From contig JACERO010000073.1 in assembly GCA_013911135.1 (NCBI GenBank), positions 1 to 58,148 on the forward strand: a DNA stretch of 58,148 nt, read 5' to 3'. Numbering within the stretch: the first letter of the stretch is position 1; every line of letters starts with the position of its first letter. Of this stretch, positions 1 to 58,148 are shown piece by piece. Both the position numbers and the translations under genes were made by a program. This DNA comes from Candidatus Nitrosopumilus sp. Lineage in GTDB: Archaea; Thermoproteota; Nitrososphaeria; Nitrososphaerales; Nitrosopumilaceae. The notes under the pieces are model-generated. The model was not told the origin of the DNA and ran no database searches. It saw only the letters and a program-made list of their open reading frames with translations.

Positions 1-1
1 C

Positions 2-406
2 AAATTGTTATTAGTTGATAGAGAGTTTTTTACAGCTGGAATAATTTCTGTGATAAAACAAAAACACTTGAAATTTCTAATGCCTGCAAAAAAGACTCCA
101 AGAATTAAAGATGCCATTTTACAATATGTTAATGGAGATAGAAAATCAATTTCAAATTGTATGATACAATCCGCATCAGGGCATGTCGAGTCATTTACTC
201 TAGTCATTTTACCAAACAAGAATGCAAGAAAAAAATCAAATCTTACAGACCAGTACATTACATTTGCAACAAATATTTCACCAAAAGAAATATCACACAA
301 CATACAATCCATTCCAACTGATTACAAGCAACGGTGGGGAATAGAGACAGGTTATGCCTGCATAGGAAGATTCAGACCAAAAACTATAGTTCAAACCAAT
401 CCATAA
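2..406 (+). CDS. DDE transposase, central part (5' end outside window)
   Basis: The frame is open from the window edge, so the real start is upstream. The protein carries LLVDREFF near its beginning, where the second catalytic Asp of a DDE transposase is expected, and YKQRWGIETGY near its end, matching the Y-R-x-x-x-E type block that supplies the catalytic Glu in IS4/ISH3-like enzymes. This frame stops at 404-406 shortly after RFRPKT. The rest of the transposase continues in the -1 frame, overlapping from about 379. It is therefore either frameshifted or expressed by ribosomal slippage. Confidence 0.7.
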   Translation, partial: KLLLVDREFFTAGIISVIKQKHLKFLMPAKKTPRIKDAILQYVNGDRKSISNCMIQSASGHVESFTLVILPNKNARKKSNLTDQYITFATNISPKEISHNIQSIPTDYKQRWGIETGYACIGRFRPKTIVQTNP

Positions 407-603
407 GGTTGCTATACTTTTACTATTCATTAATTTTGTACAATGCATGGATTATTACAAATTTGATAATATCTGAAGAATCGGATATACAAAATTACAA
501 ACCAATCATATCAATTGAAACTCTCAAATATTTCTTTGTGAAAATGATTGTGTATTATTTTAGAAATAACAAAAATAATTATTTCCTAGAATGTGTAATT
601 TGA
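379..603 (+). CDS. DDE transposase, C-terminal part in -1 frame
   Basis: This frame continues the transposase after the RFRPK region with SSNQSIRLLYFYYSLILYN, the hydrophobic helix that normally follows the catalytic Glu block in this type of enzyme. It has no credible start of its own. A run of five A at 379-383 lies where the two frames meet, so a -1 slip there would join them. The right-hand copy has the same arrangement. The C-terminus at 603 is close to the end of the element at 622. Confidence 0.6.
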   Translation, partial: KNYSSNQSIRLLYFYYSLILYNAWIITNLIISEESDIQNYKPIISIETLKYFFVKMIVYYFRNNKNNYFLECVI

Positions 604-790
604 TGTACTTTCCCATCTACTGATGACAGTATGATAGTCTTATGAGATCTGATTTTAGTGCTATTTGTTTACCTTTAATTTTACGCTTGTTTTCTGTCAT
701 ATTGTCTCTATATCTTTATATCTTATTACGTTAATATAGTTATCTCTATGTCTCTCTATGAGTTTAAGTTAACATATTTTCTCTAAATCT

Positions 791-798
791 TTTTATAT
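791..798 (+). promoter_or_regulatory. TATA-like box for the 820-1831 gene run
   Basis: TTTTATAT ends 22 nt before the ATG at 820, a spacing that suits a leaderless or near-leaderless archaeal transcript. The surrounding 623-819 region is T-rich with repeated TCTCTAT-type words and holds no ORF. Confidence 0.45.
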
Positions 799-819
799 CT
801 ATATCTCTTTTATACATAT

Positions 820-966
820 ATGGGAAAAATGAACATTGTCCTAGATGATAAAATTGAAGAACGGTTCAGAGCTGAAGTGTTCAAACGAAAAGGTATGAAG
901 AAAGGTAATATCAGTGAAGCTCTTGAAGATGCAATAGATGTCTGGATAAAAGATAATAAAAAATGA
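820..966 (+). CDS. Small ribbon-helix-helix-like protein
   Basis: This is a 48-residue protein. It begins with a short strand (MNIVLDDKIEERFR) followed by two predicted helices (FRAEVFKRKGM and ISEALEDAIDVWIKD), the usual layout of a CopG/Arc-type ribbon-helix-helix DNA-binding protein. The identification rests on this pattern and size, not on a search. Its stop overlaps the next start in an ATGA arrangement (963-966), so it is probably translated together with the membrane protein that follows. As the first gene of the run it may regulate it. Confidence 0.65.
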   Translation: MGKMNIVLDDKIEERFRAEVFKRKGMKKGNISEALEDAIDVWIKDNKK

Positions 967-1388
967 AAACAAAACAGATTAAAAATTTTAGAAGTAATTT
1001 GATGTTTTACAATACATTGTTTGTAATTCCTACATGTGTTGTATTGTTGTGTATGATTATTTTTTCGAATTATTATTCCTATGATTTTTCCTCCTATTCA
1101 ATCAATGTCAAAGAATCCTCAACTAGCACGACTACAACATTATTTATTGTTGTACTCTCTGCATTGTTGTTTGGAATTATAGAAATTTGTGCTATTGCAA
1201 GTGCTGGTATGTTAACTTGTCTTGGAAAATATGGGTTTTCAATGTATTCGAGCATGAAAAAATCTTTACAAATATTTCGGCATATTCCTGAACTATGTTT
1301 AAGATTAAGAAAAATTCAAAAAACATATGAGAGAAAAAATAAACAATCAGAGAATCAGAATTACAAAATTAGAAAGAGAAATGCATGA
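963..1388 (+). CDS. Two-TM membrane protein of unknown function
   Basis: The 141-residue protein has two hydrophobic segments (about residues 18-38 and 59-83) separated by a Ser/Thr-rich extracellular-type loop, then a basic tail of about 45 residues. I recognise no family. It overlaps the upstream small regulator by 4 nt. The next ORF (1327-1536) begins inside its 3' end in another frame, so a frameshift joining the two cannot be excluded. Confidence 0.6.
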   Translation: MKTKQIKNFRSNLMFYNTLFVIPTCVVLLCMIIFSNYYSYDFSSYSINVKESSTSTTTTLFIVVLSALLFGIIEICAIASAGMLTCLGKYGFSMYSSMKKSLQIFRHIPELCLRLRKIQKTYERKNKQSENQNYKIRKRNA

Positions 1389-1536
1389 TGCATCAATACA
1401 AAGAGAACATGATATAAAAAAATATGATGATCTAAAAAATGAACGCAATTATTGGAAGAAAAAATATGAAAATAATCAAAACACTAAATCTAACAGTAAT
1501 TTCTCTGGAGAAGAATATCTAGATGAATCTAAGTAA
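1327..1536 (+). CDS. Small charged coiled-coil protein
   Basis: The 69 residues are highly charged, with heptad-like spacing through about residue 48 (ITKLEREMHD, YDDLKNERNYWKKKYE), which suggests a coiled coil. It starts 62 nt inside the upstream membrane-protein gene. That is a long overlap for separate genes, so it could be the out-of-frame continuation of that protein's basic tail. No known domain recognised. Confidence 0.45.
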   Translation: MREKINNQRIRITKLEREMHDASIQREHDIKKYDDLKNERNYWKKKYENNQNTKSNSNFSGEEYLDESK

Positions 1537-1831
1537 ATGCACTAGGTGTAACAAGACCTCAATGGATGAAGAATACTTTGATCATGATTGTAATCCTGAA
1601 ATTAAAAATGATAAAACAATGGAAATTGTATATTATAGAATAGACAAAGATTCTCAAAATAGGGATAGGCTTACAGTTCTAACTATGGGTGGAACGCTTT
1701 ATGATATGCCAATTATTTCTGAAAATAAAGAACAAACCAAAATTCCATATAATCCTGAAAATCAGACATCAACCGAGAATCAACACGAAGAAAACAACCG
1801 AAGACGCAACAGAACCTGTTTAATTGATTGA
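1523..1831 (+). CDS. Small protein with N-terminal zinc-knuckle motif
   Basis: The 102-residue protein opens with CTRCNKTSMDEEYFDHDC, two CxxC/HxC-like pairs that could bind zinc. A strand-rich middle segment (EIVYYRIDKDSQNRDRLTVL) and a low-complexity Asn/Glu/Arg-rich tail follow. It overlaps the coiled-coil ORF by 14 nt, so the four genes from 820 look like one transcript. Function unknown. The gene run lies directly beside an insertion sequence, in line with accessory DNA. Confidence 0.55.
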   Translation: MNLSKCTRCNKTSMDEEYFDHDCNPEIKNDKTMEIVYYRIDKDSQNRDRLTVLTMGGTLYDMPIISENKEQTKIPYNPENQTSTENQHEENNRRRNRTCLID

Positions 1832-1863
1832 TCGTAAGATGATAAAATTTTAGTAAAAATAGA

Positions 1864-2046
1864 CTATCGTCTCTTTCGTCTTTGGCCTGGTTTGTTCTGT
1901 CCAGGATATCTACCAAGAGCAAATCGTTTTTTGAAATTACCTTTGTTTGCAACACTAGAGCTATCGCCTACAATTTTTCTTCCTTCTACTTTTGGAGTTT
2001 GTCCTCTTACTTTACCTGCTTTGGTAATAGAACCGTGTGTTGCCAT
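1864..2046 (-). CDS. rps30e: 30S ribosomal protein S30e
   Basis: The 60-residue basic protein begins ATHGSITKAGKVRGQTPKV and ends in an Arg/Lys-rich tail. This is the archaeal/eukaryotic S30e signature (in animals made as the FAU fusion), at normal length. It is a small-subunit ribosomal protein with no bacterial counterpart. It lies downstream of the radical SAM gene on the same strand, about 40 nt apart. Confidence 0.93.
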   Translation of the reverse strand: MATHGSITKAGKVRGQTPKVEGRKIVGDSSSVANKGNFKKRFALGRYPGQNKPGQRRKRR

Positions 2047-2086
2047 GATAATAAATGCAAATTAGTAAATTTATGTATTTGTATGA

Positions 2087-3820
2087 CTACCAGTATTTTG
2101 CTTTAATAACTTCAATTACTCGTTCGTGTTCCTTACTCTTTCTACGTGCATATTTCTCCATTGCACTAAGTGGAATACCACCAAGAGATCTTGCTAGTGC
2201 ATTAAAGAATAATCTTCCAGGACCTTTGGCACCAGTTTTGGTCATAAATTTTTGAATGCCATATTTGAAGTTGTGTTGCCATGTTTTGTATAAAACACCT
2301 AGTTGTGCCGGAGTCATCTCATTTCCAATGTTAAAGAAATCAGATTGTTCTAGTAATCCAATTGGAACAAATGTTAGTGCAGTAGCAGTAAACATTGCGT
2401 TTGGTTGTTCACGTTCTAATTCGTTGATTAAACGAATAGAGTCCCATGAATCTTCAGGAGTTTCATCATTATCAAGACCCATGATAAGTGTAAATGCTGG
2501 AATCCAATAGTTTTCATTCATTGCCTTTACACCTTCTTTTACAACCCAATGCCATTCTTCTGGGCGATAAGGTGCAAGTTTTCTATCTGCATATTTTTCA
2601 ATTAATCTCAAACTTCCAGTCTCAAATCCAACTTGCACACCAATCAAATTATCTGGACCTGCTTTGATAATTTTAGATAGATTTGGAAGAAGTTTTTCAT
2701 CAGCTATTGCACCGGCCAATGTTCCATGTGTTGGATTTGTGTGCTCTACACCAGTAGACATGATTGCAGTAAATAATTCTTCAAGTGCTTCTCGGTTTGG
2801 CTCCATTCCCTTTGCAGTTCTAGGATCCATCCCATAAACAAAAATATCATCACTATGAATCCATGCAGATTTAGTGCCACCTTTTTTCATGTTCACCTCA
2901 ATTTCTTTTACAACTTTTTCTGGTGGATAGTATCTCAATGATCTTAATGTAACATCACAGAATTTACAGCCTCGTCCACATCCACGCATTACCTCAACCA
3001 TTCCATGCATACTTGGTTCAACAATATCAGGAATTTCTTCCATGTCAGGTCTATCCCAGAAATTGACAAATCGTCCATGAATTTTTTTGCCATTTCTTTC
3101 AAATTCCTTAATGTTTACTTTAAAGTTACTTCTCTTTCGGAAAGGATCCATGTTTTCAAAGTCACCATTAATCAAATAGTTGAAGAATCTTCCAGCATGT
3201 CCATCAATTTCTGGTGCAATCCCACCAAGTTCTCCCTCTAGTATAGCATAGATACCAAATTCTTCAATTTTTTCTGGATCATAGTTATACTGCCATGTTC
3301 CAGATGCTCCAGAAATTACTTTAGCTTTACTTCCAGTTTTTACTTTTGCAGCTTTGATTCTATGATGTAATTCAGTATTGTAAAATTCATCATAAGAGAT
3401 TTGTTTTCTGCCATAAGTAAACGTCATAGTTACTGGACCCATTCCAAGAGGATCCATTTCATATGTTCCAACAACTTCTGTTTCAGGTCCAATGAATTGT
3501 TCAATATGATCAGGATGGGCAACAACAACGTCTTGTCTGCTAAATCCATCTCGTAGCAAACCAGCCTCTAATTTTCTTAATCCATATGGTGCATAATTTG
3601 CAACACCATTTGTATGAGGAATATAGTTACAAATAAAATCAAATAGAATTTTTGGAGTAACTTGATTTCCAAGAATTTTGTACCAAAAACTACTTTTCTT
3701 TCTATGAGGGTCAAGAGCTGGAGCACATCCGAAAAATGTTGCAAGAGATAATCCCCTATATGGAGACATCAGAGTACGATCAGCAGTTAAAACAATCTTT
3801 GGAGTTCCCATTACCTTCAC
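2087..3820 (-). CDS. Radical SAM enzyme, possibly cobalamin-dependent
   Basis: The 577-residue protein has a radical SAM Cx3Cx2C cluster (C281, C285, C288 within CGRGCKFC), which binds the 4Fe-4S cluster that cleaves S-adenosylmethionine. About 280 residues precede it, including APYGLRKLEAGLL and a DPLGMGP stretch, the layout of B12-binding radical SAM proteins. The substrate is unknown. Methylthiolation, methylation or lipid modification (for example of the type done by GDGT ring synthases) are possibilities I cannot separate. The start is GTG at 3820, with a TTTAAAC box about 24 nt upstream; ATG at 3811 is the alternative. Confidence 0.8.
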   Translation of the reverse strand: MKVMGTPKIVLTADRTLMSPYRGLSLATFFGCAPALDPHRKKSSFWYKILGNQVTPKILFDFICNYIPHTNGVANYAPYGLRKLEAGLLRDGFSRQDVVVAHPDHIEQFIGPETEVVGTYEMDPLGMGPVTMTFTYGRKQISYDEFYNTELHHRIKAAKVKTGSKAKVISGASGTWQYNYDPEKIEEFGIYAILEGELGGIAPEIDGHAGRFFNYLINGDFENMDPFRKRSNFKVNIKEFERNGKKIHGRFVNFWDRPDMEEIPDIVEPSMHGMVEVMRGCGRGCKFCDVTLRSLRYYPPEKVVKEIEVNMKKGGTKSAWIHSDDIFVYGMDPRTAKGMEPNREALEELFTAIMSTGVEHTNPTHGTLAGAIADEKLLPNLSKIIKAGPDNLIGVQVGFETGSLRLIEKYADRKLAPYRPEEWHWVVKEGVKAMNENYWIPAFTLIMGLDNDETPEDSWDSIRLINELEREQPNAMFTATALTFVPIGLLEQSDFFNIGNEMTPAQLGVLYKTWQHNFKYGIQKFMTKTGAKGPGRLFFNALARSLGGIPLSAMEKYARRKSKEHERVIEVIKAKYW

Positions 3821-3862
3821 GAAATTAATTTTATGATTTAGTTTAAACCTTGCTGGTTAAAC

Positions 3863-4675
3863 TTAGTAGTTTTCTAAAATTCCAGCCTTGTTTCTGTAAA
3901 AATATCCAAATTCCTTGTTTGAGGAAAGATGCTCTCCATCAAATATTGTTCCATCCCTGCATACAAGATCCTCGCCAACGCAGCAACTACCACAAATTCC
4001 AACTCCACATTTCATCATTCGCTCAAGGCTGGCTTGAACAAATATACCCCTAGAATGTGCTGATTGGACTGTTTTATGCATCATAATCTCAGGACCACAA
4101 ACATACACAGCATCAAAGCGGGTTTCATTGACAAGTTTTTCTACCAAATCAGTTACAAATCCTTCTTCGCCGTAACTTCCGTCATCAGTGGAAATAATTA
4201 CTTGATGAGTATTGTTTTCCAAAAGAGTATTTGCCAAATCTTCAAAGAAAACTTCGTCTTTTGATTTAGCACCAATTAGAACAGTAACATCATCTGTAGG
4301 TTTTACAAAAGTAAGTAATCTCATCATAGGAACAAGGCCAGTTCCACCACCAACTAACAAAAGTTTTCCTTCTTTGATATCAAAAGAGTTTCCATATGGA
4401 CCTCGAACTCCAATTTGCCCTCCAACTTTAACATTGAATAAACCAGTAGAAGCAGGTCCATGTTTTCTTACAGTAAATGCAGCCTTTCCAGATTCTTTTG
4501 AAATCATTACACTCATGGGTAATTCATTTACTCCAGGAATCCAAACCATTGCAAATTGTCCAGGAAGAACATTTGACATTACTTCATCTGAAAAAACTAA
4601 AGTTCTAACAGTTGGAGTTTCATCAATTACTTTTTCAATTGTTACAATTGTTGGATGATTATGATTTCTTTGCAA
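3863..4675 (-). CDS. pyrK: Dihydroorotate dehydrogenase electron-transfer subunit PyrK
   Basis: The 270-residue protein is built like a ferredoxin reductase. An FAD-binding barrel comes first, then an NAD-binding domain with LLVGGGTGLVPMMRL, then a C-terminal 2Fe-2S segment with four Cys in CGVGICGSCCVGEDLVC. PyrK passes electrons from PyrD-bound FMN to NAD+ in type IB dihydroorotate dehydrogenase, the fourth step of UMP synthesis. It overlaps the end of pyrD by 17 nt, so the two subunits are co-transcribed and probably translationally coupled. Confidence 0.92.
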   Translation of the reverse strand: MQRNHNHPTIVTIEKVIDETPTVRTLVFSDEVMSNVLPGQFAMVWIPGVNELPMSVMISKESGKAAFTVRKHGPASTGLFNVKVGGQIGVRGPYGNSFDIKEGKLLLVGGGTGLVPMMRLLTFVKPTDDVTVLIGAKSKDEVFFEDLANTLLENNTHQVIISTDDGSYGEEGFVTDLVEKLVNETRFDAVYVCGPEIMMHKTVQSAHSRGIFVQASLERMMKCGVGICGSCCVGEDLVCRDGTIFDGEHLSSNKEFGYFYRNKAGILENY

Positions 4676-5612
4676 TACCTACCATTTCCTCTATTTTTGA
4701 AAAACCATTTCTTTTCATGTAGGAAGTTATTCCGTTATTGATATCACTAAAGACACCAACCCAATTATCACCAATTGCACTACCAATTTGTATTGCAGAG
4801 GCTCCTGCCAAGAAAAACTCTACTGCATCTTCCCAAGTAGATATGCCACCACATCCAATTATTGGAATGTCATATTTTGAAGAAATCTCATAAACACATC
4901 TTAATGCAATTGGTTTGATTGGAGTACCAGACAATCCACCAAATTTATTGCTTAGAATTGGACGTTTTGTTTCAACATCTATTGCCATTGCTCTAACAGT
5001 ATTGATTGCAGTGATAGCATCAATACCAGAATCAATTGCTGTGCTTACAGTATTAAGATAGTGAGTTGTGCCCAAACCAACTTTGGCAATTACTGGAACA
5101 TCAGTTGAATTTTTGACGGTAGTTACAATTTTTTTTACTAGTTCTGGATCATCACCTACTTCTAAACCAACTTTAGCTACATGAGGACATGATAGATTCA
5201 ATTCATATGCTGTAACTTTGCAGTTTTCAAATTCTTTTATCATCATTTCAAAATCTTTAGGAATAGAACCCACCAAACTTACTATTATTGGAACATCTTG
5301 ATTAGATTCAATTATTTTAGCAAAATTTGGGGCTCCAGGATTTGATAGACCTACAGCATTAATCCAACCGTCACCTTTTACACTAAAGATAGTTGGATTT
5401 GGATAACCTTCCCAAGGTTCCTTGCTAAGAGATTTTGTCACTACAGCTCCTGCTCCAGAGCGATATAGACGATTAAATACATCCAATGAGATTCCCAGTA
5501 TTCCTGATGCCAACATTACAGGTCTATCTAATTGAATTTGACCTATCGAGGTTGCAAGATGGGGTTCCACTTTGATTAATGAACCTAGTTTCGAATATAA
5601 CAGTTGATTCAT
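4659..5612 (-). CDS. pyrD: Dihydroorotate dehydrogenase catalytic subunit PyrD (type IB)
   Basis: The 317-residue FMN barrel carries ELNLSCPHVAKVG with the catalytic Cys that marks class 1 enzymes, and the C-terminal phosphate-binding part IIGCGGISTWEDAVEF. It oxidises dihydroorotate to orotate. The partner pyrK directly downstream identifies the NAD-linked IB form. PyrF, the last enzyme of the pathway, is elsewhere in the window (27518-28264). The gene is divergent from nop5 with a 43-nt shared intergenic region. Confidence 0.94.
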   Translation of the reverse strand: MNQLLYSKLGSLIKVEPHLATSIGQIQLDRPVMLASGILGISLDVFNRLYRSGAGAVVTKSLSKEPWEGYPNPTIFSVKGDGWINAVGLSNPGAPNFAKIIESNQDVPIIVSLVGSIPKDFEMMIKEFENCKVTAYELNLSCPHVAKVGLEVGDDPELVKKIVTTVKNSTDVPVIAKVGLGTTHYLNTVSTAIDSGIDAITAINTVRAMAIDVETKRPILSNKFGGLSGTPIKPIALRCVYEISSKYDIPIIGCGGISTWEDAVEFFLAGASAIQIGSAIGDNWVGVFSDINNGITSYMKRNGFSKIEEMVGIAKKS

Positions 5613-5621
5613 AATTCTGGT

Positions 5622-5645
5622 ACCTTTTTTAAAGGTGATTTAGAC
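5622..5645. promoter_or_regulatory. Divergent pyrD / nop5 promoter region
   Basis: Only 43 nt separate the two start codons. A near-palindrome ACCTTTTTTAAAGGT (5622-5636) is centred 27 nt upstream of the nop5 ATG, right for a TATA box with a leaderless start. On the other strand TCTAAATC (about 5638-5645) lies about 28 nt before the pyrD ATG. The two core promoters would therefore overlap. Confidence 0.5.
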
Positions 5646-5655
5646 TGAACTATTC

Positions 5656-6957
5656 ATGTATTCTGTGATTTTAACAGAATTGGGAATCTCTGTTTTCAAT
5701 GACGAAAAACTTGAAAAAGCATTTTCTTTCTCAAATCCAGTTAAAGAGTATCTTTCAGTGAAAAACAAAGAAGCAAAACTAAATGAGCTCATAAATTATT
5801 TATCTTCAATTCAGAGAGTGGTCACTGTTAGTGATGAATCATTACTTGAGATTTTAAAAAAATATTCCATTGACTGTCAAATCATGGATACCTTAGAGTT
5901 AGAAAAGATACAAACAACAAAACCACAAATAATTGTTGATTCGGGTTTTGCATCCAACCTTCAAGACATTTTAGGAAAACTTAGAGAATTTGCTTTAGGA
6001 TTATCATCATCAATAGTTACCGAAGTATCAGAAAGTCCAGATCTTCACATAATTCAAGCAATTAATTCACTAGATGAAATTGACAAGATAGCAAATGCAT
6101 TAAGTTCAAGACTAAGAGAATGGTACGGATTACATTTTCCAGAATTAGATAATATTATTGACAGCATCAATGGATATGCACAAATTGTAATGGCTGGAAA
6201 ACGTGAATCATTAACAAAACAAGTTTTTGAGGATGCAGGTTTTCCAGAAACAAAAGTAGAAATGTTATCTTTAATTTCATCAAAAAGTAGAGGTGGGGAT
6301 ATCTCTGATGTTAATTTGGCAATAGTGCAATCAATTGCAAAACAAATTTTAGATTTTCATGATTTACGTAAAAAACTTGAAGAACATGTAGAATCTGAAA
6401 TGATATCAATTGCACCAAATCTTTCGGCAATACTTGGTAGTGCAGTCGGTGCAAGAATTTTAGGAAGAGCTGGAAGTCTCAAAAGATTAGCATCACTTCC
6501 TGCTAGTACAATACAAGTTTTAGGAGCTGAAAAAGCATTGTTTAGATCATTAAAGACAGGTTCTCAACCACCAAAGCATGGACTGTTATTCCAACATGCA
6601 ATGGTTCATTCTGCTCCAAGATGGCAAAGAGGAAAAATTGCACGTGCAGTTGCTGCAAAAGCAGTCATTGCTGCAAGAGTGGATGTCTATGGAGAAGGAT
6701 TAAACGAGACTTTGCTTGAAAAACTCAACATTAGAGTTGATGAAATAGGCAAGAAATATGAAAATCCAACCGAAAAAGATACCAGAAAACCTGAATCATT
6801 TAGACGTGATGGTGGGAACTTTAGAGATGATTCCAGAAGACGTGATGATAGAGGTAGAAGAAGAGAAGACAGAGGTTCAAGATATTCTAGAGATGATAGA
6901 GGTGGTGGAAGAGAAGACAGAGGTTCAAAAAAGAGAAAGAAGTTTGGAAGAAGGTAA
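5656..6957 (+). CDS. nop5: C/D-box RNP core protein Nop5 (Nop56/58)
   Basis: The 433-residue protein has an N-terminal fibrillarin-binding domain, a central coiled-coil and the NOP domain signature (PPKHGLLFQHAMVHSAPRWQ near residue 310) that grips L7Ae-bound C/D RNA. From about residue 375 the tail is low-complexity and very rich in Arg, Asp and Gly (RRDDRGRRREDRGSR), longer than many archaeal Nop5 tails. It scaffolds 2'-O-methylation of rRNA and tRNA with fibrillarin, encoded immediately downstream with a 14-nt overlap. Confidence 0.94.
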   Translation: MYSVILTELGISVFNDEKLEKAFSFSNPVKEYLSVKNKEAKLNELINYLSSIQRVVTVSDESLLEILKKYSIDCQIMDTLELEKIQTTKPQIIVDSGFASNLQDILGKLREFALGLSSSIVTEVSESPDLHIIQAINSLDEIDKIANALSSRLREWYGLHFPELDNIIDSINGYAQIVMAGKRESLTKQVFEDAGFPETKVEMLSLISSKSRGGDISDVNLAIVQSIAKQILDFHDLRKKLEEHVESEMISIAPNLSAILGSAVGARILGRAGSLKRLASLPASTIQVLGAEKALFRSLKTGSQPPKHGLLFQHAMVHSAPRWQRGKIARAVAAKAVIAARVDVYGEGLNETLLEKLNIRVDEIGKKYENPTEKDTRKPESFRRDGGNFRDDSRRRDDRGRRREDRGSRYSRDDRGGGREDRGSKKRKKFGRR

Positions 6958-7618
6958 TCAATCATTTTTTTGGATTAAATCAGAAGGCGAAAAAAAACTA
7001 GCTACTGAAAATTTGGTTCCTGGAAATCAAGTATACAAAGAAAAACTAATTATCAAAAAAGGAGTTGAGTATAGATTATGGGATCCATTTAGAAGTAAAT
7101 TAGCAGCATCTATAATGAATGAACTTGAGGAATTTCCTTTTGAAAATAAAACCAAAGTTCTTTATCTTGGAGCATCAACTGGAACAACTGTAAGTCATAT
7201 TTCAGATATTGTGGGTCCAAGTGGAATAGTTTTTAGTGTTGAGCACGCAAGCAGAGTTGCAAGAGATTTTTTAGACAGGGTTGCATCACTTAGAGCAAAT
7301 ATTATTCCAATTCTTCAGGATGCTAGAAGACCTAAAAAATACTTTTCTGTATTTGGAAAAGTTGATGTCGTCTATGTAGATATTGCTCAACCTGATCAAA
7401 CAAAAATTGCAATAGATAATTGTCATTTGTTTCTAAAAAAAGGAGGATATTTTTTTTTAGTCATTAAAACACGAAGTATAGATGTTACAAAATCTCCAAA
7501 AAAGATCATAGAACAAGAAATAGAGAAAATAAAAACAGATTTTGACATTTTACAGTCAATAGATTTACATCCATATGACAAAGATCATGCAATGGTAATT
7601 GCAAAATATAGAGACTAA
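6944..7618 (+). CDS. flpA: Fibrillarin-like rRNA/tRNA 2'-O-methyltransferase
   Basis: About 224 residues, a Rossmann methyltransferase with KVLYLGASTGTTVSHISDIV as the SAM-binding motif, VYVDIAQPDQ after the fourth strand and the family N-terminus EYRLWDPFRSKLAA. It is the catalytic subunit of C/D-box RNPs. The frame stays open far upstream inside nop5, but that part is a shadow of the nop5 tail. I chose TTG at 6944 because it gives the family's usual length and overlaps the nop5 stop by 14 nt. Confidence 0.92.
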   Translation: MEEGNQSFFWIKSEGEKKLATENLVPGNQVYKEKLIIKKGVEYRLWDPFRSKLAASIMNELEEFPFENKTKVLYLGASTGTTVSHISDIVGPSGIVFSVEHASRVARDFLDRVASLRANIIPILQDARRPKKYFSVFGKVDVVYVDIAQPDQTKIAIDNCHLFLKKGGYFFLVIKTRSIDVTKSPKKIIEQEIEKIKTDFDILQSIDLHPYDKDHAMVIAKYRD

Positions 7619-8235
7619 TTATTATCTAAGATTTTTAGAATAGGCTTCCAACTTTTACGCACAAAATTGGGCATAGTATGATTTTTTTTGTAATATTTAG
7701 TCACAAATTTCACACTTACTGAATCTGAAGGATATCCACTTCCCAAATCATGGTTTTTTCTTAACTTTGTAATTGTTCTGTCTCTTGCTACTTTTGCAAG
7801 AATAGAGGCAGTAGAAACTACCACAAATCTACTATCTGCATAATGATATGATTTAATTTTATGATTGTTAGATAGTTTAGAGATTTCTTTTCCAAATCTT
7901 CTTGGATTAACATCACATGAATCAACATATGATGTATCAGCATTTAGTTTTGAAACTACTTTTGCCATATATTTTGCCTCTAAATTATTTAGATGATGTT
8001 TCTTAACACTTGCATCAATGGATCTTGGGGAAATTTTGACAATATAATAATCATCAACAATTTCAATAATTTTTTTGTAGAGATACTCACGTAATTTTGG
8101 GGAAAGTTTTTTTGAATCCTTTACACCTAATGAAGATAATTTTCTTAAATTTTTTTTATCCAAAGAAACACCAGCTATAACTAAAGGTCCCAACATAGAA
8201 CCACGTCCAGCATCATCAATACCACAAATTTGCAC
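7615..8235 (-). CDS. rnhB: Ribonuclease HII
   Basis: The protein starts QICGIDDAGRGSMLGPLVIA, the RNase HII motif with the first catalytic Asp. Further acidic residues appear in SYVDSCDVN and in YHYADSRFVVVSTASILAK. It cuts RNA in RNA-DNA hybrids and removes misincorporated ribonucleotides. I chose GTG at 8235 (206 residues) over the ATG at 8256 because a GTTTAATA box sits 26 nt upstream and because homologues begin just before GIDEAGRG. The 3' end overlaps the fibrillarin stop, in convergent orientation. Confidence 0.92.
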   Translation of the reverse strand: MQICGIDDAGRGSMLGPLVIAGVSLDKKNLRKLSSLGVKDSKKLSPKLREYLYKKIIEIVDDYYIVKISPRSIDASVKKHHLNNLEAKYMAKVVSKLNADTSYVDSCDVNPRRFGKEISKLSNNHKIKSYHYADSRFVVVSTASILAKVARDRTITKLRKNHDLGSGYPSDSVSVKFVTKYYKKNHTMPNFVRKSWKPILKILDNN

Positions 8236-8256
8236 GAATTTTATCTTAAAGCACAA

Positions 8257-8266
8257 GTATTAAACC
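8257..8266. promoter_or_regulatory. Shared TATA-like box between rnhB and trm1
   Basis: GTATTAAACC reads as GGTTTAATAC on the minus strand. Its centre is about 26 nt from the rnhB GTG and about 33 nt from the trm1 TTG. One AT box may serve both genes, or two boxes overlap. Inferred from spacing only. Confidence 0.45.
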
Positions 8267-8294
8267 GTTAGAGACTTAGAAAAACAGAAAATAA

Positions 8295-9443
8295 TTGGAA
8301 ATTCCAAATGAATCTTTTCAAGAAATTATAGAGGGTAAAACAAAACTGCTTGTCCCAAAAAAATCAATTACAGAAAAAGTTCCACCAAAAAAACCGGTGT
8401 TTTTCAATCCAAAGGCAAAATTGAATAGAGATTTTTCAGTAATTGCATATGCTGCATTTCTAAAAAATTTTCAAGGTCCAAAGATTTTCTTGGAAGGGTT
8501 ATCAGGAATGGGTGCAAGAGGATTACGAGTTGCAAATGAGTTAAAAGTTGAAAATATAGTAATCAATGATCTAAATCCATCAGCTCTAAAAATTGCTGAA
8601 TATTCAGCTAAACTGAACAATATAAAAAATATTGAATTTTCTGAAAAAGAGGTTTGTAGGTTTTTGAGTGATCATTCAAAAAAAGGAGAGAGAGGCTCAA
8701 TTGTAGATATAGACCCGTTCGGGTCTCCTGCAGCATTTTTTGACTGTGGTATTAGAGCAACCATGCATGGTGGAGTTTTATCTACAGCAGCTACAGATCT
8801 TCAAGTGCTAAATGGACTCTTTCAAGGAGCATGTAAGAGAAAGTATGGAGGAATTCCAGTTAGAACTGAATATGGAAAAGAAATTGCAATTAGATTAATT
8901 CTTGGTTGCCTTAGAATGGTAGCAGCAAGACTAGGAGTTCAAGTGATTCCTTTGTTTGTAGAAAGTGAAATGCACTACTATAGAACATATGTTAAAGTTC
9001 TAAACAGACCAGATCAACAAGAAAACATAGGGTATATTCTACACTGTAAAAATTGTGGACATAGAAAAATCACATTAGAGCAAGAACAAGAATGTGAATT
9101 ATGTAGATTAAAAATCAGTATTGCTGGACCTTTATGGATTGGAAATATTTTCAACAAAGAATTTATTCAAGACATGTTATTAGAAATTCAAAATTTTGAA
9201 GTAGACAAGGTTTGTGAAAAAACTCTCCACAAATGTCTTGAAGAATCAGAAATGCCAGGAACATATTTTACATTAGATGAGATTGCATCAAAAATGAAAT
9301 CATCTCCTCCAAAATTAGAAAAAGCAATATTAAATTTGCAAAAAAATAATTTCATAGCAAGTGTTACATCATTTAGTCCTACAGGATTTAGGACAGACGC
9401 AAAAATAAATGAAATAATGAAAATATTTCAGACTATCCAATAA
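8295..9443 (+). CDS. trm1: tRNA (guanine26-N2)-dimethyltransferase
   Basis: The 382-residue protein has the Trm1 features. FLEGLSGMGARGLRVANEL is the SAM-binding loop, DIDPFGSPAAFFD the catalytic DPFG motif, and a zinc-finger-like CKNCGHRK with a later CELC sits near residue 255. It dimethylates G26 of tRNA. Translation starts at TTG 8295; no nearer ATG fits the N-terminus. The end overlaps the convergent methyltransferase gene by 11 nt. Confidence 0.93.
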   Translation: MEIPNESFQEIIEGKTKLLVPKKSITEKVPPKKPVFFNPKAKLNRDFSVIAYAAFLKNFQGPKIFLEGLSGMGARGLRVANELKVENIVINDLNPSALKIAEYSAKLNNIKNIEFSEKEVCRFLSDHSKKGERGSIVDIDPFGSPAAFFDCGIRATMHGGVLSTAATDLQVLNGLFQGACKRKYGGIPVRTEYGKEIAIRLILGCLRMVAARLGVQVIPLFVESEMHYYRTYVKVLNRPDQQENIGYILHCKNCGHRKITLEQEQECELCRLKISIAGPLWIGNIFNKEFIQDMLLEIQNFEVDKVCEKTLHKCLEESEMPGTYFTLDEIASKMKSSPPKLEKAILNLQKNNFIASVTSFSPTGFRTDAKINEIMKIFQTIQ

Positions 9444-10026
9444 AACCTAGACAAACACAGTATAATTCACTACTTTGTTTTCTACTAGCTTTAGGTTTTG
9501 TAAGATTTATTCTGGCAAATTTTTTCTTTACGTAATCTCTGAATTCCATCGAGTGTTCACCATCAAAAATTTTGAAAACAGCATTTCCTTTGTTTGCTAA
9601 AACTTTATCCATAATTTTGGTACAATCATAATTCAAAGAGATTTGTTTAGCATGATCAACTGACCAATTCCCACTAACTTTGGGAGAAAGATCACAAATT
9701 ACAGCATTCACTTTACGCCCAAAATAGGACATTATCTCATCAATCACATGTTCATCTTCAATATTTTCTCTAATTAGATATGCACCAGGAATCTCTTCAA
9801 CATAATCCAAATCAATTCCCATAACCTTACCTTGATTTCCTGTCAATTTTACAGCCATCTGAGTCCAACCACCAGGAGCACATCCTAAATCAAGAACATT
9901 AAATCCTGGACCAATTAGACGATATGATTTGTTTAGATCTTTAAGTTTGAAAGCAGCTCTACTTCGAAAACCTTGTTCATGTGCTAATTTTCGATAGTAA
10001 TCTTTACGAGCATCTAACAGTTTCAT
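9433..10026 (-). CDS. rlmE: RlmE/FtsJ-family 2'-O-ribose methyltransferase
   Basis: About 197 residues. The sequence shows RSRAAFKLKDL (first catalytic Lys), NVLDLGCAPGGWTQM (SAM site), AVICDLSP (Asp), VFKIFDGEH (Lys) and SSELYCVC (Glu), so the whole K-D-K-E tetrad is present. The likely target is a 2'-O position of 23S rRNA. ATG at 10026 overlaps the stop of the upstream gene as ATGA, indicating translational coupling. The longer reading from 10065 only adds residues inside that gene. Confidence 0.93.
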   Translation of the reverse strand: MKLLDARKDYYRKLAHEQGFRSRAAFKLKDLNKSYRLIGPGFNVLDLGCAPGGWTQMAVKLTGNQGKVMGIDLDYVEEIPGAYLIRENIEDEHVIDEIMSYFGRKVNAVICDLSPKVSGNWSVDHAKQISLNYDCTKIMDKVLANKGNAVFKIFDGEHSMEFRDYVKKKFARINLTKPKASRKQSSELYCVCLGFIG

Positions 10027-10748
10027 TTGGACTTCGTAGGTTTTTTCAGTTCGGCAATTACCCAATCTTCAATAAATTGACAATTTCTTGGACTAATTTC
10101 ACCGTCAAGAGAACATTTCTGTTCAACAGGACAAACCAAACAAGGTGCATTTACAATTGATTGAGTGCTAATTGGAGTCTTCTTTAAAATTAATTTGTAA
10201 GTCCAACGTTCTTTTTCAAGAAGTTTTGATCGTGTAATTGTTCCCATTCGTTCAAGTTTTAATGCTAGACGAGAACCAACTTGATTTGTAAGTTTAAGTT
10301 TTTTCCATAATTCACTTTGAAACATTCCATCTGATTCACGTTCCGCTAAAATATCACAAACTTTGTTGGTAAGTCTTTCCATGTCAACTTTCTCAATCTG
10401 AAAGTTTTCAATTTCTTTATCTGAAAGTTGTTCTTCTAATTCTTCTTCAAGAGTTAATTCTTCTATTCTTTTAATTTCTTCTAATTCTTTTTTAGTTAAT
10501 TTTTTTGGTTTTGCTTCAGCTTTCTTTGCTGGTTTTGCTTCAGCTTTCTTTGCTGGTTTTGCTTCAGCTTTCTTTGCTGGTTTTGCTTCAGCTTTCTTTG
10601 CTGGTTTTGCTTCAGCTTTCTTTGCTGGTTTTGCTTCAGCTTTCTTTGCTTGGGATGAATCTAGAGTTTCCTTTTTCTTTTTTAATTTATCAAGTTCTGC
10701 TTGAATTTTTTTTGCTTCATCAATTAAAGTATCTTTTTTCTTTGCCAT
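10023..10748 (-). CDS. RPC34-like RNA polymerase III subunit homologue
   Basis: The 241-residue protein has an N-terminal Lys-rich region with six AKKAEAKP-type repeats, a winged-helix segment (about residues 125-185, FQSELWKKLKLTNQVGSRL) and a C-terminal cysteine pattern CLVCPVEQKC with a later CQFIEDW. That pattern matches the Fe-S motif of RPC39/RPC34, whose orthologues are known in crenarchaea and thaumarchaea. It probably binds DNA or the transcription apparatus. ATG 10748 is preferred to 10751 because GAGGT is then spaced about 7 nt away. It is coupled to rlmE by an ATGA overlap. Confidence 0.82.
   Translation of the reverse strand: MAKKKDTLIDEAKKIQAELDKLKKKKETLDSSQAKKAEAKPAKKAEAKPAKKAEAKPAKKAEAKPAKKAEAKPAKKAEAKPKKLTKKELEEIKRIEELTLEEELEEQLSDKEIENFQIEKVDMERLTNKVCDILAERESDGMFQSELWKKLKLTNQVGSRLALKLERMGTITRSKLLEKERWTYKLILKKTPISTQSIVNAPCLVCPVEQKCSLDGEISPRNCQFIEDWVIAELKKPTKSK
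10505..10650. repeat. 24-bp tandem repeat coding for KAEAKPAK units
   Basis: About six near-identical copies of a 24-bp unit containing gctttctttgctggtttt encode the Lys/Ala/Glu/Pro linker of the RPC34-like protein. The unit is a multiple of 3, so copy-number change keeps the frame and alters linker length only. Confidence 0.9.
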
Positions 10749-10803
10749 CATATTACCTCATTTTTCAAATTCAATTTCTTATTTATCACACAATTATCCA
10801 TTC

Positions 10804-11268
10804 CTATTTAACAGTAAATACCTCACTAATTGAAATATTCATGAGTTTTTTTGAAACCATTTGCGCAACTATCTCATAAGAACCAGGAGTGTCAATTACT
10901 TTAGAGAACTCATCCCCTACAGGAAGAACTGTACTTTCTTGCTCAAAGCATTGCTCAAGGAATCCATTTTGAGTAATTACATCATTTTTTCCAGCAGAAT
11001 AAATTGTAACATAAAGATCTCCACAGTCAAAAGAAGAATCATCGATTTTTACTTGGATTTCTATAGGTTCAGATGTTGAATATTGGTTGGATAAACCAAT
11101 GATCTCAATTGGAGCAGTATAAGTAGAAAATCCTTCTGAGGAAGACATTGGCCACATGTTTAATTCTCTATTGGGTTTCTGGAGAATATCAACCATCACT
11201 GCAGAACCAAAAACTAGAGAAAAGATTACAGGTAATACAAATACAACAAGAACTTTCTTACTTGCCAA
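10804..11268 (-). CDS. Exported or membrane-anchored protein, unknown
   Basis: The 154-residue protein begins with a short Lys patch and one hydrophobic segment (VLVVFVLPVIFSLVFGSAVM, residues 6-25), then a beta-rich domain resembling an Ig-like fold (PIEIIGLSNQYSTSEPIEIQ) with two Cys that may form a disulfide. It probably sits on the cell surface. No specific family recognised. The start is TTG 11268, supported by AGATATAAGG about 28 nt upstream. Confidence 0.7.
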   Translation of the reverse strand: MASKKVLVVFVLPVIFSLVFGSAVMVDILQKPNRELNMWPMSSSEGFSTYTAPIEIIGLSNQYSTSEPIEIQVKIDDSSFDCGDLYVTIYSAGKNDVITQNGFLEQCFEQESTVLPVGDEFSKVIDTPGSYEIVAQMVSKKLMNISISEVFTVK

Positions 11269-11292
11269 TTTGTTTTAAAATCTGTAATTCCC

Positions 11293-11300
11293 TTATATCT
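11293..11300 (-). promoter_or_regulatory. TATA-like box for the 10804-11268 gene
   Basis: TTATATCT here reads AGATATAA on the minus strand and is centred about 28 nt upstream of the TTG at 11268, as expected for a leaderless transcript. Confidence 0.4.
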
Positions 11301-11372
11301 ATTTAGCAAATTGAGAAAACTTAAGATCAATTTGACGAATGAGTTAAATCGTAGCCAACTAAATATCGCTAG

Positions 11373-13466
11373 ATGCGACTTAGGAAATTCAGAGTTAGAG
11401 CATATCGCTGCATTCATGATTCTGGAGAAATTACAGTTGGTGATTTAGCAGCTTTTGTTGGGAGAAATGAAAGCGGGAAAACCACCATTCTTCAAGCATT
11501 AACCTTGTTGAATAAGGATGAACAAGTTTCAGAACTAGATCTTTGTGACGAAATGGATGAAGATCTCAAAGATGAGATTAAACTAGCAGAGGGGGAATTT
11601 GACCTAAACCAAAATGAAATTAATCTAATAAAAGAAAAATTTCCTAGCTTACCAGACATAAAAAAAATTAAATTATTTAAAACAAATCAAAATCCAAAAG
11701 TTCAATACGAATTTGAAGAAATTGAACTTGGGGAGGAGGAGGATAAAGGACTCAATTCATGGGAAAATTTTTCAAAACAGATTTTTGAATTTTTAGACAC
11801 AATTCCAAATCACATTAGAATACAGGTTGACACAGAGTTCTTTGAAGAATCAGTTCCAAGGAACCAAGAAGCATTTGATAGTGGAATGGCAGAATTTAGT
11901 AATCATTTTCATGTCATAGCTATTCAAGAACCCAGAGTAATTGAAGAATGGGAAAAAATTTATGAAAATCCAGAAAACCAATTTTCAAATCTTCTAAGTG
12001 GTGAAAGTGAAAAAACAGCCTTGCAGAATTTTATTGCATCTGAATTGCATCCAAGATTTGTTTATTTTTCAGATTACAAAAAAATCTATGGAAATATCAA
12101 TCTCAACGAATTTCTCAGAGAAGAAAGAGGTGAAAGAAGAGAGTCAATTGAATATGTTGAAGAATTTGATAAAGCAGAGACAGTAAGAAATCTATTCTAT
12201 TTAGCTGAATTAGACATGAAAGAGTTAGATGAAGTAAAAGAGAGTCCATCAAAATGTATCAAACTTCTTAATTCAGCAGGTAACAGATTGACTAGTAAAT
12301 TAAATCCAACATGGAAAGGAGATCCTATCCATGTAGACTTGAGATATAATCCAGGAAACATCATCAGTGTTGTAATTTCAGATGTTCATAAAGATGGAAC
12401 AATTACAAACACAGGGTTGTTAAACAGAAGAGCAGAGGGTTTCAAGTGGACATTTTCTTTTATTGTAAACTTTGCAGCTGAAACACAAAGATCAGAATTA
12501 AGAGAAGCAATATTACTTTTAGATGAACCTGCAAGAAATCTACACCCTACACAACAAATGGGGATTTCAGATTTATTAAAAAATTTAGCTGGTTCTAACC
12601 AAGTTTTGTATGCAACACATTCACCATTTATGATCTTTGACTATACTCCAGGCAATCTACTTGTTGTAGAGTTAGACAAAAGAAAACATCTTAGCAGGAT
12701 CTTTTATGATTATTGGAATGCTGATGACAAAACATTAACACCGATTTTGTATGGGTTATCCAGAGGTATAGTTGAATCTATTGTAGATAGAGAGATAGGA
12801 ACAAACTCTAGACCAATAATTATTGTAGAGACAATGTCTGATGCAATGTATCTAAATGCTTTTGATAAATTCTTACAGGATCCAAATATCTCTATGAATC
12901 CTCTTAATGTTATTGCAGCATACAACAAAAATTCAGTTTTACCTTTGGCAATATTTTACAGGAATCATGGGTACAAGACATTTATTTTATTAGACAATAC
13001 CGAGGAATCCAAGCAAATTTCTGCTCAATTAGTCTCAAATGAATTCTCATCAGTTCAGACTATCTTTTTTGAGAGAGAAGGGAAAAAGCTAGAGTCAATT
13101 GAGGATTATATTGTTCTTGAAGATTATTTACACGTGGTAAACCAAACTTATGAAATAAAATTGAGACAGGAGGGATTTTCAATTCTCACACCTCAAGATA
13201 TTGCTTCTAAAGAAAGTAAAGGAATCTTAGACAAGTTGAGAAAAAAATGGCAAGAACACAGAGAAGATGATTGGGGAGAATTTGACAATGAAGAGATCAC
13301 CAGATACATATGTGAAAAAATTACACTTGAAGAGACCAGTTTCCTATCAGATAAAACAAAAGACCAATTCAGATCATTGTATAGACTAATTGCTGAAAGA
13401 ATTAGACAGTACCAAAATGTAGTTACAAAACCAGATCTGAACAAATTTCAAAAGGCAAAGGCTTAA
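11373..13466 (+). CDS. OLD-family ATP-dependent nuclease-like protein
   Basis: The 697-residue protein has an SMC/RecF-like ATPase: Walker A GRNESGKTT (residues 30-38), a long insertion, Walker B AILLLDEPARNLHP and the following YATHSPFMIF histidine switch. The C-terminal part resembles a TOPRIM domain (IIIVETMSDAMYLNAF, then TFILLDNTEE). OLD proteins are ATPase-nucleases, several of them in anti-phage systems. Here the usual DxD of TOPRIM reads DNT, so nuclease activity may be altered. It stands alone, with no GajB or helicase partner beside it. Confidence 0.83.
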   Translation: MRLRKFRVRAYRCIHDSGEITVGDLAAFVGRNESGKTTILQALTLLNKDEQVSELDLCDEMDEDLKDEIKLAEGEFDLNQNEINLIKEKFPSLPDIKKIKLFKTNQNPKVQYEFEEIELGEEEDKGLNSWENFSKQIFEFLDTIPNHIRIQVDTEFFEESVPRNQEAFDSGMAEFSNHFHVIAIQEPRVIEEWEKIYENPENQFSNLLSGESEKTALQNFIASELHPRFVYFSDYKKIYGNINLNEFLREERGERRESIEYVEEFDKAETVRNLFYLAELDMKELDEVKESPSKCIKLLNSAGNRLTSKLNPTWKGDPIHVDLRYNPGNIISVVISDVHKDGTITNTGLLNRRAEGFKWTFSFIVNFAAETQRSELREAILLLDEPARNLHPTQQMGISDLLKNLAGSNQVLYATHSPFMIFDYTPGNLLVVELDKRKHLSRIFYDYWNADDKTLTPILYGLSRGIVESIVDREIGTNSRPIIIVETMSDAMYLNAFDKFLQDPNISMNPLNVIAAYNKNSVLPLAIFYRNHGYKTFILLDNTEESKQISAQLVSNEFSSVQTIFFEREGKKLESIEDYIVLEDYLHVVNQTYEIKLRQEGFSILTPQDIASKESKGILDKLRKKWQEHREDDWGEFDNEEITRYICEKITLEETSFLSDKTKDQFRSLYRLIAERIRQYQNVVTKPDLNKFQKAKA

Positions 13467-13545
13467 GATTTAAGAAGGTTTCTCATGAAAAATACTGAAG
13501 TAAAAAATAGAAGAATAGGAAAAAGTCTTTAGGTTTAAGTGAGAG

Positions 13546-15756
13546 ATGGCTAATCTGAATTATATGAATAAATCCTCGACGAGAGGAATTTTCCTTTCAA
13601 TTACATTATTATTTTCAATAATACTTATTGCAATCCCATCAAATGCATATGCAGAAGAAGTTAATGTCAAAAGTTTTGCATTTGAAGAGACTACAATCAT
13701 TGAAATCATAAATGATTCTAATGAAGAAGTTAATACTTTTAGAATTTGGCTTGGAAGTGATTTTAGTTTTGAATCTTTTAAAACAGAAAAAGGATGGGTG
13801 GGTGAAAAAACTCCACAAGGAGTAATAATTTTCACATCATCTGAAACAATCAAACCAGGTGAATCGGTAAAGTTTGGTGTTAAAACAGATAAAGCAAAAC
13901 CTGGAATTAATTGGAAGGCATTAGACAAAGAAGATAAACAAACTAGTACTGGCAAAGTGTCATCTGAGGGATTGCTAGATGTAATTCAAAATACAGAATC
14001 TAAACAAGAACAAAGTACAGAAAATACTGATGAAATAGTAGTTTATGACATATCAGAATCAACTTTTAGAATAGTTCCAGAGAAACCAAATGTTGGTTCA
14101 TCATTCAGAGTTACAGGAGACAAATTTGCTGCATCTCAAGAATTTGATTTTTACATTGATTCAAAAAAAATAGGTAGTTTTGATACAGATGAAAATGGTC
14201 ACTTTATAACTACAATGAAAATTCCTGAAGAACAAAAAGCTGACAGGATAGATTTAAAAATAAAAGACAAAGATGGAGGAGAGAAAAAGATCAGTCTCAG
14301 AGTAGAAGAGGTTGAAAACAGAATTCCAGAAACAGAAAATATCAAACTCACAATTCAAGGAATTCCAAATGTTATACATAGAGGTGACTTTTTAGAGATT
14401 TTTGGAACTGGGGATCCTGGTAGTGTAATTACAGCAGAAATTACTACTTCAGAAGGAGAAATAATCAATTCAAGAACAGCAGAAATAGACAGTAAGGGAA
14501 ATTGGAAATTAGATGAGCCAATTATTGTAGCATTAGATACTTCGTTTGGGGAATACAGTGCAACTATTACAGATGGAAGAGAAGAGATTGTAAAGAATTG
14601 GACTGTAGAATCAGATAAAGTAATAATCATAATTCCAATTAGTTTAAAGTTTGAACCAGGTGAAGTCATGAAATTTAATGGAACTGCCTTACCAAACAAA
14701 TCAATTGAAATGATATTAGAAGACCCTATTGGGAAAGAGATTTTTTCAGATATTATTCAAGTTGATGATTCAGGTTTTGTAGATTTTGAATTCCAAACAG
14801 ACCAAAATACAGCAAAGGGAACATACACACTAATTGCAACACAAGAAAAAGAAAAAGAGTTTATTTTTGCAGGACTTGGGCAATTACCTTCAATTCCAGT
14901 TCACTTAGAATTTGATGCATTAAACTACAAAGCAGGAGATACTGCCATAATTTCACTCGTAGGGAAGGGATCAGATGTCATTAATTTACTAATTCTTGAT
15001 CCTTCTGAAAAACCAAAAGGAGATACAGTATCTATAACTCTAAAACCAGATGGTAGAGGAGAATATTTTCTTAATTTAGATGAATATGCAACTGGAATAT
15101 ACACCGCTGTAGTTAGTAAGGGAAGTACTCAAACTCAGGATGTTTTTACAGTTGGTGTACAAAGTATTTGTGGTGTAATGAACATTAACACTACCAAGAA
15201 AAGTTATGTACCTGGAGAACCTATTTTAATTCTAGGTGAAACACAGGAAAAATGCATAGCAAAATTTACATTAACAGATCCAGATGAAAATATAGTAAAA
15301 ACAAAAGAGACAATCATAATACTCACAGCTACAGATAAAAAAAGTGGAATCACAACAGGTAAAATTTCAGAAGAATCATTTAGAATACCATCAGATGCAA
15401 AATCTGGAATTTGGATAATCAAGGCAACAAGTGGAGCAAACTTTGCCGAAAAAGAAATTGAAGTTTTAGCAACATTACAGGAAGGAATGCAAATAATAGT
15501 TGAGGAAGTAGATGATCCAAGTACATCGCATCTTGGAAAAACAATTTCAATCAGAGTTATTGATGCCCAACAATCTGTGCTAATTAATATAATAGCAGAA
15601 AACGGTGAAATCATACAGACTTTGTCATTTGTAGCATCAGCGCAAGGAGAGATTAATCAGCCATGGATAATTCCTCCACAAACAGAACCTGGAATTTATA
15701 CAGTTAATGTAACAGACGCATTTGATTCTGCAGAAACCATTTTTGAAGTGGAATAA
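13546..15756 (+). CDS. Large secreted surface protein with Ig-like repeats
   Basis: The 736-residue protein starts with a signal peptide (GIFLSITLLFSIILIAIP, cut probable after AYA). Repeated beta-sandwich modules of 80-100 residues follow, each with phrases such as GSSFRVTGDKF, GDFLEIFGTGDPG and PGEPILILGETQ. No C-terminal membrane anchor is visible. Likely part of the cell surface or an adhesive layer. ATG 13564 is a good alternative start: a TTTAAG box lies 25 nt upstream of it and it gives a cleaner signal peptide. Confidence 0.8.
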   Translation: MANLNYMNKSSTRGIFLSITLLFSIILIAIPSNAYAEEVNVKSFAFEETTIIEIINDSNEEVNTFRIWLGSDFSFESFKTEKGWVGEKTPQGVIIFTSSETIKPGESVKFGVKTDKAKPGINWKALDKEDKQTSTGKVSSEGLLDVIQNTESKQEQSTENTDEIVVYDISESTFRIVPEKPNVGSSFRVTGDKFAASQEFDFYIDSKKIGSFDTDENGHFITTMKIPEEQKADRIDLKIKDKDGGEKKISLRVEEVENRIPETENIKLTIQGIPNVIHRGDFLEIFGTGDPGSVITAEITTSEGEIINSRTAEIDSKGNWKLDEPIIVALDTSFGEYSATITDGREEIVKNWTVESDKVIIIIPISLKFEPGEVMKFNGTALPNKSIEMILEDPIGKEIFSDIIQVDDSGFVDFEFQTDQNTAKGTYTLIATQEKEKEFIFAGLGQLPSIPVHLEFDALNYKAGDTAIISLVGKGSDVINLLILDPSEKPKGDTVSITLKPDGRGEYFLNLDEYATGIYTAVVSKGSTQTQDVFTVGVQSICGVMNINTTKKSYVPGEPILILGETQEKCIAKFTLTDPDENIVKTKETIIILTATDKKSGITTGKISEESFRIPSDAKSGIWIIKATSGANFAEKEIEVLATLQEGMQIIVEEVDDPSTSHLGKTISIRVIDAQQSVLINIIAENGEIIQTLSFVASAQGEINQPWIIPPQTEPGIYTVNVTDAFDSAETIFEVE

Positions 15757-15798
15757 TAATTTCAAACAATTTTATTTTACTAAATTACCTCAATTTCT

Positions 15799-16311
15799 AT
15801 GAATCTTAGAGAAAAAATTGCTGAATATCCTAATTTTCCTAAAAAAGGAATTTTGTTTAGAGACTTTAGTCCAATTTTGAAAGATCCATCAGCTTTGTCT
15901 TTAATTGCTGATGAATTTTCAAAACATTTTCATCCAAAAGATATAGATTTGTTTGCTGGAATTGAGTCAAGAGGATTCATTTTAGCGTGTCTTTTAGCCT
16001 CAAGATACAACAAAGGTATGATAATGATTAGAAAAGCAGGAAAATTGCCTGGAAAAACTGCAAAAATATCATACACAATTGAATATGGTAAAGACACAAT
16101 AGAGATTCAGAAAGACATTATCAAAGAAGGTCAAAGAATACTCATTTGTGATGATTTACTTGCAACTGGAGGTACAGCAAAAGCATCTGCAAAGTTAATT
16201 GAAAAAATAGGAGGGAAAATTTCAGGGTTTGCGTTCATCATAGAGCTAACTGAACTAAATGGAATTAAAGGAATCAGCAAGTATGATTGTAAATCATTGG
16301 TGAAGTATTAA
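15799..16311 (+). CDS. apt: Adenine phosphoribosyltransferase
   Basis: The 170-residue type I phosphoribosyltransferase has the PRPP-binding motif [16 protein letters not shown] near residue 115 and the APRT-type opening [18 protein letters not shown]. It converts adenine plus PRPP to AMP. Its stop overlaps the start of mtnP by 1 nt, which makes sense because MTA phosphorylase releases adenine for Apt to salvage. Confidence 0.95.
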
Positions 16312-17102
16312 TGGAGAAAGATGTTGAAATCGGAATTTTTGGAGGAACAGGAATTTATGATTCAGGTTTACTTGAGAATGCGCAAGAAGTAGATATAGAG
16401 ACACCTTTTGGTAAACCTTCAGATACAATAACAATTGGAATTTTTAATGGAAGAAAGATTGCTTTTCTTCCAAGACATGGAAAAAAACATACTATTCCAC
16501 CACATATGATTAATTTCAAAGCAAACATTTGGGCATTCAAAGAATTAGGAGTTACAAGAATCATAGCACCTTCAGCAGTTGGAAGTCTAAAAGAAGAATT
16601 AGAACCTGGACACTTTGCATTACCATCACAATTTCTAGATTTTACAAAATCAAGAGATGGGTCATTTTCAGAAGAAGGAAAAGTTATCCATATTTCAGTA
16701 GCTGATCCTTTTTGTCCGGAATTACAATCATCAATTCTTCAAATAACAGACAAACAAGATTTGAAGATGCATAAAGATTGTACCTATGTCTGCATTGAAG
16801 GTCCACGATTTTCAACTAAAGCAGAATCAAAATTCTACAGATCAACTGGAGCAGATATCATCGGAATGACGCTTGTTCCAGAATGTCAACTAGCAAGAGA
16901 AGCACAGATGTGTTATGCATCAATATCAACAGTTACAGATTATAATGTTTGGGCTGAAAAACCTGTAACTGCTAAACAAGTTTTAGAGACACTTTCAAAA
17001 AATATAGAAAAAACAAAAAAAGTATTAACAGAATTGATTGATAAGATTCCTAAAACAAGAAGTTGTTCCTGTGCTAAGGCATTAGCAGAAGCAGAATTTT
17101 AG
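16311..17102 (+). CDS. mtnP: S-methyl-5'-thioadenosine phosphorylase
   Basis: The 263-residue protein shows the PNP/MTAP fold signatures [28 protein letters not shown] and [15 protein letters not shown]. It splits methylthioadenosine into adenine and methylthioribose-1-phosphate. Near the C-terminus lies SCSC, a C-x-C pair like the stabilising disulfide motif reported in Sulfolobus MTAP II. It is translationally coupled to apt. The end overlaps a convergent gene by 4 nt. Confidence 0.93.
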
Positions 17103-17383
17103 TCATCTACAAATGATTCTTTTGTGAGTCCTTCTGGAAGGGTCAAATCTCCTTGAAGTAAGTTCTTTTGAAGTAAGATGATAACGTCCTCAACATCATA
17201 TCCTAATTTTTCCAATTCTTTCTCAGTAGTTTTAGAAAGCTTTGCACCTACATTTTGTCCACCTATTCGACCAAATGCAATTGCAGTAAAACGAAATTCA
17301 TTATCATCTAAAGTGAATTTACCAGTAATCTTTGCAGCCATTTGGCTTCCATGAATATTATTAATGTGAACTGTAAGATCCAT
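17099..17383 (-). CDS. Conserved-looking small protein, unknown
   Basis: The 94-residue protein has a strand-rich N-terminal half ([20 protein letters not shown]) and a helical C-terminal half ([18 protein letters not shown]). No cysteines, signal or membrane segment. It follows the 17392-17790 gene by 8 nt on the same strand, so the two are probably co-transcribed. No family recognised. Confidence 0.75.
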
Positions 17384-17391
17384 TTTAAAAA

Positions 17392-17790
17392 CTAAATTTC
17401 AACAGCCTTGTTAATATTGTCATCAATTAAAAAACTCCAATGTTTATCGTCTTCAACTTTAAAATCCTTAACCTTGAGTGGAATTATTTGCTCATCTAAG
17501 CATTCATGTTTGATTTCACTGTTTTCTTTTAGTTTAACTAATTTCCATTTGTATTTTCCTTGTTGCAATTTACATACTGTAACTGCCCACTTTGCATCAG
17601 AATCAATTTTTGGCATTCCCACTAGATCAGATATCTCTTCAATGCCAAGTTGTTTTTCTTCACAGAATCGTTTCTTGCAAGCACCACATCTCCAAACATC
17701 AACTGAACCGATTGTTTTCTCGTCTATGTTGATGTTTATTACTCCATAGTAAACAGGTTGATGTTTACAAGTTTCAGTATCAATACTCAA
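17392..17790 (-). CDS. Small protein with a CxxC metal-binding motif
   Basis: The 132 residues include an early CKHQP and a later WRCGACKKRFC, which could form one zinc site. The rest is strand-rich (KWAVTVCKLQQGKYKWKLV) and ends in an acidic region. Cytoplasmic, unknown function. It lies between a winged-helix regulator upstream and the 94-residue protein downstream, all on the minus strand. Confidence 0.72.
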   Translation of the reverse strand: MSIDTETCKHQPVYYGVININIDEKTIGSVDVWRCGACKKRFCEEKQLGIEEISDLVGMPKIDSDAKWAVTVCKLQQGKYKWKLVKLKENSEIKHECLDEQIIPLKVKDFKVEDDKHWSFLIDDNINKAVEI

Positions 17791-17812
17791 TTATGTTCAC
17801 CCATAATCAGTA

Positions 17813-18166
17813 TTATTTAGTTCTTGCATCATCATATGGTTTTTCTAAAATTACTCCTAGATTATCAACAATTTTATTTCGTTTAAATTCAATATTTTCT
17901 CGCTCACACATTTTTCTATACATGTTAACTGCTGTAAATCTAGGATGCATTGCCTCAAACTCAGTTTCAGAAAAATCTATGAAAGCACCAAGAGTCATTA
18001 GTTCTTTAGCTGTCTTTTGAGCAACATCAGAAGAAATTTTTAATTTTTCTGCAATTTTTGTTGAAGACATTTTTCCATAACAAGTAACTAACAAATACAC
18101 TTTAGCCTGAATAGGCTCTAATCGAATTTCAAAAACTAGATCAGTTTCAATTCTAGAATCCATCAT
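17813..18166 (-). CDS. TrmB-like winged-helix transcription regulator
   Basis: The 117-residue protein has a clear helix-turn-helix (QAKVYLLVTCYGKMSSTKIA then SSDVAQKTAKELMTLGAF), with the layout of TrmB or the N-terminal part of archaeal winged-helix regulators. The ligand-binding domain of full TrmB proteins is absent. Targets unknown. ATG 18166 or 18163 are both possible starts. Confidence 0.75.
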   Translation of the reverse strand: MMDSRIETDLVFEIRLEPIQAKVYLLVTCYGKMSSTKIAEKLKISSDVAQKTAKELMTLGAFIDFSETEFEAMHPRFTAVNMYRKMCERENIEFKRNKIVDNLGVILEKPYDDARTK

Positions 18167-18207
18167 TTTTGAAGTGAATTACAATGAAATAAAAATGATC
18201 TATACAA

Positions 18208-18429
18208 CTATTGTTTGACCAAAAATTTTTTAGAAATTTTCAAGGATATTATCATGGCAACAAAATAAACCATTGCGCCTAAAATGAATGCGTAAATCAA
18301 ATCATCAAGTAAAATCCAGGTAAGGACAAATGCAATAATTGACGGAATTGTAATAATTGTAGCAATGAGGGTTCCTCTTAATACAATTTCTCGCATTGTG
18401 AGTTTGGTAGATTTTTCATCATCAGACAA
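18208..18429 (-). CDS. Small two-TM membrane protein
   Basis: 73 residues: a charged N-terminus (MSDDEKSTKLTMREIVLRG), then two hydrophobic helices (about residues 20-41 and 46-64) and a Lys-rich tail. No family recognised. It is divergent from the Hsp20-like membrane gene with only 17 nt between starts. Confidence 0.65.
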   Translation of the reverse strand: MSDDEKSTKLTMREIVLRGTLIATIITIPSIIAFVLTWILLDDLIYAFILGAMVYFVAMIISLKISKKFLVKQ

Positions 18430-18446
18430 TAGCTAAATTTTGAAAA

Positions 18447-18959
18447 ATGGTAATAAAAACCAAAGATACTTTATATTTGGTAAACTCAGATTTTTACTGT
18501 TTGGCAAGTTATAAGAAAACATATTCAAATGAACAGTCATTAAATTTTGTAATACCAATTATTATAATTCTATTTTTTGGAATAATCTATATCATGACAC
18601 AAAGGGCAGATTCAGGCTTTGTGAGTTTTATTTTAATTGGGGCAGCTGGACTAACAATAGTTTTCTGGGTTAAAGTTCTAAAGAAAATGACAAAGGACCA
18701 AAAGCCACTATACTCCAAAGTAAGAGAACAGGAAACAAAGAACTGGGTTTATGATCTGATTAAAAGCGAAGGAGAATTTGTGTTTGTAGCTGAAGTATCG
18801 GGACCTGAAGATAAAATTGCAGTTAGACTAGTAGATGGGATTTTGTACATACGTGGAACTGGAGGATTTTCAAAAGAAGTTCCAATAGAAGGAGCATCTA
18901 ACATGCAGATATTTGATTTCAAATACAGAAATGGTGTCTTGACACTTAGAATAAAATAA
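18447..18959 (+). CDS. Two-TM protein with C-terminal Hsp20-like domain
   Basis: 170 residues. Two membrane helices (about 32-50 and 58-76) are followed by a soluble domain whose order of strands resembles alpha-crystallin domains: FVFVAEVSGPEDKIAVRL, DGILYIRG, and the closing NGVLTLRIK that matches the Hsp20 A-x-x-x-N-G-V-L signature. This would be a small heat-shock-type chaperone domain tethered to the membrane. The assignment comes from motif reading and is moderate. Confidence 0.65.
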   Translation: MVIKTKDTLYLVNSDFYCLASYKKTYSNEQSLNFVIPIIIILFFGIIYIMTQRADSGFVSFILIGAAGLTIVFWVKVLKKMTKDQKPLYSKVREQETKNWVYDLIKSEGEFVFVAEVSGPEDKIAVRLVDGILYIRGTGGFSKEVPIEGASNMQIFDFKYRNGVLTLRIK

Positions 18960-20066
18960 CTAAAGACTTTTTGCTAATTCTAATTTTTGTGGAAGATATT
19001 TGTCAGTAATATTAGTAAGACCATATTTTGAGAAAGCCTCCAATTCTGCTTTTCTTTTAAGTTTCAAAAACACATCTAGCTCTTTTTTCCAAATTCCTTC
19101 TTGATATCTTGGATCTTTTTGAAGATCATAACATCTCTTAATGTCAAATTCAGTCATAGGAATAGTTGGTAGTTTGTATTTTTCAATATCTGTAGCCCAA
19201 ACTCCAACCCATTTTGCATCAGGAACTGTAAGTTCTCTTAGATGAGCAGCATTTGCAGAACCAGATTTGATAACCATTGCAATATGTTCTCCGTACACAT
19301 CACCATCAGTAAGAATAATGACTGGCAATCCCATTTCATCATGAAGTCTTTTCAATAGTGTTCTAGTTGAACGAGGAGCTTGTCCACCTGTATTGATAAT
19401 TATAGATTTGAATTTTTTATCAATTTGTTCTTCAACAAATCTTGTAAAAAGACCACCTTTTTCAACTGCAATTACAATTTCAGCACTAGTACCAACCAAG
19501 TCACAAGTGGTAAGACTTGGACCAATAGAGTATCCATCAGGATGGTTGGATAGATTCATTGTTTTTCCTTCATAACCAGGAATTGTATACTCTATATCCA
19601 AATCACCAAAAATTGAGCTTCGCTCTTCAGGAAATATGTGAAAATCTTCTCGAGGTTTAGATGTAACAGCTTCTAAATCCACAATGATATTATCTGATTC
19701 TGATTGATCTTCAAATTCAACAGCAAATGCTTGAGAGGAATAATAAACATCTCTTAGAGTGGATGATTTTTTTTCTTGAGTTAATCTATTTGCAAAGAAT
19801 GCAAGCCACATTAATTGTGTAAAAGATCTCAACTGAGCAGAATTTTTTGCACTCCTCAAAGCAGAATTATTTCCTAGAATGTATTGTCTAAGTTTTTTAT
19901 CATAAACTATGTTACTTACAGATCTACTAGGTATAGAGAATTTTGGAAATTGTCCATTATCTAAGTCATCATATATTTTTGCACCGTGACTTTTAAGCAT
20001 CTCAAGAATATTTTTTTGTTTTTCTTTGGATTTCTTGTTTAATTCTTTTGATTTACTTGTTTTCAA
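18960..20066 (-). CDS. top6A: DNA topoisomerase VI subunit A
   Basis: The 368-residue Spo11-type protein has the catalytic Tyr region RDVYYSSQ near residue 107 and a TOPRIM domain with VIILTDGDVYGEHIAM, whose acidic residues hold Mg2+. It cleaves both DNA strands to relax and decatenate DNA, together with subunit B encoded just upstream. The two genes overlap by 14 nt. Normal length for the family. Confidence 0.95.
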   Translation of the reverse strand: MKTSKSKELNKKSKEKQKNILEMLKSHGAKIYDDLDNGQFPKFSIPSRSVSNIVYDKKLRQYILGNNSALRSAKNSAQLRSFTQLMWLAFFANRLTQEKKSSTLRDVYYSSQAFAVEFEDQSESDNIIVDLEAVTSKPREDFHIFPEERSSIFGDLDIEYTIPGYEGKTMNLSNHPDGYSIGPSLTTCDLVGTSAEIVIAVEKGGLFTRFVEEQIDKKFKSIIINTGGQAPRSTRTLLKRLHDEMGLPVIILTDGDVYGEHIAMVIKSGSANAAHLRELTVPDAKWVGVWATDIEKYKLPTIPMTEFDIKRCYDLQKDPRYQEGIWKKELDVFLKLKRKAELEAFSKYGLTNITDKYLPQKLELAKSL

Positions 20067-21927
20067 TTGGTTTTTCCTCCTCTACTATTTTTTTAGGTTC
20101 AATTGGATTTACTTCTTCTAATATTTTTTTATAATCAGGTTCTTTTTTCTTGCCAGCAAGTTCTGTACAAAACTCTGCAATCATTGGAATATATTTTGCA
20201 TAAAGATTAGATCTCTTTTTTGCCATTTCAGCTTGGCCTCTTTTTGACATATATGCTGCCAATTTTCTTGATAATAATTGCAAGGCCAATCTTAGCTCTC
20301 GTTCAATTTCTGGTCTGTCAGCAACATTTTCTTTTCCTGCCGTTTTATACGGAATTCTAGTAGAACAAATATGAGACACAATGACAAACGGAGGTTCACC
20401 TTTTACTTTGTATCTACCCCAATCAGCATCATTTACAACTTTAAGAACTACATCACTTCCTTCATCATAAAGCAATGGAATTCTATTGGCAAATCTGTAA
20501 ACATGTGGTCCACCAGATTTAATTTCACCACCATAAGCAATACCCATCTCAATTATGAAAGGAAATCCAGAATATGCAGATGCTGGACGTTGAACTACAG
20601 CAGTAAAATCAGGATTAAAGAATTTCTTGATTCCTTTTTCTAGAGGTTCTGCCCCTAGTGGTGCAAGACAATTTGAATCTGGAGCCATAAAATCTTCAAA
20701 TGTTTGCAGTGAGTTACTGAGCTTGACCAATTCTTGGTTTGTCATTGTACCCATTCGTTTTTCAGGCTTGAATTTTGCAAATTTTGCAAATTTAACTGCA
20801 GTTGTAGGACCTACACGTTGGAATCTTTTAGTCAAAAATGTAGTGAGGGGTTCACCTTGAACTGTATGAGTTAAAAGATTGTAATACTGACTTTCAGAAT
20901 CCATATCAACTGATTTTGATTGGGAATCACCAAAATCCCAATAGAATAGTTTTTTGTTAGGTACATCAATATCTTCAATTCTAATTTTGTTTAATTTTTC
21001 AAAATCCATTTTTAGAAATGACATCAAAGCAATTACTACTCGAGTTTGACATGGAAGAGATTTCCCTTTTTTCCTTGCTTTTTCCATAATTGCAGTAAAA
21101 CTAAGATTTTTCTTTGATAATCCTAAATCTTTTCTCACTTTTTCAATCATAGTATCATCAATGTTTGGTATTTCAAATAGTGATTCAACTATCATTCTTC
21201 TAATTCTTTCAACATCAATACCATGTGGATGAGGTCTAATTATTGTTGGAGGTGAAGGTATGTTTTTTACAAATCTTGGATGATGAAATTTTTGTCCTTT
21301 AGGATCATCAAAAGTTATTGTTGCATAAGGAGTAATCAAAGAAGTTTCATAGACATAATCTCGAATTTTGGTACCAGCTTTAGAGTAATCACCTTCTAAA
21401 CAAATGCTTACAGAGAGTCCTGATTTTGAAATTTCTTTTGTTTTATGCTTTACAATAATAGGTTTATTTTTTTGAATGTCCAATAATAGTTCAAACTCAT
21501 CCTGTATTTTTCCATCTCTAGAACTTTTTACTATAACTGGTTTGTTAGTTGTAATTTGACCATACAGAATTGCCATAGTTGCACCAAGTCCAAACATACC
21601 TCTAGCTTGTTTGAGTCCAAATTTGGAACCATAAAGTATAGTTCCAAATGCAAGAGGAACATATTTTGAATCTACACCAGGACCATTATCCTTAACAGTC
21701 AAAATATAGGGTTTAGGATCAGGTTTTTCAGGATCAACGGCTTTTATTGTTAAATGAACATCTGGAAGAATCCCTTTTTGATCACATGCATCTAATGAAT
21801 TTTCAACAAATTCTCTAACTGCAGTGTAAAGAGAGCGTGTAGGATTACTAAAACCAGCTAAATCACGATTGCTGTAAAAGAACTCACTAGGAGATATTTG
21901 ATTAAATTTTTCCTTAATAGAAGACAT
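20053..21927 (-). CDS. top6B: DNA topoisomerase VI subunit B
   Basis: The 624-residue GHKL ATPase shows motif N (REFVENSLDACD), the VKDNGPGVD motif and the ATP lid GMFGLGATMAI. A helix-two-turn-helix-like middle and transducer domain follow, and the tail is rich in Glu, Lys and Pro. ATP binding dimerises subunit B and drives strand passage through the top6A gate. Its start is 1 nt after the KH-protein gene, so it belongs to the same run. Confidence 0.95.
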   Translation of the reverse strand: MSSIKEKFNQISPSEFFYSNRDLAGFSNPTRSLYTAVREFVENSLDACDQKGILPDVHLTIKAVDPEKPDPKPYILTVKDNGPGVDSKYVPLAFGTILYGSKFGLKQARGMFGLGATMAILYGQITTNKPVIVKSSRDGKIQDEFELLLDIQKNKPIIVKHKTKEISKSGLSVSICLEGDYSKAGTKIRDYVYETSLITPYATITFDDPKGQKFHHPRFVKNIPSPPTIIRPHPHGIDVERIRRMIVESLFEIPNIDDTMIEKVRKDLGLSKKNLSFTAIMEKARKKGKSLPCQTRVVIALMSFLKMDFEKLNKIRIEDIDVPNKKLFYWDFGDSQSKSVDMDSESQYYNLLTHTVQGEPLTTFLTKRFQRVGPTTAVKFAKFAKFKPEKRMGTMTNQELVKLSNSLQTFEDFMAPDSNCLAPLGAEPLEKGIKKFFNPDFTAVVQRPASAYSGFPFIIEMGIAYGGEIKSGGPHVYRFANRIPLLYDEGSDVVLKVVNDADWGRYKVKGEPPFVIVSHICSTRIPYKTAGKENVADRPEIERELRLALQLLSRKLAAYMSKRGQAEMAKKRSNLYAKYIPMIAEFCTELAGKKKEPDYKKILEEVNPIEPKKIVEEEKPIENK

Positions 21928-21928
21928 C

Positions 21929-22486
21929 TCAATCTTCCCACAATTTCATTTTTTCTTGTTTTGCTTGTCTATTTGCAGCTTCTAATTTACCATATACTGA
22001 ACCATGCAAACTTCCACTTGAAATAGCAGATATTGCATCAACAGCTATTCGTAATTTACTTGAATCTCCAATAATTGAAACAATTCTTCCATAAACTGAG
22101 ATATGAGTACCACTAAGATTTTCCATATTTCTCCTTGCTCTACCACCTTCTCCAATAATTCTCCCTTTTATCCTTTCAATATTTGCACTAGACTTTCCTG
22201 CAAACTCTCTAAGATCTATTACATGCAATGCATTTTCACCCTTTAACAAAGTCAAAGCATTTTCAGGTGAAAAACCTCGACCAATTGCTGTAACAATTTC
22301 TTGTGCTTTGAATGGTTGAATACTTTCAACATCTCCTTGAGATTTTATCAAAACTTCTCCTGTATCACCATCAATATCCAATGAGACATGACATAATTTT
22401 TCAATTTTTGATTTTACATTACCTAATTTTCCAATCAAAACAGCTATTCTATCATTTGGAATACGAATTAATTTTTCAAAACTCAT
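21929..22486 (-). CDS. KH-domain RNA-binding protein (Dim2/Pno1-like)
   Basis: The 185-residue protein contains two KH modules: RIPNDRIAVLIGKLGNVKSK and a second with RIKGRIIGEGGRARRNMENL, each with the GxxG-type loop. Archaeal Dim2/Pno1-like proteins act in small-subunit rRNA maturation near the 3' end of 16S rRNA. It overlaps the RIO1 gene by 4 nt. RIO1 and Dim2 work at the same late 40S/30S assembly step in eukaryotes, so the pairing is meaningful. Confidence 0.9.
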   Translation of the reverse strand: MSFEKLIRIPNDRIAVLIGKLGNVKSKIEKLCHVSLDIDGDTGEVLIKSQGDVESIQPFKAQEIVTAIGRGFSPENALTLLKGENALHVIDLREFAGKSSANIERIKGRIIGEGGRARRNMENLSGTHISVYGRIVSIIGDSSKLRIAVDAISAISSGSLHGSVYGKLEAANRQAKQEKMKLWED

Positions 22487-23274
22487 TTTACAATGTCCTC
22501 AAATAAGCTATTTTGATCTTCAACAGAAATTCCTCTTTTATTGAAGAATCTATTTATGTTATAAATATCTCTTTTAAGAAATTCCAGAGCATTAGGATGT
22601 CTAAGATCGACTGCAGAACCTAAATCAAAAACTACCAAACCATTTTCTGTTTTGAAAATATTGTATTCCGAATAATCACTATGAACCAGTTTTGCTTTAT
22701 GATAGAGATCTTTGATAATTGAGATTGCTTGTTTATAGTCATCTTCATCTACCTCTGAATATAACAAAGACTTTTCAGGAACACCGTTTTGTCCCACAAA
22801 ATCCATTGCAAGCACATTATTTGTAACATATAGTGGCTGAGGAACAGGAATTCCAGCATCATAACACTGAGATAAATTACGAAATTCCTTTCTTGCCCAT
22901 AAATACACTAGATTCTTTGTACCTTTTTTTAAACGTGAGAATCTAGGATCACCAAGAATGTAGGGTTCACGTTTTTTAAAATTTGAAGTACTCACTAAAT
23001 AAATTTTCAAAGCAACACTAACATCATGTTCATCAACACCCCAAAAAACAACTGATTCTTTTCCAGCACTTATAGATCCATTAACATATGCAATAATGTG
23101 ATCTTTGATCATTTTGTAGAGAGTCATGACAGTAGGTTTGTCTAAAACTTCATTGACAACTTTTCCTTTTTTAAAACCATCTTCCAAATGTTTTCGTTTA
23201 GATTTTGATGCTAATTTATTATCTATTTTAGATTCTAATTTTCTACTAATATCATCATCAATATCATCAGACAT
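22483..23274 (-). CDS. rio1: RIO1-type serine protein kinase
   Basis: The 263-residue protein has the RIO-type P-loop VNGSISAGKESVVFWG, the hinge MDFVG, the catalytic loop LVHSDYSEYNIF (HxDxxxxN) and the metal-binding VFDLGSAV. RIO1 kinases act as ATPases in late small ribosomal subunit maturation. It precedes the KH/Dim2-like gene with a 4-nt overlap and follows DUF424 by about 68 nt on the same strand. Confidence 0.94.
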   Translation of the reverse strand: MSDDIDDDISRKLESKIDNKLASKSKRKHLEDGFKKGKVVNEVLDKPTVMTLYKMIKDHIIAYVNGSISAGKESVVFWGVDEHDVSVALKIYLVSTSNFKKREPYILGDPRFSRLKKGTKNLVYLWARKEFRNLSQCYDAGIPVPQPLYVTNNVLAMDFVGQNGVPEKSLLYSEVDEDDYKQAISIIKDLYHKAKLVHSDYSEYNIFKTENGLVVFDLGSAVDLRHPNALEFLKRDIYNINRFFNKRGISVEDQNSLFEDIVK

Positions 23275-23342
23275 TACAGAATTTTACTCCTACTAGATAA
23301 AATGGATTTCTTTTATGATCAAAAATGAAATCATAATGCACT

Positions 23343-23639
23343 CTATATTTTAAAAACAATTAGAAAAGGAACATCAGATATTGTTTTAATACCATTTTCA
23401 GAACCAATTCCAAGTTCTATGGATAGAGAAATTACTTTTTTTCCGACCATGTTAATAATTGAAGAATTTTTTAATAATGATTTTGCTTCTTCTGTATCAA
23501 CTAATTTTTCTCCATAATAGCTTTCACTGATTTTCATATTTAATTCATCTTGAGAAATTTGTTTCCCCAATAGTTCAACATCACAAATATTGAGCATTGT
23601 ATTTTTTTGATAATTAGAAACTTTTACTGAGAATTGCAT
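23343..23639 (-). CDS. DUF424 family protein
   Basis: 98 residues with the DUF424 pattern (NICDVELLGKQISQDELNMK and ISESYYGEKLVDTEEAKSLL). The family is archaeal, small and uncharacterised, and often sits beside aIF2-beta, as it does here: its ATG overlaps the aIF2-beta stop in a TAATG arrangement. A role in translation or ribosome assembly is only inferred from neighbours. Confidence 0.85.
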   Translation of the reverse strand: MQFSVKVSNYQKNTMLNICDVELLGKQISQDELNMKISESYYGEKLVDTEEAKSLLKNSSIINMVGKKVISLSIELGIGSENGIKTISDVPFLIVFKI

Positions 23640-24061
23640 TATGCATATTTACCTTTTAGAGCAGATTTTGCACCACAAGCTTCACAAAGTAAAAATGAGA
23701 TACGGTTTTCTTTTGTGATTTTTGTATCAGGACTTTTGCATGTGCGACATTCAAGATAATTTTTCACATAGATTTGGAATAATCTAGTGAAATCATCAGG
23801 GGCTCGTCTTCCTACAAACATTGCTTTATCTCCTAATCTTTCAGCAGGAACTGCAAACTCTTTTGAGAGATATTGAAGAACTTTATCTGGATCTCTTCGT
23901 AGAATTTTTGGGAATTCTGAAAAATTACGTAAAAAAGTCTTTTGGCCTTCCCACATTACATCCACAACAGGAAGCTCGAATCGGGTTGAAGATTCTTTTT
24001 TGGAATTACCTAGTTTATTCTGAATACGTTTGAGTTGACTTTCATATTCTGCTTTAGTCAC
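23639..24061 (-). CDS. eif2b: Translation initiation factor aIF2 subunit beta
   Basis: The 140-residue protein has the central alpha/beta domain (KTFLRNFSEFPKILRRDPDK) and a C-terminal zinc ribbon (CRTCKSPDTK, then CEACGAKS). With the alpha and gamma subunits it forms aIF2, which delivers initiator tRNA to the small subunit. Length and domain order are typical. It heads or is second in the run that continues to RIO1 and topoisomerase VI. Confidence 0.95.
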   Translation of the reverse strand: MTKAEYESQLKRIQNKLGNSKKESSTRFELPVVDVMWEGQKTFLRNFSEFPKILRRDPDKVLQYLSKEFAVPAERLGDKAMFVGRRAPDDFTRLFQIYVKNYLECRTCKSPDTKITKENRISFLLCEACGAKSALKGKYA

Positions 24062-24128
24062 GAAAAATAATTCATGTTAGACCCTATATGGGTTTTGAAA
24101 AAGAGAAATCGTGTGGATTTTTTATAGA

Positions 24129-24275
24129 TTATTCCATTTTTCCTATACGGAAAACTTTAGTTCCACATGTAGGACATGTACCTTTTACGGCAGGACGTCC
24201 ATTCTTTAGTTTAGTTTCCTCGGGATCTTTAATGTCCCTTTTTTCTCTGCATTTTACGCAATATGCTGTAACCAT
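24129..24275 (-). CDS. DUF5679-like zinc-ribbon protein
   Basis: A 48-residue protein with two CxxC pairs, AYCVKCREKRDI and GTCPTCGTKVFRIGK, separated by a short Lys/Pro-rich linker. This is the DUF5679-type single zinc ribbon common in archaea. It lies 67 nt upstream of aIF2-beta on the same strand, so it may be the first gene of that run. Function unknown. It is shorter than many gene callers' cutoffs. Confidence 0.82.
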   Translation of the reverse strand: MVTAYCVKCREKRDIKDPEETKLKNGRPAVKGTCPTCGTKVFRIGKME

Positions 24276-24526
24276 TCTAAAATTTGTCAAACTTGGTGGT
24301 ATTTAGGAAGAGGCTGTGAAAATTATTTAACTATAGACTAGATACGCGTAAATTTTTTTAGGTGTAAAAAAACAATAATTATCAAAAATTTTAATGAATG
24401 TAAGTGTTTTTTGAAAAATTATGGTCAGAGTTATACAATAAGAGTTTTTTTTCTAATATTTATTTAACAAGTGATGATTTTTTAAAAGATTATCAGTTAT
24501 AAACTCCCTAATTGTAAAGTCACAAA

Positions 24527-25027
24527 ATGGCATCAAAAAAGGGAATTGTAATCACGATCACAATATTAGCTATAATCACAGGTGTAAGTTTTCTGTCATG
24601 GATAGTTCCACAAGACAATGAAGCAACATTTGTGATATCAGATTATGGTAACTATCTTGATGGAGTAATAAAGATCCATGAGGTTTTACAAGAATCAATC
24701 AATATTGAATATCAAAATCTACTAAATGGTGAAATTTCTCCAGAAGACTATATCGAAGTAACAGAAGTAACATCGTCTCAAACAACTACTCAAATAAGTG
24801 AATTTGTGACATCAAAACCACCTGAAGAATGGGTAGATAGTTACATTAGTTATATGGATGCAATGAAAAAATTCAATTCTCATATTGTAGAAACCAAAGT
24901 TTTAGCCAATATGATCGAAAAAGGAAGCACAGAAACAGAGATGGGTGAAACCTTACAAAAAATAGAATCATTAAAAGTAGAATATTTGGAATGTGTCAAA
25001 ATGTCTGATGAGTCAAGACCTGACTAG
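24527..25027 (+). CDS. Membrane-anchored extracytoplasmic protein, unknown
   Basis: The 166-residue protein has an N-terminal hydrophobic segment (IVITITILAIITGVSFLSWI) and then a mostly helical, acidic domain without cysteines except one near the end. Probably exported and held by its uncleaved N-terminal helix. The 250 nt upstream are AT-rich and gene-free, with TATA-like words. No family recognised. Confidence 0.68.
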   Translation: MASKKGIVITITILAIITGVSFLSWIVPQDNEATFVISDYGNYLDGVIKIHEVLQESINIEYQNLLNGEISPEDYIEVTEVTSSQTTTQISEFVTSKPPEEWVDSYISYMDAMKKFNSHIVETKVLANMIEKGSTETEMGETLQKIESLKVEYLECVKMSDESRPD

Positions 25028-25098
25028 CCTCAAAACCGAATTTTACTAATAATACTTGTTGGAAATCGTTAAAAAGCAATTTTGTAATAAATATTAGA

Positions 25099-26244
25099 AT
25101 GTCTCAACAGTCAGATAAGGTGGAAAATGATGTCAATGCTTCCACTGCTAACAAATTACTTGTAATTTGTATTGATAGAGATAATGATGTAGGAGAAAAA
25201 GCAGGAATTGTTACACCAGTAGTGGGTAGAGATGCATGTATTGAGGCAGCGCAAAGATTAGCTTTAGAAGACCCTGAGGATGCAGATTCAAATTCAATTT
25301 TTGCTGCAATTAAAACATATGAAGATTTAATCAGCAAAGGATACAAAGTTGAAGTAATAACTGTTGCAGGAGTTAAGAACAGAGGAGTTCAGGCTGATGA
25401 AAAAATTCTTGCTGAGACAAGAAAGGTTTTAGAAAAGTTTTCTGCCAATGGCGCAGTTATTGTTTCTGATGGTGAAGATGATGAAAGTGTTATTCCAGTA
25501 ATTCAAAATGTTCTACCAGTAGTCTCTGTACAACGTGTTGTAATGAAGGTAAGTAGAAGTGTAGAGTACTCGTATGCAGTTTTTGGAAAATATCTAAGAA
25601 TGATTGCTTATGATTCAAGATATTCAAAGTTCTTTTTAGGAGTTCCAGGAATTCTTTTGTTAATTGGAGGAATTGCAAGTGTGTTTGATTTTACTACAGA
25701 AATATTTGCTGTTCTTGTAAGTATTTTGGGTGGAGCATTCTTGATTAGAGCATTTGATATTGATAGAGCATGGTCAAATTGGTCAAAACCAACTCCGATG
25801 GGTTTTATCAGAATTTTTACAACGGTTGCAGGAATATTATTAATTCTTTCTTCAGTACCAGCTGGGATAAGTACAGTTGATTCTGAGTTAATTAAAGATG
25901 ATCCAGAATTAATTACAGTAATTACAGATAAAGTAATAATTGGTCAATTTGTTGCAGGTGCATTACCAATCTTATGGATTGGGATGGGTGCAATAGTAGC
26001 TGGAATATTACTTAGTAATTGGATTGGTGGAGTTCCAAGACAAATAAGCGATATTCTAAGAATTATTGTTTTAGCATCACTTTATCCTACTATAGCACAA
26101 TTTACCAACATAATGATTTATGATGAAAGTTCATTTACATTAATTCCACCTCTGTTAGGAGGACTAGCTGCAACTTTGATTTCAGCTACGATTCTCTTTA
26201 AGAAATACAGAAAACACAAAGATCAAGAGATGGTTTCAGACTAA
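25099..26244 (+). CDS. DUF373 family membrane protein
   Basis: 381 residues. The first half is soluble and begins LLVICIDRDNDVGEKAGIVT, the DUF373 signature, with a later IVSDGEDDESVIPVIQ. The second half has about five membrane helices. DUF373 proteins are archaeal and functionally uncharacterised. It is followed 86 nt later by the cis-prenyltransferase gene on the same strand. Confidence 0.87.
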   Translation: MSQQSDKVENDVNASTANKLLVICIDRDNDVGEKAGIVTPVVGRDACIEAAQRLALEDPEDADSNSIFAAIKTYEDLISKGYKVEVITVAGVKNRGVQADEKILAETRKVLEKFSANGAVIVSDGEDDESVIPVIQNVLPVVSVQRVVMKVSRSVEYSYAVFGKYLRMIAYDSRYSKFFLGVPGILLLIGGIASVFDFTTEIFAVLVSILGGAFLIRAFDIDRAWSNWSKPTPMGFIRIFTTVAGILLILSSVPAGISTVDSELIKDDPELITVITDKVIIGQFVAGALPILWIGMGAIVAGILLSNWIGGVPRQISDILRIIVLASLYPTIAQFTNIMIYDESSFTLIPPLLGGLAATLISATILFKKYRKHKDQEMVSD

Positions 26245-26330
26245 ATTTAGTCCTAAATCACCATAAAAATGAATTTTAGAAAAACACTGATATCTTCAAT
26301 TATGTATTAATCATCAAAAGGTAATATGAC

Positions 26331-27122
26331 ATGAGTAAAATATTAGAAGTGATTTTTCAGTTAACAGGAATATATAAGATCTATGGAAAGAGATTAGAAA
26401 ATGAAGTTAAAAATGGAGACATTCCAAATCATGTTGCTCTAATTTTAGATGGAAATAGAAGATGGGCTAAAATGCACCTAGCCCTACCAAAAACAGGTCA
26501 TTGGAAAGGAGCTGATGCAGTAGAAAACCTTCTTGATTGGTGTGAAGAATTTGATATCAAAATTGTTACATTATACGCACTTTCAGCAGAGAATTTGAAT
26601 AGAAATGATGATGAATTAGAACACATCTATGAATTAATTCGTATGAGATTGGAGAAATTATACAATGATCCTAGAATCCACAGATGTAAAATGAGAGTCA
26701 AAGGTATTGGAAGAATTGAATTATTACCAGATTCTATCAAAGACGTTTTAAAACGATTAGATGATGCTACAAAAAATTATGATAATCATTTTCTAAATAT
26801 TGCATTAGCATATGGTGGACAGTATGAATTAGTAGATGCAGTTAAGAAAATAGGAGAAAAAATCAAAGAGGGTTCTTTAAAGATAGATGACATTAACAAA
26901 AAAGAAATTGAATCAAATCTTTACACATCACACTTACCACAATCATCTCCAGATATGGTTTTACGAACATCAGGAGAAAAAAGATTAAGCGGATTTCTGA
27001 TGTGGCAAAGTGCCTACAGTGAATTAGTCTTTATGGATATTTTTTGGCCAGAGTTTAGAAAAATTGATTTGATGAGAGCAATTAGAACTTTTCAAGAAAG
27101 GAAAAGAAGGTTAGGAAAATGA
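26331..27122 (+). CDS. uppS: Cis-prenyltransferase (polyprenyl diphosphate synthase)
   Basis: The 263-residue protein shows ALILDGNRRWAK with the catalytic Asp, the VTLYALSAEN block and the C-terminal LRTSGEKRLSGFLMWQSAYS that binds pyrophosphate. It extends a short allylic diphosphate with IPP to make the long lipid carrier used in protein glycosylation and envelope assembly. It overlaps the Nudix gene by 4 nt. Confidence 0.94.
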   Translation: MSKILEVIFQLTGIYKIYGKRLENEVKNGDIPNHVALILDGNRRWAKMHLALPKTGHWKGADAVENLLDWCEEFDIKIVTLYALSAENLNRNDDELEHIYELIRMRLEKLYNDPRIHRCKMRVKGIGRIELLPDSIKDVLKRLDDATKNYDNHFLNIALAYGGQYELVDAVKKIGEKIKEGSLKIDDINKKEIESNLYTSHLPQSSPDMVLRTSGEKRLSGFLMWQSAYSELVFMDIFWPEFRKIDLMRAIRTFQERKRRLGK

Positions 27123-27538
27123 TAGAAGAAACATCTGCTGGAATTGTATTATTTAGAAAAGAAGGATCAAAAATTTTGTTTTTATTATTACACTATCCTT
27201 CTGGACATTGGGATTTTGTAAAAGGAAAAATGGAGAAAGGAGAATCAACTCATGAAACCGCAATTAGAGAAGCTAAAGAAGAAACTGGAATTACAGATAT
27301 TACATTTTTAGAAAATTTTGAAGAATGGATTAAGTATGAGTTTCAATATCAGGGAGAATTAATTCGCAAGAAAGTAGTATTTTTCTTGGCTGAAACAAAA
27401 ACTAAAGAAGTTATGATTTCACATGAACATCTAGATTATACTTGGATGGATTATAATACATCCATGGAAAAAACTACATTTGATAATGCAAAAACGGTGT
27501 TAACAAGAGCACAAGTGCTACTTACCAAGACTCTGTAG
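27119..27538 (+). CDS. Nudix hydrolase
   Basis: 139 residues with the complete Nudix box GKMEKGESTHETAIREAKEE ending in TGI. The opening SAGIVLFRKEG and the small size fit bis(5'-nucleosyl)-tetraphosphatase-type enzymes (Ap4A hydrolases), but the substrate is not fixed by sequence. Translation is coupled to uppS by an ATGA overlap, and the 3' end overlaps convergent pyrF by 21 nt. Confidence 0.88.
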   Translation: MIEETSAGIVLFRKEGSKILFLLLHYPSGHWDFVKGKMEKGESTHETAIREAKEETGITDITFLENFEEWIKYEFQYQGELIRKKVVFFLAETKTKEVMISHEHLDYTWMDYNTSMEKTTFDNAKTVLTRAQVLLTKTL

Positions 27539-28264
27539 CTGTAATGTCTCTGCCATACTTGCAGGATTTTTAGCATTAAGGATAGTTCTGCCAACAATCA
27601 GGTAATTAGTTCCAGCAGATACTACTTCATTTGCATTTCCACCCTGAGTGCCAACACCTGGAGAAAATATACTCAAGTTTTTTCCTGCTTTTTTAGCGCA
27701 ATATTGAATGATTTTTGGAAAAGTTGCACCTACCACAATACCATCAACTTTGGCAGTTAGAGCCCAATTCAAAAATAATTGATATAGTTGCTGCTTTTTC
27801 CCCATTTTTACTTCCATATCATAAGACAATTTAGCTTCTGGTGCACTCATATGACACAAAGTAATGACACCTTTGTCATGTTTATGAGCAGATTTCACAA
27901 GATTTTTCAGACTATCAAGACCCATTATTGGATTTGCAATAACTGCATCAAATCCTAAATTCCAAAGATTCTCAGTTGTTATTTGATTAGTATTTCCAAT
28001 ATCATTGAGTTTAATGTCTGCAATTGTTTGTAAACCATATCTATGAGCTGTTTTATTGATTTTGAGAATTTCTTTACCACTCAGAGGAAGAAGTAAATGA
28101 AAATTTAGTTTAATCCCACACAGAAAAGGATGTAATTGTTTAATATTTTCAATAGTTTTTGTTTCTAAGTTTTTGACTGAGAGATCATAATCATTTGCAA
28201 GAATCACGTTTCCATGTGTTTTTGAGGATTTTGAAAGTCTAGTTTTGAAGGTGACCATAATCAA
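27518..28264 (-). CDS. pyrF: Orotidine 5'-phosphate decarboxylase
   Basis: The 248-residue barrel carries the OMP decarboxylase DxKxxD catalytic motif in IADIKLNDIGNT, the substrate loop VITLCHMSAPEAK and the phosphate-binding end FSPGVGTQGGNANEV. It makes UMP from OMP. It starts 26 nt inside the end of the upstream unknown gene; ATG 28258 is an alternative. No pyrE lies beside it. Confidence 0.92.
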   Translation of the reverse strand: MIMVTFKTRLSKSSKTHGNVILANDYDLSVKNLETKTIENIKQLHPFLCGIKLNFHLLLPLSGKEILKINKTAHRYGLQTIADIKLNDIGNTNQITTENLWNLGFDAVIANPIMGLDSLKNLVKSAHKHDKGVITLCHMSAPEAKLSYDMEVKMGKKQQLYQLFLNWALTAKVDGIVVGATFPKIIQYCAKKAGKNLSIFSPGVGTQGGNANEVVSAGTNYLIVGRTILNAKNPASMAETLQLQSLGK

Positions 28265-28925
28265 CTAACGGATGTGTGTCTTTTAATTTTATTATTTTGA
28301 TATAGGAATAACCATGTTCAGATGGATTGTCTACAAAACTAGGTTCAGAACCATTAGTTGGTGAAAATTTTATGAAAGGCTTTTGTGGATCGCTATCTAA
28401 AACTACATGGCAAAAGTAAGATGTTCCTTCTTCATTAAAATTCATGAAAACTCCAATAAGCCATTTGTCATTGTGTGAAAATAGAAATAATGGAAAAGGG
28501 ATTTCATCAAAACCCCAAGTGAGTTTTGCAAGACTGGACATGTCTTCTAATTCAATTGGTTGATATCTATCAAGAGTTCCATTACCGGGTCTCAAAGTTT
28601 TTGGAAGAGATTTAATTTTAACTATAGGAGAATAAAGTTTACTTGCATCAGAAGTGGTATTTACAATTTCAGATTCTTCTTTTCCTCCTTTTAATCCATA
28701 GCAAAGATAATGACCAATATTTTCTAGATGAGTGTAATACACAATTGGTTTTTCTTTAAGAATATCCATTTGCACAGATAAAATTTTTTGCCCATTATAA
28801 TCATGTAAGAAAGATACACGTGGTGCACGCTCAAGTGCACAAACAAGTCTAGAGAATTCTAAAGGTGAATTTACTTGAATGTAACGTGGTAATTTATCAT
28901 CAGAAGAAGTTTGTAATTTATTCAC
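28239..28925 (-). CDS. Unknown cytoplasmic protein upstream of pyrF
   Basis: 228 residues with no signal, membrane helix or cysteine cluster. Mixed alpha/beta character, including PRYIQVNSPLEFSRLVCALE near the start and FPLFLFSHNDKWLIGVFMNF in the middle. It overlaps pyrF by 26 nt, so it is co-transcribed with it. I recognise no domain. Confidence 0.75.
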   Translation of the reverse strand: MNKLQTSSDDKLPRYIQVNSPLEFSRLVCALERAPRVSFLHDYNGQKILSVQMDILKEKPIVYYTHLENIGHYLCYGLKGGKEESEIVNTTSDASKLYSPIVKIKSLPKTLRPGNGTLDRYQPIELEDMSSLAKLTWGFDEIPFPLFLFSHNDKWLIGVFMNFNEEGTSYFCHVVLDSDPQKPFIKFSPTNGSEPSFVDNPSEHGYSYIKIIKLKDTHPLVDYGHLQN

Positions 28926-28974
28926 AAAGACTTTCTGTAGATAATCAAATTAAACTTATCCAAAACTTTGGAGC

Positions 28975-29976
28975 CTAACTTCTTCTATCGATGACATCAT
29001 TAGTATCTGGACCAGTTCCAATAATTGTCACAGGCGTGTTTAATTCATCTTCAATATTTTTTATGAATGCTTTTGCATCTTTAGATATATTATCAAATGA
29101 AGTTTCACCAGCACAATCAGGAAAAAGAACATCTAATTTTGTTATAGAGATTTGTGTTGCACCATTAAGCATGATTGCACGCCTAGCTAAATCAAAATCA
29201 AAATCAGCTGCACGTCTTTGACGACCAGTTACAGTACCAAATTCTGACCATCCTTTTTTTTCAGCCTCATCTAGTGAGAGTTCGTTCTCAAGAGGGCCAG
29301 TTCCAACACGCGTGACATATGATTTGAAAACAACAATTACCTCATCAACTTTGGTAGGACCAAGACCAACATCAGCACATATTCCAGATGCAGTAACATC
29401 TTTTGAGGTCACAAATGGATATATTCCATGCCATAAGGAAAGAAAAGTTCCTTGTGTGCCTTCCACCAGTATATTCTCATTTGCAGAAAGTGCAGAATTT
29501 ATTTCCTGGGGGACATCTATGATAAGTGAAGATAAAGAGTCAATGTCTTTTGCTAATTTTAAAACTCTCATAGCTCTATCTGCATTAGCAGGACCAGTAC
29601 CAGAGCCAGTACTTCCAATTTTTTCTTTTAATTCACCTTTAGAATCTCGTATTAGATGAGTTTCTTCGATAATACCACAGTGTTTATCAATAAATGAACG
29701 TCCTGACGCATTAAAATCTTGAATTTCTTTTTTCAAAATATCTGGATTGATAACAACTCCAGGACCAATCATTACTTTAGCATCTTTATTAAGAAATCCG
29801 CTTGGAAGCATTCTAACTTTGTATACTTTATCACCATCTCTAATTGTATGACCAGCATTTGGACCAGCACCACCACGCACTATGATTTTTGGATTATCTT
29901 TGATAGCCAAATATGAGATGATCTTTCCTTTACCTTCATCTCCAAAAAATCCGCCAACAACAACAGTTGATGTCAT
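28975..29976 (-). CDS. purA: Adenylosuccinate synthetase, short archaeal form
   Basis: The 333-residue protein begins VVVGGFFGDEGKGKIISYLA, the IMP/GTP-binding motif with catalytic Asp, and contains GAGPNAGHTI (catalytic His). It makes adenylosuccinate from IMP, GTP and aspartate. It is about 100 residues shorter than bacterial PurA, as in Pyrococcus-type enzymes. PurB, the next step, is at 47148. Confidence 0.94.
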   Translation of the reverse strand: MTSTVVVGGFFGDEGKGKIISYLAIKDNPKIIVRGGAGPNAGHTIRDGDKVYKVRMLPSGFLNKDAKVMIGPGVVINPDILKKEIQDFNASGRSFIDKHCGIIEETHLIRDSKGELKEKIGSTGSGTGPANADRAMRVLKLAKDIDSLSSLIIDVPQEINSALSANENILVEGTQGTFLSLWHGIYPFVTSKDVTASGICADVGLGPTKVDEVIVVFKSYVTRVGTGPLENELSLDEAEKKGWSEFGTVTGRQRRAADFDFDLARRAIMLNGATQISITKLDVLFPDCAGETSFDNISKDAKAFIKNIEDELNTPVTIIGTGPDTNDVIDRRS

Positions 29977-30025
29977 GCTGTTGAGATTCCATTTCGTTTA
30001 TTTAAGCTAAAGTGTTTGCACATGA

Positions 30026-30033
30026 TTTAATAT
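30026..30033 (+). promoter_or_regulatory. TATA-like box fixing the start of the 30057 gene
   Basis: TTTAATAT is centred about 27 nt upstream of ATG 30057. It lies inside the longer reading from GTG 30012, which argues for the shorter protein. Confidence 0.4.
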
Positions 30034-30056
30034 CTGATAGAAATTCTTTTAGATCG

Positions 30057-30518
30057 ATGGTAGGAGAAAATTTTGCTGGAAATATTATAATTAATTTGGC
30101 TAGTCTTCCAGACTTTCTAAGAAACCCAATTTTGAAAAAAAGAATGGTAGAATTTTTTTCGTTATCAGAATCTGAAAGAATAGAGATAATAAACAATGCA
30201 TTAGAAGCAGGACCAACTATTCCGTTTCCCAACTTTTCTAAGCTTTTCAGATCATGGCTGAAAATTTTAACAACTTTTTCAGAGGATCAAAGAAGGGGAC
30301 TATTTTCAGCATATATAATTGAAGTATCACGATCTCCACAAAAATTAATCAATTTTCATTTAGATGGAATTCTAGAAATATTTTTAACATTAGAGAAAAA
30401 TGAAAAAGAAATTCTTGCTGAAACGATTAAAAAAATCATCAATAATCTAGATGAAGTTGAAAAAAGAAAGATTCTGATAATAATACCAGATAATGCTAAA
30501 AAACACTTGAAGTTTTAG
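30057..30518 (+). CDS. Helical protein of unknown function
   Basis: The 153-residue, mostly helical protein has no cysteines, no signal and no membrane helix. It shows paired-helix phrases such as KRMVEFFSLSESERIEIINN and ILEIFLTLEKNEKEILAETI, which look like a degenerate helical repeat. I prefer ATG 30057 to GTG 30012 because of the TATA-like box between them. It converges with the YggX-like gene, overlapping by 4 nt. Confidence 0.7.
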   Translation: MVGENFAGNIIINLASLPDFLRNPILKKRMVEFFSLSESERIEIINNALEAGPTIPFPNFSKLFRSWLKILTTFSEDQRRGLFSAYIIEVSRSPQKLINFHLDGILEIFLTLEKNEKEILAETIKKIINNLDEVEKRKILIIIPDNAKKHLKF

Positions 30519-30796
30519 GCACCTGGAGGTTCATCAGGTTTTCTATTATCTTCATTTGAGTAATCAATTATTTCTCCCTCAGGAGATAATACGCCTACAA
30601 AGATCTTTTCATGTTTTTTTAATAATTTTCTATGATCAAGCATAGACATATCGAGTTTCATTTCATTCATTACCATTACTTGGTATTCTTTCCATTCAGC
30701 CCAACATTTGTTACAAGTAGGGTATTTCTCAGCAACAATACCAAGTTGTTCATTATCAGGAATAGAATTTTTACATTTTGTGCAAGCACGACTCAT
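30515..30796 (-). CDS. YggX-like protein with N-terminal zinc/iron ribbon
   Basis: 93 residues. An N-terminal CTKCKNSIPD with a later CNKC could bind a metal. It is followed by WAEWKEYQVMVMNEMKLDMS and DHRKLLKKHEKIF, close to the AWxxWxxxQTMLINEKKLNM core of bacterial YggX, an iron-trafficking and oxidative-damage protection protein. I use the ATG at 30796. The longer reading to 30865 adds an implausible hydrophobic lead. Function by analogy only. Confidence 0.72.
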   Translation of the reverse strand: MSRACTKCKNSIPDNEQLGIVAEKYPTCNKCWAEWKEYQVMVMNEMKLDMSMLDHRKLLKKHEKIFVGVLSPEGEIIDYSNEDNRKPDEPPGA

Positions 30797-30873
30797 GAAA
30801 ATTAGCAATAATGAACTCCTTTTATCTTTTATTAAAAATAAAGCAATAATAATTATCAAAGACAAAATTAGTC

Positions 30874-31083
30874 ATGAAGATAAAATGCCCAAAATGCAGA
30901 GAAGATGCAGAATTATCAATGGATTTCTCTTTAGTAAAATGTGGTTCGTGTGATTTAGAAATGGGTTATGGAGAATATGTGAAATTTATAGCACACAATG
31001 AATCTAAATATTCAGATATTCTCGGAGATTATACAAGTAGTACAGAAGGTCAATCTTCAGGTTCATTGGATGAATGGGATTAA
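30874..31083 (+). CDS. Small zinc-ribbon protein
   Basis: 69 residues with CPKCREDAEL and VKCGSCDLEMGYGEY, a four-Cys ribbon, followed by an acidic Ser/Gly-rich tail. Typical of the many archaeal single-ribbon proteins of unknown role. Divergent from the YggX-like gene with about 77 nt between starts. Confidence 0.75.
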   Translation: MKIKCPKCREDAELSMDFSLVKCGSCDLEMGYGEYVKFIAHNESKYSDILGDYTSSTEGQSSGSLDEWD

Positions 31084-31143
31084 CAATATAGTAAAATCAT
31101 TCATCAGATTAAAATAATTAGTTTAACAAGTTTCTAAATATCA

Positions 31144-31785
31144 TTGGAATTTTTATTAGAAAATATACTCAACTTGATAGGGTTTTTGGTAGGACTTGCT
31201 ATAGGAATAATGGCATTAATTGGATTTAGAAATACAGGTAGTCCAACATTATTTAGATTAACAATTGCATTTTTTTCAATAAGTTTAGGATTTTTTGTAA
31301 TATGGATGGGATACATGGTAGAAGACTTTGTGATGAAATCAGGAAGTATAGAGAGATGGATTCAGACTTTAGGAATCGCAATTCAAACAGTAGGATACTT
31401 TTTCATTGCGTTTTCTCATAGCATAAAATCATTTTTTCCAAAATCCAGATATTTTAGATCAATAGGAATTTTTCCATTATTCCTAGTTTCTGATGTTCAG
31501 TTAGAACATATCTTTAGATCAGTTTCATTCATTTTGTTGGCTTATGGTGCCATTGAAACAATGTTATCATACGTTGAAAATAAAAACAAAGGTGCAATTT
31601 CAGTTGCTGTTGGATTAGCACTCTTAGCATTAGGGGAGTTTTTAGGATGGTATTCGTTTGTATTCCCAGAATCAATCCTTTATTCTGCATCAATGATAAT
31701 CAAAATTGGAGGATTGATAGCATTATTCATTCCAGTGAGCAAAGTACCTTTAACTAAGATAAAATTTGATGAGGGATTAGAATAA
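31144..31785 (+). CDS. Polytopic membrane protein, unknown
   Basis: 213 residues with about six or seven hydrophobic helices (for example LIGFLVGLAIGIMALIGF and ISVAVGLALLALGEFLGWYS). No conserved catalytic motif recognised. Translation appears to start at TTG 31144. Pattern resembles archaeal 7-TM proteins that accompany winged-helix regulators, and such a regulator follows at 31907, but no link is shown. Confidence 0.72.
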   Translation: MEFLLENILNLIGFLVGLAIGIMALIGFRNTGSPTLFRLTIAFFSISLGFFVIWMGYMVEDFVMKSGSIERWIQTLGIAIQTVGYFFIAFSHSIKSFFPKSRYFRSIGIFPLFLVSDVQLEHIFRSVSFILLAYGAIETMLSYVENKNKGAISVAVGLALLALGEFLGWYSFVFPESILYSASMIIKIGGLIALFIPVSKVPLTKIKFDEGLE

Positions 31786-31869
31786 TTTCAACATAGGCTC
31801 AAAATTTGTAGCAATTAAAAATTTGTCAATTTCTTTTATCTTTTTAGTATATTGGAAAATATCACTGCC

Positions 31870-31903
31870 CTCTCATAGAAATTAGAACAACATTCTATGA
31901 GAG
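31870..31903. promoter_or_regulatory. 11-bp inverted repeat before the winged-helix gene
   Basis: CTCTCATAGAA (31870-31880) and TTCTATGAGAG (31893-31903) are perfect reverse complements separated by 12 nt. The second arm ends 3 nt before the ATG at 31907. This could be an operator for the encoded regulator, or an mRNA hairpin at the start codon. Confidence 0.75.
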
Positions 31904-31906
31904 AAA

Positions 31907-32194
31907 ATGGCTGAATATAGAATTCATATGAAAATTATTGGAGATATTCTAGCAACAACTAGAGATGATCTACAAGATGAAAATGGAGCATCAGTAACAT
32001 ATCTAATTAGAAAAGCAAACATATCTCATTCTAGAATTTCAAGAATCTTAAAAACTCTAGTATCACAAGGGCTCTTAGAACAAGTAGATACTAAAGGTTC
32101 AAACAAATATAGAATTAGCCAATCAGGTAGAGAATTTCTTCAAGCATATTATACATTTACAAACTTTGCAGATGATTTTGGATTAAGTATCTAA
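31907..32194 (+). CDS. Winged-helix transcription regulator (HTH_45-like)
   Basis: 95 residues with a helix-turn-helix (LIRKANISHSRISRILKTLV) and wing (VDTKGSNKYRISQSGREFLQ). It is a paralogue of the protein at 39069 (shared xSHSRxSxxLxxL and a common FGLxx end). Probably a DNA-binding dimer. The perfect inverted repeat just upstream suggests autoregulation. Confidence 0.85.
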   Translation: MAEYRIHMKIIGDILATTRDDLQDENGASVTYLIRKANISHSRISRILKTLVSQGLLEQVDTKGSNKYRISQSGREFLQAYYTFTNFADDFGLSI

Positions 32195-32271
32195 TCTTCT
32201 TTTTCATCTAATTCATCATCAAAATCATCTTCAAAATCAGTGTCCTCAAGATCAGAAGAAGGTTTAGACAT
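32191..32271 (-). CDS. Acidic 26-residue microprotein
   Basis: The small reading frame MSKPSSDLEDTDFEDDFDDE plus six more residues is nearly all Asp/Glu. It overlaps the end of the winged-helix gene by 4 nt in convergent orientation. A short acidic product is plausible, but this may be chance. There is no homology evidence. Confidence 0.3.
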   Translation of the reverse strand: MSKPSSDLEDTDFEDDFDDELDEKED

Positions 32272-32318
32272 CTTTACAGGTGAGAATTTACTACTGATAA
32301 AAACTTACTCAAAAGTAA

Positions 32319-32945
32319 ATGATAATTAAACAAAAAAGAATAGAATGGATATTGAAAGTAAATTGTGATAAAGAAGGAATTGAAAAAGCATCTCAAATTA
32401 TCAATCAAGGAGGAATTGCCGTGTTTCCAACAGATACAGTATATGGAATAGGATGTAATCCATACAACAAAGATTCAGTAAAGAAAATTTATGAGATTAA
32501 ATCTAGAGATATTTCAAAACCATTTCCAGTTTTAGTTTATTCAAAGGAGATTGCAGAAAGAATTGCTTTTTTTGATGAGTTTACTAAAAAAATTGTGGAA
32601 AAATTTTGGCCAGGAACACTAACAATAATTCTAAAGTTAACTGATGCAGAGTTAAAAAAATCATTAAACATAACTGATAAAATTGCTGTAAGAGTTCCTG
32701 ATCATAAATGCACGTTAGAATTATTGAAGAAGTGTAATTTTCTAGTAGGTACTAGTGCAAATATTTCTGGACATTCGTCATTTACAAATCCTGATGAATG
32801 TTTCAACAATATTCAAAAATATGATATTTTTGTTGATGGAGGGATAATTACTAGCAAAACAGAATCAACCATAATTGAAATAGAAAATGAGGAGATCAAA
32901 ATTATTCGAGAAGGTTCTTTGAGTTATGAGGAGATTTCAGGATAA
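32319..32945 (+). CDS. sua5: Threonylcarbamoyl-AMP synthase (Sua5/YrdC)
   Basis: 208 residues of YrdC fold, with GGIAVFPTDTVYGIGCNP, the KSRDISKPFPVLV loop and VGTSANISG. It makes threonylcarbamoyl-AMP, the substrate for t6A37 in ANN-reading tRNAs. The C-terminal Sua5 extension is missing, as in YrdC. The KEOPS-type gene at 33458 probably serves the next step. The stop overlaps the start of the THUMP gene by 1 nt. Confidence 0.93.
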   Translation: MIIKQKRIEWILKVNCDKEGIEKASQIINQGGIAVFPTDTVYGIGCNPYNKDSVKKIYEIKSRDISKPFPVLVYSKEIAERIAFFDEFTKKIVEKFWPGTLTIILKLTDAELKKSLNITDKIAVRVPDHKCTLELLKKCNFLVGTSANISGHSSFTNPDECFNNIQKYDIFVDGGIITSKTESTIIEIENEEIKIIREGSLSYEEISG

Positions 32946-33466
32946 TGAATTTGATAATTACTTGTGCAAGGCATTTTGAACCTGAAACTGAGGAAGAATT
33001 AAAAGATATTTTAGGAGAATTGGGAGATTCTGATGCAAAAATCTCAATAACAAAAATGTCAGGGATTTTGACTGCCGAAACAAAGCTAGAACCAATAGAA
33101 ATTGTAAGGAAAATCAAAGAAATGCTTCTTGATGAACCTTGGAGTATTAGATATTGTTTAAGAATAATTCCAATTCAAAAAGTAATTGAAACAAAAATGG
33201 AAGAGATAACAAAAGCTGTTACAGAGATATCCGAACAAATTTCTAATGATGAAACATATAGAATATCCATAGAAAAAAGAAGTTCAGATTTATCTAGTAA
33301 AGAAATTATTACAAAAATTGCAAGTAGTATAAAAAATAAAGTATCACTTGAATTTCCTGACAAAGTAATCTTAATTGAGATTTTGGGTAATAAAACAGGA
33401 ATTTCTATATTAAAAAAAGTAGATATACTAAGTGTTGAAAAAACTAAACGTAGTATCTCAGAGTAA
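32945..33466 (+). CDS. THUMP-domain protein
   Basis: 173 residues. The N-terminus NLIITCARHFEPETEEELKD and the later TYRISIEKRSSDLSSKEIIT are characteristic of THUMP domains, which bind tRNA ends. No catalytic domain is attached, so it may be a Tan1-like adaptor, as needed for ac4C formation in eukaryotes. It is translationally coupled to sua5. Confidence 0.82.
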   Translation: MNLIITCARHFEPETEEELKDILGELGDSDAKISITKMSGILTAETKLEPIEIVRKIKEMLLDEPWSIRYCLRIIPIQKVIETKMEEITKAVTEISEQISNDETYRISIEKRSSDLSSKEIITKIASSIKNKVSLEFPDKVILIEILGNKTGISILKKVDILSVEKTKRSISE

Positions 33467-34231
33467 AATTGCTGCCTTTTCTACTAAAATATCTTCCAAA
33501 GGATTATTTGAATAAACTGAATCAAGTAGTTTTTTTGTAATTTTAAAATATTTTTTGAGAAATAAATCATTATTTTTTGAAAACAGATTTACTGATAATG
33601 GTGATAATTCCAGATATAATGAATTTAATATTTTTTTATTTCCTATTGCAATTAAAATAAAATTAGTTTTTGGTTTTATTCCTACATGTATAATTGCATT
33701 AGAAATTTGATTTGTCAACGCAAAACGCATCAGAATATCAGTTTCAAGTTTATTGGAAAGTAAAATATTATTTTTTTCAGATTCTAAAGATAAAGATATG
33801 ATTTTTTTTAAATGATAAGTATTCATAATAAAATTACTTGACACAGCCTGAAGTTGAATTTTTGGATATTTTCTTCTTAAATTATCAAGGAATTTTACAT
33901 TAATTGTTTTTTGACCTATGATTTCAATTATTTGAATTTGTTTTTTTAAGACTTGAAAATTAAGTTTTTTGGGAGAGCCACCGTGAATTACAGGTATAAT
34001 GCTCACAAGATCATTATTCTTTATCTTAGTAGATTTTCCTTCCATTGCAGAAGAATCAGCTCCATTTATTGCAATCAAGATATTTTTAGTATCCAAATCA
34101 GGAGTGTTGTCAGGTTTTAATTCTAACAATAAATCCATTAATTCTTGAATGGAGATATCAGATTTATCAATCTGTAATTGTTCTGTTGAAAAAGATCTTT
34201 TTGCTCCACCAACAAATTTTACAGTAATCAT
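33458..34231 (-). CDS. Ubiquitin-like (MoaD/ThiS) domain fused to Cgi121-like domain
   Basis: 257 residues. Residues 1-88 look like a beta-grasp MoaD/ThiS/Urm1-like domain (MITVKFVGGAKRSF start, NDLVSIIPVIHGG end, Gly-Gly at 84-85). Residues about 95-215 resemble Cgi121, a KEOPS subunit (QLQAVSSNFIMNTYHLKKII, LETDILMRFALTNQISNAII, VGIKP). KEOPS completes t6A in tRNA. In a free ubiquitin-like protein the Gly-Gly would be the C-terminus; here it is followed by the Cgi121 part. It converges on the THUMP gene. Confidence 0.75.
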   Translation of the reverse strand: MITVKFVGGAKRSFSTEQLQIDKSDISIQELMDLLLELKPDNTPDLDTKNILIAINGADSSAMEGKSTKIKNNDLVSIIPVIHGGSPKKLNFQVLKKQIQIIEIIGQKTINVKFLDNLRRKYPKIQLQAVSSNFIMNTYHLKKIISLSLESEKNNILLSNKLETDILMRFALTNQISNAIIHVGIKPKTNFILIAIGNKKILNSLYLELSPLSVNLFSKNNDLFLKKYFKITKKLLDSVYSNNPLEDILVEKAAILL

Positions 34232-34272
34232 GTTAATCTAATTCAAAATTTAGAAAATTAATGTTTTATTAA

Positions 34273-34668
34273 TTATTCAGTTTTCTCTTCGGTAGTTTCA
34301 GTTTTTTCTTCTACAGGAGTTGTTTCTACAACTGTTTCAGCAGAAGTTTCTTTAGACACTGTGGTTGATTCAGATGTTTCTGGTTGAATTTCTTTCTCAA
34401 TTGTTTCTTCGGATTGTGAAGCTGCGATTTGTGCTTGTTTGGCTTTTTCTTCACGGATCTCTTTTTTGATAAATCTAGTGATATAACCTGATATTTTGTT
34501 TTTTAGGCTTTTAGAACGTATGATACTAATTTCATCTAAAACTTTTTTGTTATTGGCAAAATCTTCGCCAAACTTTGATTTATGTTCGTCTAGAACCTCA
34601 TATGAGATACGCTTTATTCTATCCACTCCTCGCTTAATGAATTGGGGTATTTTATACCTATATTCCAA
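34273..34668 (-). CDS. rps17e: 30S ribosomal protein S17e with long acidic tail
   Basis: 131 residues. The first 75 match S17e (DEHKSKFGEDFANNKKVLDE and SKSLKNKISGYITRFIKKEI). Most archaeal S17e end there. Here about 55 extra residues rich in Glu, Thr and Val follow (EEKTETTEEKTE at the end). It overlaps the TatD gene by 11 nt on the same strand. Confidence 0.88.
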   Translation of the reverse strand: MEYRYKIPQFIKRGVDRIKRISYEVLDEHKSKFGEDFANNKKVLDEISIIRSKSLKNKISGYITRFIKKEIREEKAKQAQIAASQSEETIEKEIQPETSESTTVSKETSAETVVETTPVEEKTETTEEKTE

Positions 34669-35413
34669 GAAATGATTTTGAATTGTTTTCTAGCAAAGAT
34701 GCCATCTCATCAAACGTTTTTCCTAGAATTTTTGAAGCACAAAAAATAACACTAGGAATAAAGCTAATTTGTGCAGATTTCATTTCAAAACATCTAGAAA
34801 ATCTTACAGGTCCATCAGTTTCAACAAGAATTTTTGATTCATCTGTTTTAGATAGTAAAGTTTGCTTATCATTTGCATAAACCATTACAGGGCCATATGA
34901 CACAAAAAATCCCATATCCAGAGCTTTTTGAAGTTGTTTTTTATTTCCATCAAACCAATGAAGTAAAGCGTGTTTAGTGTTATAAGATGTCATTATTTGC
35001 AAAACATTATCAATGCTTTTTCGTGAATGAATAGAAACTGGTTTGTTAAATTTTTCTGCAAACGATAATAATGTTTCAAATACATGCATTTGTCTTTTAG
35101 AATCTTCATCACTGTTAACAAAAGTTGGATCTAATCCTATTTCTCCTATTCCAGAAAGATTTTGATGATTCTCTTCGATCATATTTGTCATTTGCTCAAG
35201 TTCATCATTTGCACATTCAGGATGAATTCCAATGAAAGGTAAAACTAAATTATTTGTTTTTGCTAGTTTTAAAGTTTGTAAAGAATTTTCATTATCCATT
35301 GAAACACAACATGCTTTAATTTTTAGATATTCCATTCCCGTTAAGATAAATTGCATATCAGAAGAATACGCAGAATCAGACAAATGTATATGAGAATCAA
35401 AATACCATGTCAT
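34658..35413 (-). CDS. tatD: TatD-family metal-dependent hydrolase
   Basis: 251 residues with the metal-binding motifs DSHIHLSDSAYS (HxH), GIGEIGLDPTF (Glu), PVSIHSRKS, HALLHWFDG and LVETDGPVRF (Asp). TatD proteins are Mg2+-dependent DNases/deoxyribonucleases with possible repair or RNA quality roles. Near-normal length. Same strand as S17e, upstream of it. Confidence 0.9.
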   Translation of the reverse strand: MTWYFDSHIHLSDSAYSSDMQFILTGMEYLKIKACCVSMDNENSLQTLKLAKTNNLVLPFIGIHPECANDELEQMTNMIEENHQNLSGIGEIGLDPTFVNSDEDSKRQMHVFETLLSFAEKFNKPVSIHSRKSIDNVLQIMTSYNTKHALLHWFDGNKKQLQKALDMGFFVSYGPVMVYANDKQTLLSKTDESKILVETDGPVRFSRCFEMKSAQISFIPSVIFCASKILGKTFDEMASLLENNSKSFLGI

Positions 35414-35509
35414 TTCTTTATCAATTCTTCAAATAGTCTGTATAAATCGATTCCTTAGTGATATTTTTTCATTCATTATCTTTTTTCAGAAAAAACCGAA
35501 ATAGAATTC

Positions 35510-35731
35510 ATGAAATCATCAGAATTAGGATTATCTGCTATGTATAGAATTTTGAAAAAGGCAGGAGCTGAGAGAGTTAGTGACGAATCAGCAGACGAGT
35601 TAAGAAGAGTGATTGAAGAACTGGCAGATGGTATTGCAAAAAGTGCAGTAGACATGGCTTCTCATGCGGGTAGAAAAACGATAAAAGGTGAAGACGTAAA
35701 GTTGGCATCAAAACCATTTAACAAATTCTAA
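35510..35731 (+). CDS. Archaeal histone
   Basis: 73 residues forming a single histone fold: ELGLSAMYRILKKAGAERVS, then VIEELADGIAKSAVDMASHA, then RKTIKGEDVKLASKPF. Histones of this type wrap DNA as dimers that stack into extended fibres. There is no N-terminal tail. Stands alone, with 35733 onward going into a tRNA region. Confidence 0.95.
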   Translation: MKSSELGLSAMYRILKKAGAERVSDESADELRRVIEELADGIAKSAVDMASHAGRKTIKGEDVKLASKPFNKF

Positions 35732-35770
35732 TATGAAGAGTTTAATTATTCATTTTGTATTTTTGAGAAT

Positions 35771-35842
35771 GGTACTCTGGCAGAACGGTTATGCGTGGGC
35801 CTGCAAAGCCTATACAAGGGGGTTCGACTCCCTCGGGTACCT
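35771..35842 (+). tRNA. tRNA-Cys (GCA)
   Basis: The acceptor stem GGTACTC pairs with GGGTACC at the end. The anticodon stem TGGGC/GCCTA encloses CTGCAAA, anticodon GCA. The T-arm AGGGG-GTTCGAC-TCCCT is well formed and the D-stem is short. The discriminator base is T, as usual for tRNA-Cys. No intron and no encoded CCA. Its last base coincides with the stop codon of the convergent cupredoxin gene. Confidence 0.93.
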
Positions 35843-36240
35843 TATTCAACAATTACTTGTCCTTTCATCCAAGGATGAAGAGTGCAAAAATAATCATATG
35901 TGCCTGTTTCGTCAAATGTAAGAGTATAGGATTCAAATGGATCTAAATGTCCACTATCAAAAAGATCAGTAGGTTCATCGTAAAAACCGGAAGTTATACT
36001 ATGAAAAGCTGAATCTTCATTTACCCATGTTACCTGTTTTCCTTTTTCAATGACAATAAGAGATGGAACATAACATCTGTCAGTTTCTTTACATCCTGGA
36101 CGAGAAACTTTTGTAGGCATTATCACATCACCTTTAACAAAGGGTTCTGGATCTTCAATTGAATTGTTTGAAAATAGTAATGCAATAGTTACAAGAACTA
36201 CTATTCCAGTTATGCCTATTCCAATTATTTTTTTTAACAA
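35842..36240 (-). CDS. Membrane-anchored cupredoxin (amicyanin/plastocyanin type)
   Basis: 132 residues: an N-terminal hydrophobic anchor (IIGIGITGIVVLVTIALLF), then a cupredoxin domain with copper ligands His in AFHSITSG and Cys, His and Met in YFCTLHPWM (C-x2-H-x2-M, as in amicyanin-like proteins). Two further Cys in GCKETDRCY may make a disulfide. It likely carries electrons outside the membrane. Copper electron carriers are abundant in ammonia-oxidising thaumarchaea. Confidence 0.9.
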   Translation of the reverse strand: MLKKIIGIGITGIVVLVTIALLFSNNSIEDPEPFVKGDVIMPTKVSRPGCKETDRCYVPSLIVIEKGKQVTWVNEDSAFHSITSGFYDEPTDLFDSGHLDPFESYTLTFDETGTYDYFCTLHPWMKGQVIVE

Positions 36241-36315
36241 ATCACATCACATCCAGAACAGAGTTATTACATAATTACCAAGTTCTCTAAATATATAACA
36301 TATTAGAAAAATAAA

Positions 36316-38067
36316 ATGTCTCAAAATGGAAATGGGTTATTAGAATACATACCAGGTTCACATACACTACTAGCACAAAAAAATTCTAGTCTTCCTCTAG
36401 AAGGTTTTGCAGAAAATGTTCAAGGAAGCATTCAAGAATATGCTGAAAATGCCAAAAGTGATGTTGAGAAAGGATATAATTTTCTTCAATGGGTGTTAAC
36501 AAGAGTTTTTGAGGCTACTGAAGATGACGCAGCAGATGCAATTGTTGACGGAGCAAACGATCTTGGAATTGATGCATATCTTCCAGTAGATTTTTCAGAC
36601 AATACAATTAGATTATTCCAATCAAAATACGGCACATCACATTCACTAGAAGCAATTGCTAAATTCAAAGAAGATGTTAAACGACTACTTGCAAAAGATG
36701 TTACAAAAATGAGACCTGAACTAGCTCAACTTGTTACAAAAATTAAAGAAAAGAATCTCAAGGTAAAATGTTGTTATGTTACAGATCAGAAAGTAGAATA
36801 TGATGATGAATTTGTTGAGATTATTGATGGTGTAAAAATAATTCAAAAATTATGGGATAGAATTAAAAAACCTGCAGCAGGTAAAAAATCCTCAATTAAA
36901 CTGGAAAGAATGCTAAAACATGAAAATACCATTCTAGGAATTTTGAAGTTACGAGAGATTACAGAATTTGTAAGTAAGAATAAAGATTATGTTTTTGAAT
37001 CAAATATTAGACAATGGATGCAATTCAAGACTACAGTTAACAAAGGATTACGTGAAACATTACAAAATAATCCGGGCAAATTCTTCTATTATAATAATGG
37101 AATTACTATTGTAGTTAGTGACTTTGTAGAGTTAGGAGATAATTTGATTGAGCTTCATGCTCCACAAATTGTCAATGGTGCACAAACATCGAATTCTATT
37201 CTTGATCATTCAAAGCGAACAAAAAACATGGAAGGTTCCATGACAGTTACAATAATCAAGGCAGATGATGAACAAGAACAAAATAATATTACAAAGTATA
37301 GAAATTCTCAAAATTCAGTAAGAGGAAAAGATTTGGTTTCACTGATGGATTTTCACAAATCAATTAAATCACAATTAAAAAATTGTGGTTACTTTTATGA
37401 AATTCAAGCAGGTTCCTTTGATACAAAATCAAAATCAAAACAGTGTGAATATGAAGGGGATGAAATATACAACAATTATCTTCCAGATAACCACAAGAAA
37501 GTCATTGTTGCTAAAGATGCAATTCAGTCACTAGTTGCAGGAATCGAACAAAGACCTACTGAAGCGTATAGTTCACCAGCACAGTTTCTTCCAAGAGGAA
37601 GAAAATATGATGATATATTCAACGACAATCTAAAAGATGATTACAGAATTTTGCTATATCCATATCTTGTCAAAGAATTTGCAAAAAAATCATTAAAGTA
37701 TGGAAAACAAGGAGGTCACAAAACAAAAAGATACGCAACATTATTTTTTGTAGCAGTCTACTTTAGAATACTCCACAAAAAAATTCTTGAATCAAAAGAT
37801 GATTTCAAGGGAGATGTACGAAAACTAGAGCCTATTTTTCGTAGTTTTAAACTTAATTCCAGAATTCTAAAGTTAACAGACGTAATTGTGACTAAATTTT
37901 TGGAAGATACTGTAGTAGATGATGAAATTGACTTGGCCAATACAAAACATAATTTTTTCTCACAACATGTTTGGAATAATACAATGCTTCGTGTAATTGA
38001 TAAGAAAATTAGACATGAAGAAGAAGAGATTTTGGCATTAAAAAAACTAACAAGTAATTTATTTTAA
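36316..38067 (+). CDS. AIPR family protein with nuclease-like N-terminal domain
   Basis: 583 residues. The region around 255-295 carries the AIPR hallmark FFYYNNGITIV and PQIVNGAQTSN (Abi phage-resistance family). Before it, residues 84-104 read GIDAYLPVDF then LFQSKYG, the D-(x)n-QxK pattern of PD-(D/E)xK nucleases. AIPR proteins occur in phage defence and next to restriction-modification systems. Here it stands alone with its own TATA-rich upstream region. Activity is inferred. Confidence 0.83.
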   Translation: MSQNGNGLLEYIPGSHTLLAQKNSSLPLEGFAENVQGSIQEYAENAKSDVEKGYNFLQWVLTRVFEATEDDAADAIVDGANDLGIDAYLPVDFSDNTIRLFQSKYGTSHSLEAIAKFKEDVKRLLAKDVTKMRPELAQLVTKIKEKNLKVKCCYVTDQKVEYDDEFVEIIDGVKIIQKLWDRIKKPAAGKKSSIKLERMLKHENTILGILKLREITEFVSKNKDYVFESNIRQWMQFKTTVNKGLRETLQNNPGKFFYYNNGITIVVSDFVELGDNLIELHAPQIVNGAQTSNSILDHSKRTKNMEGSMTVTIIKADDEQEQNNITKYRNSQNSVRGKDLVSLMDFHKSIKSQLKNCGYFYEIQAGSFDTKSKSKQCEYEGDEIYNNYLPDNHKKVIVAKDAIQSLVAGIEQRPTEAYSSPAQFLPRGRKYDDIFNDNLKDDYRILLYPYLVKEFAKKSLKYGKQGGHKTKRYATLFFVAVYFRILHKKILESKDDFKGDVRKLEPIFRSFKLNSRILKLTDVIVTKFLEDTVVDDEIDLANTKHNFFSQHVWNNTMLRVIDKKIRHEEEEILALKKLTSNLF

Positions 38068-38200
38068 ATTCAAAAGGTAGAAGTCCAACCAAGTAAAAGT
38101 CTTGCAGGAGGTTTACATTGGTCAGACAACCTACCTAAATTCAATACAAATAAGGGATATTTAACATAATTTTTCAAGTACAATTTATTCCAGAATGTTT

Positions 38201-38208
38201 TTTATATA
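38201..38208 (+). promoter_or_regulatory. TATA-like box for the 38231 gene
   Basis: TTTATATA ends 22 nt before the TTG at 38231, consistent with a leaderless transcript and with the choice of that start. The rest of 38068-38200 holds no ORF. Confidence 0.45.
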
Positions 38209-38230
38209 GATTAAAAAGAGGAAAAACGCT

Positions 38231-38398
38231 TTGGGAACAAAAGACAAATGTGCAATTTGTAGTGAAAAAATTGAACTTCATTACAAGTCTATGGATGAAT
38301 GGGGAATAGAGGGTCCAATATGTGGAAAATGCTATTCAAAAAAACTTAGTGAGCACTATCCTGGAGAACATGTCAGAGTAAACAAGCATTTAGATTAA
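38231..38398 (+). CDS. Small zinc-binding protein
   Basis: A 55-residue protein starting at TTG, with CAICSEKIELHY and GPICGKCYSKKL, a four-Cys zinc site, and several His near the end. Compact enough to be a single treble-clef or rubredoxin-like module. Function unknown. The stop overlaps the convergent gene at 38395-38398. Confidence 0.75.
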   Translation: MGTKDKCAICSEKIELHYKSMDEWGIEGPICGKCYSKKLSEHYPGEHVRVNKHLD

Positions 38399-38985
38399 TT
38401 TTGTTCTGATTTTGAATATTTATTTACATTAAGACAATTCCATGCAAGAGGATCATCTTTTACATCTTTTTCTTCTAAAAATGCAATATCAGTAATTGTT
38501 TTTTTTCTTTTCAGTAAATTTACTTGAAAACTAGAAAATTTTTTGCAATCACAATTGTTGTACAGACATACATCGTTATCACCTTCATCATGATCTCTTG
38601 CTTCATGGCTACAATTGCACAAAGCATTCTTTTTTACATCACCAAGTGATTTTTTTGCATATACACCTAATCGAAGATATGCCTCTCCTCCATGACCTTT
38701 CTTAAATCTCTCATAATTTTCAGATTTTTGCAATACCTTAAAAAAAGACAGATTAGTATCTGGTTTTTGAGAATCAGAACCAAGAATAAACCAATATTTG
38801 TCACCAGTTTCTACAAATCGGATTTTGATTGAGGGATTTACCCACCAATGAATAGTATCATGCCAAAGAGATGCGGATTGTTTTCTGTCAGTAACTAAAG
38901 GAATTACATTCATTCTAAGGTCATAGTATCTGTAAGCAACGCCTTCAAAGTCATCAAACCATGGAATAGATGATTGCGAAGACAT
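38395..38985 (-). CDS. Unknown protein with a Cys-rich segment
   Basis: 196 residues. The N-terminal part has aromatic-rich phrases (IPWFDDFEGVAYRYYDLRMN). Around residues 125-150 there is a Cys/His cluster (CNCSHEARDHDEGDNDVC then CDCKK) likely to bind metal. No membrane helix. I recognise no family. Confidence 0.7.
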   Translation of the reverse strand: MSSQSSIPWFDDFEGVAYRYYDLRMNVIPLVTDRKQSASLWHDTIHWWVNPSIKIRFVETGDKYWFILGSDSQKPDTNLSFFKVLQKSENYERFKKGHGGEAYLRLGVYAKKSLGDVKKNALCNCSHEARDHDEGDNDVCLYNNCDCKKFSSFQVNLLKRKKTITDIAFLEEKDVKDDPLAWNCLNVNKYSKSEQN

Positions 38986-39068
38986 TAAAAAAAATCATGT
39001 CAGAGCATATTTATCTGATCTGAATGAATGGTAATACCCTTATATCTTAGTTTTATACTAAAGCACGT

Positions 39069-39350
39069 ATGGCTTCCTATAGAACCAGTATGCAGATTGT
39101 TGCAGATTTATTGACTGTTACTGAGCAATCAGGACAAGAAGGCATCAAAACAACATCTCTTCTAACAAAGGCTAACTTATCACATTCAAGATTATCTAAA
39201 TTCTTAGAGAATTTGACAGGTGCTGGTCTAATTAATAGAATTGAATTTGATGGTAAGAATACTTTTGTAATTACTGGAAAAGGTAGACAATACTTGGACT
39301 CTTATGTAAAATTCGCAGGTATTGCAGAATCATTTGGATTAGAACTTTAA
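39069..39350 (+). CDS. Winged-helix transcription regulator, second paralogue
   Basis: 93 residues with a helix-turn-helix (LLTKANLSHSRLSKFLENLT) and a wing ending in TGKGRQYLDSY. Clearly paralogous to the protein at 31907. A TTATATC box about 30 nt before the ATG suggests a leaderless transcript. The upstream sequence has an imperfect CTTAGT/ACTAAAG inverted repeat rather than the longer perfect one seen at the other gene. Confidence 0.85.
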   Translation: MASYRTSMQIVADLLTVTEQSGQEGIKTTSLLTKANLSHSRLSKFLENLTGAGLINRIEFDGKNTFVITGKGRQYLDSYVKFAGIAESFGLEL

Positions 39351-39353
39351 AAT

Positions 39354-39560
39354 CTATTTTCTAGCTCTTCTTTTTGCATTTGCTTTTTGACGTTCTTTTC
39401 TTTCTGTATAAGAGCTGTAAATAATAATAATTGCAAAACCTGCAATTCCGCCATAAAATAATGGGAGAATTAATCGAAATTCTCCAGTAGCAGGATCTAC
39501 AAATGCTATACCTATAGTTACAACCATAAACATTAGAAGCACCATAAGATACTTATCCAT
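39354..39560 (-). CDS. Small two-TM membrane protein
   Basis: 68 residues with two hydrophobic helices (YLMVLLMFMVVTIGIAFVDP and FYGGIAGFAIIIIYSSY) and a basic tail ending in RRARK. Its stop lies 3 nt from the winged-helix gene's stop, in convergent orientation. It resembles the protein encoded divergently at 39623 in size and layout (two helices plus basic tail), perhaps by shared ancestry. Confidence 0.65.
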   Translation of the reverse strand: MDKYLMVLLMFMVVTIGIAFVDPATGEFRLILPLFYGGIAGFAIIIIYSSYTERKERQKANAKRRARK

Positions 39561-39622
39561 AAATTGTATAATTTACAAAACCATATATCTTTTTGATTTT
39601 ACAAGGTGATAATAGAAAAATT

Positions 39623-39808
39623 ATGGTAAAAATGCTTGAAATGTTGGGATTAGTTCTTGTAGCAGTAATGACACTAGGTTTTGTTGGTGCATTTGAACCA
39701 ACCATCAGAAATGGAACATCAGAGTTATTTTGGGGTTGTGCAGGTAGTGCTCTTTTGATAATAATTTATAGAAAAATGAAAAGAAAACAAGAAGAGAAAG
39801 AAAGTTAG
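39623..39808 (+). CDS. Small two-TM membrane protein
   Basis: 61 residues from ATG 39623 with two hydrophobic helices (EMLGLVLVAVMTLGFVGAF and LFWGCAGSALLIIIYR) and a Lys/Glu-rich tail. I prefer this ATG to TTG 39593 because an AGGTGAT ribosome-binding-like word lies 12 nt upstream and a TATATAT box 33 nt upstream. Unknown function. Confidence 0.6.
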   Translation: MVKMLEMLGLVLVAVMTLGFVGAFEPTIRNGTSELFWGCAGSALLIIIYRKMKRKQEEKES

Positions 39809-39897
39809 AGGTATTTTAGAATGTGCTATGAAGTAGTCAAACATAGATCAATCGACAGATCTATAAAGGATAATTTCACGTAAAATATGAGGGGAGT

Positions 39898-39975
39898 ATG
39901 GCAGAACAAACTAAACAGTGGTGGAAAGGGTTAGGAAAAGAATTAGAAATAGATATTGAAACATTCATTGAATAA
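39898..39975 (+). CDS. 25-residue microprotein with strong Shine-Dalgarno
   Basis: The reading frame MAEQTKQWWKGLGKELEIDI plus five residues is preceded by GAGGGGAG only a few nt before the ATG, the strongest ribosome-binding-like sequence I noticed in the window. A CTATAAAGG box lies about 30 nt further up. Two adjacent Trp and an amphipathic acidic tail suggest a real small protein. No homology evidence available. Confidence 0.5.
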   Translation: MAEQTKQWWKGLGKELEIDIETFIE

Positions 39976-40016
39976 TCGCTTAAGAATTTTCTAGATAATT
40001 TTAAGAAGTTTACAAG

Positions 40017-40034
40017 AAAAGCCTCGGACGAGGT
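40017..40034. repeat. Partial copy of tRNA-Thr 3' end (att-like site)
   Basis: AAAAGCCTCGGACG at 40017-40030 is identical to 41045-41058, which covers the 3' acceptor end of tRNA-Thr. Similarity decays afterwards (19 of 22 matches). A truncated copy of a tRNA 3' end, placed on the 3' side of the gene about 1.03 kb away in the same orientation, is the footprint of integration by a tRNA-targeting element. Confidence 0.65.
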
Positions 40035-40082
40035 TCTACTTATCAATTCGAACTCCTTTGAAAAACCACTATTGCCTTTTTT

Positions 40083-40895
40083 TCATTCTATCATTTTTAA
40101 GTCATCATTGAGACTTTCTATGATCTGATCCTGAATTTTTATCATGGATTCACAATCTTGTACAAATGTGGTTTCGGTGGTTCTTGAATTCCCTGTTCGA
40201 AAATCCCTTTCTAACTTTTCTCTAATGCTTGTTGTTCCTACTGGCATTGTTTTAATTTGATATCCATGGACAAAATGATCTATTCTATCATTGTATGTTA
40301 TTACTGAATCATATGCAATTTGAGCATATTTGATAGTTTTTTCATTTAATGCGATAAAATACGTACTACTCATAATTACATTCCAATAATTGAATCTTTG
40401 ACTAATACCAAGTTCATTGAGATATGCTGAATGAATTTTCACTTTTTCAAGAAATGCTTTTCTTTTATCTTTATTTGCCGTCATTTCCTTACATTTATTC
40501 TGGTTTATTTTGATATTGTTTCTAATTCTATTCAAATTATTTTTGAGCAAATTCTTGATTGTGTTTTTTGTCTTTTTTTCTTTTATCACGATTACTCCTA
40601 GTGAACTCAAAAATCCTAGAAGTGAACCAATTATGATTCCACTTAATGCAAATGTTGTATTTAATGATGCTATGTTATAATTTGATGTTGCAACATTAAT
40701 GCCTGCTGTATTGATAATTTCTTCTAATTCTTGTATTGTCATGTCGCTAATTTTTTTTGTTTTTTCTATAATTTTAATCTCATTTTGAGTATTTTCAATA
40801 TCTATTTCATCACTTAATGTTGTATTGTATTCCTCTGCTGCAAATACTATATTAGGTAAAATTAATAAGAAAAAAACTAAAAATAATATTTTCAT
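40083..40895 (-). CDS. Exported membrane protein inside the att-bounded segment
   Basis: 270 residues: a signal peptide (ILFLVFFLLILPNIVFAAEE), a coiled-coil-like acidic stretch, one membrane helix (about residues 85-107, ALSGIIIGSLLGFLSSLGVI), then a Lys/Asn-rich cytoplasmic part with long helices. No known domain. It is the only gene between the two tRNA-Thr 3'-end copies, so it may be cargo of a decayed element. Confidence 0.7.
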   Translation of the reverse strand: MKILFLVFFLLILPNIVFAAEEYNTTLSDEIDIENTQNEIKIIEKTKKISDMTIQELEEIINTAGINVATSNYNIASLNTTFALSGIIIGSLLGFLSSLGVIVIKEKKTKNTIKNLLKNNLNRIRNNIKINQNKCKEMTANKDKRKAFLEKVKIHSAYLNELGISQRFNYWNVIMSSTYFIALNEKTIKYAQIAYDSVITYNDRIDHFVHGYQIKTMPVGTTSIREKLERDFRTGNSRTTETTFVQDCESMIKIQDQIIESLNDDLKMIE

Positions 40896-40942
40896 ATTTT
40901 CTTTAAAATTTATGACGATTTAGGTTTTGTTAGAGCCTACAG

Positions 40943-41037
40943 AGGGATACAAACTCTTTTTTCATTTCATAGCATAACAAATCTGTAAAATATGTACAAA
41001 AATAACGTTATTTTTTTAATTGTAAGGGATACAAACT
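40943..41037. repeat. Direct repeat AGGGATACAAACT, two copies
   Basis: The 13-mer occurs at 40943-40955 and again at 41025-41037, 82 bp apart, between the membrane-protein gene and tRNA-Thr. The 152-nt stretch 40896-41047 has no ORF. The repeats may be protein-binding sites, integration scars or promoter elements. Confidence 0.6.
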
Positions 41038-41047
41038 GAAATGTAAA

Positions 41048-41121
41048 AGCCTCGGACGGGGTACGAACCCGCGACCTAACGCTTACGAGGCGTTCGCTCT
41101 ACCAGGCTGAGCTACCAAGGC
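41048..41121 (-). tRNA. tRNA-Thr (CGT)
   Basis: On the minus strand the acceptor GCCTTGG pairs with CCGAGGC. The anticodon stem AACGC/GCGTT encloses CTCGTAA, anticodon CGT, reading ACG Thr codons. D-arm and T-arm (GTTCGTA-type loop between CGGG-rich strands) are normal. Discriminator T, no CCA encoded, no intron. Its 3' end is partly repeated at 40017. Confidence 0.92.
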
Positions 41122-41174
41122 ACGTTTGGATAAATCCATCAGAGTTAATAAAAAGTCTTTCCGAGTTGGATTAA

Positions 41175-42473
41175 TTGAAGAAAACAATTTCTGGAGTTAG
41201 AGGTGTATTTGGAGAAGATCTTAACCTAAAAGATGTATTAGAATTTTGTAATAATTTTTCATCTTTAATTAAATCGCAAAAATGTGTCATTGGAAAAGAC
41301 ACCCGACCTTCAGGCTCTATGATGAAAGATACTGCCAGTGCTGCATTAATGAAGAATGGAATTGATGTATTTAATTTAGAAACAGTGCCAACTCCTGTAG
41401 TTTTTAGAGAAGCAAGAAAGTATGGTGCTGGATTGGTAATTTCTTCATCACACAATCCAATAAAATGGAATGGAATGAAATTCATTATTGAAGGAAGAGG
41501 CATTAATGAAGAAGAATTACCACAAATTATTGAACATCAAGAAATTTCAAAATCAAAAATTGGAACTGAGCAAGATATTTCATCATCATACATTGACGAT
41601 GCTGCAAAAATCATAGGAAATATTGAAAATCAACCAGAAGTAGTAGTGGATATTGGAGGTGGTGCTGCAAAAGGCTTTGCACCAGATTTATTAAAAAAAA
41701 TAGGATGTAAGGTTGAAGTTCTAAATGAAGAACTTTCAGGATGCTCTAGAGGTCCTGATCCTACATCTGATGAATTATCTGAATTAATTTCAGCATCCAA
41801 TAAAAAAGAAATTGGATTTGCATTTGATTTAGATGCAGATCGTTTAGTTGTAGTTATAAAAGGAAAGAAGCAAATTCCAGATGTAACATTAGGATTGGGT
41901 ATTGCAAAATCTCTAGAATTAGGATACAAAAAATTTGTTTTAAGTATTGACACAAGTATATCAATTGAAAAATTCATCATTGAGAAAGGAGGTACTGTTC
42001 AGAGATCTAAAGTAGGAGAAGCAAATGTCATAGATCTCATGTTAAAAACTAATGCTCAAGCTGGAGGAGAAGGAAGTAGTGGAGGTTTTATTTTACCAGA
42101 ATTCAATTATTGTAGAGAAGGAATTCTTACTAGTGGTTTAATTTCATCTATGTTAGAAAGTTCAAAATTTGATGAAATTTTAAACTACATGGGAAATTAT
42201 TGTCAAATAAGAGAGAAAACTGAAGTTGATTCAAATTTTCATGACAAAGTAATGAAAGAGGTAAATTCAAAATTATCAAAGGAATATTCAGAAATAAGCA
42301 CACTAGATGGAATTAAAGGAATAATTGATGAGAATAATTGGGTTTTGATTAGAAAATCAAACACTGAAGATATCATAAGAGTTTCAGCAGAATCAAACGA
42401 TGAAGAAAAATGTAAAAAAATTATTAAAGACACATTAGAATTAGTGGAACAAAGTTATGACCAAGTTAGATGA
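41175..42473 (+). CDS. glmM: Phosphoglucosamine/phosphomanno-mutase family enzyme
   Basis: 432 residues, alpha-D-phosphohexomutase fold in normal order: IGKDTRPSGSMM, the phosphoserine loop VISSSHNPIKWNG, the metal-binding AFDLDADRLVVV, and the sugar-binding GGEGSSGG. It moves phosphate between C6 and C1 of glucosamine, mannose or glucose, feeding glycan synthesis; the exact sugar is not decided. Starts at TTG 41175 and overlaps thiL by 17 nt. Confidence 0.88.
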   Translation: MKKTISGVRGVFGEDLNLKDVLEFCNNFSSLIKSQKCVIGKDTRPSGSMMKDTASAALMKNGIDVFNLETVPTPVVFREARKYGAGLVISSSHNPIKWNGMKFIIEGRGINEEELPQIIEHQEISKSKIGTEQDISSSYIDDAAKIIGNIENQPEVVVDIGGGAAKGFAPDLLKKIGCKVEVLNEELSGCSRGPDPTSDELSELISASNKKEIGFAFDLDADRLVVVIKGKKQIPDVTLGLGIAKSLELGYKKFVLSIDTSISIEKFIIEKGGTVQRSKVGEANVIDLMLKTNAQAGGEGSSGGFILPEFNYCREGILTSGLISSMLESSKFDEILNYMGNYCQIREKTEVDSNFHDKVMKEVNSKLSKEYSEISTLDGIKGIIDENNWVLIRKSNTEDIIRVSAESNDEEKCKKIIKDTLELVEQSYDQVR

Positions 42474-43407
42474 ATCTACAATAATCAAAATTTTTCAGAG
42501 TAAATTAGGAAATAAGAAATTTATTTCTGAAGATGTTGAAATTTTCAATTTAGGTAAAACCAAAATTGTAGCTAAAACAGACACTCTCGTAGAAAGTACT
42601 GACATACCATCTAAAATGAAATTAGCAGATGCTGCAAGAAAAAGTATTGTTGCATGTATAAGTGATTTTGCTGCAAAAGGTATCAAGCCTCAATATGGAA
42701 TTATTTCTGTGAATTTACCAAAGACTATTTCACGCTCAAAAATTGAAGAGATTGGAAAAGGTTTCAAAAAAGCATGTGATGAATATGGTATTTCAATTCT
42801 TGGAGGCGATACAAATGCAGGTAAAGAAATTGTGTTTAATGTTTGTATTTTTGGAAAAACCGATAACATAGTTTACAGAAAAGGATCAAAAAAGAAGGAT
42901 CTGATATTTGTGACAGGTCCGTTTGGCTATACTTCTGCAGGATTGAATATGCTTCTTGGGAAGAAAAAGGGAAAAGAGAATTTTATTAAAAAATCTATAA
43001 AATCAGTAGTAAAACCAAAACCAAAACTCAATTTTGGAATAAAAAATAAAAAGTATTTTTCATCATCAATGGATTCAAGTGACGGATTATCAACCACTTT
43101 AAATGAAATGTCAAAACAGAGTAAAAAGAAATTCATCATTAACAACATCCCTTCGATGGAAGATTTGCGATATTATGCAAAATCGCAAAAATTTGATTTA
43201 AACACATTAATTTTTCATGGAGGGGAAGAATATGAGATTGTATTTACAACATCACCCAAACATAGACAAATAATAAAAAAAAATGCAAAATTGCTTAAAA
43301 CACCAATTATTGAAATTGGGTATGTAACATCAGGTAAAGGAGTTTTTCTTCAAGAGAATAATAATTACATTCGTTTGAAAGATTTAGGATGGAAACATTT
43401 TAGATAA
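42457..43407 (+). CDS. thiL: Thiamine-monophosphate kinase
   Basis: 316 residues of the ThiL/PurM-like fold with KTDTLVESTDIP and SDFAAKGIKPQYGIIS, the GGDTNAGKEIVFNV Mg/ATP motif and SSMDSSDGLSTTL. It phosphorylates thiamine phosphate to thiamine diphosphate. The whole protein is Lys-rich. It overlaps the mutase gene, suggesting one transcript. Related AIR-synthase-fold enzymes are an alternative, but the motif order fits ThiL. Confidence 0.87.
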   Translation: MTKLDESTIIKIFQSKLGNKKFISEDVEIFNLGKTKIVAKTDTLVESTDIPSKMKLADAARKSIVACISDFAAKGIKPQYGIISVNLPKTISRSKIEEIGKGFKKACDEYGISILGGDTNAGKEIVFNVCIFGKTDNIVYRKGSKKKDLIFVTGPFGYTSAGLNMLLGKKKGKENFIKKSIKSVVKPKPKLNFGIKNKKYFSSSMDSSDGLSTTLNEMSKQSKKKFIINNIPSMEDLRYYAKSQKFDLNTLIFHGGEEYEIVFTTSPKHRQIIKKNAKLLKTPIIEIGYVTSGKGVFLQENNNYIRLKDLGWKHFR

Positions 43408-43761
43408 TTATTCACCATAGGAAAATTTTCGATCTACATTATTTGCAATGTTAATTATAGAATCAGCTGGAAGAACAGAAACACATTCTTTCATCCATTT
43501 TTCATCAAGGTAGATCATTCGTTTCATATCATTTTCAGGGAGTTCGTCAAGATTTGATTCGGGATAAATTGAATGAATTTTGTATCCTTCATTGGCAATT
43601 AGTTGACATTTTTGTTCCAAGGGAGACAAAATTATATCATTGATTGGTGTTAGAAACTGAAAACCTATAGATCCTAGTAAAGCAGTTGTAATTCCAATTC
43701 CAATAACCAACAGAAGAATGAATACCACTAAAAGAATCAGTTGATCACAGTATATGAACAA
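43408..43761 (-). CDS. Small membrane-anchored protein, unknown
   Basis: 117 residues with an N-terminal hydrophobic helix (LILLVVFILLLVIGIGITTA) and an acidic, probably extracytoplasmic domain with two Cys far apart (QKCQLI and KECVSV). The stop abuts thiL convergently. A shorter start is possible. No family recognised. Confidence 0.62.
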   Translation of the reverse strand: MFIYCDQLILLVVFILLLVIGIGITTALLGSIGFQFLTPINDIILSPLEQKCQLIANEGYKIHSIYPESNLDELPENDMKRMIYLDEKWMKECVSVLPADSIINIANNVDRKFSYGE

Positions 43762-43844
43762 TCATTAATTTTATGCCAGGTGACCAAATTAAGGCAAAAT
43801 TAGAAAATCAATGTTTTTTAAACCCTTTAAGACGTGAGTAGACA

Positions 43845-44351
43845 TTGTCAGAAATCGAAGCCAAAGTTGAGGAAGTTTCAGTTGAAAAGACTGAAGCACC
43901 AGTTGAGGAAGTAAAATCTGAGGCTAAAGTAGAAACAAAATCTCAACCCGAGGTTAAAAAAGAAGGCCCTGAAAAATGGGGAATTGTTCATATTTACAGT
44001 AGTTACAATAATACAATTATTCATCTAACTGATCTTACTGGTGGAGAAACTGTTGCCATCAGTTCTGGTGGAATACATGTCAATGCTGACAGATACGAAT
44101 CATCACCATTTGCTGCAATGAAAGCTGCAAATGCAGTAGTTGAATCTGCAAGAAACAAAGGATTCAATGGATTTCATATCAGAGTTCGTGCAGTAGGTGG
44201 AGTTGGTTCTAGAGTTCCTGGTCCAGGTGCACAAGCTGCTATTAGAGCATTAGCAAGAGGTGGATTTAAGATTGGACGAATTGATGATGTGACACCTATT
44301 CCTCATGACACCACTAGAAAGAAAGGTGGAAAAAGAGGAAGAAGAGTTTAG
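43845..44351 (+). CDS. rps11: 30S ribosomal protein S11 with acidic N-terminal extension
   Basis: 168 residues. From about residue 43 it is canonical uS11 ([55 protein letters not shown]). The first 42 residues are an extra Glu/Val/Lys-rich extension, absent from most S11. Start is TTG 43845, with a TTTAAACC box about 24 nt upstream. It lies apart from the usual S13-S4-S11-RpoD cluster in this window. Confidence 0.95.
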
Positions 44352-44585
44352 TTAGCTTATCTTTATTGTTACATTACAACCTCTAGAAAGAAAATAATCT
44401 GTCATAAAGTTTGCAAATTTTTGTGGTTGATCACTAGATGGATACTTTGCCAACATGTCAGAAAATTTTTCTTCTATACCAGTTTGTAAATTAGGCTTGA
44501 ATGCTAATTTAAAAAATGTCCAGCCAAACTTTGATGTTGATTCACTTAGAACATATCCATTATGTCCATCTACAAGAGTTTCCAT
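44352..44585 (-). CDS. Small unknown protein downstream of PDCD5, start uncertain
   Basis: 77 residues from ATG 44585. Coding-like sequence continues in frame upstream to about 44654 (VLEIGTKNYVDDLLSIKKAL) with no ATG, GTG or TTG, so the true start may be ATT 44654 or ATA 44663, close to the PDCD5 stop at 44660. That would give about 100 residues. The C-terminal part includes KFANFMTDYFLSRGCNVTIK. Not recognised; resembles small pterin- or nucleic-acid-binding alpha/beta proteins only loosely. Confidence 0.6.
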   Translation of the reverse strand: METLVDGHNGYVLSESTSKFGWTFFKLAFKPNLQTGIEEKFSDMLAKYPSSDQPQKFANFMTDYFLSRGCNVTIKIS

Positions 44586-44659
44586 ATGTGAAAGTGCTTT
44601 TTTAATTGATAATAAATCATCAACGTAATTTTTTGTTCCAATTTCTAAAACAATATCTA

Positions 44660-45076
44660 TTATTCATCACTGTCATCTGATGACTTGTTACTAAGTTTGT
44701 CACTTAAAGACACAAATTTTCCATCTTGTTCAATATTGATTTTTGTTGGCATTCTAACACTTAGTTCAATTGATCTAAATAATGTCAATAATTTTCCTCC
44801 GTCAATAACTTCATTAATTTCACCGGTTTTAATTAACTCAGATAATTTTACTACAATAATTTTAGTTTCATTAGGGAATTGAGATTCTGCATTTTCTAAA
44901 ACTTCTAATCCTCTAAATCCCAATTGATTAACTAGTAAATCTCGTGGATTTTCAGGTGGTGTCTCTTTAGCAAGTTCTTGAGTTTTTTCAATTTCTTGTT
45001 TTGAAGAGATATTTTTTTGCATTTCAGCAAGTCTTTTTGCCTTTAATCTTTCAAGTTCAGAATCTTCTTCGCTCAA
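44660..45076 (-). CDS. PDCD5/TFAR19-related DNA-binding protein
   Basis: 138 residues with the archaeal PDCD5 layout: an N-terminal charged helix (LERLKAKRLAEMQKN), a helical core (LENAESQFPNETKIIVVKLS) and the C-terminal LLTLFRSIELSVRMPTKIN. The usual basic tail is replaced by an acidic Ser/Asp tail (KSSDDSDE). Its start overlaps the rtcB stop by 4 nt. Confidence 0.75.
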   Translation of the reverse strand: MSEEDSELERLKAKRLAEMQKNISSKQEIEKTQELAKETPPENPRDLLVNQLGFRGLEVLENAESQFPNETKIIVVKLSELIKTGEINEVIDGGKLLTLFRSIELSVRMPTKINIEQDGKFVSLSDKLSNKSSDDSDE

Positions 45077-46521
45077 CCCTTAATCACACCAATAGGCACT
45101 AATTTTGCAACTTTTGTGGCAATTCCCAGATTATGAGACACATTAACTACAGCATCAACATCTTTGTATGCTTGAGGAGTTTCTTCCACAATTCCATCTC
45201 GTGTTAATGCCTTGATAAATATGCCCTTATCATTAAGAGATTTTTTGACGTCATTTTCATTATAATTTCTCCTAGCCTTTGTTCTGGACATTGTCCTTCC
45301 AGCACCATGTGCAGTTGAACCAAAACTCAAATCCATAGAATTAGGTTGACCAAGCAAAATCCAACTTGCAGTTCCCATAGAGCCTGGAACTAAAACAGGT
45401 TGTCCCAAATCATGATATTTTGAGGGTATTTCATCACGATTTGCAGGAAAAGCTCTTGTTGCACCTTTTCTATGAACAACAACTTCTCGTTCTTTTCCAT
45501 CAACTTTGTGTTTTTCTATTTTTGCAATGTTATGGGCAACATCATAAACTAATTTCATATCAAGATCAGATTCTGTTTGATTAAATACACGTTCAAAAGA
45601 TTTTCTAGTCCAATGAGTAATCATTTGTCTGTTACTCCATGCAAAATTTAATGCTGCAAACATTGCTTTTCTGTAAGACTCACCTTCCTCAGAAGTATTT
45701 GGAACACACGCAAGTTCTCTATCTGGTAAATTAATATTATATTTTTCCATTGCCTGTTCTGCAACTCGAAGATAGTCACTACATACCTGATGACCAAATC
45801 CTCTTGAACCGCAATGAATTAAAACTGTAATAGTTCCTTCTTTAATTCCCATTCTTTTTGCTGCTTCTTCATCATGAATTTCTGCAACTTTTTGTACTTC
45901 AAGAAAATGATTTCCAGATCCTAAGCTTCCTAGTTGAGGAGCTCCTCTTTTTCTTGCCTTATCTGAAACTTTGTTTGGATCAGCATTTGGAATTTTACCA
46001 TTCTCTTCACATACATCAGAATCATTTGTTGAGCCATACCCATGATCAATTGCCCAGTCAACTCCTCTTACCAAAACTTCATCAAGTTCTGAATGACTTA
46101 GTCTTACTGCACCTTTAGAGCCAACACCTGAAGGAATAGAGCTAAAAAGATCAGTAACAAGTTCTTTTAGTTTCAAGCGAACTGCTTGTTCAGTTAAATT
46201 AGTTCGAAGTAATCTGACTCCACAATTAATATCATATCCAACACCACCAGGACTAATCATTCCTTCTTCTGCATCCATAGCTGCAACTCCACCAACAGGA
46301 AAACCATATCCTTCATGGCCATCAGGCAAAACAATACTTTGACCAACTATTCCAGGAATAGATGAAACATTTCGTGCCTGCATAATTGTTCTATCAGACA
46401 ACATTTTCTGAAGTAATGGTTCATCAGCATAAATCCTCACAGGAACTTTCATTCCAAGATTGGAATCAGCATCAATTTGATATTGATTTTCTCCAATTTT
46501 TTTTGGAGTACTAGTAGACAT
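45073..46521 (-). CDS. rtcB: RNA-splicing ligase RtcB
   Basis: 482 residues with GGVGYDINCGVRLLR (Mn-binding Cys), LGSGNHFLEVQKV, VLIHCGSRGFGHQV and SFGSTAHGAGRTMSRTKARR with the guanylylated His near the end. It joins tRNA halves after intron removal, using GTP and Mn2+. The window's tRNA-Trp with introns would be one substrate. No intein. Coupled to the PDCD5-like gene by an ATGA overlap. Confidence 0.95.
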   Translation of the reverse strand: MSTSTPKKIGENQYQIDADSNLGMKVPVRIYADEPLLQKMLSDRTIMQARNVSSIPGIVGQSIVLPDGHEGYGFPVGGVAAMDAEEGMISPGGVGYDINCGVRLLRTNLTEQAVRLKLKELVTDLFSSIPSGVGSKGAVRLSHSELDEVLVRGVDWAIDHGYGSTNDSDVCEENGKIPNADPNKVSDKARKRGAPQLGSLGSGNHFLEVQKVAEIHDEEAAKRMGIKEGTITVLIHCGSRGFGHQVCSDYLRVAEQAMEKYNINLPDRELACVPNTSEEGESYRKAMFAALNFAWSNRQMITHWTRKSFERVFNQTESDLDMKLVYDVAHNIAKIEKHKVDGKEREVVVHRKGATRAFPANRDEIPSKYHDLGQPVLVPGSMGTASWILLGQPNSMDLSFGSTAHGAGRTMSRTKARRNYNENDVKKSLNDKGIFIKALTRDGIVEETPQAYKDVDAVVNVSHNLGIATKVAKLVPIGVIKG

Positions 46522-46609
46522 GTATATCGATGAAATTTTCTTTCAATCCAATTTAAATCATTAGAAGAATTGTAAAGAATTTTAAATTAATTATAATTTA
46601 TTCCAAAGT

Positions 46610-46765
46610 ATGTTAGATAAAGCAACAATTGCACAAAAAGTAAATCAATTGCTTGCAGAACTAAGAGCAAATCCTGATTGGGCAATTGATGAAAGAAATT
46701 TCAAACAAGGGTATTTCAAAGCTTTAGAGTGGGTATTATCAGAAACAGGAATTAAACAAAATTAA
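46610..46765 (+). CDS. Small helical protein, unknown
   Basis: 51 residues, MLDKATIAQKVNQLLAELRA then helix FKQGYFKALEWVLSETGI, without cysteines or membrane segment. The AT-rich promoter-like stretch before it (TTTAAATTAATTATAATTTA region) supports expression. Too short for family calls from reading alone. Confidence 0.65.
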   Translation: MLDKATIAQKVNQLLAELRANPDWAIDERNFKQGYFKALEWVLSETGIKQN

Positions 46766-46833
46766 TTTTTAGAATAATACTCTAACTTGAAATGAATGAG
46801 CTAATTTATCTATGATAAAATAGATTTTGTATT

Positions 46834-47031
46834 GTGGTCAGAAAAAAATTAACTAAAAAAGAGATAGAAGAACAGAAAAAACAGCAAAAAGTTAGAGCAA
46901 GTGCTTCAAGAGCTGCCCGAAGAAGTGGAAAAAGTATCAAAAAAGAAGGTAAAGTAAGCAAAGCCAGAGCCAAAACAAAAACGCCCAGATCACAAAAGAA
47001 AATAGCTACAGTAAGAAAATCTCGTTATTAA
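46834..47031 (+). CDS. Small Lys/Arg-rich basic protein
   Basis: 65 residues from GTG 46834, about 45% Lys, Arg or Gln, with AARRSGKSIKKEGKVSKARA in the middle. Its composition suggests nucleic-acid binding (a ribosome- or chromatin-associated basic tail protein). No fold predicted. The TATA-like box is weak. Divergence from neighbours in charge is striking. Confidence 0.65.
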   Translation: MVRKKLTKKEIEEQKKQQKVRASASRAARRSGKSIKKEGKVSKARAKTKTPRSQKKIATVRKSRY

Positions 47032-47147
47032 GCAGACTATAATCTAAAAAGGAACAATTTTTTGAGGCTAGATTATATCAAAATAACACCATACGCACAA
47101 AATCAGGATAAAGAAGTAGATTTATTTTCTCATAAATTGAAATCAAA

Positions 47148-48512
47148 ATGTTGGCAATTTTACCTATAGACAGTGGTCGTTATGGCACCAAAGAAATGAT
47201 AGAAATTTTTAGTGAACAAAAGAAAATCAATTATCAATTAGAAATTGAAGGTGCAGCTGCTGTTTCACAAAGTGAAATAGGAATTATTCCAAAAACAGTT
47301 GGGAAAAAAATTCTCAAAGCAGCATTATCAGGAAAGATTACTGCAAAAAGAATCAAACAACTTGAAGCAAAAAGTGATCACGATACTGCAGCACTAGTTG
47401 AATCATTAAATGAAAAATGCACCAAGGATGTTAGACCATGGATTCATTATGGATTAACAAGTAACGATTTGGTAGATACCAGTAATTCTATGCAAATGCG
47501 AGATTCATTAAAAATAATTGAACCGAAAGTTGCAAAATTGGCAACAATTTTGGCACAAAGAGCAGTCAAACATGGAAAAATTCCAGCCGTTGGTAGAACT
47601 CATGGACAACATGCAAGTATCATTTCATTTGGATTAAAATTTGCAAATTGGGCAGCAGAGATGGCAAAACATGTAGAAAGAATTGAAGAGATTAAGAAAA
47701 GAATTCTAATTTGTAAGACACTGGGTGTTGTAGGAACTGGTTCTTTAATGGGTGCAAAATCACTAGAGGTTCAAAAAAGAGTTGCAAAACGCCTGAAACT
47801 TTACTCTGCAGAAGTAACCACTCAAGTTGTTCCAAGGGAGAGATATGCAGAATATGTATTTGAATTAGCATTAATTGGTGCAACTTTGGAAAAAATTGCA
47901 GTAGAGATTAGAAATTTGCAAAGAACAGAGATTGGAGAAGTTGCAGAGCAGTTCAAAAAGGGACAAATGGGCAGTAGTGCAGTTCCAGTTAAAAGAAATC
48001 CAATCAAAAGTGAGAGAATTTCTTCATTATCTAAAATGGTGCGAAGTCAGATAGGAATAGCTTTTGAAAATATTCCATTATGGCATGAGCGAGATCTTTC
48101 AAATTCAGCGAATGAAAGATTTGTGATACCAACAGTATCTATCCTAGTTGATGAAATGCTAGAAACCATGACTAGAATTATTTTAAACTTGATGGTAAAT
48201 GAGAAAAGAATTGTAGAGAATCTTTACATTACAAAAGGGCAAATCTTTGCAGAATTTGTTTTAGAGGCACTAATCAAAAAAGGTGTTCCAAGATTTGTAG
48301 CCTACAAAGATGTTCAAAGAGTTGCATTTTTGGCAAATGATAAAGGAATGCAATACATAGATGCCATCAAAAATGATAAAGCATTTTCTTTAAAGTTAAC
48401 TAATAAAGAAATTGAGTCTATATTTTCACCAGAGAAACATCTTGGTGCATCACCTATGATTATTAGTAATGTAAAGAAATCAGTTCAAAAGACAATTAAA
48501 AAATTCATCTAG
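47148..48512 (+). CDS. purB: Adenylosuccinate lyase
   Basis: 454 residues. The fumarase/aspartase-type signature is GQMGSSAVPVKRNPIKSER near residue 275, and the catalytic His is in GRTHGQHASIISFG. It splits SAICAR and adenylosuccinate in purine synthesis, downstream of PurA at 28975. Normal length. The end overlaps the convergent gene at 48505. Confidence 0.95.
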   Translation: MLAILPIDSGRYGTKEMIEIFSEQKKINYQLEIEGAAAVSQSEIGIIPKTVGKKILKAALSGKITAKRIKQLEAKSDHDTAALVESLNEKCTKDVRPWIHYGLTSNDLVDTSNSMQMRDSLKIIEPKVAKLATILAQRAVKHGKIPAVGRTHGQHASIISFGLKFANWAAEMAKHVERIEEIKKRILICKTLGVVGTGSLMGAKSLEVQKRVAKRLKLYSAEVTTQVVPRERYAEYVFELALIGATLEKIAVEIRNLQRTEIGEVAEQFKKGQMGSSAVPVKRNPIKSERISSLSKMVRSQIGIAFENIPLWHERDLSNSANERFVIPTVSILVDEMLETMTRIILNLMVNEKRIVENLYITKGQIFAEFVLEALIKKGVPRFVAYKDVQRVAFLANDKGMQYIDAIKNDKAFSLKLTNKEIESIFSPEKHLGASPMIISNVKKSVQKTIKKFI

Positions 48513-49266
48513 TTTTTAGTAATGCCTTGTGAATTTTAGAGCCGTATTGTAATGCTTTTTTTCTTTTCGTACAAGAAATTTCTGGAACATTAATTTGATT
48601 AGCTAATTTTCTTATGATATGTTTACGATACAAATCTTCTGAATCATGAATTTTCTCAGACAAAGGAATTGTTTTGGTATAATCTATGAATTTTGAAGAT
48701 AGTAGTGGCTGAAGAATTTTTACTCCAAACTTTGATGCAATGAGATTTACTGCTTTCATCATTTTTAATTCGTTATCTAATTTAGAGATCATAACTTCAT
48801 GAATTTTAGATTCACCTTCAGAAAATGCTTCTCTGTAAGCATTATAACCACAAAACAGTTCATCAATTCCATTTGCAGTAATCACAGTATCAAGTTCTAA
48901 GCTTTTTGCTAGTTGAGAAACATAATGAAATGCAATACAATTTTCATTCCATGATAGATTTTCAGCTTTTATTGTTTGTTGAATTTGTAATGAAATATTA
49001 GGAAAAGTTTCTGAATCAATTTCTAGAATATGATGAGGATATTTTAGATATTCATTGACTTGTTTTGCAAATAAAATATCATGAGATTCAGGAAAACCAA
49101 TTGTCAATAGAGTAATATCATAATTCATGTCTGAGAAAATTTTTGAAATTAATGTACTATCAACGCCTCCAGAGAAAGCAATTCCAATTTTTTTTTCTTT
49201 AACAGTTTCAGAAATTGAATTTTTAATATTCTCAAGTAATTCTTGTTCTATCTGTTCCATAATCAC
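48505..49266 (-). CDS. Asparagine-synthase-like ATP-pyrophosphatase
   Basis: 253 residues with the PP-loop IGIAFSGGVDSTLISKI near residue 30 and ITANGIDELFCGYNAYREAF, both shared with the synthetase half of AsnB. The glutamine amidotransferase half is missing, so it would need free ammonia or another partner, or act on a different substrate. The convergent purB overlap is 8 nt. Family fold is sure, reaction is not. Confidence 0.82.
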   Translation of the reverse strand: MIMEQIEQELLENIKNSISETVKEKKIGIAFSGGVDSTLISKIFSDMNYDITLLTIGFPESHDILFAKQVNEYLKYPHHILEIDSETFPNISLQIQQTIKAENLSWNENCIAFHYVSQLAKSLELDTVITANGIDELFCGYNAYREAFSEGESKIHEVMISKLDNELKMMKAVNLIASKFGVKILQPLLSSKFIDYTKTIPLSEKIHDSEDLYRKHIIRKLANQINVPEISCTKRKKALQYGSKIHKALLKTR

Positions 49267-49342
49267 TCACATAATAGATTCCATAAGAACGATGATGAGT
49301 CAAACCCTTTAACTATTAATTTAGCATTATATGTAATACAAT

Positions 49343-49621
49343 ATGATGAGATTATCACAAACAGACATTGATGAAGAATTAAAGAATCTATCAGGCTGGA
49401 GTGTTGTAAATGAGAAACTTCACAAAGAATTTCAGTTTGATAGTTTTAATCAGGCATTTGGTTTTATGACTAGAGCAGCTATGGAAATTGAAAAAATGAA
49501 CCATCATCCAGAATGGTTTAACGTATACAACAAAATCACCATAGAATTAACTACTCATGATGCTGGAGGCATTACAAAAAACGATGTAAATCTGGCTAAA
49601 ATTCTAAATTCTTTAGTATAA
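49343..49621 (+). CDS. phhB: Pterin-4a-carbinolamine dehydratase
   Basis: 92 residues with the PCD active-site pattern [15 protein letters not shown] then TTHDAGG. The enzyme dehydrates 4a-hydroxypterin, or acts as a chaperone-like DCoH protein. It sits 70 nt upstream of a PTPS/QueD-like gene, suggesting a pterin or deazapurine link. Confidence 0.92.
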
Positions 49622-49691
49622 TTCCAAAAGACGAATTTTCATGAATAATCATTACAGAATTTATATTATATCCAAAGTCAGATGACTTCAC

Positions 49692-50507
49692 ATGGCTTCA
49701 AGTCCTACAATTCTAGACTCAGACTTTAGATATATCGATAAAAAGGGAAATTTGCTTAGAACAAGAACAGAACTAACAGTAGCACAAATGCTTACTTTTC
49801 TTGATGAAGAATACCAATACAATCACAAACTCACCTTAAAGAATGGAAATGAGGTTACAATTGATTTTAAGACAAAGAAAGGATTGATTGAAGTAATTGA
49901 TAATGATGAAGACATTGAAAAATACAAACAGATCAAAGAAGATTTTCCTCAAGACAAAGTGATGGCAATAGGACATGCAAAATATGTTGCACAAATTAAA
50001 GAATTACAAGATATAGTATTTTATGACAAGTCACCACAGACAGGTTCTATATTTTTAGAAGATGGATCATTCTCATTTGATTATGCACATATACTTCCAT
50101 TAGTTGAAAAATGTTCTATCCTACACGGACATACATCGTCTGTAATGGTAGAACTTGTAGGACAAATGAAAGATAATTTACTTTTAGATTTTAGTATTGC
50201 AAAAAAGATTATCAAAGAAGTTGTAAACATATTTGATCATAAATTTTTCATTAACAGAAAATATCTAAAGAGTGAAGATGATTCACATTATCTAATTCAA
50301 TTTGATGGTCCTAAAGGAATGTTTGAATTACAAGTTCCAAAAAATACTACTTATCTTTTAGAAGGTGAAGCAACTGTGGAAAATCTTTCAAGTGAAATTA
50401 TCAAACTATTAGCACCAAAACTACCATCAAATGTAGAAGCAGTCGGAGTTTACATCTATGAAGGTTACAATAAAGGATCTCATATTATTTCAAAGATTTC
50501 AAGATAG
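49692..50507 (+). CDS. PTPS/QueD-like protein with extra N-terminal domain
   Basis: 271 residues. From about residue 120 it is a 6-pyruvoyltetrahydropterin synthase/QueD fold: SFDYAHILP (Zn His), KCSILHGHT (catalytic Cys and Zn His), IFDHKFF, and YEGYNKGS (Glu). The first 115 residues are unusual (RTRTELTVAQMLTFLDEEY, VTIDFKTKKGLIEVID) and look like a nuclease-fold module. It lies 7 nt before valS. Product: tetrahydropterin or a 7-deazaguanine precursor. Confidence 0.8.
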   Translation: MASSPTILDSDFRYIDKKGNLLRTRTELTVAQMLTFLDEEYQYNHKLTLKNGNEVTIDFKTKKGLIEVIDNDEDIEKYKQIKEDFPQDKVMAIGHAKYVAQIKELQDIVFYDKSPQTGSIFLEDGSFSFDYAHILPLVEKCSILHGHTSSVMVELVGQMKDNLLLDFSIAKKIIKEVVNIFDHKFFINRKYLKSEDDSHYLIQFDGPKGMFELQVPKNTTYLLEGEATVENLSSEIIKLLAPKLPSNVEAVGVYIYEGYNKGSHIISKISR

Positions 50508-50514
50508 TTAAGAA

Positions 50515-52833
50515 ATGGAACCTAAAATATCAGAAAAAGCATGGAACCCAGAATTAGAAAAAAATATACTAAAAAAATGGGAAGATGATAAAATTTATGA
50601 TTTTACACCACAAGAAAATAACTTTACCATAGATACACCTCCACCATATCCATCAGGCAGACCATGGCATATTGGAGCAGCAGCACATTATTCTCAAATT
50701 GATATGATTGCTAGAACAGCAAGAATGGCTGGAAAAAATGTCTATTTCCCTATAGGAATTGATAGAAATGGACTTCCAGTAGAACTGTACACTGAAAAAA
50801 AACACAAAATTAGAATGAGAGAAACAGATAGAGGAGAATTTCTTAATCTTTGTAGAGAAGCACTAGATGATTTAGAAGCTGAAATGATTCTCATTATGAA
50901 AAATATTGGAATAAGTGGAGACTTTACAAACTACTATAGAACTGATTCAGAAGAATACAGATCACTTACACAATCAACATTCATTGAATTATGGAAAAAA
51001 GGTCAAGTGTATCTAGCAAACAGACCTAACAACTACGATTGGGTATCAGGAACAACTATTGCAGATGCAGAAATCATATACGAAGATTTGCAAACTAAAT
51101 TAGTTTACATGAAATTCAAAATAAAAGATACAGATAAGGAAATAATTATTGCAAGTACAAGACCAGAATTAGTTTGTGCATGCAAAACAATTATTGTAAA
51201 TCCTGAAGATGAGAGATATACACAATATATCGGAAAAAAAGTAATTGTTCCTATTACTAATGCAGAAGTTGAATTAAGAACACATCATTCTGCTAAACAA
51301 GAATTTGGATCAGGGGCAGTAATGGTATGTAGTTATGGTGATCAAAATGATGTGGCATTATTTAGAGAATTACAATTAGAAGAGATTGTTGCAATTGGAC
51401 TAGATGGAAGGATGACAAAAGTTGCAGGAGAATATGCAGGACTAAAACCAAAACAAGCAAGAACAAAAATCATAGAAGATTTAGAATCAAAAGGATTTAT
51501 AGAAAAAATTGAAGACATTATACACAGAACACCTGTATCTGAGAGAAGTAAAATTCCCATTGAAATAATTCCAATGGAGGAATACTATCTAAAACAAAAA
51601 GAATCAGTTGAAAAAATGAAGAACTTAGGACAAGAGATTACATTTCATCCAACAATGCACAAACAAATTTTGATGAATTGGCTTGAATCCATCAATATTG
51701 ATTGGCCAATCTCAAGGCGGAGATATTATGGTACTGAAATTCCAATTTGGTATTGTAAAAAATGCTCAGAACCCCATGTTCCTGAGCCTGGAAAGTACTA
51801 TAAACCATGGGAAGAAGATTGTCCAATTAGTCAATGTCCAAAATGTCAATCTACTGAATTTGTAGGAGAAGAACGAACTTTTGACACATGGATGGATTCT
51901 AGTATATCACCTCTTTTTGTAAGCAAGTTTGGAAAGGATGAAGAATTTTTCAACAAGGTATATCCTGCTTCAATACGACCTCAAGCAAAAGACATTGTTA
52001 GAACTTGGTTATACTATACACTTCTAAGATGTGAACAACTTACTGGAAAGAAACCATGGACAGAAGCTTGGATAATGGGATATGGTCTTGATGAAAAAGG
52101 AATGAAGATGAGTAAGAGTAAAGGAAATGCAATTGATCCTTTACCAGTAATTGAAAAATTAGGTGCTGATACTTTTAGGTTTTGGAGTGCAAGTGAGATT
52201 AATCATGGATATGACTTTAGATGCAATGAACAAAAAATAAAATCCACTAAAAAATTCCTAAGTAAATTATGGAATGTGTCTAGATTTTTGTCTAGTTTCT
52301 CAGTAGTTGAATCTGGAATTACAAACACATCTGACAAATGGATTTTATCAGAATTAGATAATCTTGTAAAAGAATGTAAGAAAGGTTATGATGAATATAA
52401 TTTCTTTATTCCTGCAATAGCAATTAGAGAATTTACATGGAATTTATTTGCAGCACATTATATTGAAATGGTTAAAGCCAGAGCATATGGAATTAATTTT
52501 TCTGATGAAGAAAGAGATGGTGCAATATTTACACTACACAAAGTATTATCAACAATTTTAAAATTATTAGCACCAATTACTCCATTTATCACAGAGTATC
52601 TTTGGAATTCTTTGTACTCTAAAGAAAGTATTCACAAACAGAGACAAGTTGAATCAGAAAATTTAGAAATTCAAAGTAACATTACAAAAGAAATTACAGA
52701 ATTTAATTCCAAAGTATGGAATGACAAAAAAGCTCAAAATCTTTCATTGAAAGATTCAATCAAGATTGAAATTCCGGCAAACCTAGAACAATTTAAAAAA
52801 GATTTGAAATCTATGCATAATTTAATAGATTGA
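50515..52833 (+). CDS. valS: Valyl-tRNA synthetase
   Basis: 772 residues, class I. The HIGH-type motif is in PYPSGRPWHIGAAAHYSQID, the CP1 editing domain follows, a zinc-type CKKC/CPKC region is at about residue 420-445, and GMKMSKSKGNAIDP carries KMSKS. It charges tRNA-Val. Archaeal/eukaryotic-like organisation without the long C-terminal coiled coil. ATG 50515 is 8 nt after the previous stop. Confidence 0.94.
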   Translation: MEPKISEKAWNPELEKNILKKWEDDKIYDFTPQENNFTIDTPPPYPSGRPWHIGAAAHYSQIDMIARTARMAGKNVYFPIGIDRNGLPVELYTEKKHKIRMRETDRGEFLNLCREALDDLEAEMILIMKNIGISGDFTNYYRTDSEEYRSLTQSTFIELWKKGQVYLANRPNNYDWVSGTTIADAEIIYEDLQTKLVYMKFKIKDTDKEIIIASTRPELVCACKTIIVNPEDERYTQYIGKKVIVPITNAEVELRTHHSAKQEFGSGAVMVCSYGDQNDVALFRELQLEEIVAIGLDGRMTKVAGEYAGLKPKQARTKIIEDLESKGFIEKIEDIIHRTPVSERSKIPIEIIPMEEYYLKQKESVEKMKNLGQEITFHPTMHKQILMNWLESINIDWPISRRRYYGTEIPIWYCKKCSEPHVPEPGKYYKPWEEDCPISQCPKCQSTEFVGEERTFDTWMDSSISPLFVSKFGKDEEFFNKVYPASIRPQAKDIVRTWLYYTLLRCEQLTGKKPWTEAWIMGYGLDEKGMKMSKSKGNAIDPLPVIEKLGADTFRFWSASEINHGYDFRCNEQKIKSTKKFLSKLWNVSRFLSSFSVVESGITNTSDKWILSELDNLVKECKKGYDEYNFFIPAIAIREFTWNLFAAHYIEMVKARAYGINFSDEERDGAIFTLHKVLSTILKLLAPITPFITEYLWNSLYSKESIHKQRQVESENLEIQSNITKEITEFNSKVWNDKKAQNLSLKDSIKIEIPANLEQFKKDLKSMHNLID

Positions 52834-52839
52834 GCCTAA

Positions 52840-53394
52840 TTACACCTGCATAATACCATTTGTAATCAAATATTGAATTGCCTGGACAAATGTTTCATCA
52901 TCAATTGTATCTTCTGCCCACCATCCAGCATTATTTTTAATCCAAAATGGGATTTCTATTTCAGTTTCTATTAAAAATGGATTAAGTGCATCGGTTCCAA
53001 TTATATCAATAATAGAATCACCACCAAAGAATGGAATAACAAGTGTTCTAGAACTTGATGTAGATTCTATTTCTACATAATCTGTTTCAAAACCATCAAC
53101 TAAAATGAAAAAGATATCATCAGATGAATCAAATTTTGCATCAAGTAGAGTTCGTGGGATCATAATTTCTATGGTTCCATCCGCACTAGTATCCATAGTA
53201 ATAATTAATTCAACAAAATCTGGATCTAAGAATATGGATTCAATGTTTCCATTCTCAATATCATAATCAACATTAAATGAGTCAACAGAAATTGTACCGA
53301 TGTCTCCATAAGAAAATTGAGATGATAATGGAATCAAAAGTAATGAAAAGATTAAACCAAGAAAATAAAGAGAATTTTTGCGAACCATTCTCAA
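52840..53394 (-). CDS. Secreted protein with WIKNNAGWW C-terminal module
   Basis: 184 residues: a signal peptide (SLYFLGLIFSLLLIPLSSQ), a beta-rich middle (SVDSFNVDYDIENGNIES and EIMIPRTLLDAKF), and the end IPFWIKNNAGWWAEDTIDDE plus FVQAIQYLITNG, a module repeated in many thaumarchaeal extracellular proteins and probably a surface-anchoring or interaction domain. It overlaps the next gene's stop by 4 nt, so the two secreted proteins are co-expressed. Confidence 0.84.
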   Translation of the reverse strand: MRMVRKNSLYFLGLIFSLLLIPLSSQFSYGDIGTISVDSFNVDYDIENGNIESIFLDPDFVELIITMDTSADGTIEIMIPRTLLDAKFDSSDDIFFILVDGFETDYVEIESTSSSRTLVIPFFGGDSIIDIIGTDALNPFLIETEIEIPFWIKNNAGWWAEDTIDDETFVQAIQYLITNGIMQV

Positions 53395-54563
53395 TTGCCA
53401 GTAATATCTATAGATTCATCTAATTCAAAGGATATTTCATTACCTGTTGAGTCATCTGTTGAGTCATCTGTTGAGTCATCTGTTGAGTCATCTGTTGAGT
53501 CATCTGTTGAGTCATCTGTTGAGTCATCTGTTGAGTCATCTGTTGAGTCATCTGTTGAGTCATCTGTTGAGTCATCTGTTGAGTCATCTGTTGAGTCATC
53601 TGTTGAGTCATCTGTTGAGTCATCTAAAACCGAAATTGTTTTGGTTAAAGTTCCTGTTCCATCTAAGAACCACATATGAGAAATTTTACTTTGAGGTCCT
53701 AAGATTGTAACTTGAGATGAACCATCAATATCACTAATAGAAGTATCAGCATTTAAGAAAATTTTAAGCGTAGAATGTACTTCTTCAAGAACATCATCTT
53801 CTAAAAATGCAATGATAACAAGAGAATCTTTTATTCCTGAATCACCTGAAGATGTAGTTCTTGCTTTACCAAAACCACAATTGTAAGGGATGTTATCAAC
53901 TACAATTTGGCATTCTTGTAATTCTAATTTCAGATTAGACTTACCTTTGTCAAAAGTTGTAAAACTCATAAATCCACTAAGAGAGGATGTTTGGGTTTTG
54001 TCACTAATTGATGTAGCATCAACTGAATCAAAAATAAGTTCATAAGTTTCAGAGACTGCAGAAGAGCCAATTTTCTCACCTAAGTAACCACCTTCATTAA
54101 TTTTATCAAGAATTTTTTGAGTTCGAGAATCTAATTTTTCTGATCTTTCTAATAGTTTTTCACGTATTTTTTCTGATTTTTTAGCAAGTTTATTTTCTAA
54201 TTTTGCTGTAGCAGCAGAAAATTTTTCAATATCATCTGAAAATTTTAGTTCAATTTTCTTCTCGTATTTTTCTTTAATTTCTCTTAATTTTTCTTCATAC
54301 TTGTTTGCTTTTTCTAATAATTTCTCTTCAAGTCTATTTCTATCTAATTCAAGTTTTACTTTTCTTTCTTCTAATTTTTTAAGTTTTTCTTCAGCTTTTA
54401 GTTTACGTTCTTCAGCTTTTTCTAGTTCTTTTTCATATGCTTCAGAATCTTCTTCACTTTCAGAAAGATCTTGAGCAAATGAATTTTCAATAGGGAATAT
54501 TCCAAAAGAACCACCTATCAAAATGGAGGCTAGAATACCAAATAATACAAATTTTTTGTCCAT
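53391..54563 (-). CDS. Secreted coiled-coil protein with DDST minisatellite
   Basis: 390 residues. A signal peptide (FGILASILIGGSFGIF) is followed by about 130 residues of charged coiled coil (KLEERKVKLELDRNRLEE), a beta-rich globular domain, then about 15 copies of the tetrapeptide DDST and a short tail. The Asp-Ser-Thr linker is very acidic and could be O-glycosylated. Encoded upstream of the WIKNNAGWW protein, overlapping by 4 nt. Confidence 0.8.
   Translation of the reverse strand: MDKKFVLFGILASILIGGSFGIFPIENSFAQDLSESEEDSEAYEKELEKAEERKLKAEEKLKKLEERKVKLELDRNRLEEKLLEKANKYEEKLREIKEKYEKKIELKFSDDIEKFSAATAKLENKLAKKSEKIREKLLERSEKLDSRTQKILDKINEGGYLGEKIGSSAVSETYELIFDSVDATSISDKTQTSSLSGFMSFTTFDKGKSNLKLELQECQIVVDNIPYNCGFGKARTTSSGDSGIKDSLVIIAFLEDDVLEEVHSTLKIFLNADTSISDIDGSSQVTILGPQSKISHMWFLDGTGTLTKTISVLDDSTDDSTDDSTDDSTDDSTDDSTDDSTDDSTDDSTDDSTDDSTDDSTDDSTDDSTDDSTGNEISFELDESIDITGN
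53446..53625. repeat. 12-bp minisatellite, 15 perfect units
   Basis: The unit gttgagtcatct repeats 15 times without any change I could see, encoding DDST on the minus strand. All other frames stay open too, giving spurious ORFs. Perfect identity suggests recent expansion by slippage. Copy-number changes would keep the frame. Confidence 0.95.
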
Positions 54564-54621
54564 TTTACAAGGTCGACTAAATTATAGTTAAAAAGAATTG
54601 CTCACTATTCATCACTGTAAA

Positions 54622-55239
54622 CTAAGTTTTTGAGGTATTAACAAGATTGACAAAAAACTTGTGTAATGAGATATCTTTAGTAAGTTCAGGATGAAACGAA
54701 GTACCAATTACATTACCTTTTTTGACTGCAACTATTCGCTCATTAAATTTTGATAGAACTTCTATATCAGAACCAACGTCTGAAACAGATGGTGCTCGGA
54801 TAAAGACTCCATTAAATTTTGGAATATTAATCGAGTCCATAGATACATCAGCTTCAAAGGATTCTTTTTGTCGTCCAAAGGAGTTTCTTTCTAGTTTGAT
54901 ATCAAGAATATCTAAAAGAGGTTGACCAGTTTTTCCAACAACACGATCATCAGCTGTTTTTGAAAGCATAATCATACCAGCACATATTCCAAGTACAGGC
55001 ATTCCATTTTCGATTTTTTCTTTTAGGACCTTCAACGAACCATTTACCAAAGAAAGTTGTCCAATAGTAGTACTTTCACCACCTGGAATTATCAAGCCAT
55101 CTAATTGAGAAATTTCTTCAGGGGTTTTGACATCAGTTACTTTTCCATCAATTCCTAATTCATTGAGAGCAGCTCTTGTGGATAAGAGATTTTCTTGAAC
55201 ATCACCTTGTATGGATAAGATTCCAACATTAAGACTCAT
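54622..55239 (-). CDS. pdxT: Pyridoxal 5'-phosphate synthase glutaminase PdxT
   Basis: 205 residues of class I glutaminase: the oxyanion part [13 protein letters not shown], the catalytic Cys in [11 protein letters not shown], and His-Glu in SFHPELTKD. It hydrolyses glutamine and channels ammonia to PdxS. It overlaps pdxS by 4 nt downstream of it. Confidence 0.95.
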
Positions 55240-56204
55240 GAAGAACCACCACGTTCCTGCATACGTAATTTGAGTGTGTTCACATCTAATCCCAACATAG
55301 ATTGTCTTTCATCAATCATTTTTTGAGCTTCTTTGACTTTATCAGATTCATTCCAAAAAGTAGTAGCCAAAACTATAGCTCTTGCCCTTTCTTGTGCATC
55401 ATCTGCATTAAAAATTCCAGAACCAACAAAGATTCCATCACAACCAAGAGACATTAGATATGCTGCATCAGCAGGAGTTGCAATTCCACCAGCAGCAAAA
55501 TTTACAACAGGTAATCTTCCAAGTTTTGCAGTTTGTTCAACAATGTCATATGATACTTTGAATTCTCTTGCCATTCTAACTAAATCTTGATTATCACCAG
55601 AATCATAAATTGCCTTAATTGTTCTTAATTCATCATTAACTTTTTTAATATGAGTAATAGCTTCTGCTACATTTCCAGTTCCAGGTTCACCTTTTGTTCT
55701 AATCATTGCTGCACCTTCTTCAATTCTTCTTAAAGCTTCAGCCAAAGATCGTGCACCATTTACAACTGGTGTTGTAAAATCCCATTTCCAAATGTGATGA
55801 GACTCATCAGCAGGAGTTAGTACTTCAGATTCATCAATCATATCTACATCAGTTTCCTGTAGAACTAACGCTTCATTGATGTGACCAATTCTACATTTTG
55901 CCATTACTGGAATTGTCACTGAGTCCATAATGTCTTCAATAATTCTAATGCTTGCAGTTCGTGCAACTCCTCCTGCTTTTCTAACATCAGATGGAAGTTT
56001 ATCTAAAACCATTACAGAAACTGCTCCAGCTTCTTCAGCAATTTGAGCTTGCTCCATTGTTGTAACATCCATTACAACTCCATTCTTTAGCATATGAGCA
56101 AAACCTCGTTTAAGAGTAGATGAGCCACGTAAAATATCAATAGAATTTATTTTTTCTGAAACTATACCTTTAGCGTCATGTCGATCACCAGATAATGGGA
56201 GCAT
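55236..56204 (-). CDS. pdxS: Pyridoxal 5'-phosphate synthase subunit PdxS
   Basis: 322 residues, the highly conserved barrel: [56 protein letters not shown] (lysine of the active site nearby) and [20 protein letters not shown]. It assembles PLP from ribose 5-phosphate, glyceraldehyde 3-phosphate and ammonia supplied by PdxT. Confidence 0.97.
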
Positions 56205-56234
56205 GTTCTAATTTTTACTAGAGGTTATTTGTAT

Positions 56235-56768
56235 CTATTCAATAATTTTAGATATAATCTGATCTAACTCATATTCAACCATAGTAATTATTGGAGGAAT
56301 GAATTGTGACGTAGCGTTTGGTTCAGGCCAATAAATTTGATTGGTTCTACCATTAAGAGTCACTTTAACATTTGATTTCTGATATTCAGTTACGTTTTCT
56401 AGAATTGAGAATGATTCTGATGGAATTGCTATGAAACCAGTTTCTTTTATCAATGCTTTAATTTTATCAAGTTTTTTTTCATCTAATTTTGACCGAATAT
56501 CAGGCTGGAGATATCCTTGTTCAGTTACAGAGTATTTGAGCGTACCATCGTTTTTAATATACAGAATTTCAGTTTTTTGAGCACCGACTCTTTCTGTAAC
56601 ACCGTACGAAATTTTCTTTAGTTGATGTTTTGTATATTCAATTTCAATGAAATCAAAAGAATTGGCTGCAGAAGTTGGAATCTCATTTTTTGTAAGTAAT
56701 GGAACTGAAATTAAGAGTGCTACAATTATTGGAATAGCACCTAATGCATAATGAATTGGTTTTACCAT
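56235..56768 (-). CDS. Membrane-anchored extracytoplasmic protein, unknown
   Basis: 177 residues: an N-terminal helix (ALGAIPIIVALLISVPLL), then a domain with EIEYTKHQLKKISYGVTERV and KVTLNGRTNQIYWPEPNATS. No Cys pair. It follows pdxS in the same direction with 30 nt between, so it may be co-transcribed but is not obviously related. Unknown. Confidence 0.7.
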   Translation of the reverse strand: MVKPIHYALGAIPIIVALLISVPLLTKNEIPTSAANSFDFIEIEYTKHQLKKISYGVTERVGAQKTEILYIKNDGTLKYSVTEQGYLQPDIRSKLDEKKLDKIKALIKETGFIAIPSESFSILENVTEYQKSNVKVTLNGRTNQIYWPEPNATSQFIPPIITMVEYELDQIISKIIE

Positions 56769-56858
56769 GATTGATGAACAATTACAAATTCATGTTAATT
56801 GCAAATAAATCTTGGTTAAAAATAACTTAAAATTCAAGTCTATTTCATTCTTGTTCGT

Positions 56859-57011
56859 GGGGTCGTAGCCTAGCCTGGTAGGGCGACAGTATCTACAAAT
56901 AGATCACCGCTAAGGGCTCCAGAGGTAAACTAAGCTAAACTGACTCACGAATGATGTAAGTTTGGAGCTGTAGTGACCCGTAGGTCGCCGGTTCAATTCC
57001 GGTCGGCCCCA
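56859..57011 (+). tRNA. tRNA-Trp (CCA) with two introns
   Basis: The acceptor GGGGTCG pairs with CGGCCCC, discriminator A. D-arm GCCT/GGGC and T-arm GCCGG-TTCAATT-CCGGT are normal. Removing 56888-56913 (26 nt) and 56923-56975 (53 nt) gives a perfect anticodon stem ACGGG/CCCGT around CTCCAGA, anticodon CCA, and a 74-nt mature tRNA. The second intron is at the canonical position 37/38; the first is at 28/29. Boundaries could shift by a few bases. CCA end not encoded. Confidence 0.82.
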
Positions 57012-57093
57012 TGTACTATATGGGTTCATACGGTAACGTGTAGAATTTATTTTGAAAACATATGAAGATTGAAAAATTTAAAAATATTAGATA

Positions 57094-57189
57094 TTATTTT
57101 ATAATTAGAATAATGATCGGAATGAGTACTACAATAATAGAACCAACAATTGCAGCAAGTGCTTTTCCAGAGACTTTACCAGGAACCAT
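57094..57189 (-). CDS. 31-residue single-TM microprotein
   Basis: Reading MVPGKVSGKALAAIVGSIIV followed by eleven more hydrophobic residues and a final Lys. A single membrane helix fills most of it. The sequence has normal codon use and an AT-rich promoter-like region upstream (57190-57240). Plausible small membrane protein, unsupported by homology. Confidence 0.45.
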   Translation of the reverse strand: MVPGKVSGKALAAIVGSIIVVLIPIIILIIK

Positions 57190-57242
57190 AAATATACAAA
57201 TATTCTTTGATATAAAAACAATTTAAAAATTTTTAATATCAG

Positions 57243-57563
57243 ATGAATTTCACATTATGTGTGTATAGGTACTTTGTCTTTTTATTTATTTTATTAACTG
57301 GTGTATTTTTTATCTTTTCATCTGAAGATATTTTTGCAGAAGATACTGATACTGAATCTCAAATATCAAATGCAAGCAAAGCCCTTTTTCCTGAAGGTGT
57401 TACCATACAGCCACTTCAAATGTTAGATAGTCATGAATTAAATACAATTTTTGGTTCGAACAAAATTTTGAAATCAAAAAATGACCAAATTCCATACAGT
57501 TTAAGCCCTACCGAAAGAACACCTTACAGTAGATGGGAAAGTACATCAAATTACACATTCTAG
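57243..57563 (+). pseudogene. Secreted protein gene cut by the insertion sequence
   Basis: The frame begins MNFTLCVYRYFVFLFILLTG, a signal peptide or membrane anchor, followed by an acidic domain (EDTDTESQISNASKALFPEG). From 57527 the DNA is insertion-sequence end, so the last residues (WESTSNYTF) come from the element, not from the original protein. About 95 native residues remain. The original length is unknown. Confidence 0.75.
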
Positions 57564-57770
57564 GAAATAATTATTTTTGTTATTTCTAAAATAATACACA
57601 ATCATTTTCACAAAGAAATATTTGAGAGTTTCAATTGATATGATTGGTTTGTAATTTTGTATATCCGATTCTTCAGATATTATCAAATTTGTAATAATCC
57701 ATGCATTGTACAAAATTAATGAATAGTAAAAGTATAGCAACCTTATGGATTGGTTTGAACTATAGTTTTT
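57546..57770 (-). CDS. DDE transposase, C-terminal part in -1 frame
   Basis: Identical to the left copy's second frame, continuing the transposase after a run of five A with SSNQSIRLLYFYYSLILYN. It cannot be an independent gene. See the left copy for the slippage interpretation. Confidence 0.6.
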   Translation of the reverse strand, partial: KNYSSNQSIRLLYFYYSLILYNAWIITNLIISEESDIQNYKPIISIETLKYFFVKMIVYYFRNNKNNYFLECVI

Positions 57771-58147
57771 GGTCTGAATCTTCCTATGCAGGCATAACCT
57801 GTCTCTATTCCCCACCGTTGCTTGTAATCAGTTGGAATGGATTGTATGTTGTGTGATATTTCTTTTGGTGAAATATTTGTTGCAAATGTAATGTACTGGT
57901 CTGTAAGATTTGATTTTTTTCTTGCATTCTTGTTTGGTAAAATGACTAGAGTAAATGACTCGACATGCCCTGATGCGGATTGTATCATACAATTTGAAAT
58001 TGATTTTCTATCTCCATTAACATATTGTAAAATGGCATCTTTAATTCTTGGAGTCTTTTTTGCAGGCATTAGAAATTTCAAGTGTTTTTGTTTTATCACA
58101 GAAATTATTCCAGCTGTAAAAACCTCTCTATCAACTAATAACAATTT
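57743..58147 (-). CDS. DDE transposase, central part (5' end outside window)
   Basis: Same protein as the left copy's first frame: LLVDREVF then YKQRWGIETGY, stopping at 57743. The Phe-to-Val change beside the VDRE catalytic block is the only difference from the left copy. Open to the window edge, so the start is missing. Confidence 0.7.
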   Translation of the reverse strand, partial: KLLLVDREVFTAGIISVIKQKHLKFLMPAKKTPRIKDAILQYVNGDRKSISNCMIQSASGHVESFTLVILPNKNARKKSNLTDQYITFATNISPKEISHNIQSIPTDYKQRWGIETGYACIGRFRPKTIVQTNP

Positions 58148-58148
58148 G

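Follow-up and report, generated by a model that had tools for sequence, protein, structure and literature searches.

The 58,148-nucleotide contig of Candidatus Nitrosopumilus sp. analysed here (JACERO010000073.1; the window) carries a gene in which a ubiquitin-like (Ubl) domain with an internal Gly-Gly is joined to the KEOPS subunit Cgi121, which raises the question of what such a domain does in front of a tRNA-modification protein. The preliminary description of the locus offered three answers: the module regulates the KEOPS subunit, delivers sulfur to it, or is cleaved from it. The fusion itself is already known. It was reported in 2010 from marine thaumarchaea, Nitrosopumilus maritimus among them, as a feature conserved in every thaumarchaeon available at the time and apparently cotranscribed with S17, and its role was left open (Makarova & Koonin, PMC2948915). 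Text searches, which covered few subscription journals, found no later study of the Ubl-Cgi121 fusion. What is added here is the contrast between fused and unfused forms, the repeated fusion and the pattern of conservation. With natural fused and unfused forms, apparently independent fusions and an invariant Gly-Gly, the role left open since 2010 becomes directly testable.

The fusion gene and its surroundings

The fusion is a single ORF of 257 aa at window positions 33458–34231 (−). The range first put forward, 32319–34231, also takes in the Sua5 and THUMP genes. Residues 1–85 (33977–34231, −) make up an N-terminal beta-grasp domain of the Urm1/ThiS type, with a ThiS match at aa 6–85 [PF02597, 32.9 bits against the Pfam cut-off of 22.5, E=9.6e-8]. 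The domain closes with the tail motif His83-Gly84-Gly85 (33977–33985, −), after the last residue of which we propose a cleavage site. A variable linker, aa 86–98 (33938–33976, −), leads to the Cgi121 domain, which begins at about residue 99 and extends to residue 257 (33461–33937, −). Profile searches for Cgi121 in the C-terminal half, chosen beforehand as the test by which the assignment could fall, matched above cut-off with both PF08617 [CGI-121, aa 116–252, 31.2 bits, Pfam cut-off 25] and the NCBIfam KEOPS Cgi121 model [NF011465, 168 bits, cut-off 40].

An AlphaFold model built on an alignment of 117 sequences has a mean pLDDT of 95.7 and a pTM of 0.70; its sole weak block, aa 81–90 (pLDDT 76), covers the Gly-Gly junction and is part of the evidence, with column entropy, on which the linker was delimited. 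Foldseek searches of the PDB gave Trypanosoma brucei Urm1 [2k9x, 29% identity] as the best Ubl match for the first part, with Uba4-Urm1 [6yuc] also ranking near the top, and for the second part Bud32-Cgi121 [4ww7], KEOPS [8up5], Cgi121-tRNA [7kjt] and 3enp, with E values down to 6.7e-10. Pfam, NCBIfam, AlphaFold and Foldseek are thus concordant on a Ubl module with an internal Gly-Gly (aa 84–85) joined to Cgi121, as the preliminary description had it, and PF02597, the model and Foldseek likewise confirm the beta-grasp fold of the N-terminal half. The assignment of the Ubl to Urm1 in particular is borderline, just short of the curated Pfam cut-off [PF09138, 21.3 against 21.8 bits] and below that of NCBIfam [NF053661 Urm1_like, 24.8 against 70], while its structural neighbours are Urm1s; three of five unfused Ubl relatives scanned pass the PF09138 cut-off. 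The same single ORF was recovered from many genomes, as 90 non-identical proteins, a recurrence that together with the structure model rules out chance or an annotation artefact, and its presence in closed genomes rules out an assembly error.

The Cgi121 half seems equipped for its usual task. In Methanocaldococcus jannaschii Cgi121 the contacts to the tRNA 3′ CCA are made by Gln28, Lys56, Met60, Gln71, Ile72, Ile76 and Gly80 (PMC7718258). Mapping by hand on the alignment, in which Phe21 of the M. jannaschii protein could not be placed, shows Q128, Q175, I176, I180 and G184 retained here, each of them conserved in 79 or more of 84 sequences. Two positions differ: Thr stands in place of Met60, and Lys56 aligns with N160, the neighbour of a conserved K161. 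Since most of the CCA-contact residues are kept, it is likely, to judge from the alignment, that this half retains its KEOPS role.

Directly upstream on the same strand lies ribosomal protein S17e (34273–34668, −; start codon uncertain) [PF00833, 5.7e-21], the ORF of which is overlapped by that of a TatD-family DNase further upstream (34658–35413, −) [PF01026, 8.2e-48]. Convergent to the fusion are a stand-alone THUMP-domain protein (32945–33466, +) [PF02926, 4.4e-10], the 3′ end of which overlaps the fusion by 9 bp, and Sua5/TsaC, the threonylcarbamoyl-adenylate synthase of t6A synthesis (32319–32945, +) [PF01300, 3.5e-54; TIGR00057 above cut-off]; both had been named as neighbours from the start. 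S17e is found upstream on the same strand at 39 of 40 diverse loci from the window's family and at 41 of 46 where the genes are unfused, the THUMP gene at 40/40 and 25/46, and Sua5 at 31/40 and 21/46, the lower counts being minimum values since the flanks were short. Other features of the window include two similar small winged-helix proteins of 93–95 aa, about 7 kb apart (31907–32194 and 39069–39350, +), and a 583-aa ORF (36316–38067, +) which by eye resembles an AIPR-type abortive-infection or restriction-linked protein and lies close to a tRNA-Cys gene (35771–35842).

Fused and unfused relatives

Families and genera are given here by the f and g codes of the genome search, f1 being the family of the window, f1 g1 Nitrosopumilus and f3, we infer, Nitrososphaeraceae. 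The preliminary description had proposed that fused and split forms be looked for across the thaumarchaea, and both were found. In the sampled set of genomes, many of them incomplete, the fusion occurs in f1 and in genus g19 of f3, and Ubl and Cgi121 are separate genes in 13 families (f2, f3, f4, f67, f68, f69, f70, f71, f74, f75, f76, f78 and f79). The statement of 2010 that the fusion is universal in Thaumarchaea fails, therefore, for the wider order. Compared with that report (Makarova & Koonin, PMC2948915) we find the same fusion and the same adjacency to S17, but many unfused families, evidence for at least two fusions, and an invariant Gly-Gly.

Nearly all complete f1 genomes have the fusion. 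No Ubl-Cgi121 match was found in two genomes of f1 g167 (G592 and G626), though one of them is 91% complete, and either loss or a gap is possible; in a third g167 genome the Ubl is truncated at a contig end (L231). In another f1 genome (G374, g8; L100:1440–1620) a one-base shift directly after the Gly-Gly separates Ubl from Cgi121, which could reflect either a sequencing indel or genuine re-splitting.

Where the genes are unfused they lie on the same strand with the Ubl first, usually less than 100 bp apart and sometimes overlapping, and they are often in frame and separated by only a stop codon. The unfused Ubl ORF ends exactly at Gly-Gly in 32 of 44 cases; the other 12 have tails of 1–6 residues and by analogy look like Ubl precursors that would need trimming. 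In three genomes (L120, L222 and L226) the Ubl lies apart from Cgi121. In family f4 three loci (L115, L118 and L124) specify shortened Cgi121-like proteins with open frames of 150–153 codons, and the adjoining Ubl ends in SHGG; in G334, the one sampled genome of this family, the Cgi121-like protein is below PF08617 detection and the Ubl below ThiS detection. Outside the order a Ubl was found within about 1.5 kb of Cgi121 at only 3 of 30 loci, and directly adjacent to it at two of these, which speaks against a wide spread of the pair in the phylum.

In a tree of 76 concatenated Ubl and Cgi121 rows f1 (100/99) and f3 (100/99) form separate groups, and within f3 the fusions are confined to genus g19 (8 of its 11 rows), adjoining unfused members. 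The fused or unfused state requires five changes on this tree, four of them forced by well-supported branches. As far as these sequences can tell, the fusion would have arisen at least twice. A single origin is unsupported by the tree, which is unrooted, so that one ancient fusion followed by many splits stands as a less economical history. The Gly-Gly was retained after both fusions, in f1 and in f3 g19.

The Gly-Gly tail and the case for cleavage

His-Gly-Gly is unchanged in all 90 non-identical fused proteins. At the positions of both Gly84 and Gly85 these genes use GGT, GGA, GGC and GGG, and since all four codons are in use selection acts on the protein. The residue which follows is far less constrained: Ser in 49 proteins, Ala in 18, Thr and Arg in seven each, Asn in three, Val and Met in two each, and Gly and Lys in one each. 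In an alignment of 85 sequences mean column entropy rises from 0.28 bits over aa 78–85 to 2.26 bits over the linker, aa 86–98, which differs among the fused proteins in both sequence and length. The three columns of the His-Gly-Gly motif have zero entropy, as invariant as G8, N56, D59, S60 and D74 elsewhere in the Ubl of the same alignment. The Gly-Gly is kept in fused proteins down to approximately 30–40% identity with that of the window.

E1 enzymes adenylate Ubls only at a free C-terminus. An invariant Gly-Gly beside a variable linker indicates that selection maintains a Ubl tail which is not activatable while joined to Cgi121, and given the requirement of E1, cleavage at this point makes the most sense. 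We consider it probable that the fusion is a linear precursor which is cut after Gly-Gly to release a free Urm1-like carrier and a free Cgi121. The cut would most likely be made after Gly85 by a JAMM-type protease and would free a Ubl with a C-terminal Gly-Gly. The freed Cgi121 would join Bud32-Kae1-Pcc1 and hold the CCA end of the tRNA, while the E1 homologue would activate the Ubl, which might then pass sulfur to an Ncs6/TtuA-type tRNA thiolase and/or be attached to proteins. One message would in this way give a fixed supply of two tRNA-modification parts. Of the three options first offered for the module, cleavage from the KEOPS subunit is thus favoured, as a prediction, by the invariant Gly-Gly, by unfused Ubls mostly ending there, by at least two apparent fusions and by two JAMM genes; regulation through a permanent tether is less likely, and delivery of sulfur to KEOPS is unlikely.

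The presumed partners are present in the genome. It has two ThiS-type Ubls, both as N-terminal fusions, one to Cgi121 and the other to E1. The second (SAMP1/MoaD-like) stands in front of the E1 (ThiF) on another contig of the same genome (C19; L058:1183–2511, −) and ends in AVAGG-Ser, and an internal AGG-Ser is kept in most f1 genomes checked, so that this fusion may also need processing. In closed f1 genomes the ThiS-type Ubls above cut-off are the one joined to Cgi121 and one joined to E1, the latter ending in AGG or SGG; no free Urm1-type Ubl was found in them above the ThiS cut-off, and one of them (G089) has one further ThiS-type match, below the family cut-off. Two Prok-JAB/JAMM genes of the window's genome, both with an intact HSHP-x6-S-x2-D motif, are on this evidence the most likely candidates for the predicted cut. 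At least two such genes occur in 18 of 19 other f1 genomes checked, the remaining one (G563) having a single copy. Because JAMM genes also occur in genomes with unfused Ubl and Cgi121, they are no specific mark of the fusion, and the Nitrosopumilus proteins fall far short of the NCBIfam desampylase cut-off. An Ncs6/TtuA-type tRNA thiolase is also present, with the TtuA N-terminal zinc domain and a C-terminal domain above the cut-off of TIGR00269. MoaE was not found in the genome, for which reason a role in molybdopterin synthesis is unlikely.

The same observations bear on the other readings. The two domains might stay together as a permanent, uncut tether, the Ubl on Cgi121 regulating KEOPS, linking it to E1, thiolase, proteasome or ribosome, or acting as a docking domain. 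AlphaFold does give a single well-predicted two-domain protein, the conserved company of S17e and Sua5 would suit a role tied to translation, and regulation of KEOPS was what Makarova and Koonin proposed (PMC2948915). Against this, the invariant tail Gly-Gly beside a variable linker in both fusion lineages would be left unexplained, closed f1 genomes would be left without a free Urm1-type Ubl, and the low model confidence at the junction speaks against a rigid two-domain unit; we regard the tether as unlikely, if worth keeping in mind. His-Gly-Gly could also be preserved without any catalytic role, for instance because it forms a turn or binds a partner. Internal translation starts could supply free Cgi121, though never free Ubl.

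A more elaborate version of the cleavage reading, which we put forward as speculation with rather low odds, would have one protease cut set the supply both of the thiolation carrier (position 34 or 54) and of the t6A tRNA-gripping subunit (position 37), while the uncut form would be a state of its own, whether regulated, inactive or E1-recruiting, through which the two modifications are coupled. Cleavage might also be partial or regulated, with the full-length and cut forms both functional and the cutting serving to switch on KEOPS or the Ubl. Residual full-length MoaX is always seen and its cutting may be slow or regulated (PMC4326299), and SAMP1-linked MoaE is inactive until HvJAMM1 cuts (PMC4443979); nevertheless we hold this to be improbable for the present protein. 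That the fusion is an evolutionary leftover, an accidental read-through with a non-functional Ubl and a merely inherited Gly-Gly, hardly deserves credence: fusion would be easy where adjacent genes are so often in frame across a lone stop codon, but the Gly-Gly persists to low identity with all synonymous codons sampled, and the Ubl as a whole is no less conserved than Cgi121 (mean entropy in the 85-sequence alignment 1.27 and 1.49 respectively). Delivery of sulfur by the Ubl to KEOPS itself, giving a thio-derivative of t6A, is suggested by the physical link only and has next to no chance of being correct, since no thiocarboxylate can be carried by a Ubl whose C-terminus is blocked and the t6A that Sua5 and KEOPS make has no sulfur in it, so that we reject it on chemistry. 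The 2-methylthio-t6A that does exist is a product of radical-SAM methylthiotransferases and not of Ubl carriers. The Ncs6/TtuA-type thiolase, encoded elsewhere in the genome, would be the plausible acceptor of the sulfur.

Related systems and other Ubl fusions

In eukaryotes, ubiquitin-ribosomal protein fusions are precursors in which an N-terminal ubiquitin or Ubl precedes a protein connected with translation and is severed from it after Gly-Gly; the carrier belongs to another family, partner and protease differ too, and the likeness is one of analogy only. A comparable fusion is Mycobacterium tuberculosis MoaX, a MoaD-MoaE protein which is cut between Gly82 and Ser83, a step required for its activity (PMC4326299). 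Like MoaX, the protein described here joins an N-terminal beta-grasp sulfur carrier to a partner enzyme subunit, with an internal Gly-Gly often followed by Ser; unlike MoaX, its partner is a KEOPS subunit in a genome without MoaE, and its cut is predicted whereas that of MoaX has been demonstrated. In vitro, HvJAMM1 cuts linear SAMP1-MoaE exactly after the last Gly, and the Gly-Gly is needed in vivo (PMC4443979). In this construct too an archaeal Ubl is fused linearly and a Gly-Gly marks the junction, and JAMM homologues occur in the genome of the window; SAMP1-MoaE, however, was engineered in Haloferax, and the Nitrosopumilus JAMMs are far below the desampylase cut-off.

Wobble thiolation in Haloferax needs SAMP2, UbaA and NcsA (PMC4048286). 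As in that system and in Urm1-Uba4-Ncs6, a Urm1-like Ubl, an E1 homologue and an Ncs6/TtuA homologue are all encoded, but here the carrier is fused to Cgi121, a second, MoaD/SAMP1-like Ubl is fused to the E1, and the thiolation role is a prediction. Should cleavage prove true, marine ammonia oxidisers would make their ThiS-type carriers only as protease-requiring fusions, JAMM proteases would be central to their tRNA modification, and Archaea would possess a parallel to the eukaryotic ubiquitin-ribosomal protein precursors.

A different partner was encountered in one genome of family f73 (G404; L119:537–1394, +), where a Urm1-like Ubl shares one protein with a phosphoribosyltransferase domain [PF00156] and keeps its Gly-Gly. 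The gene lies just upstream of Cgi121 and is possibly another Ubl precursor fusion.
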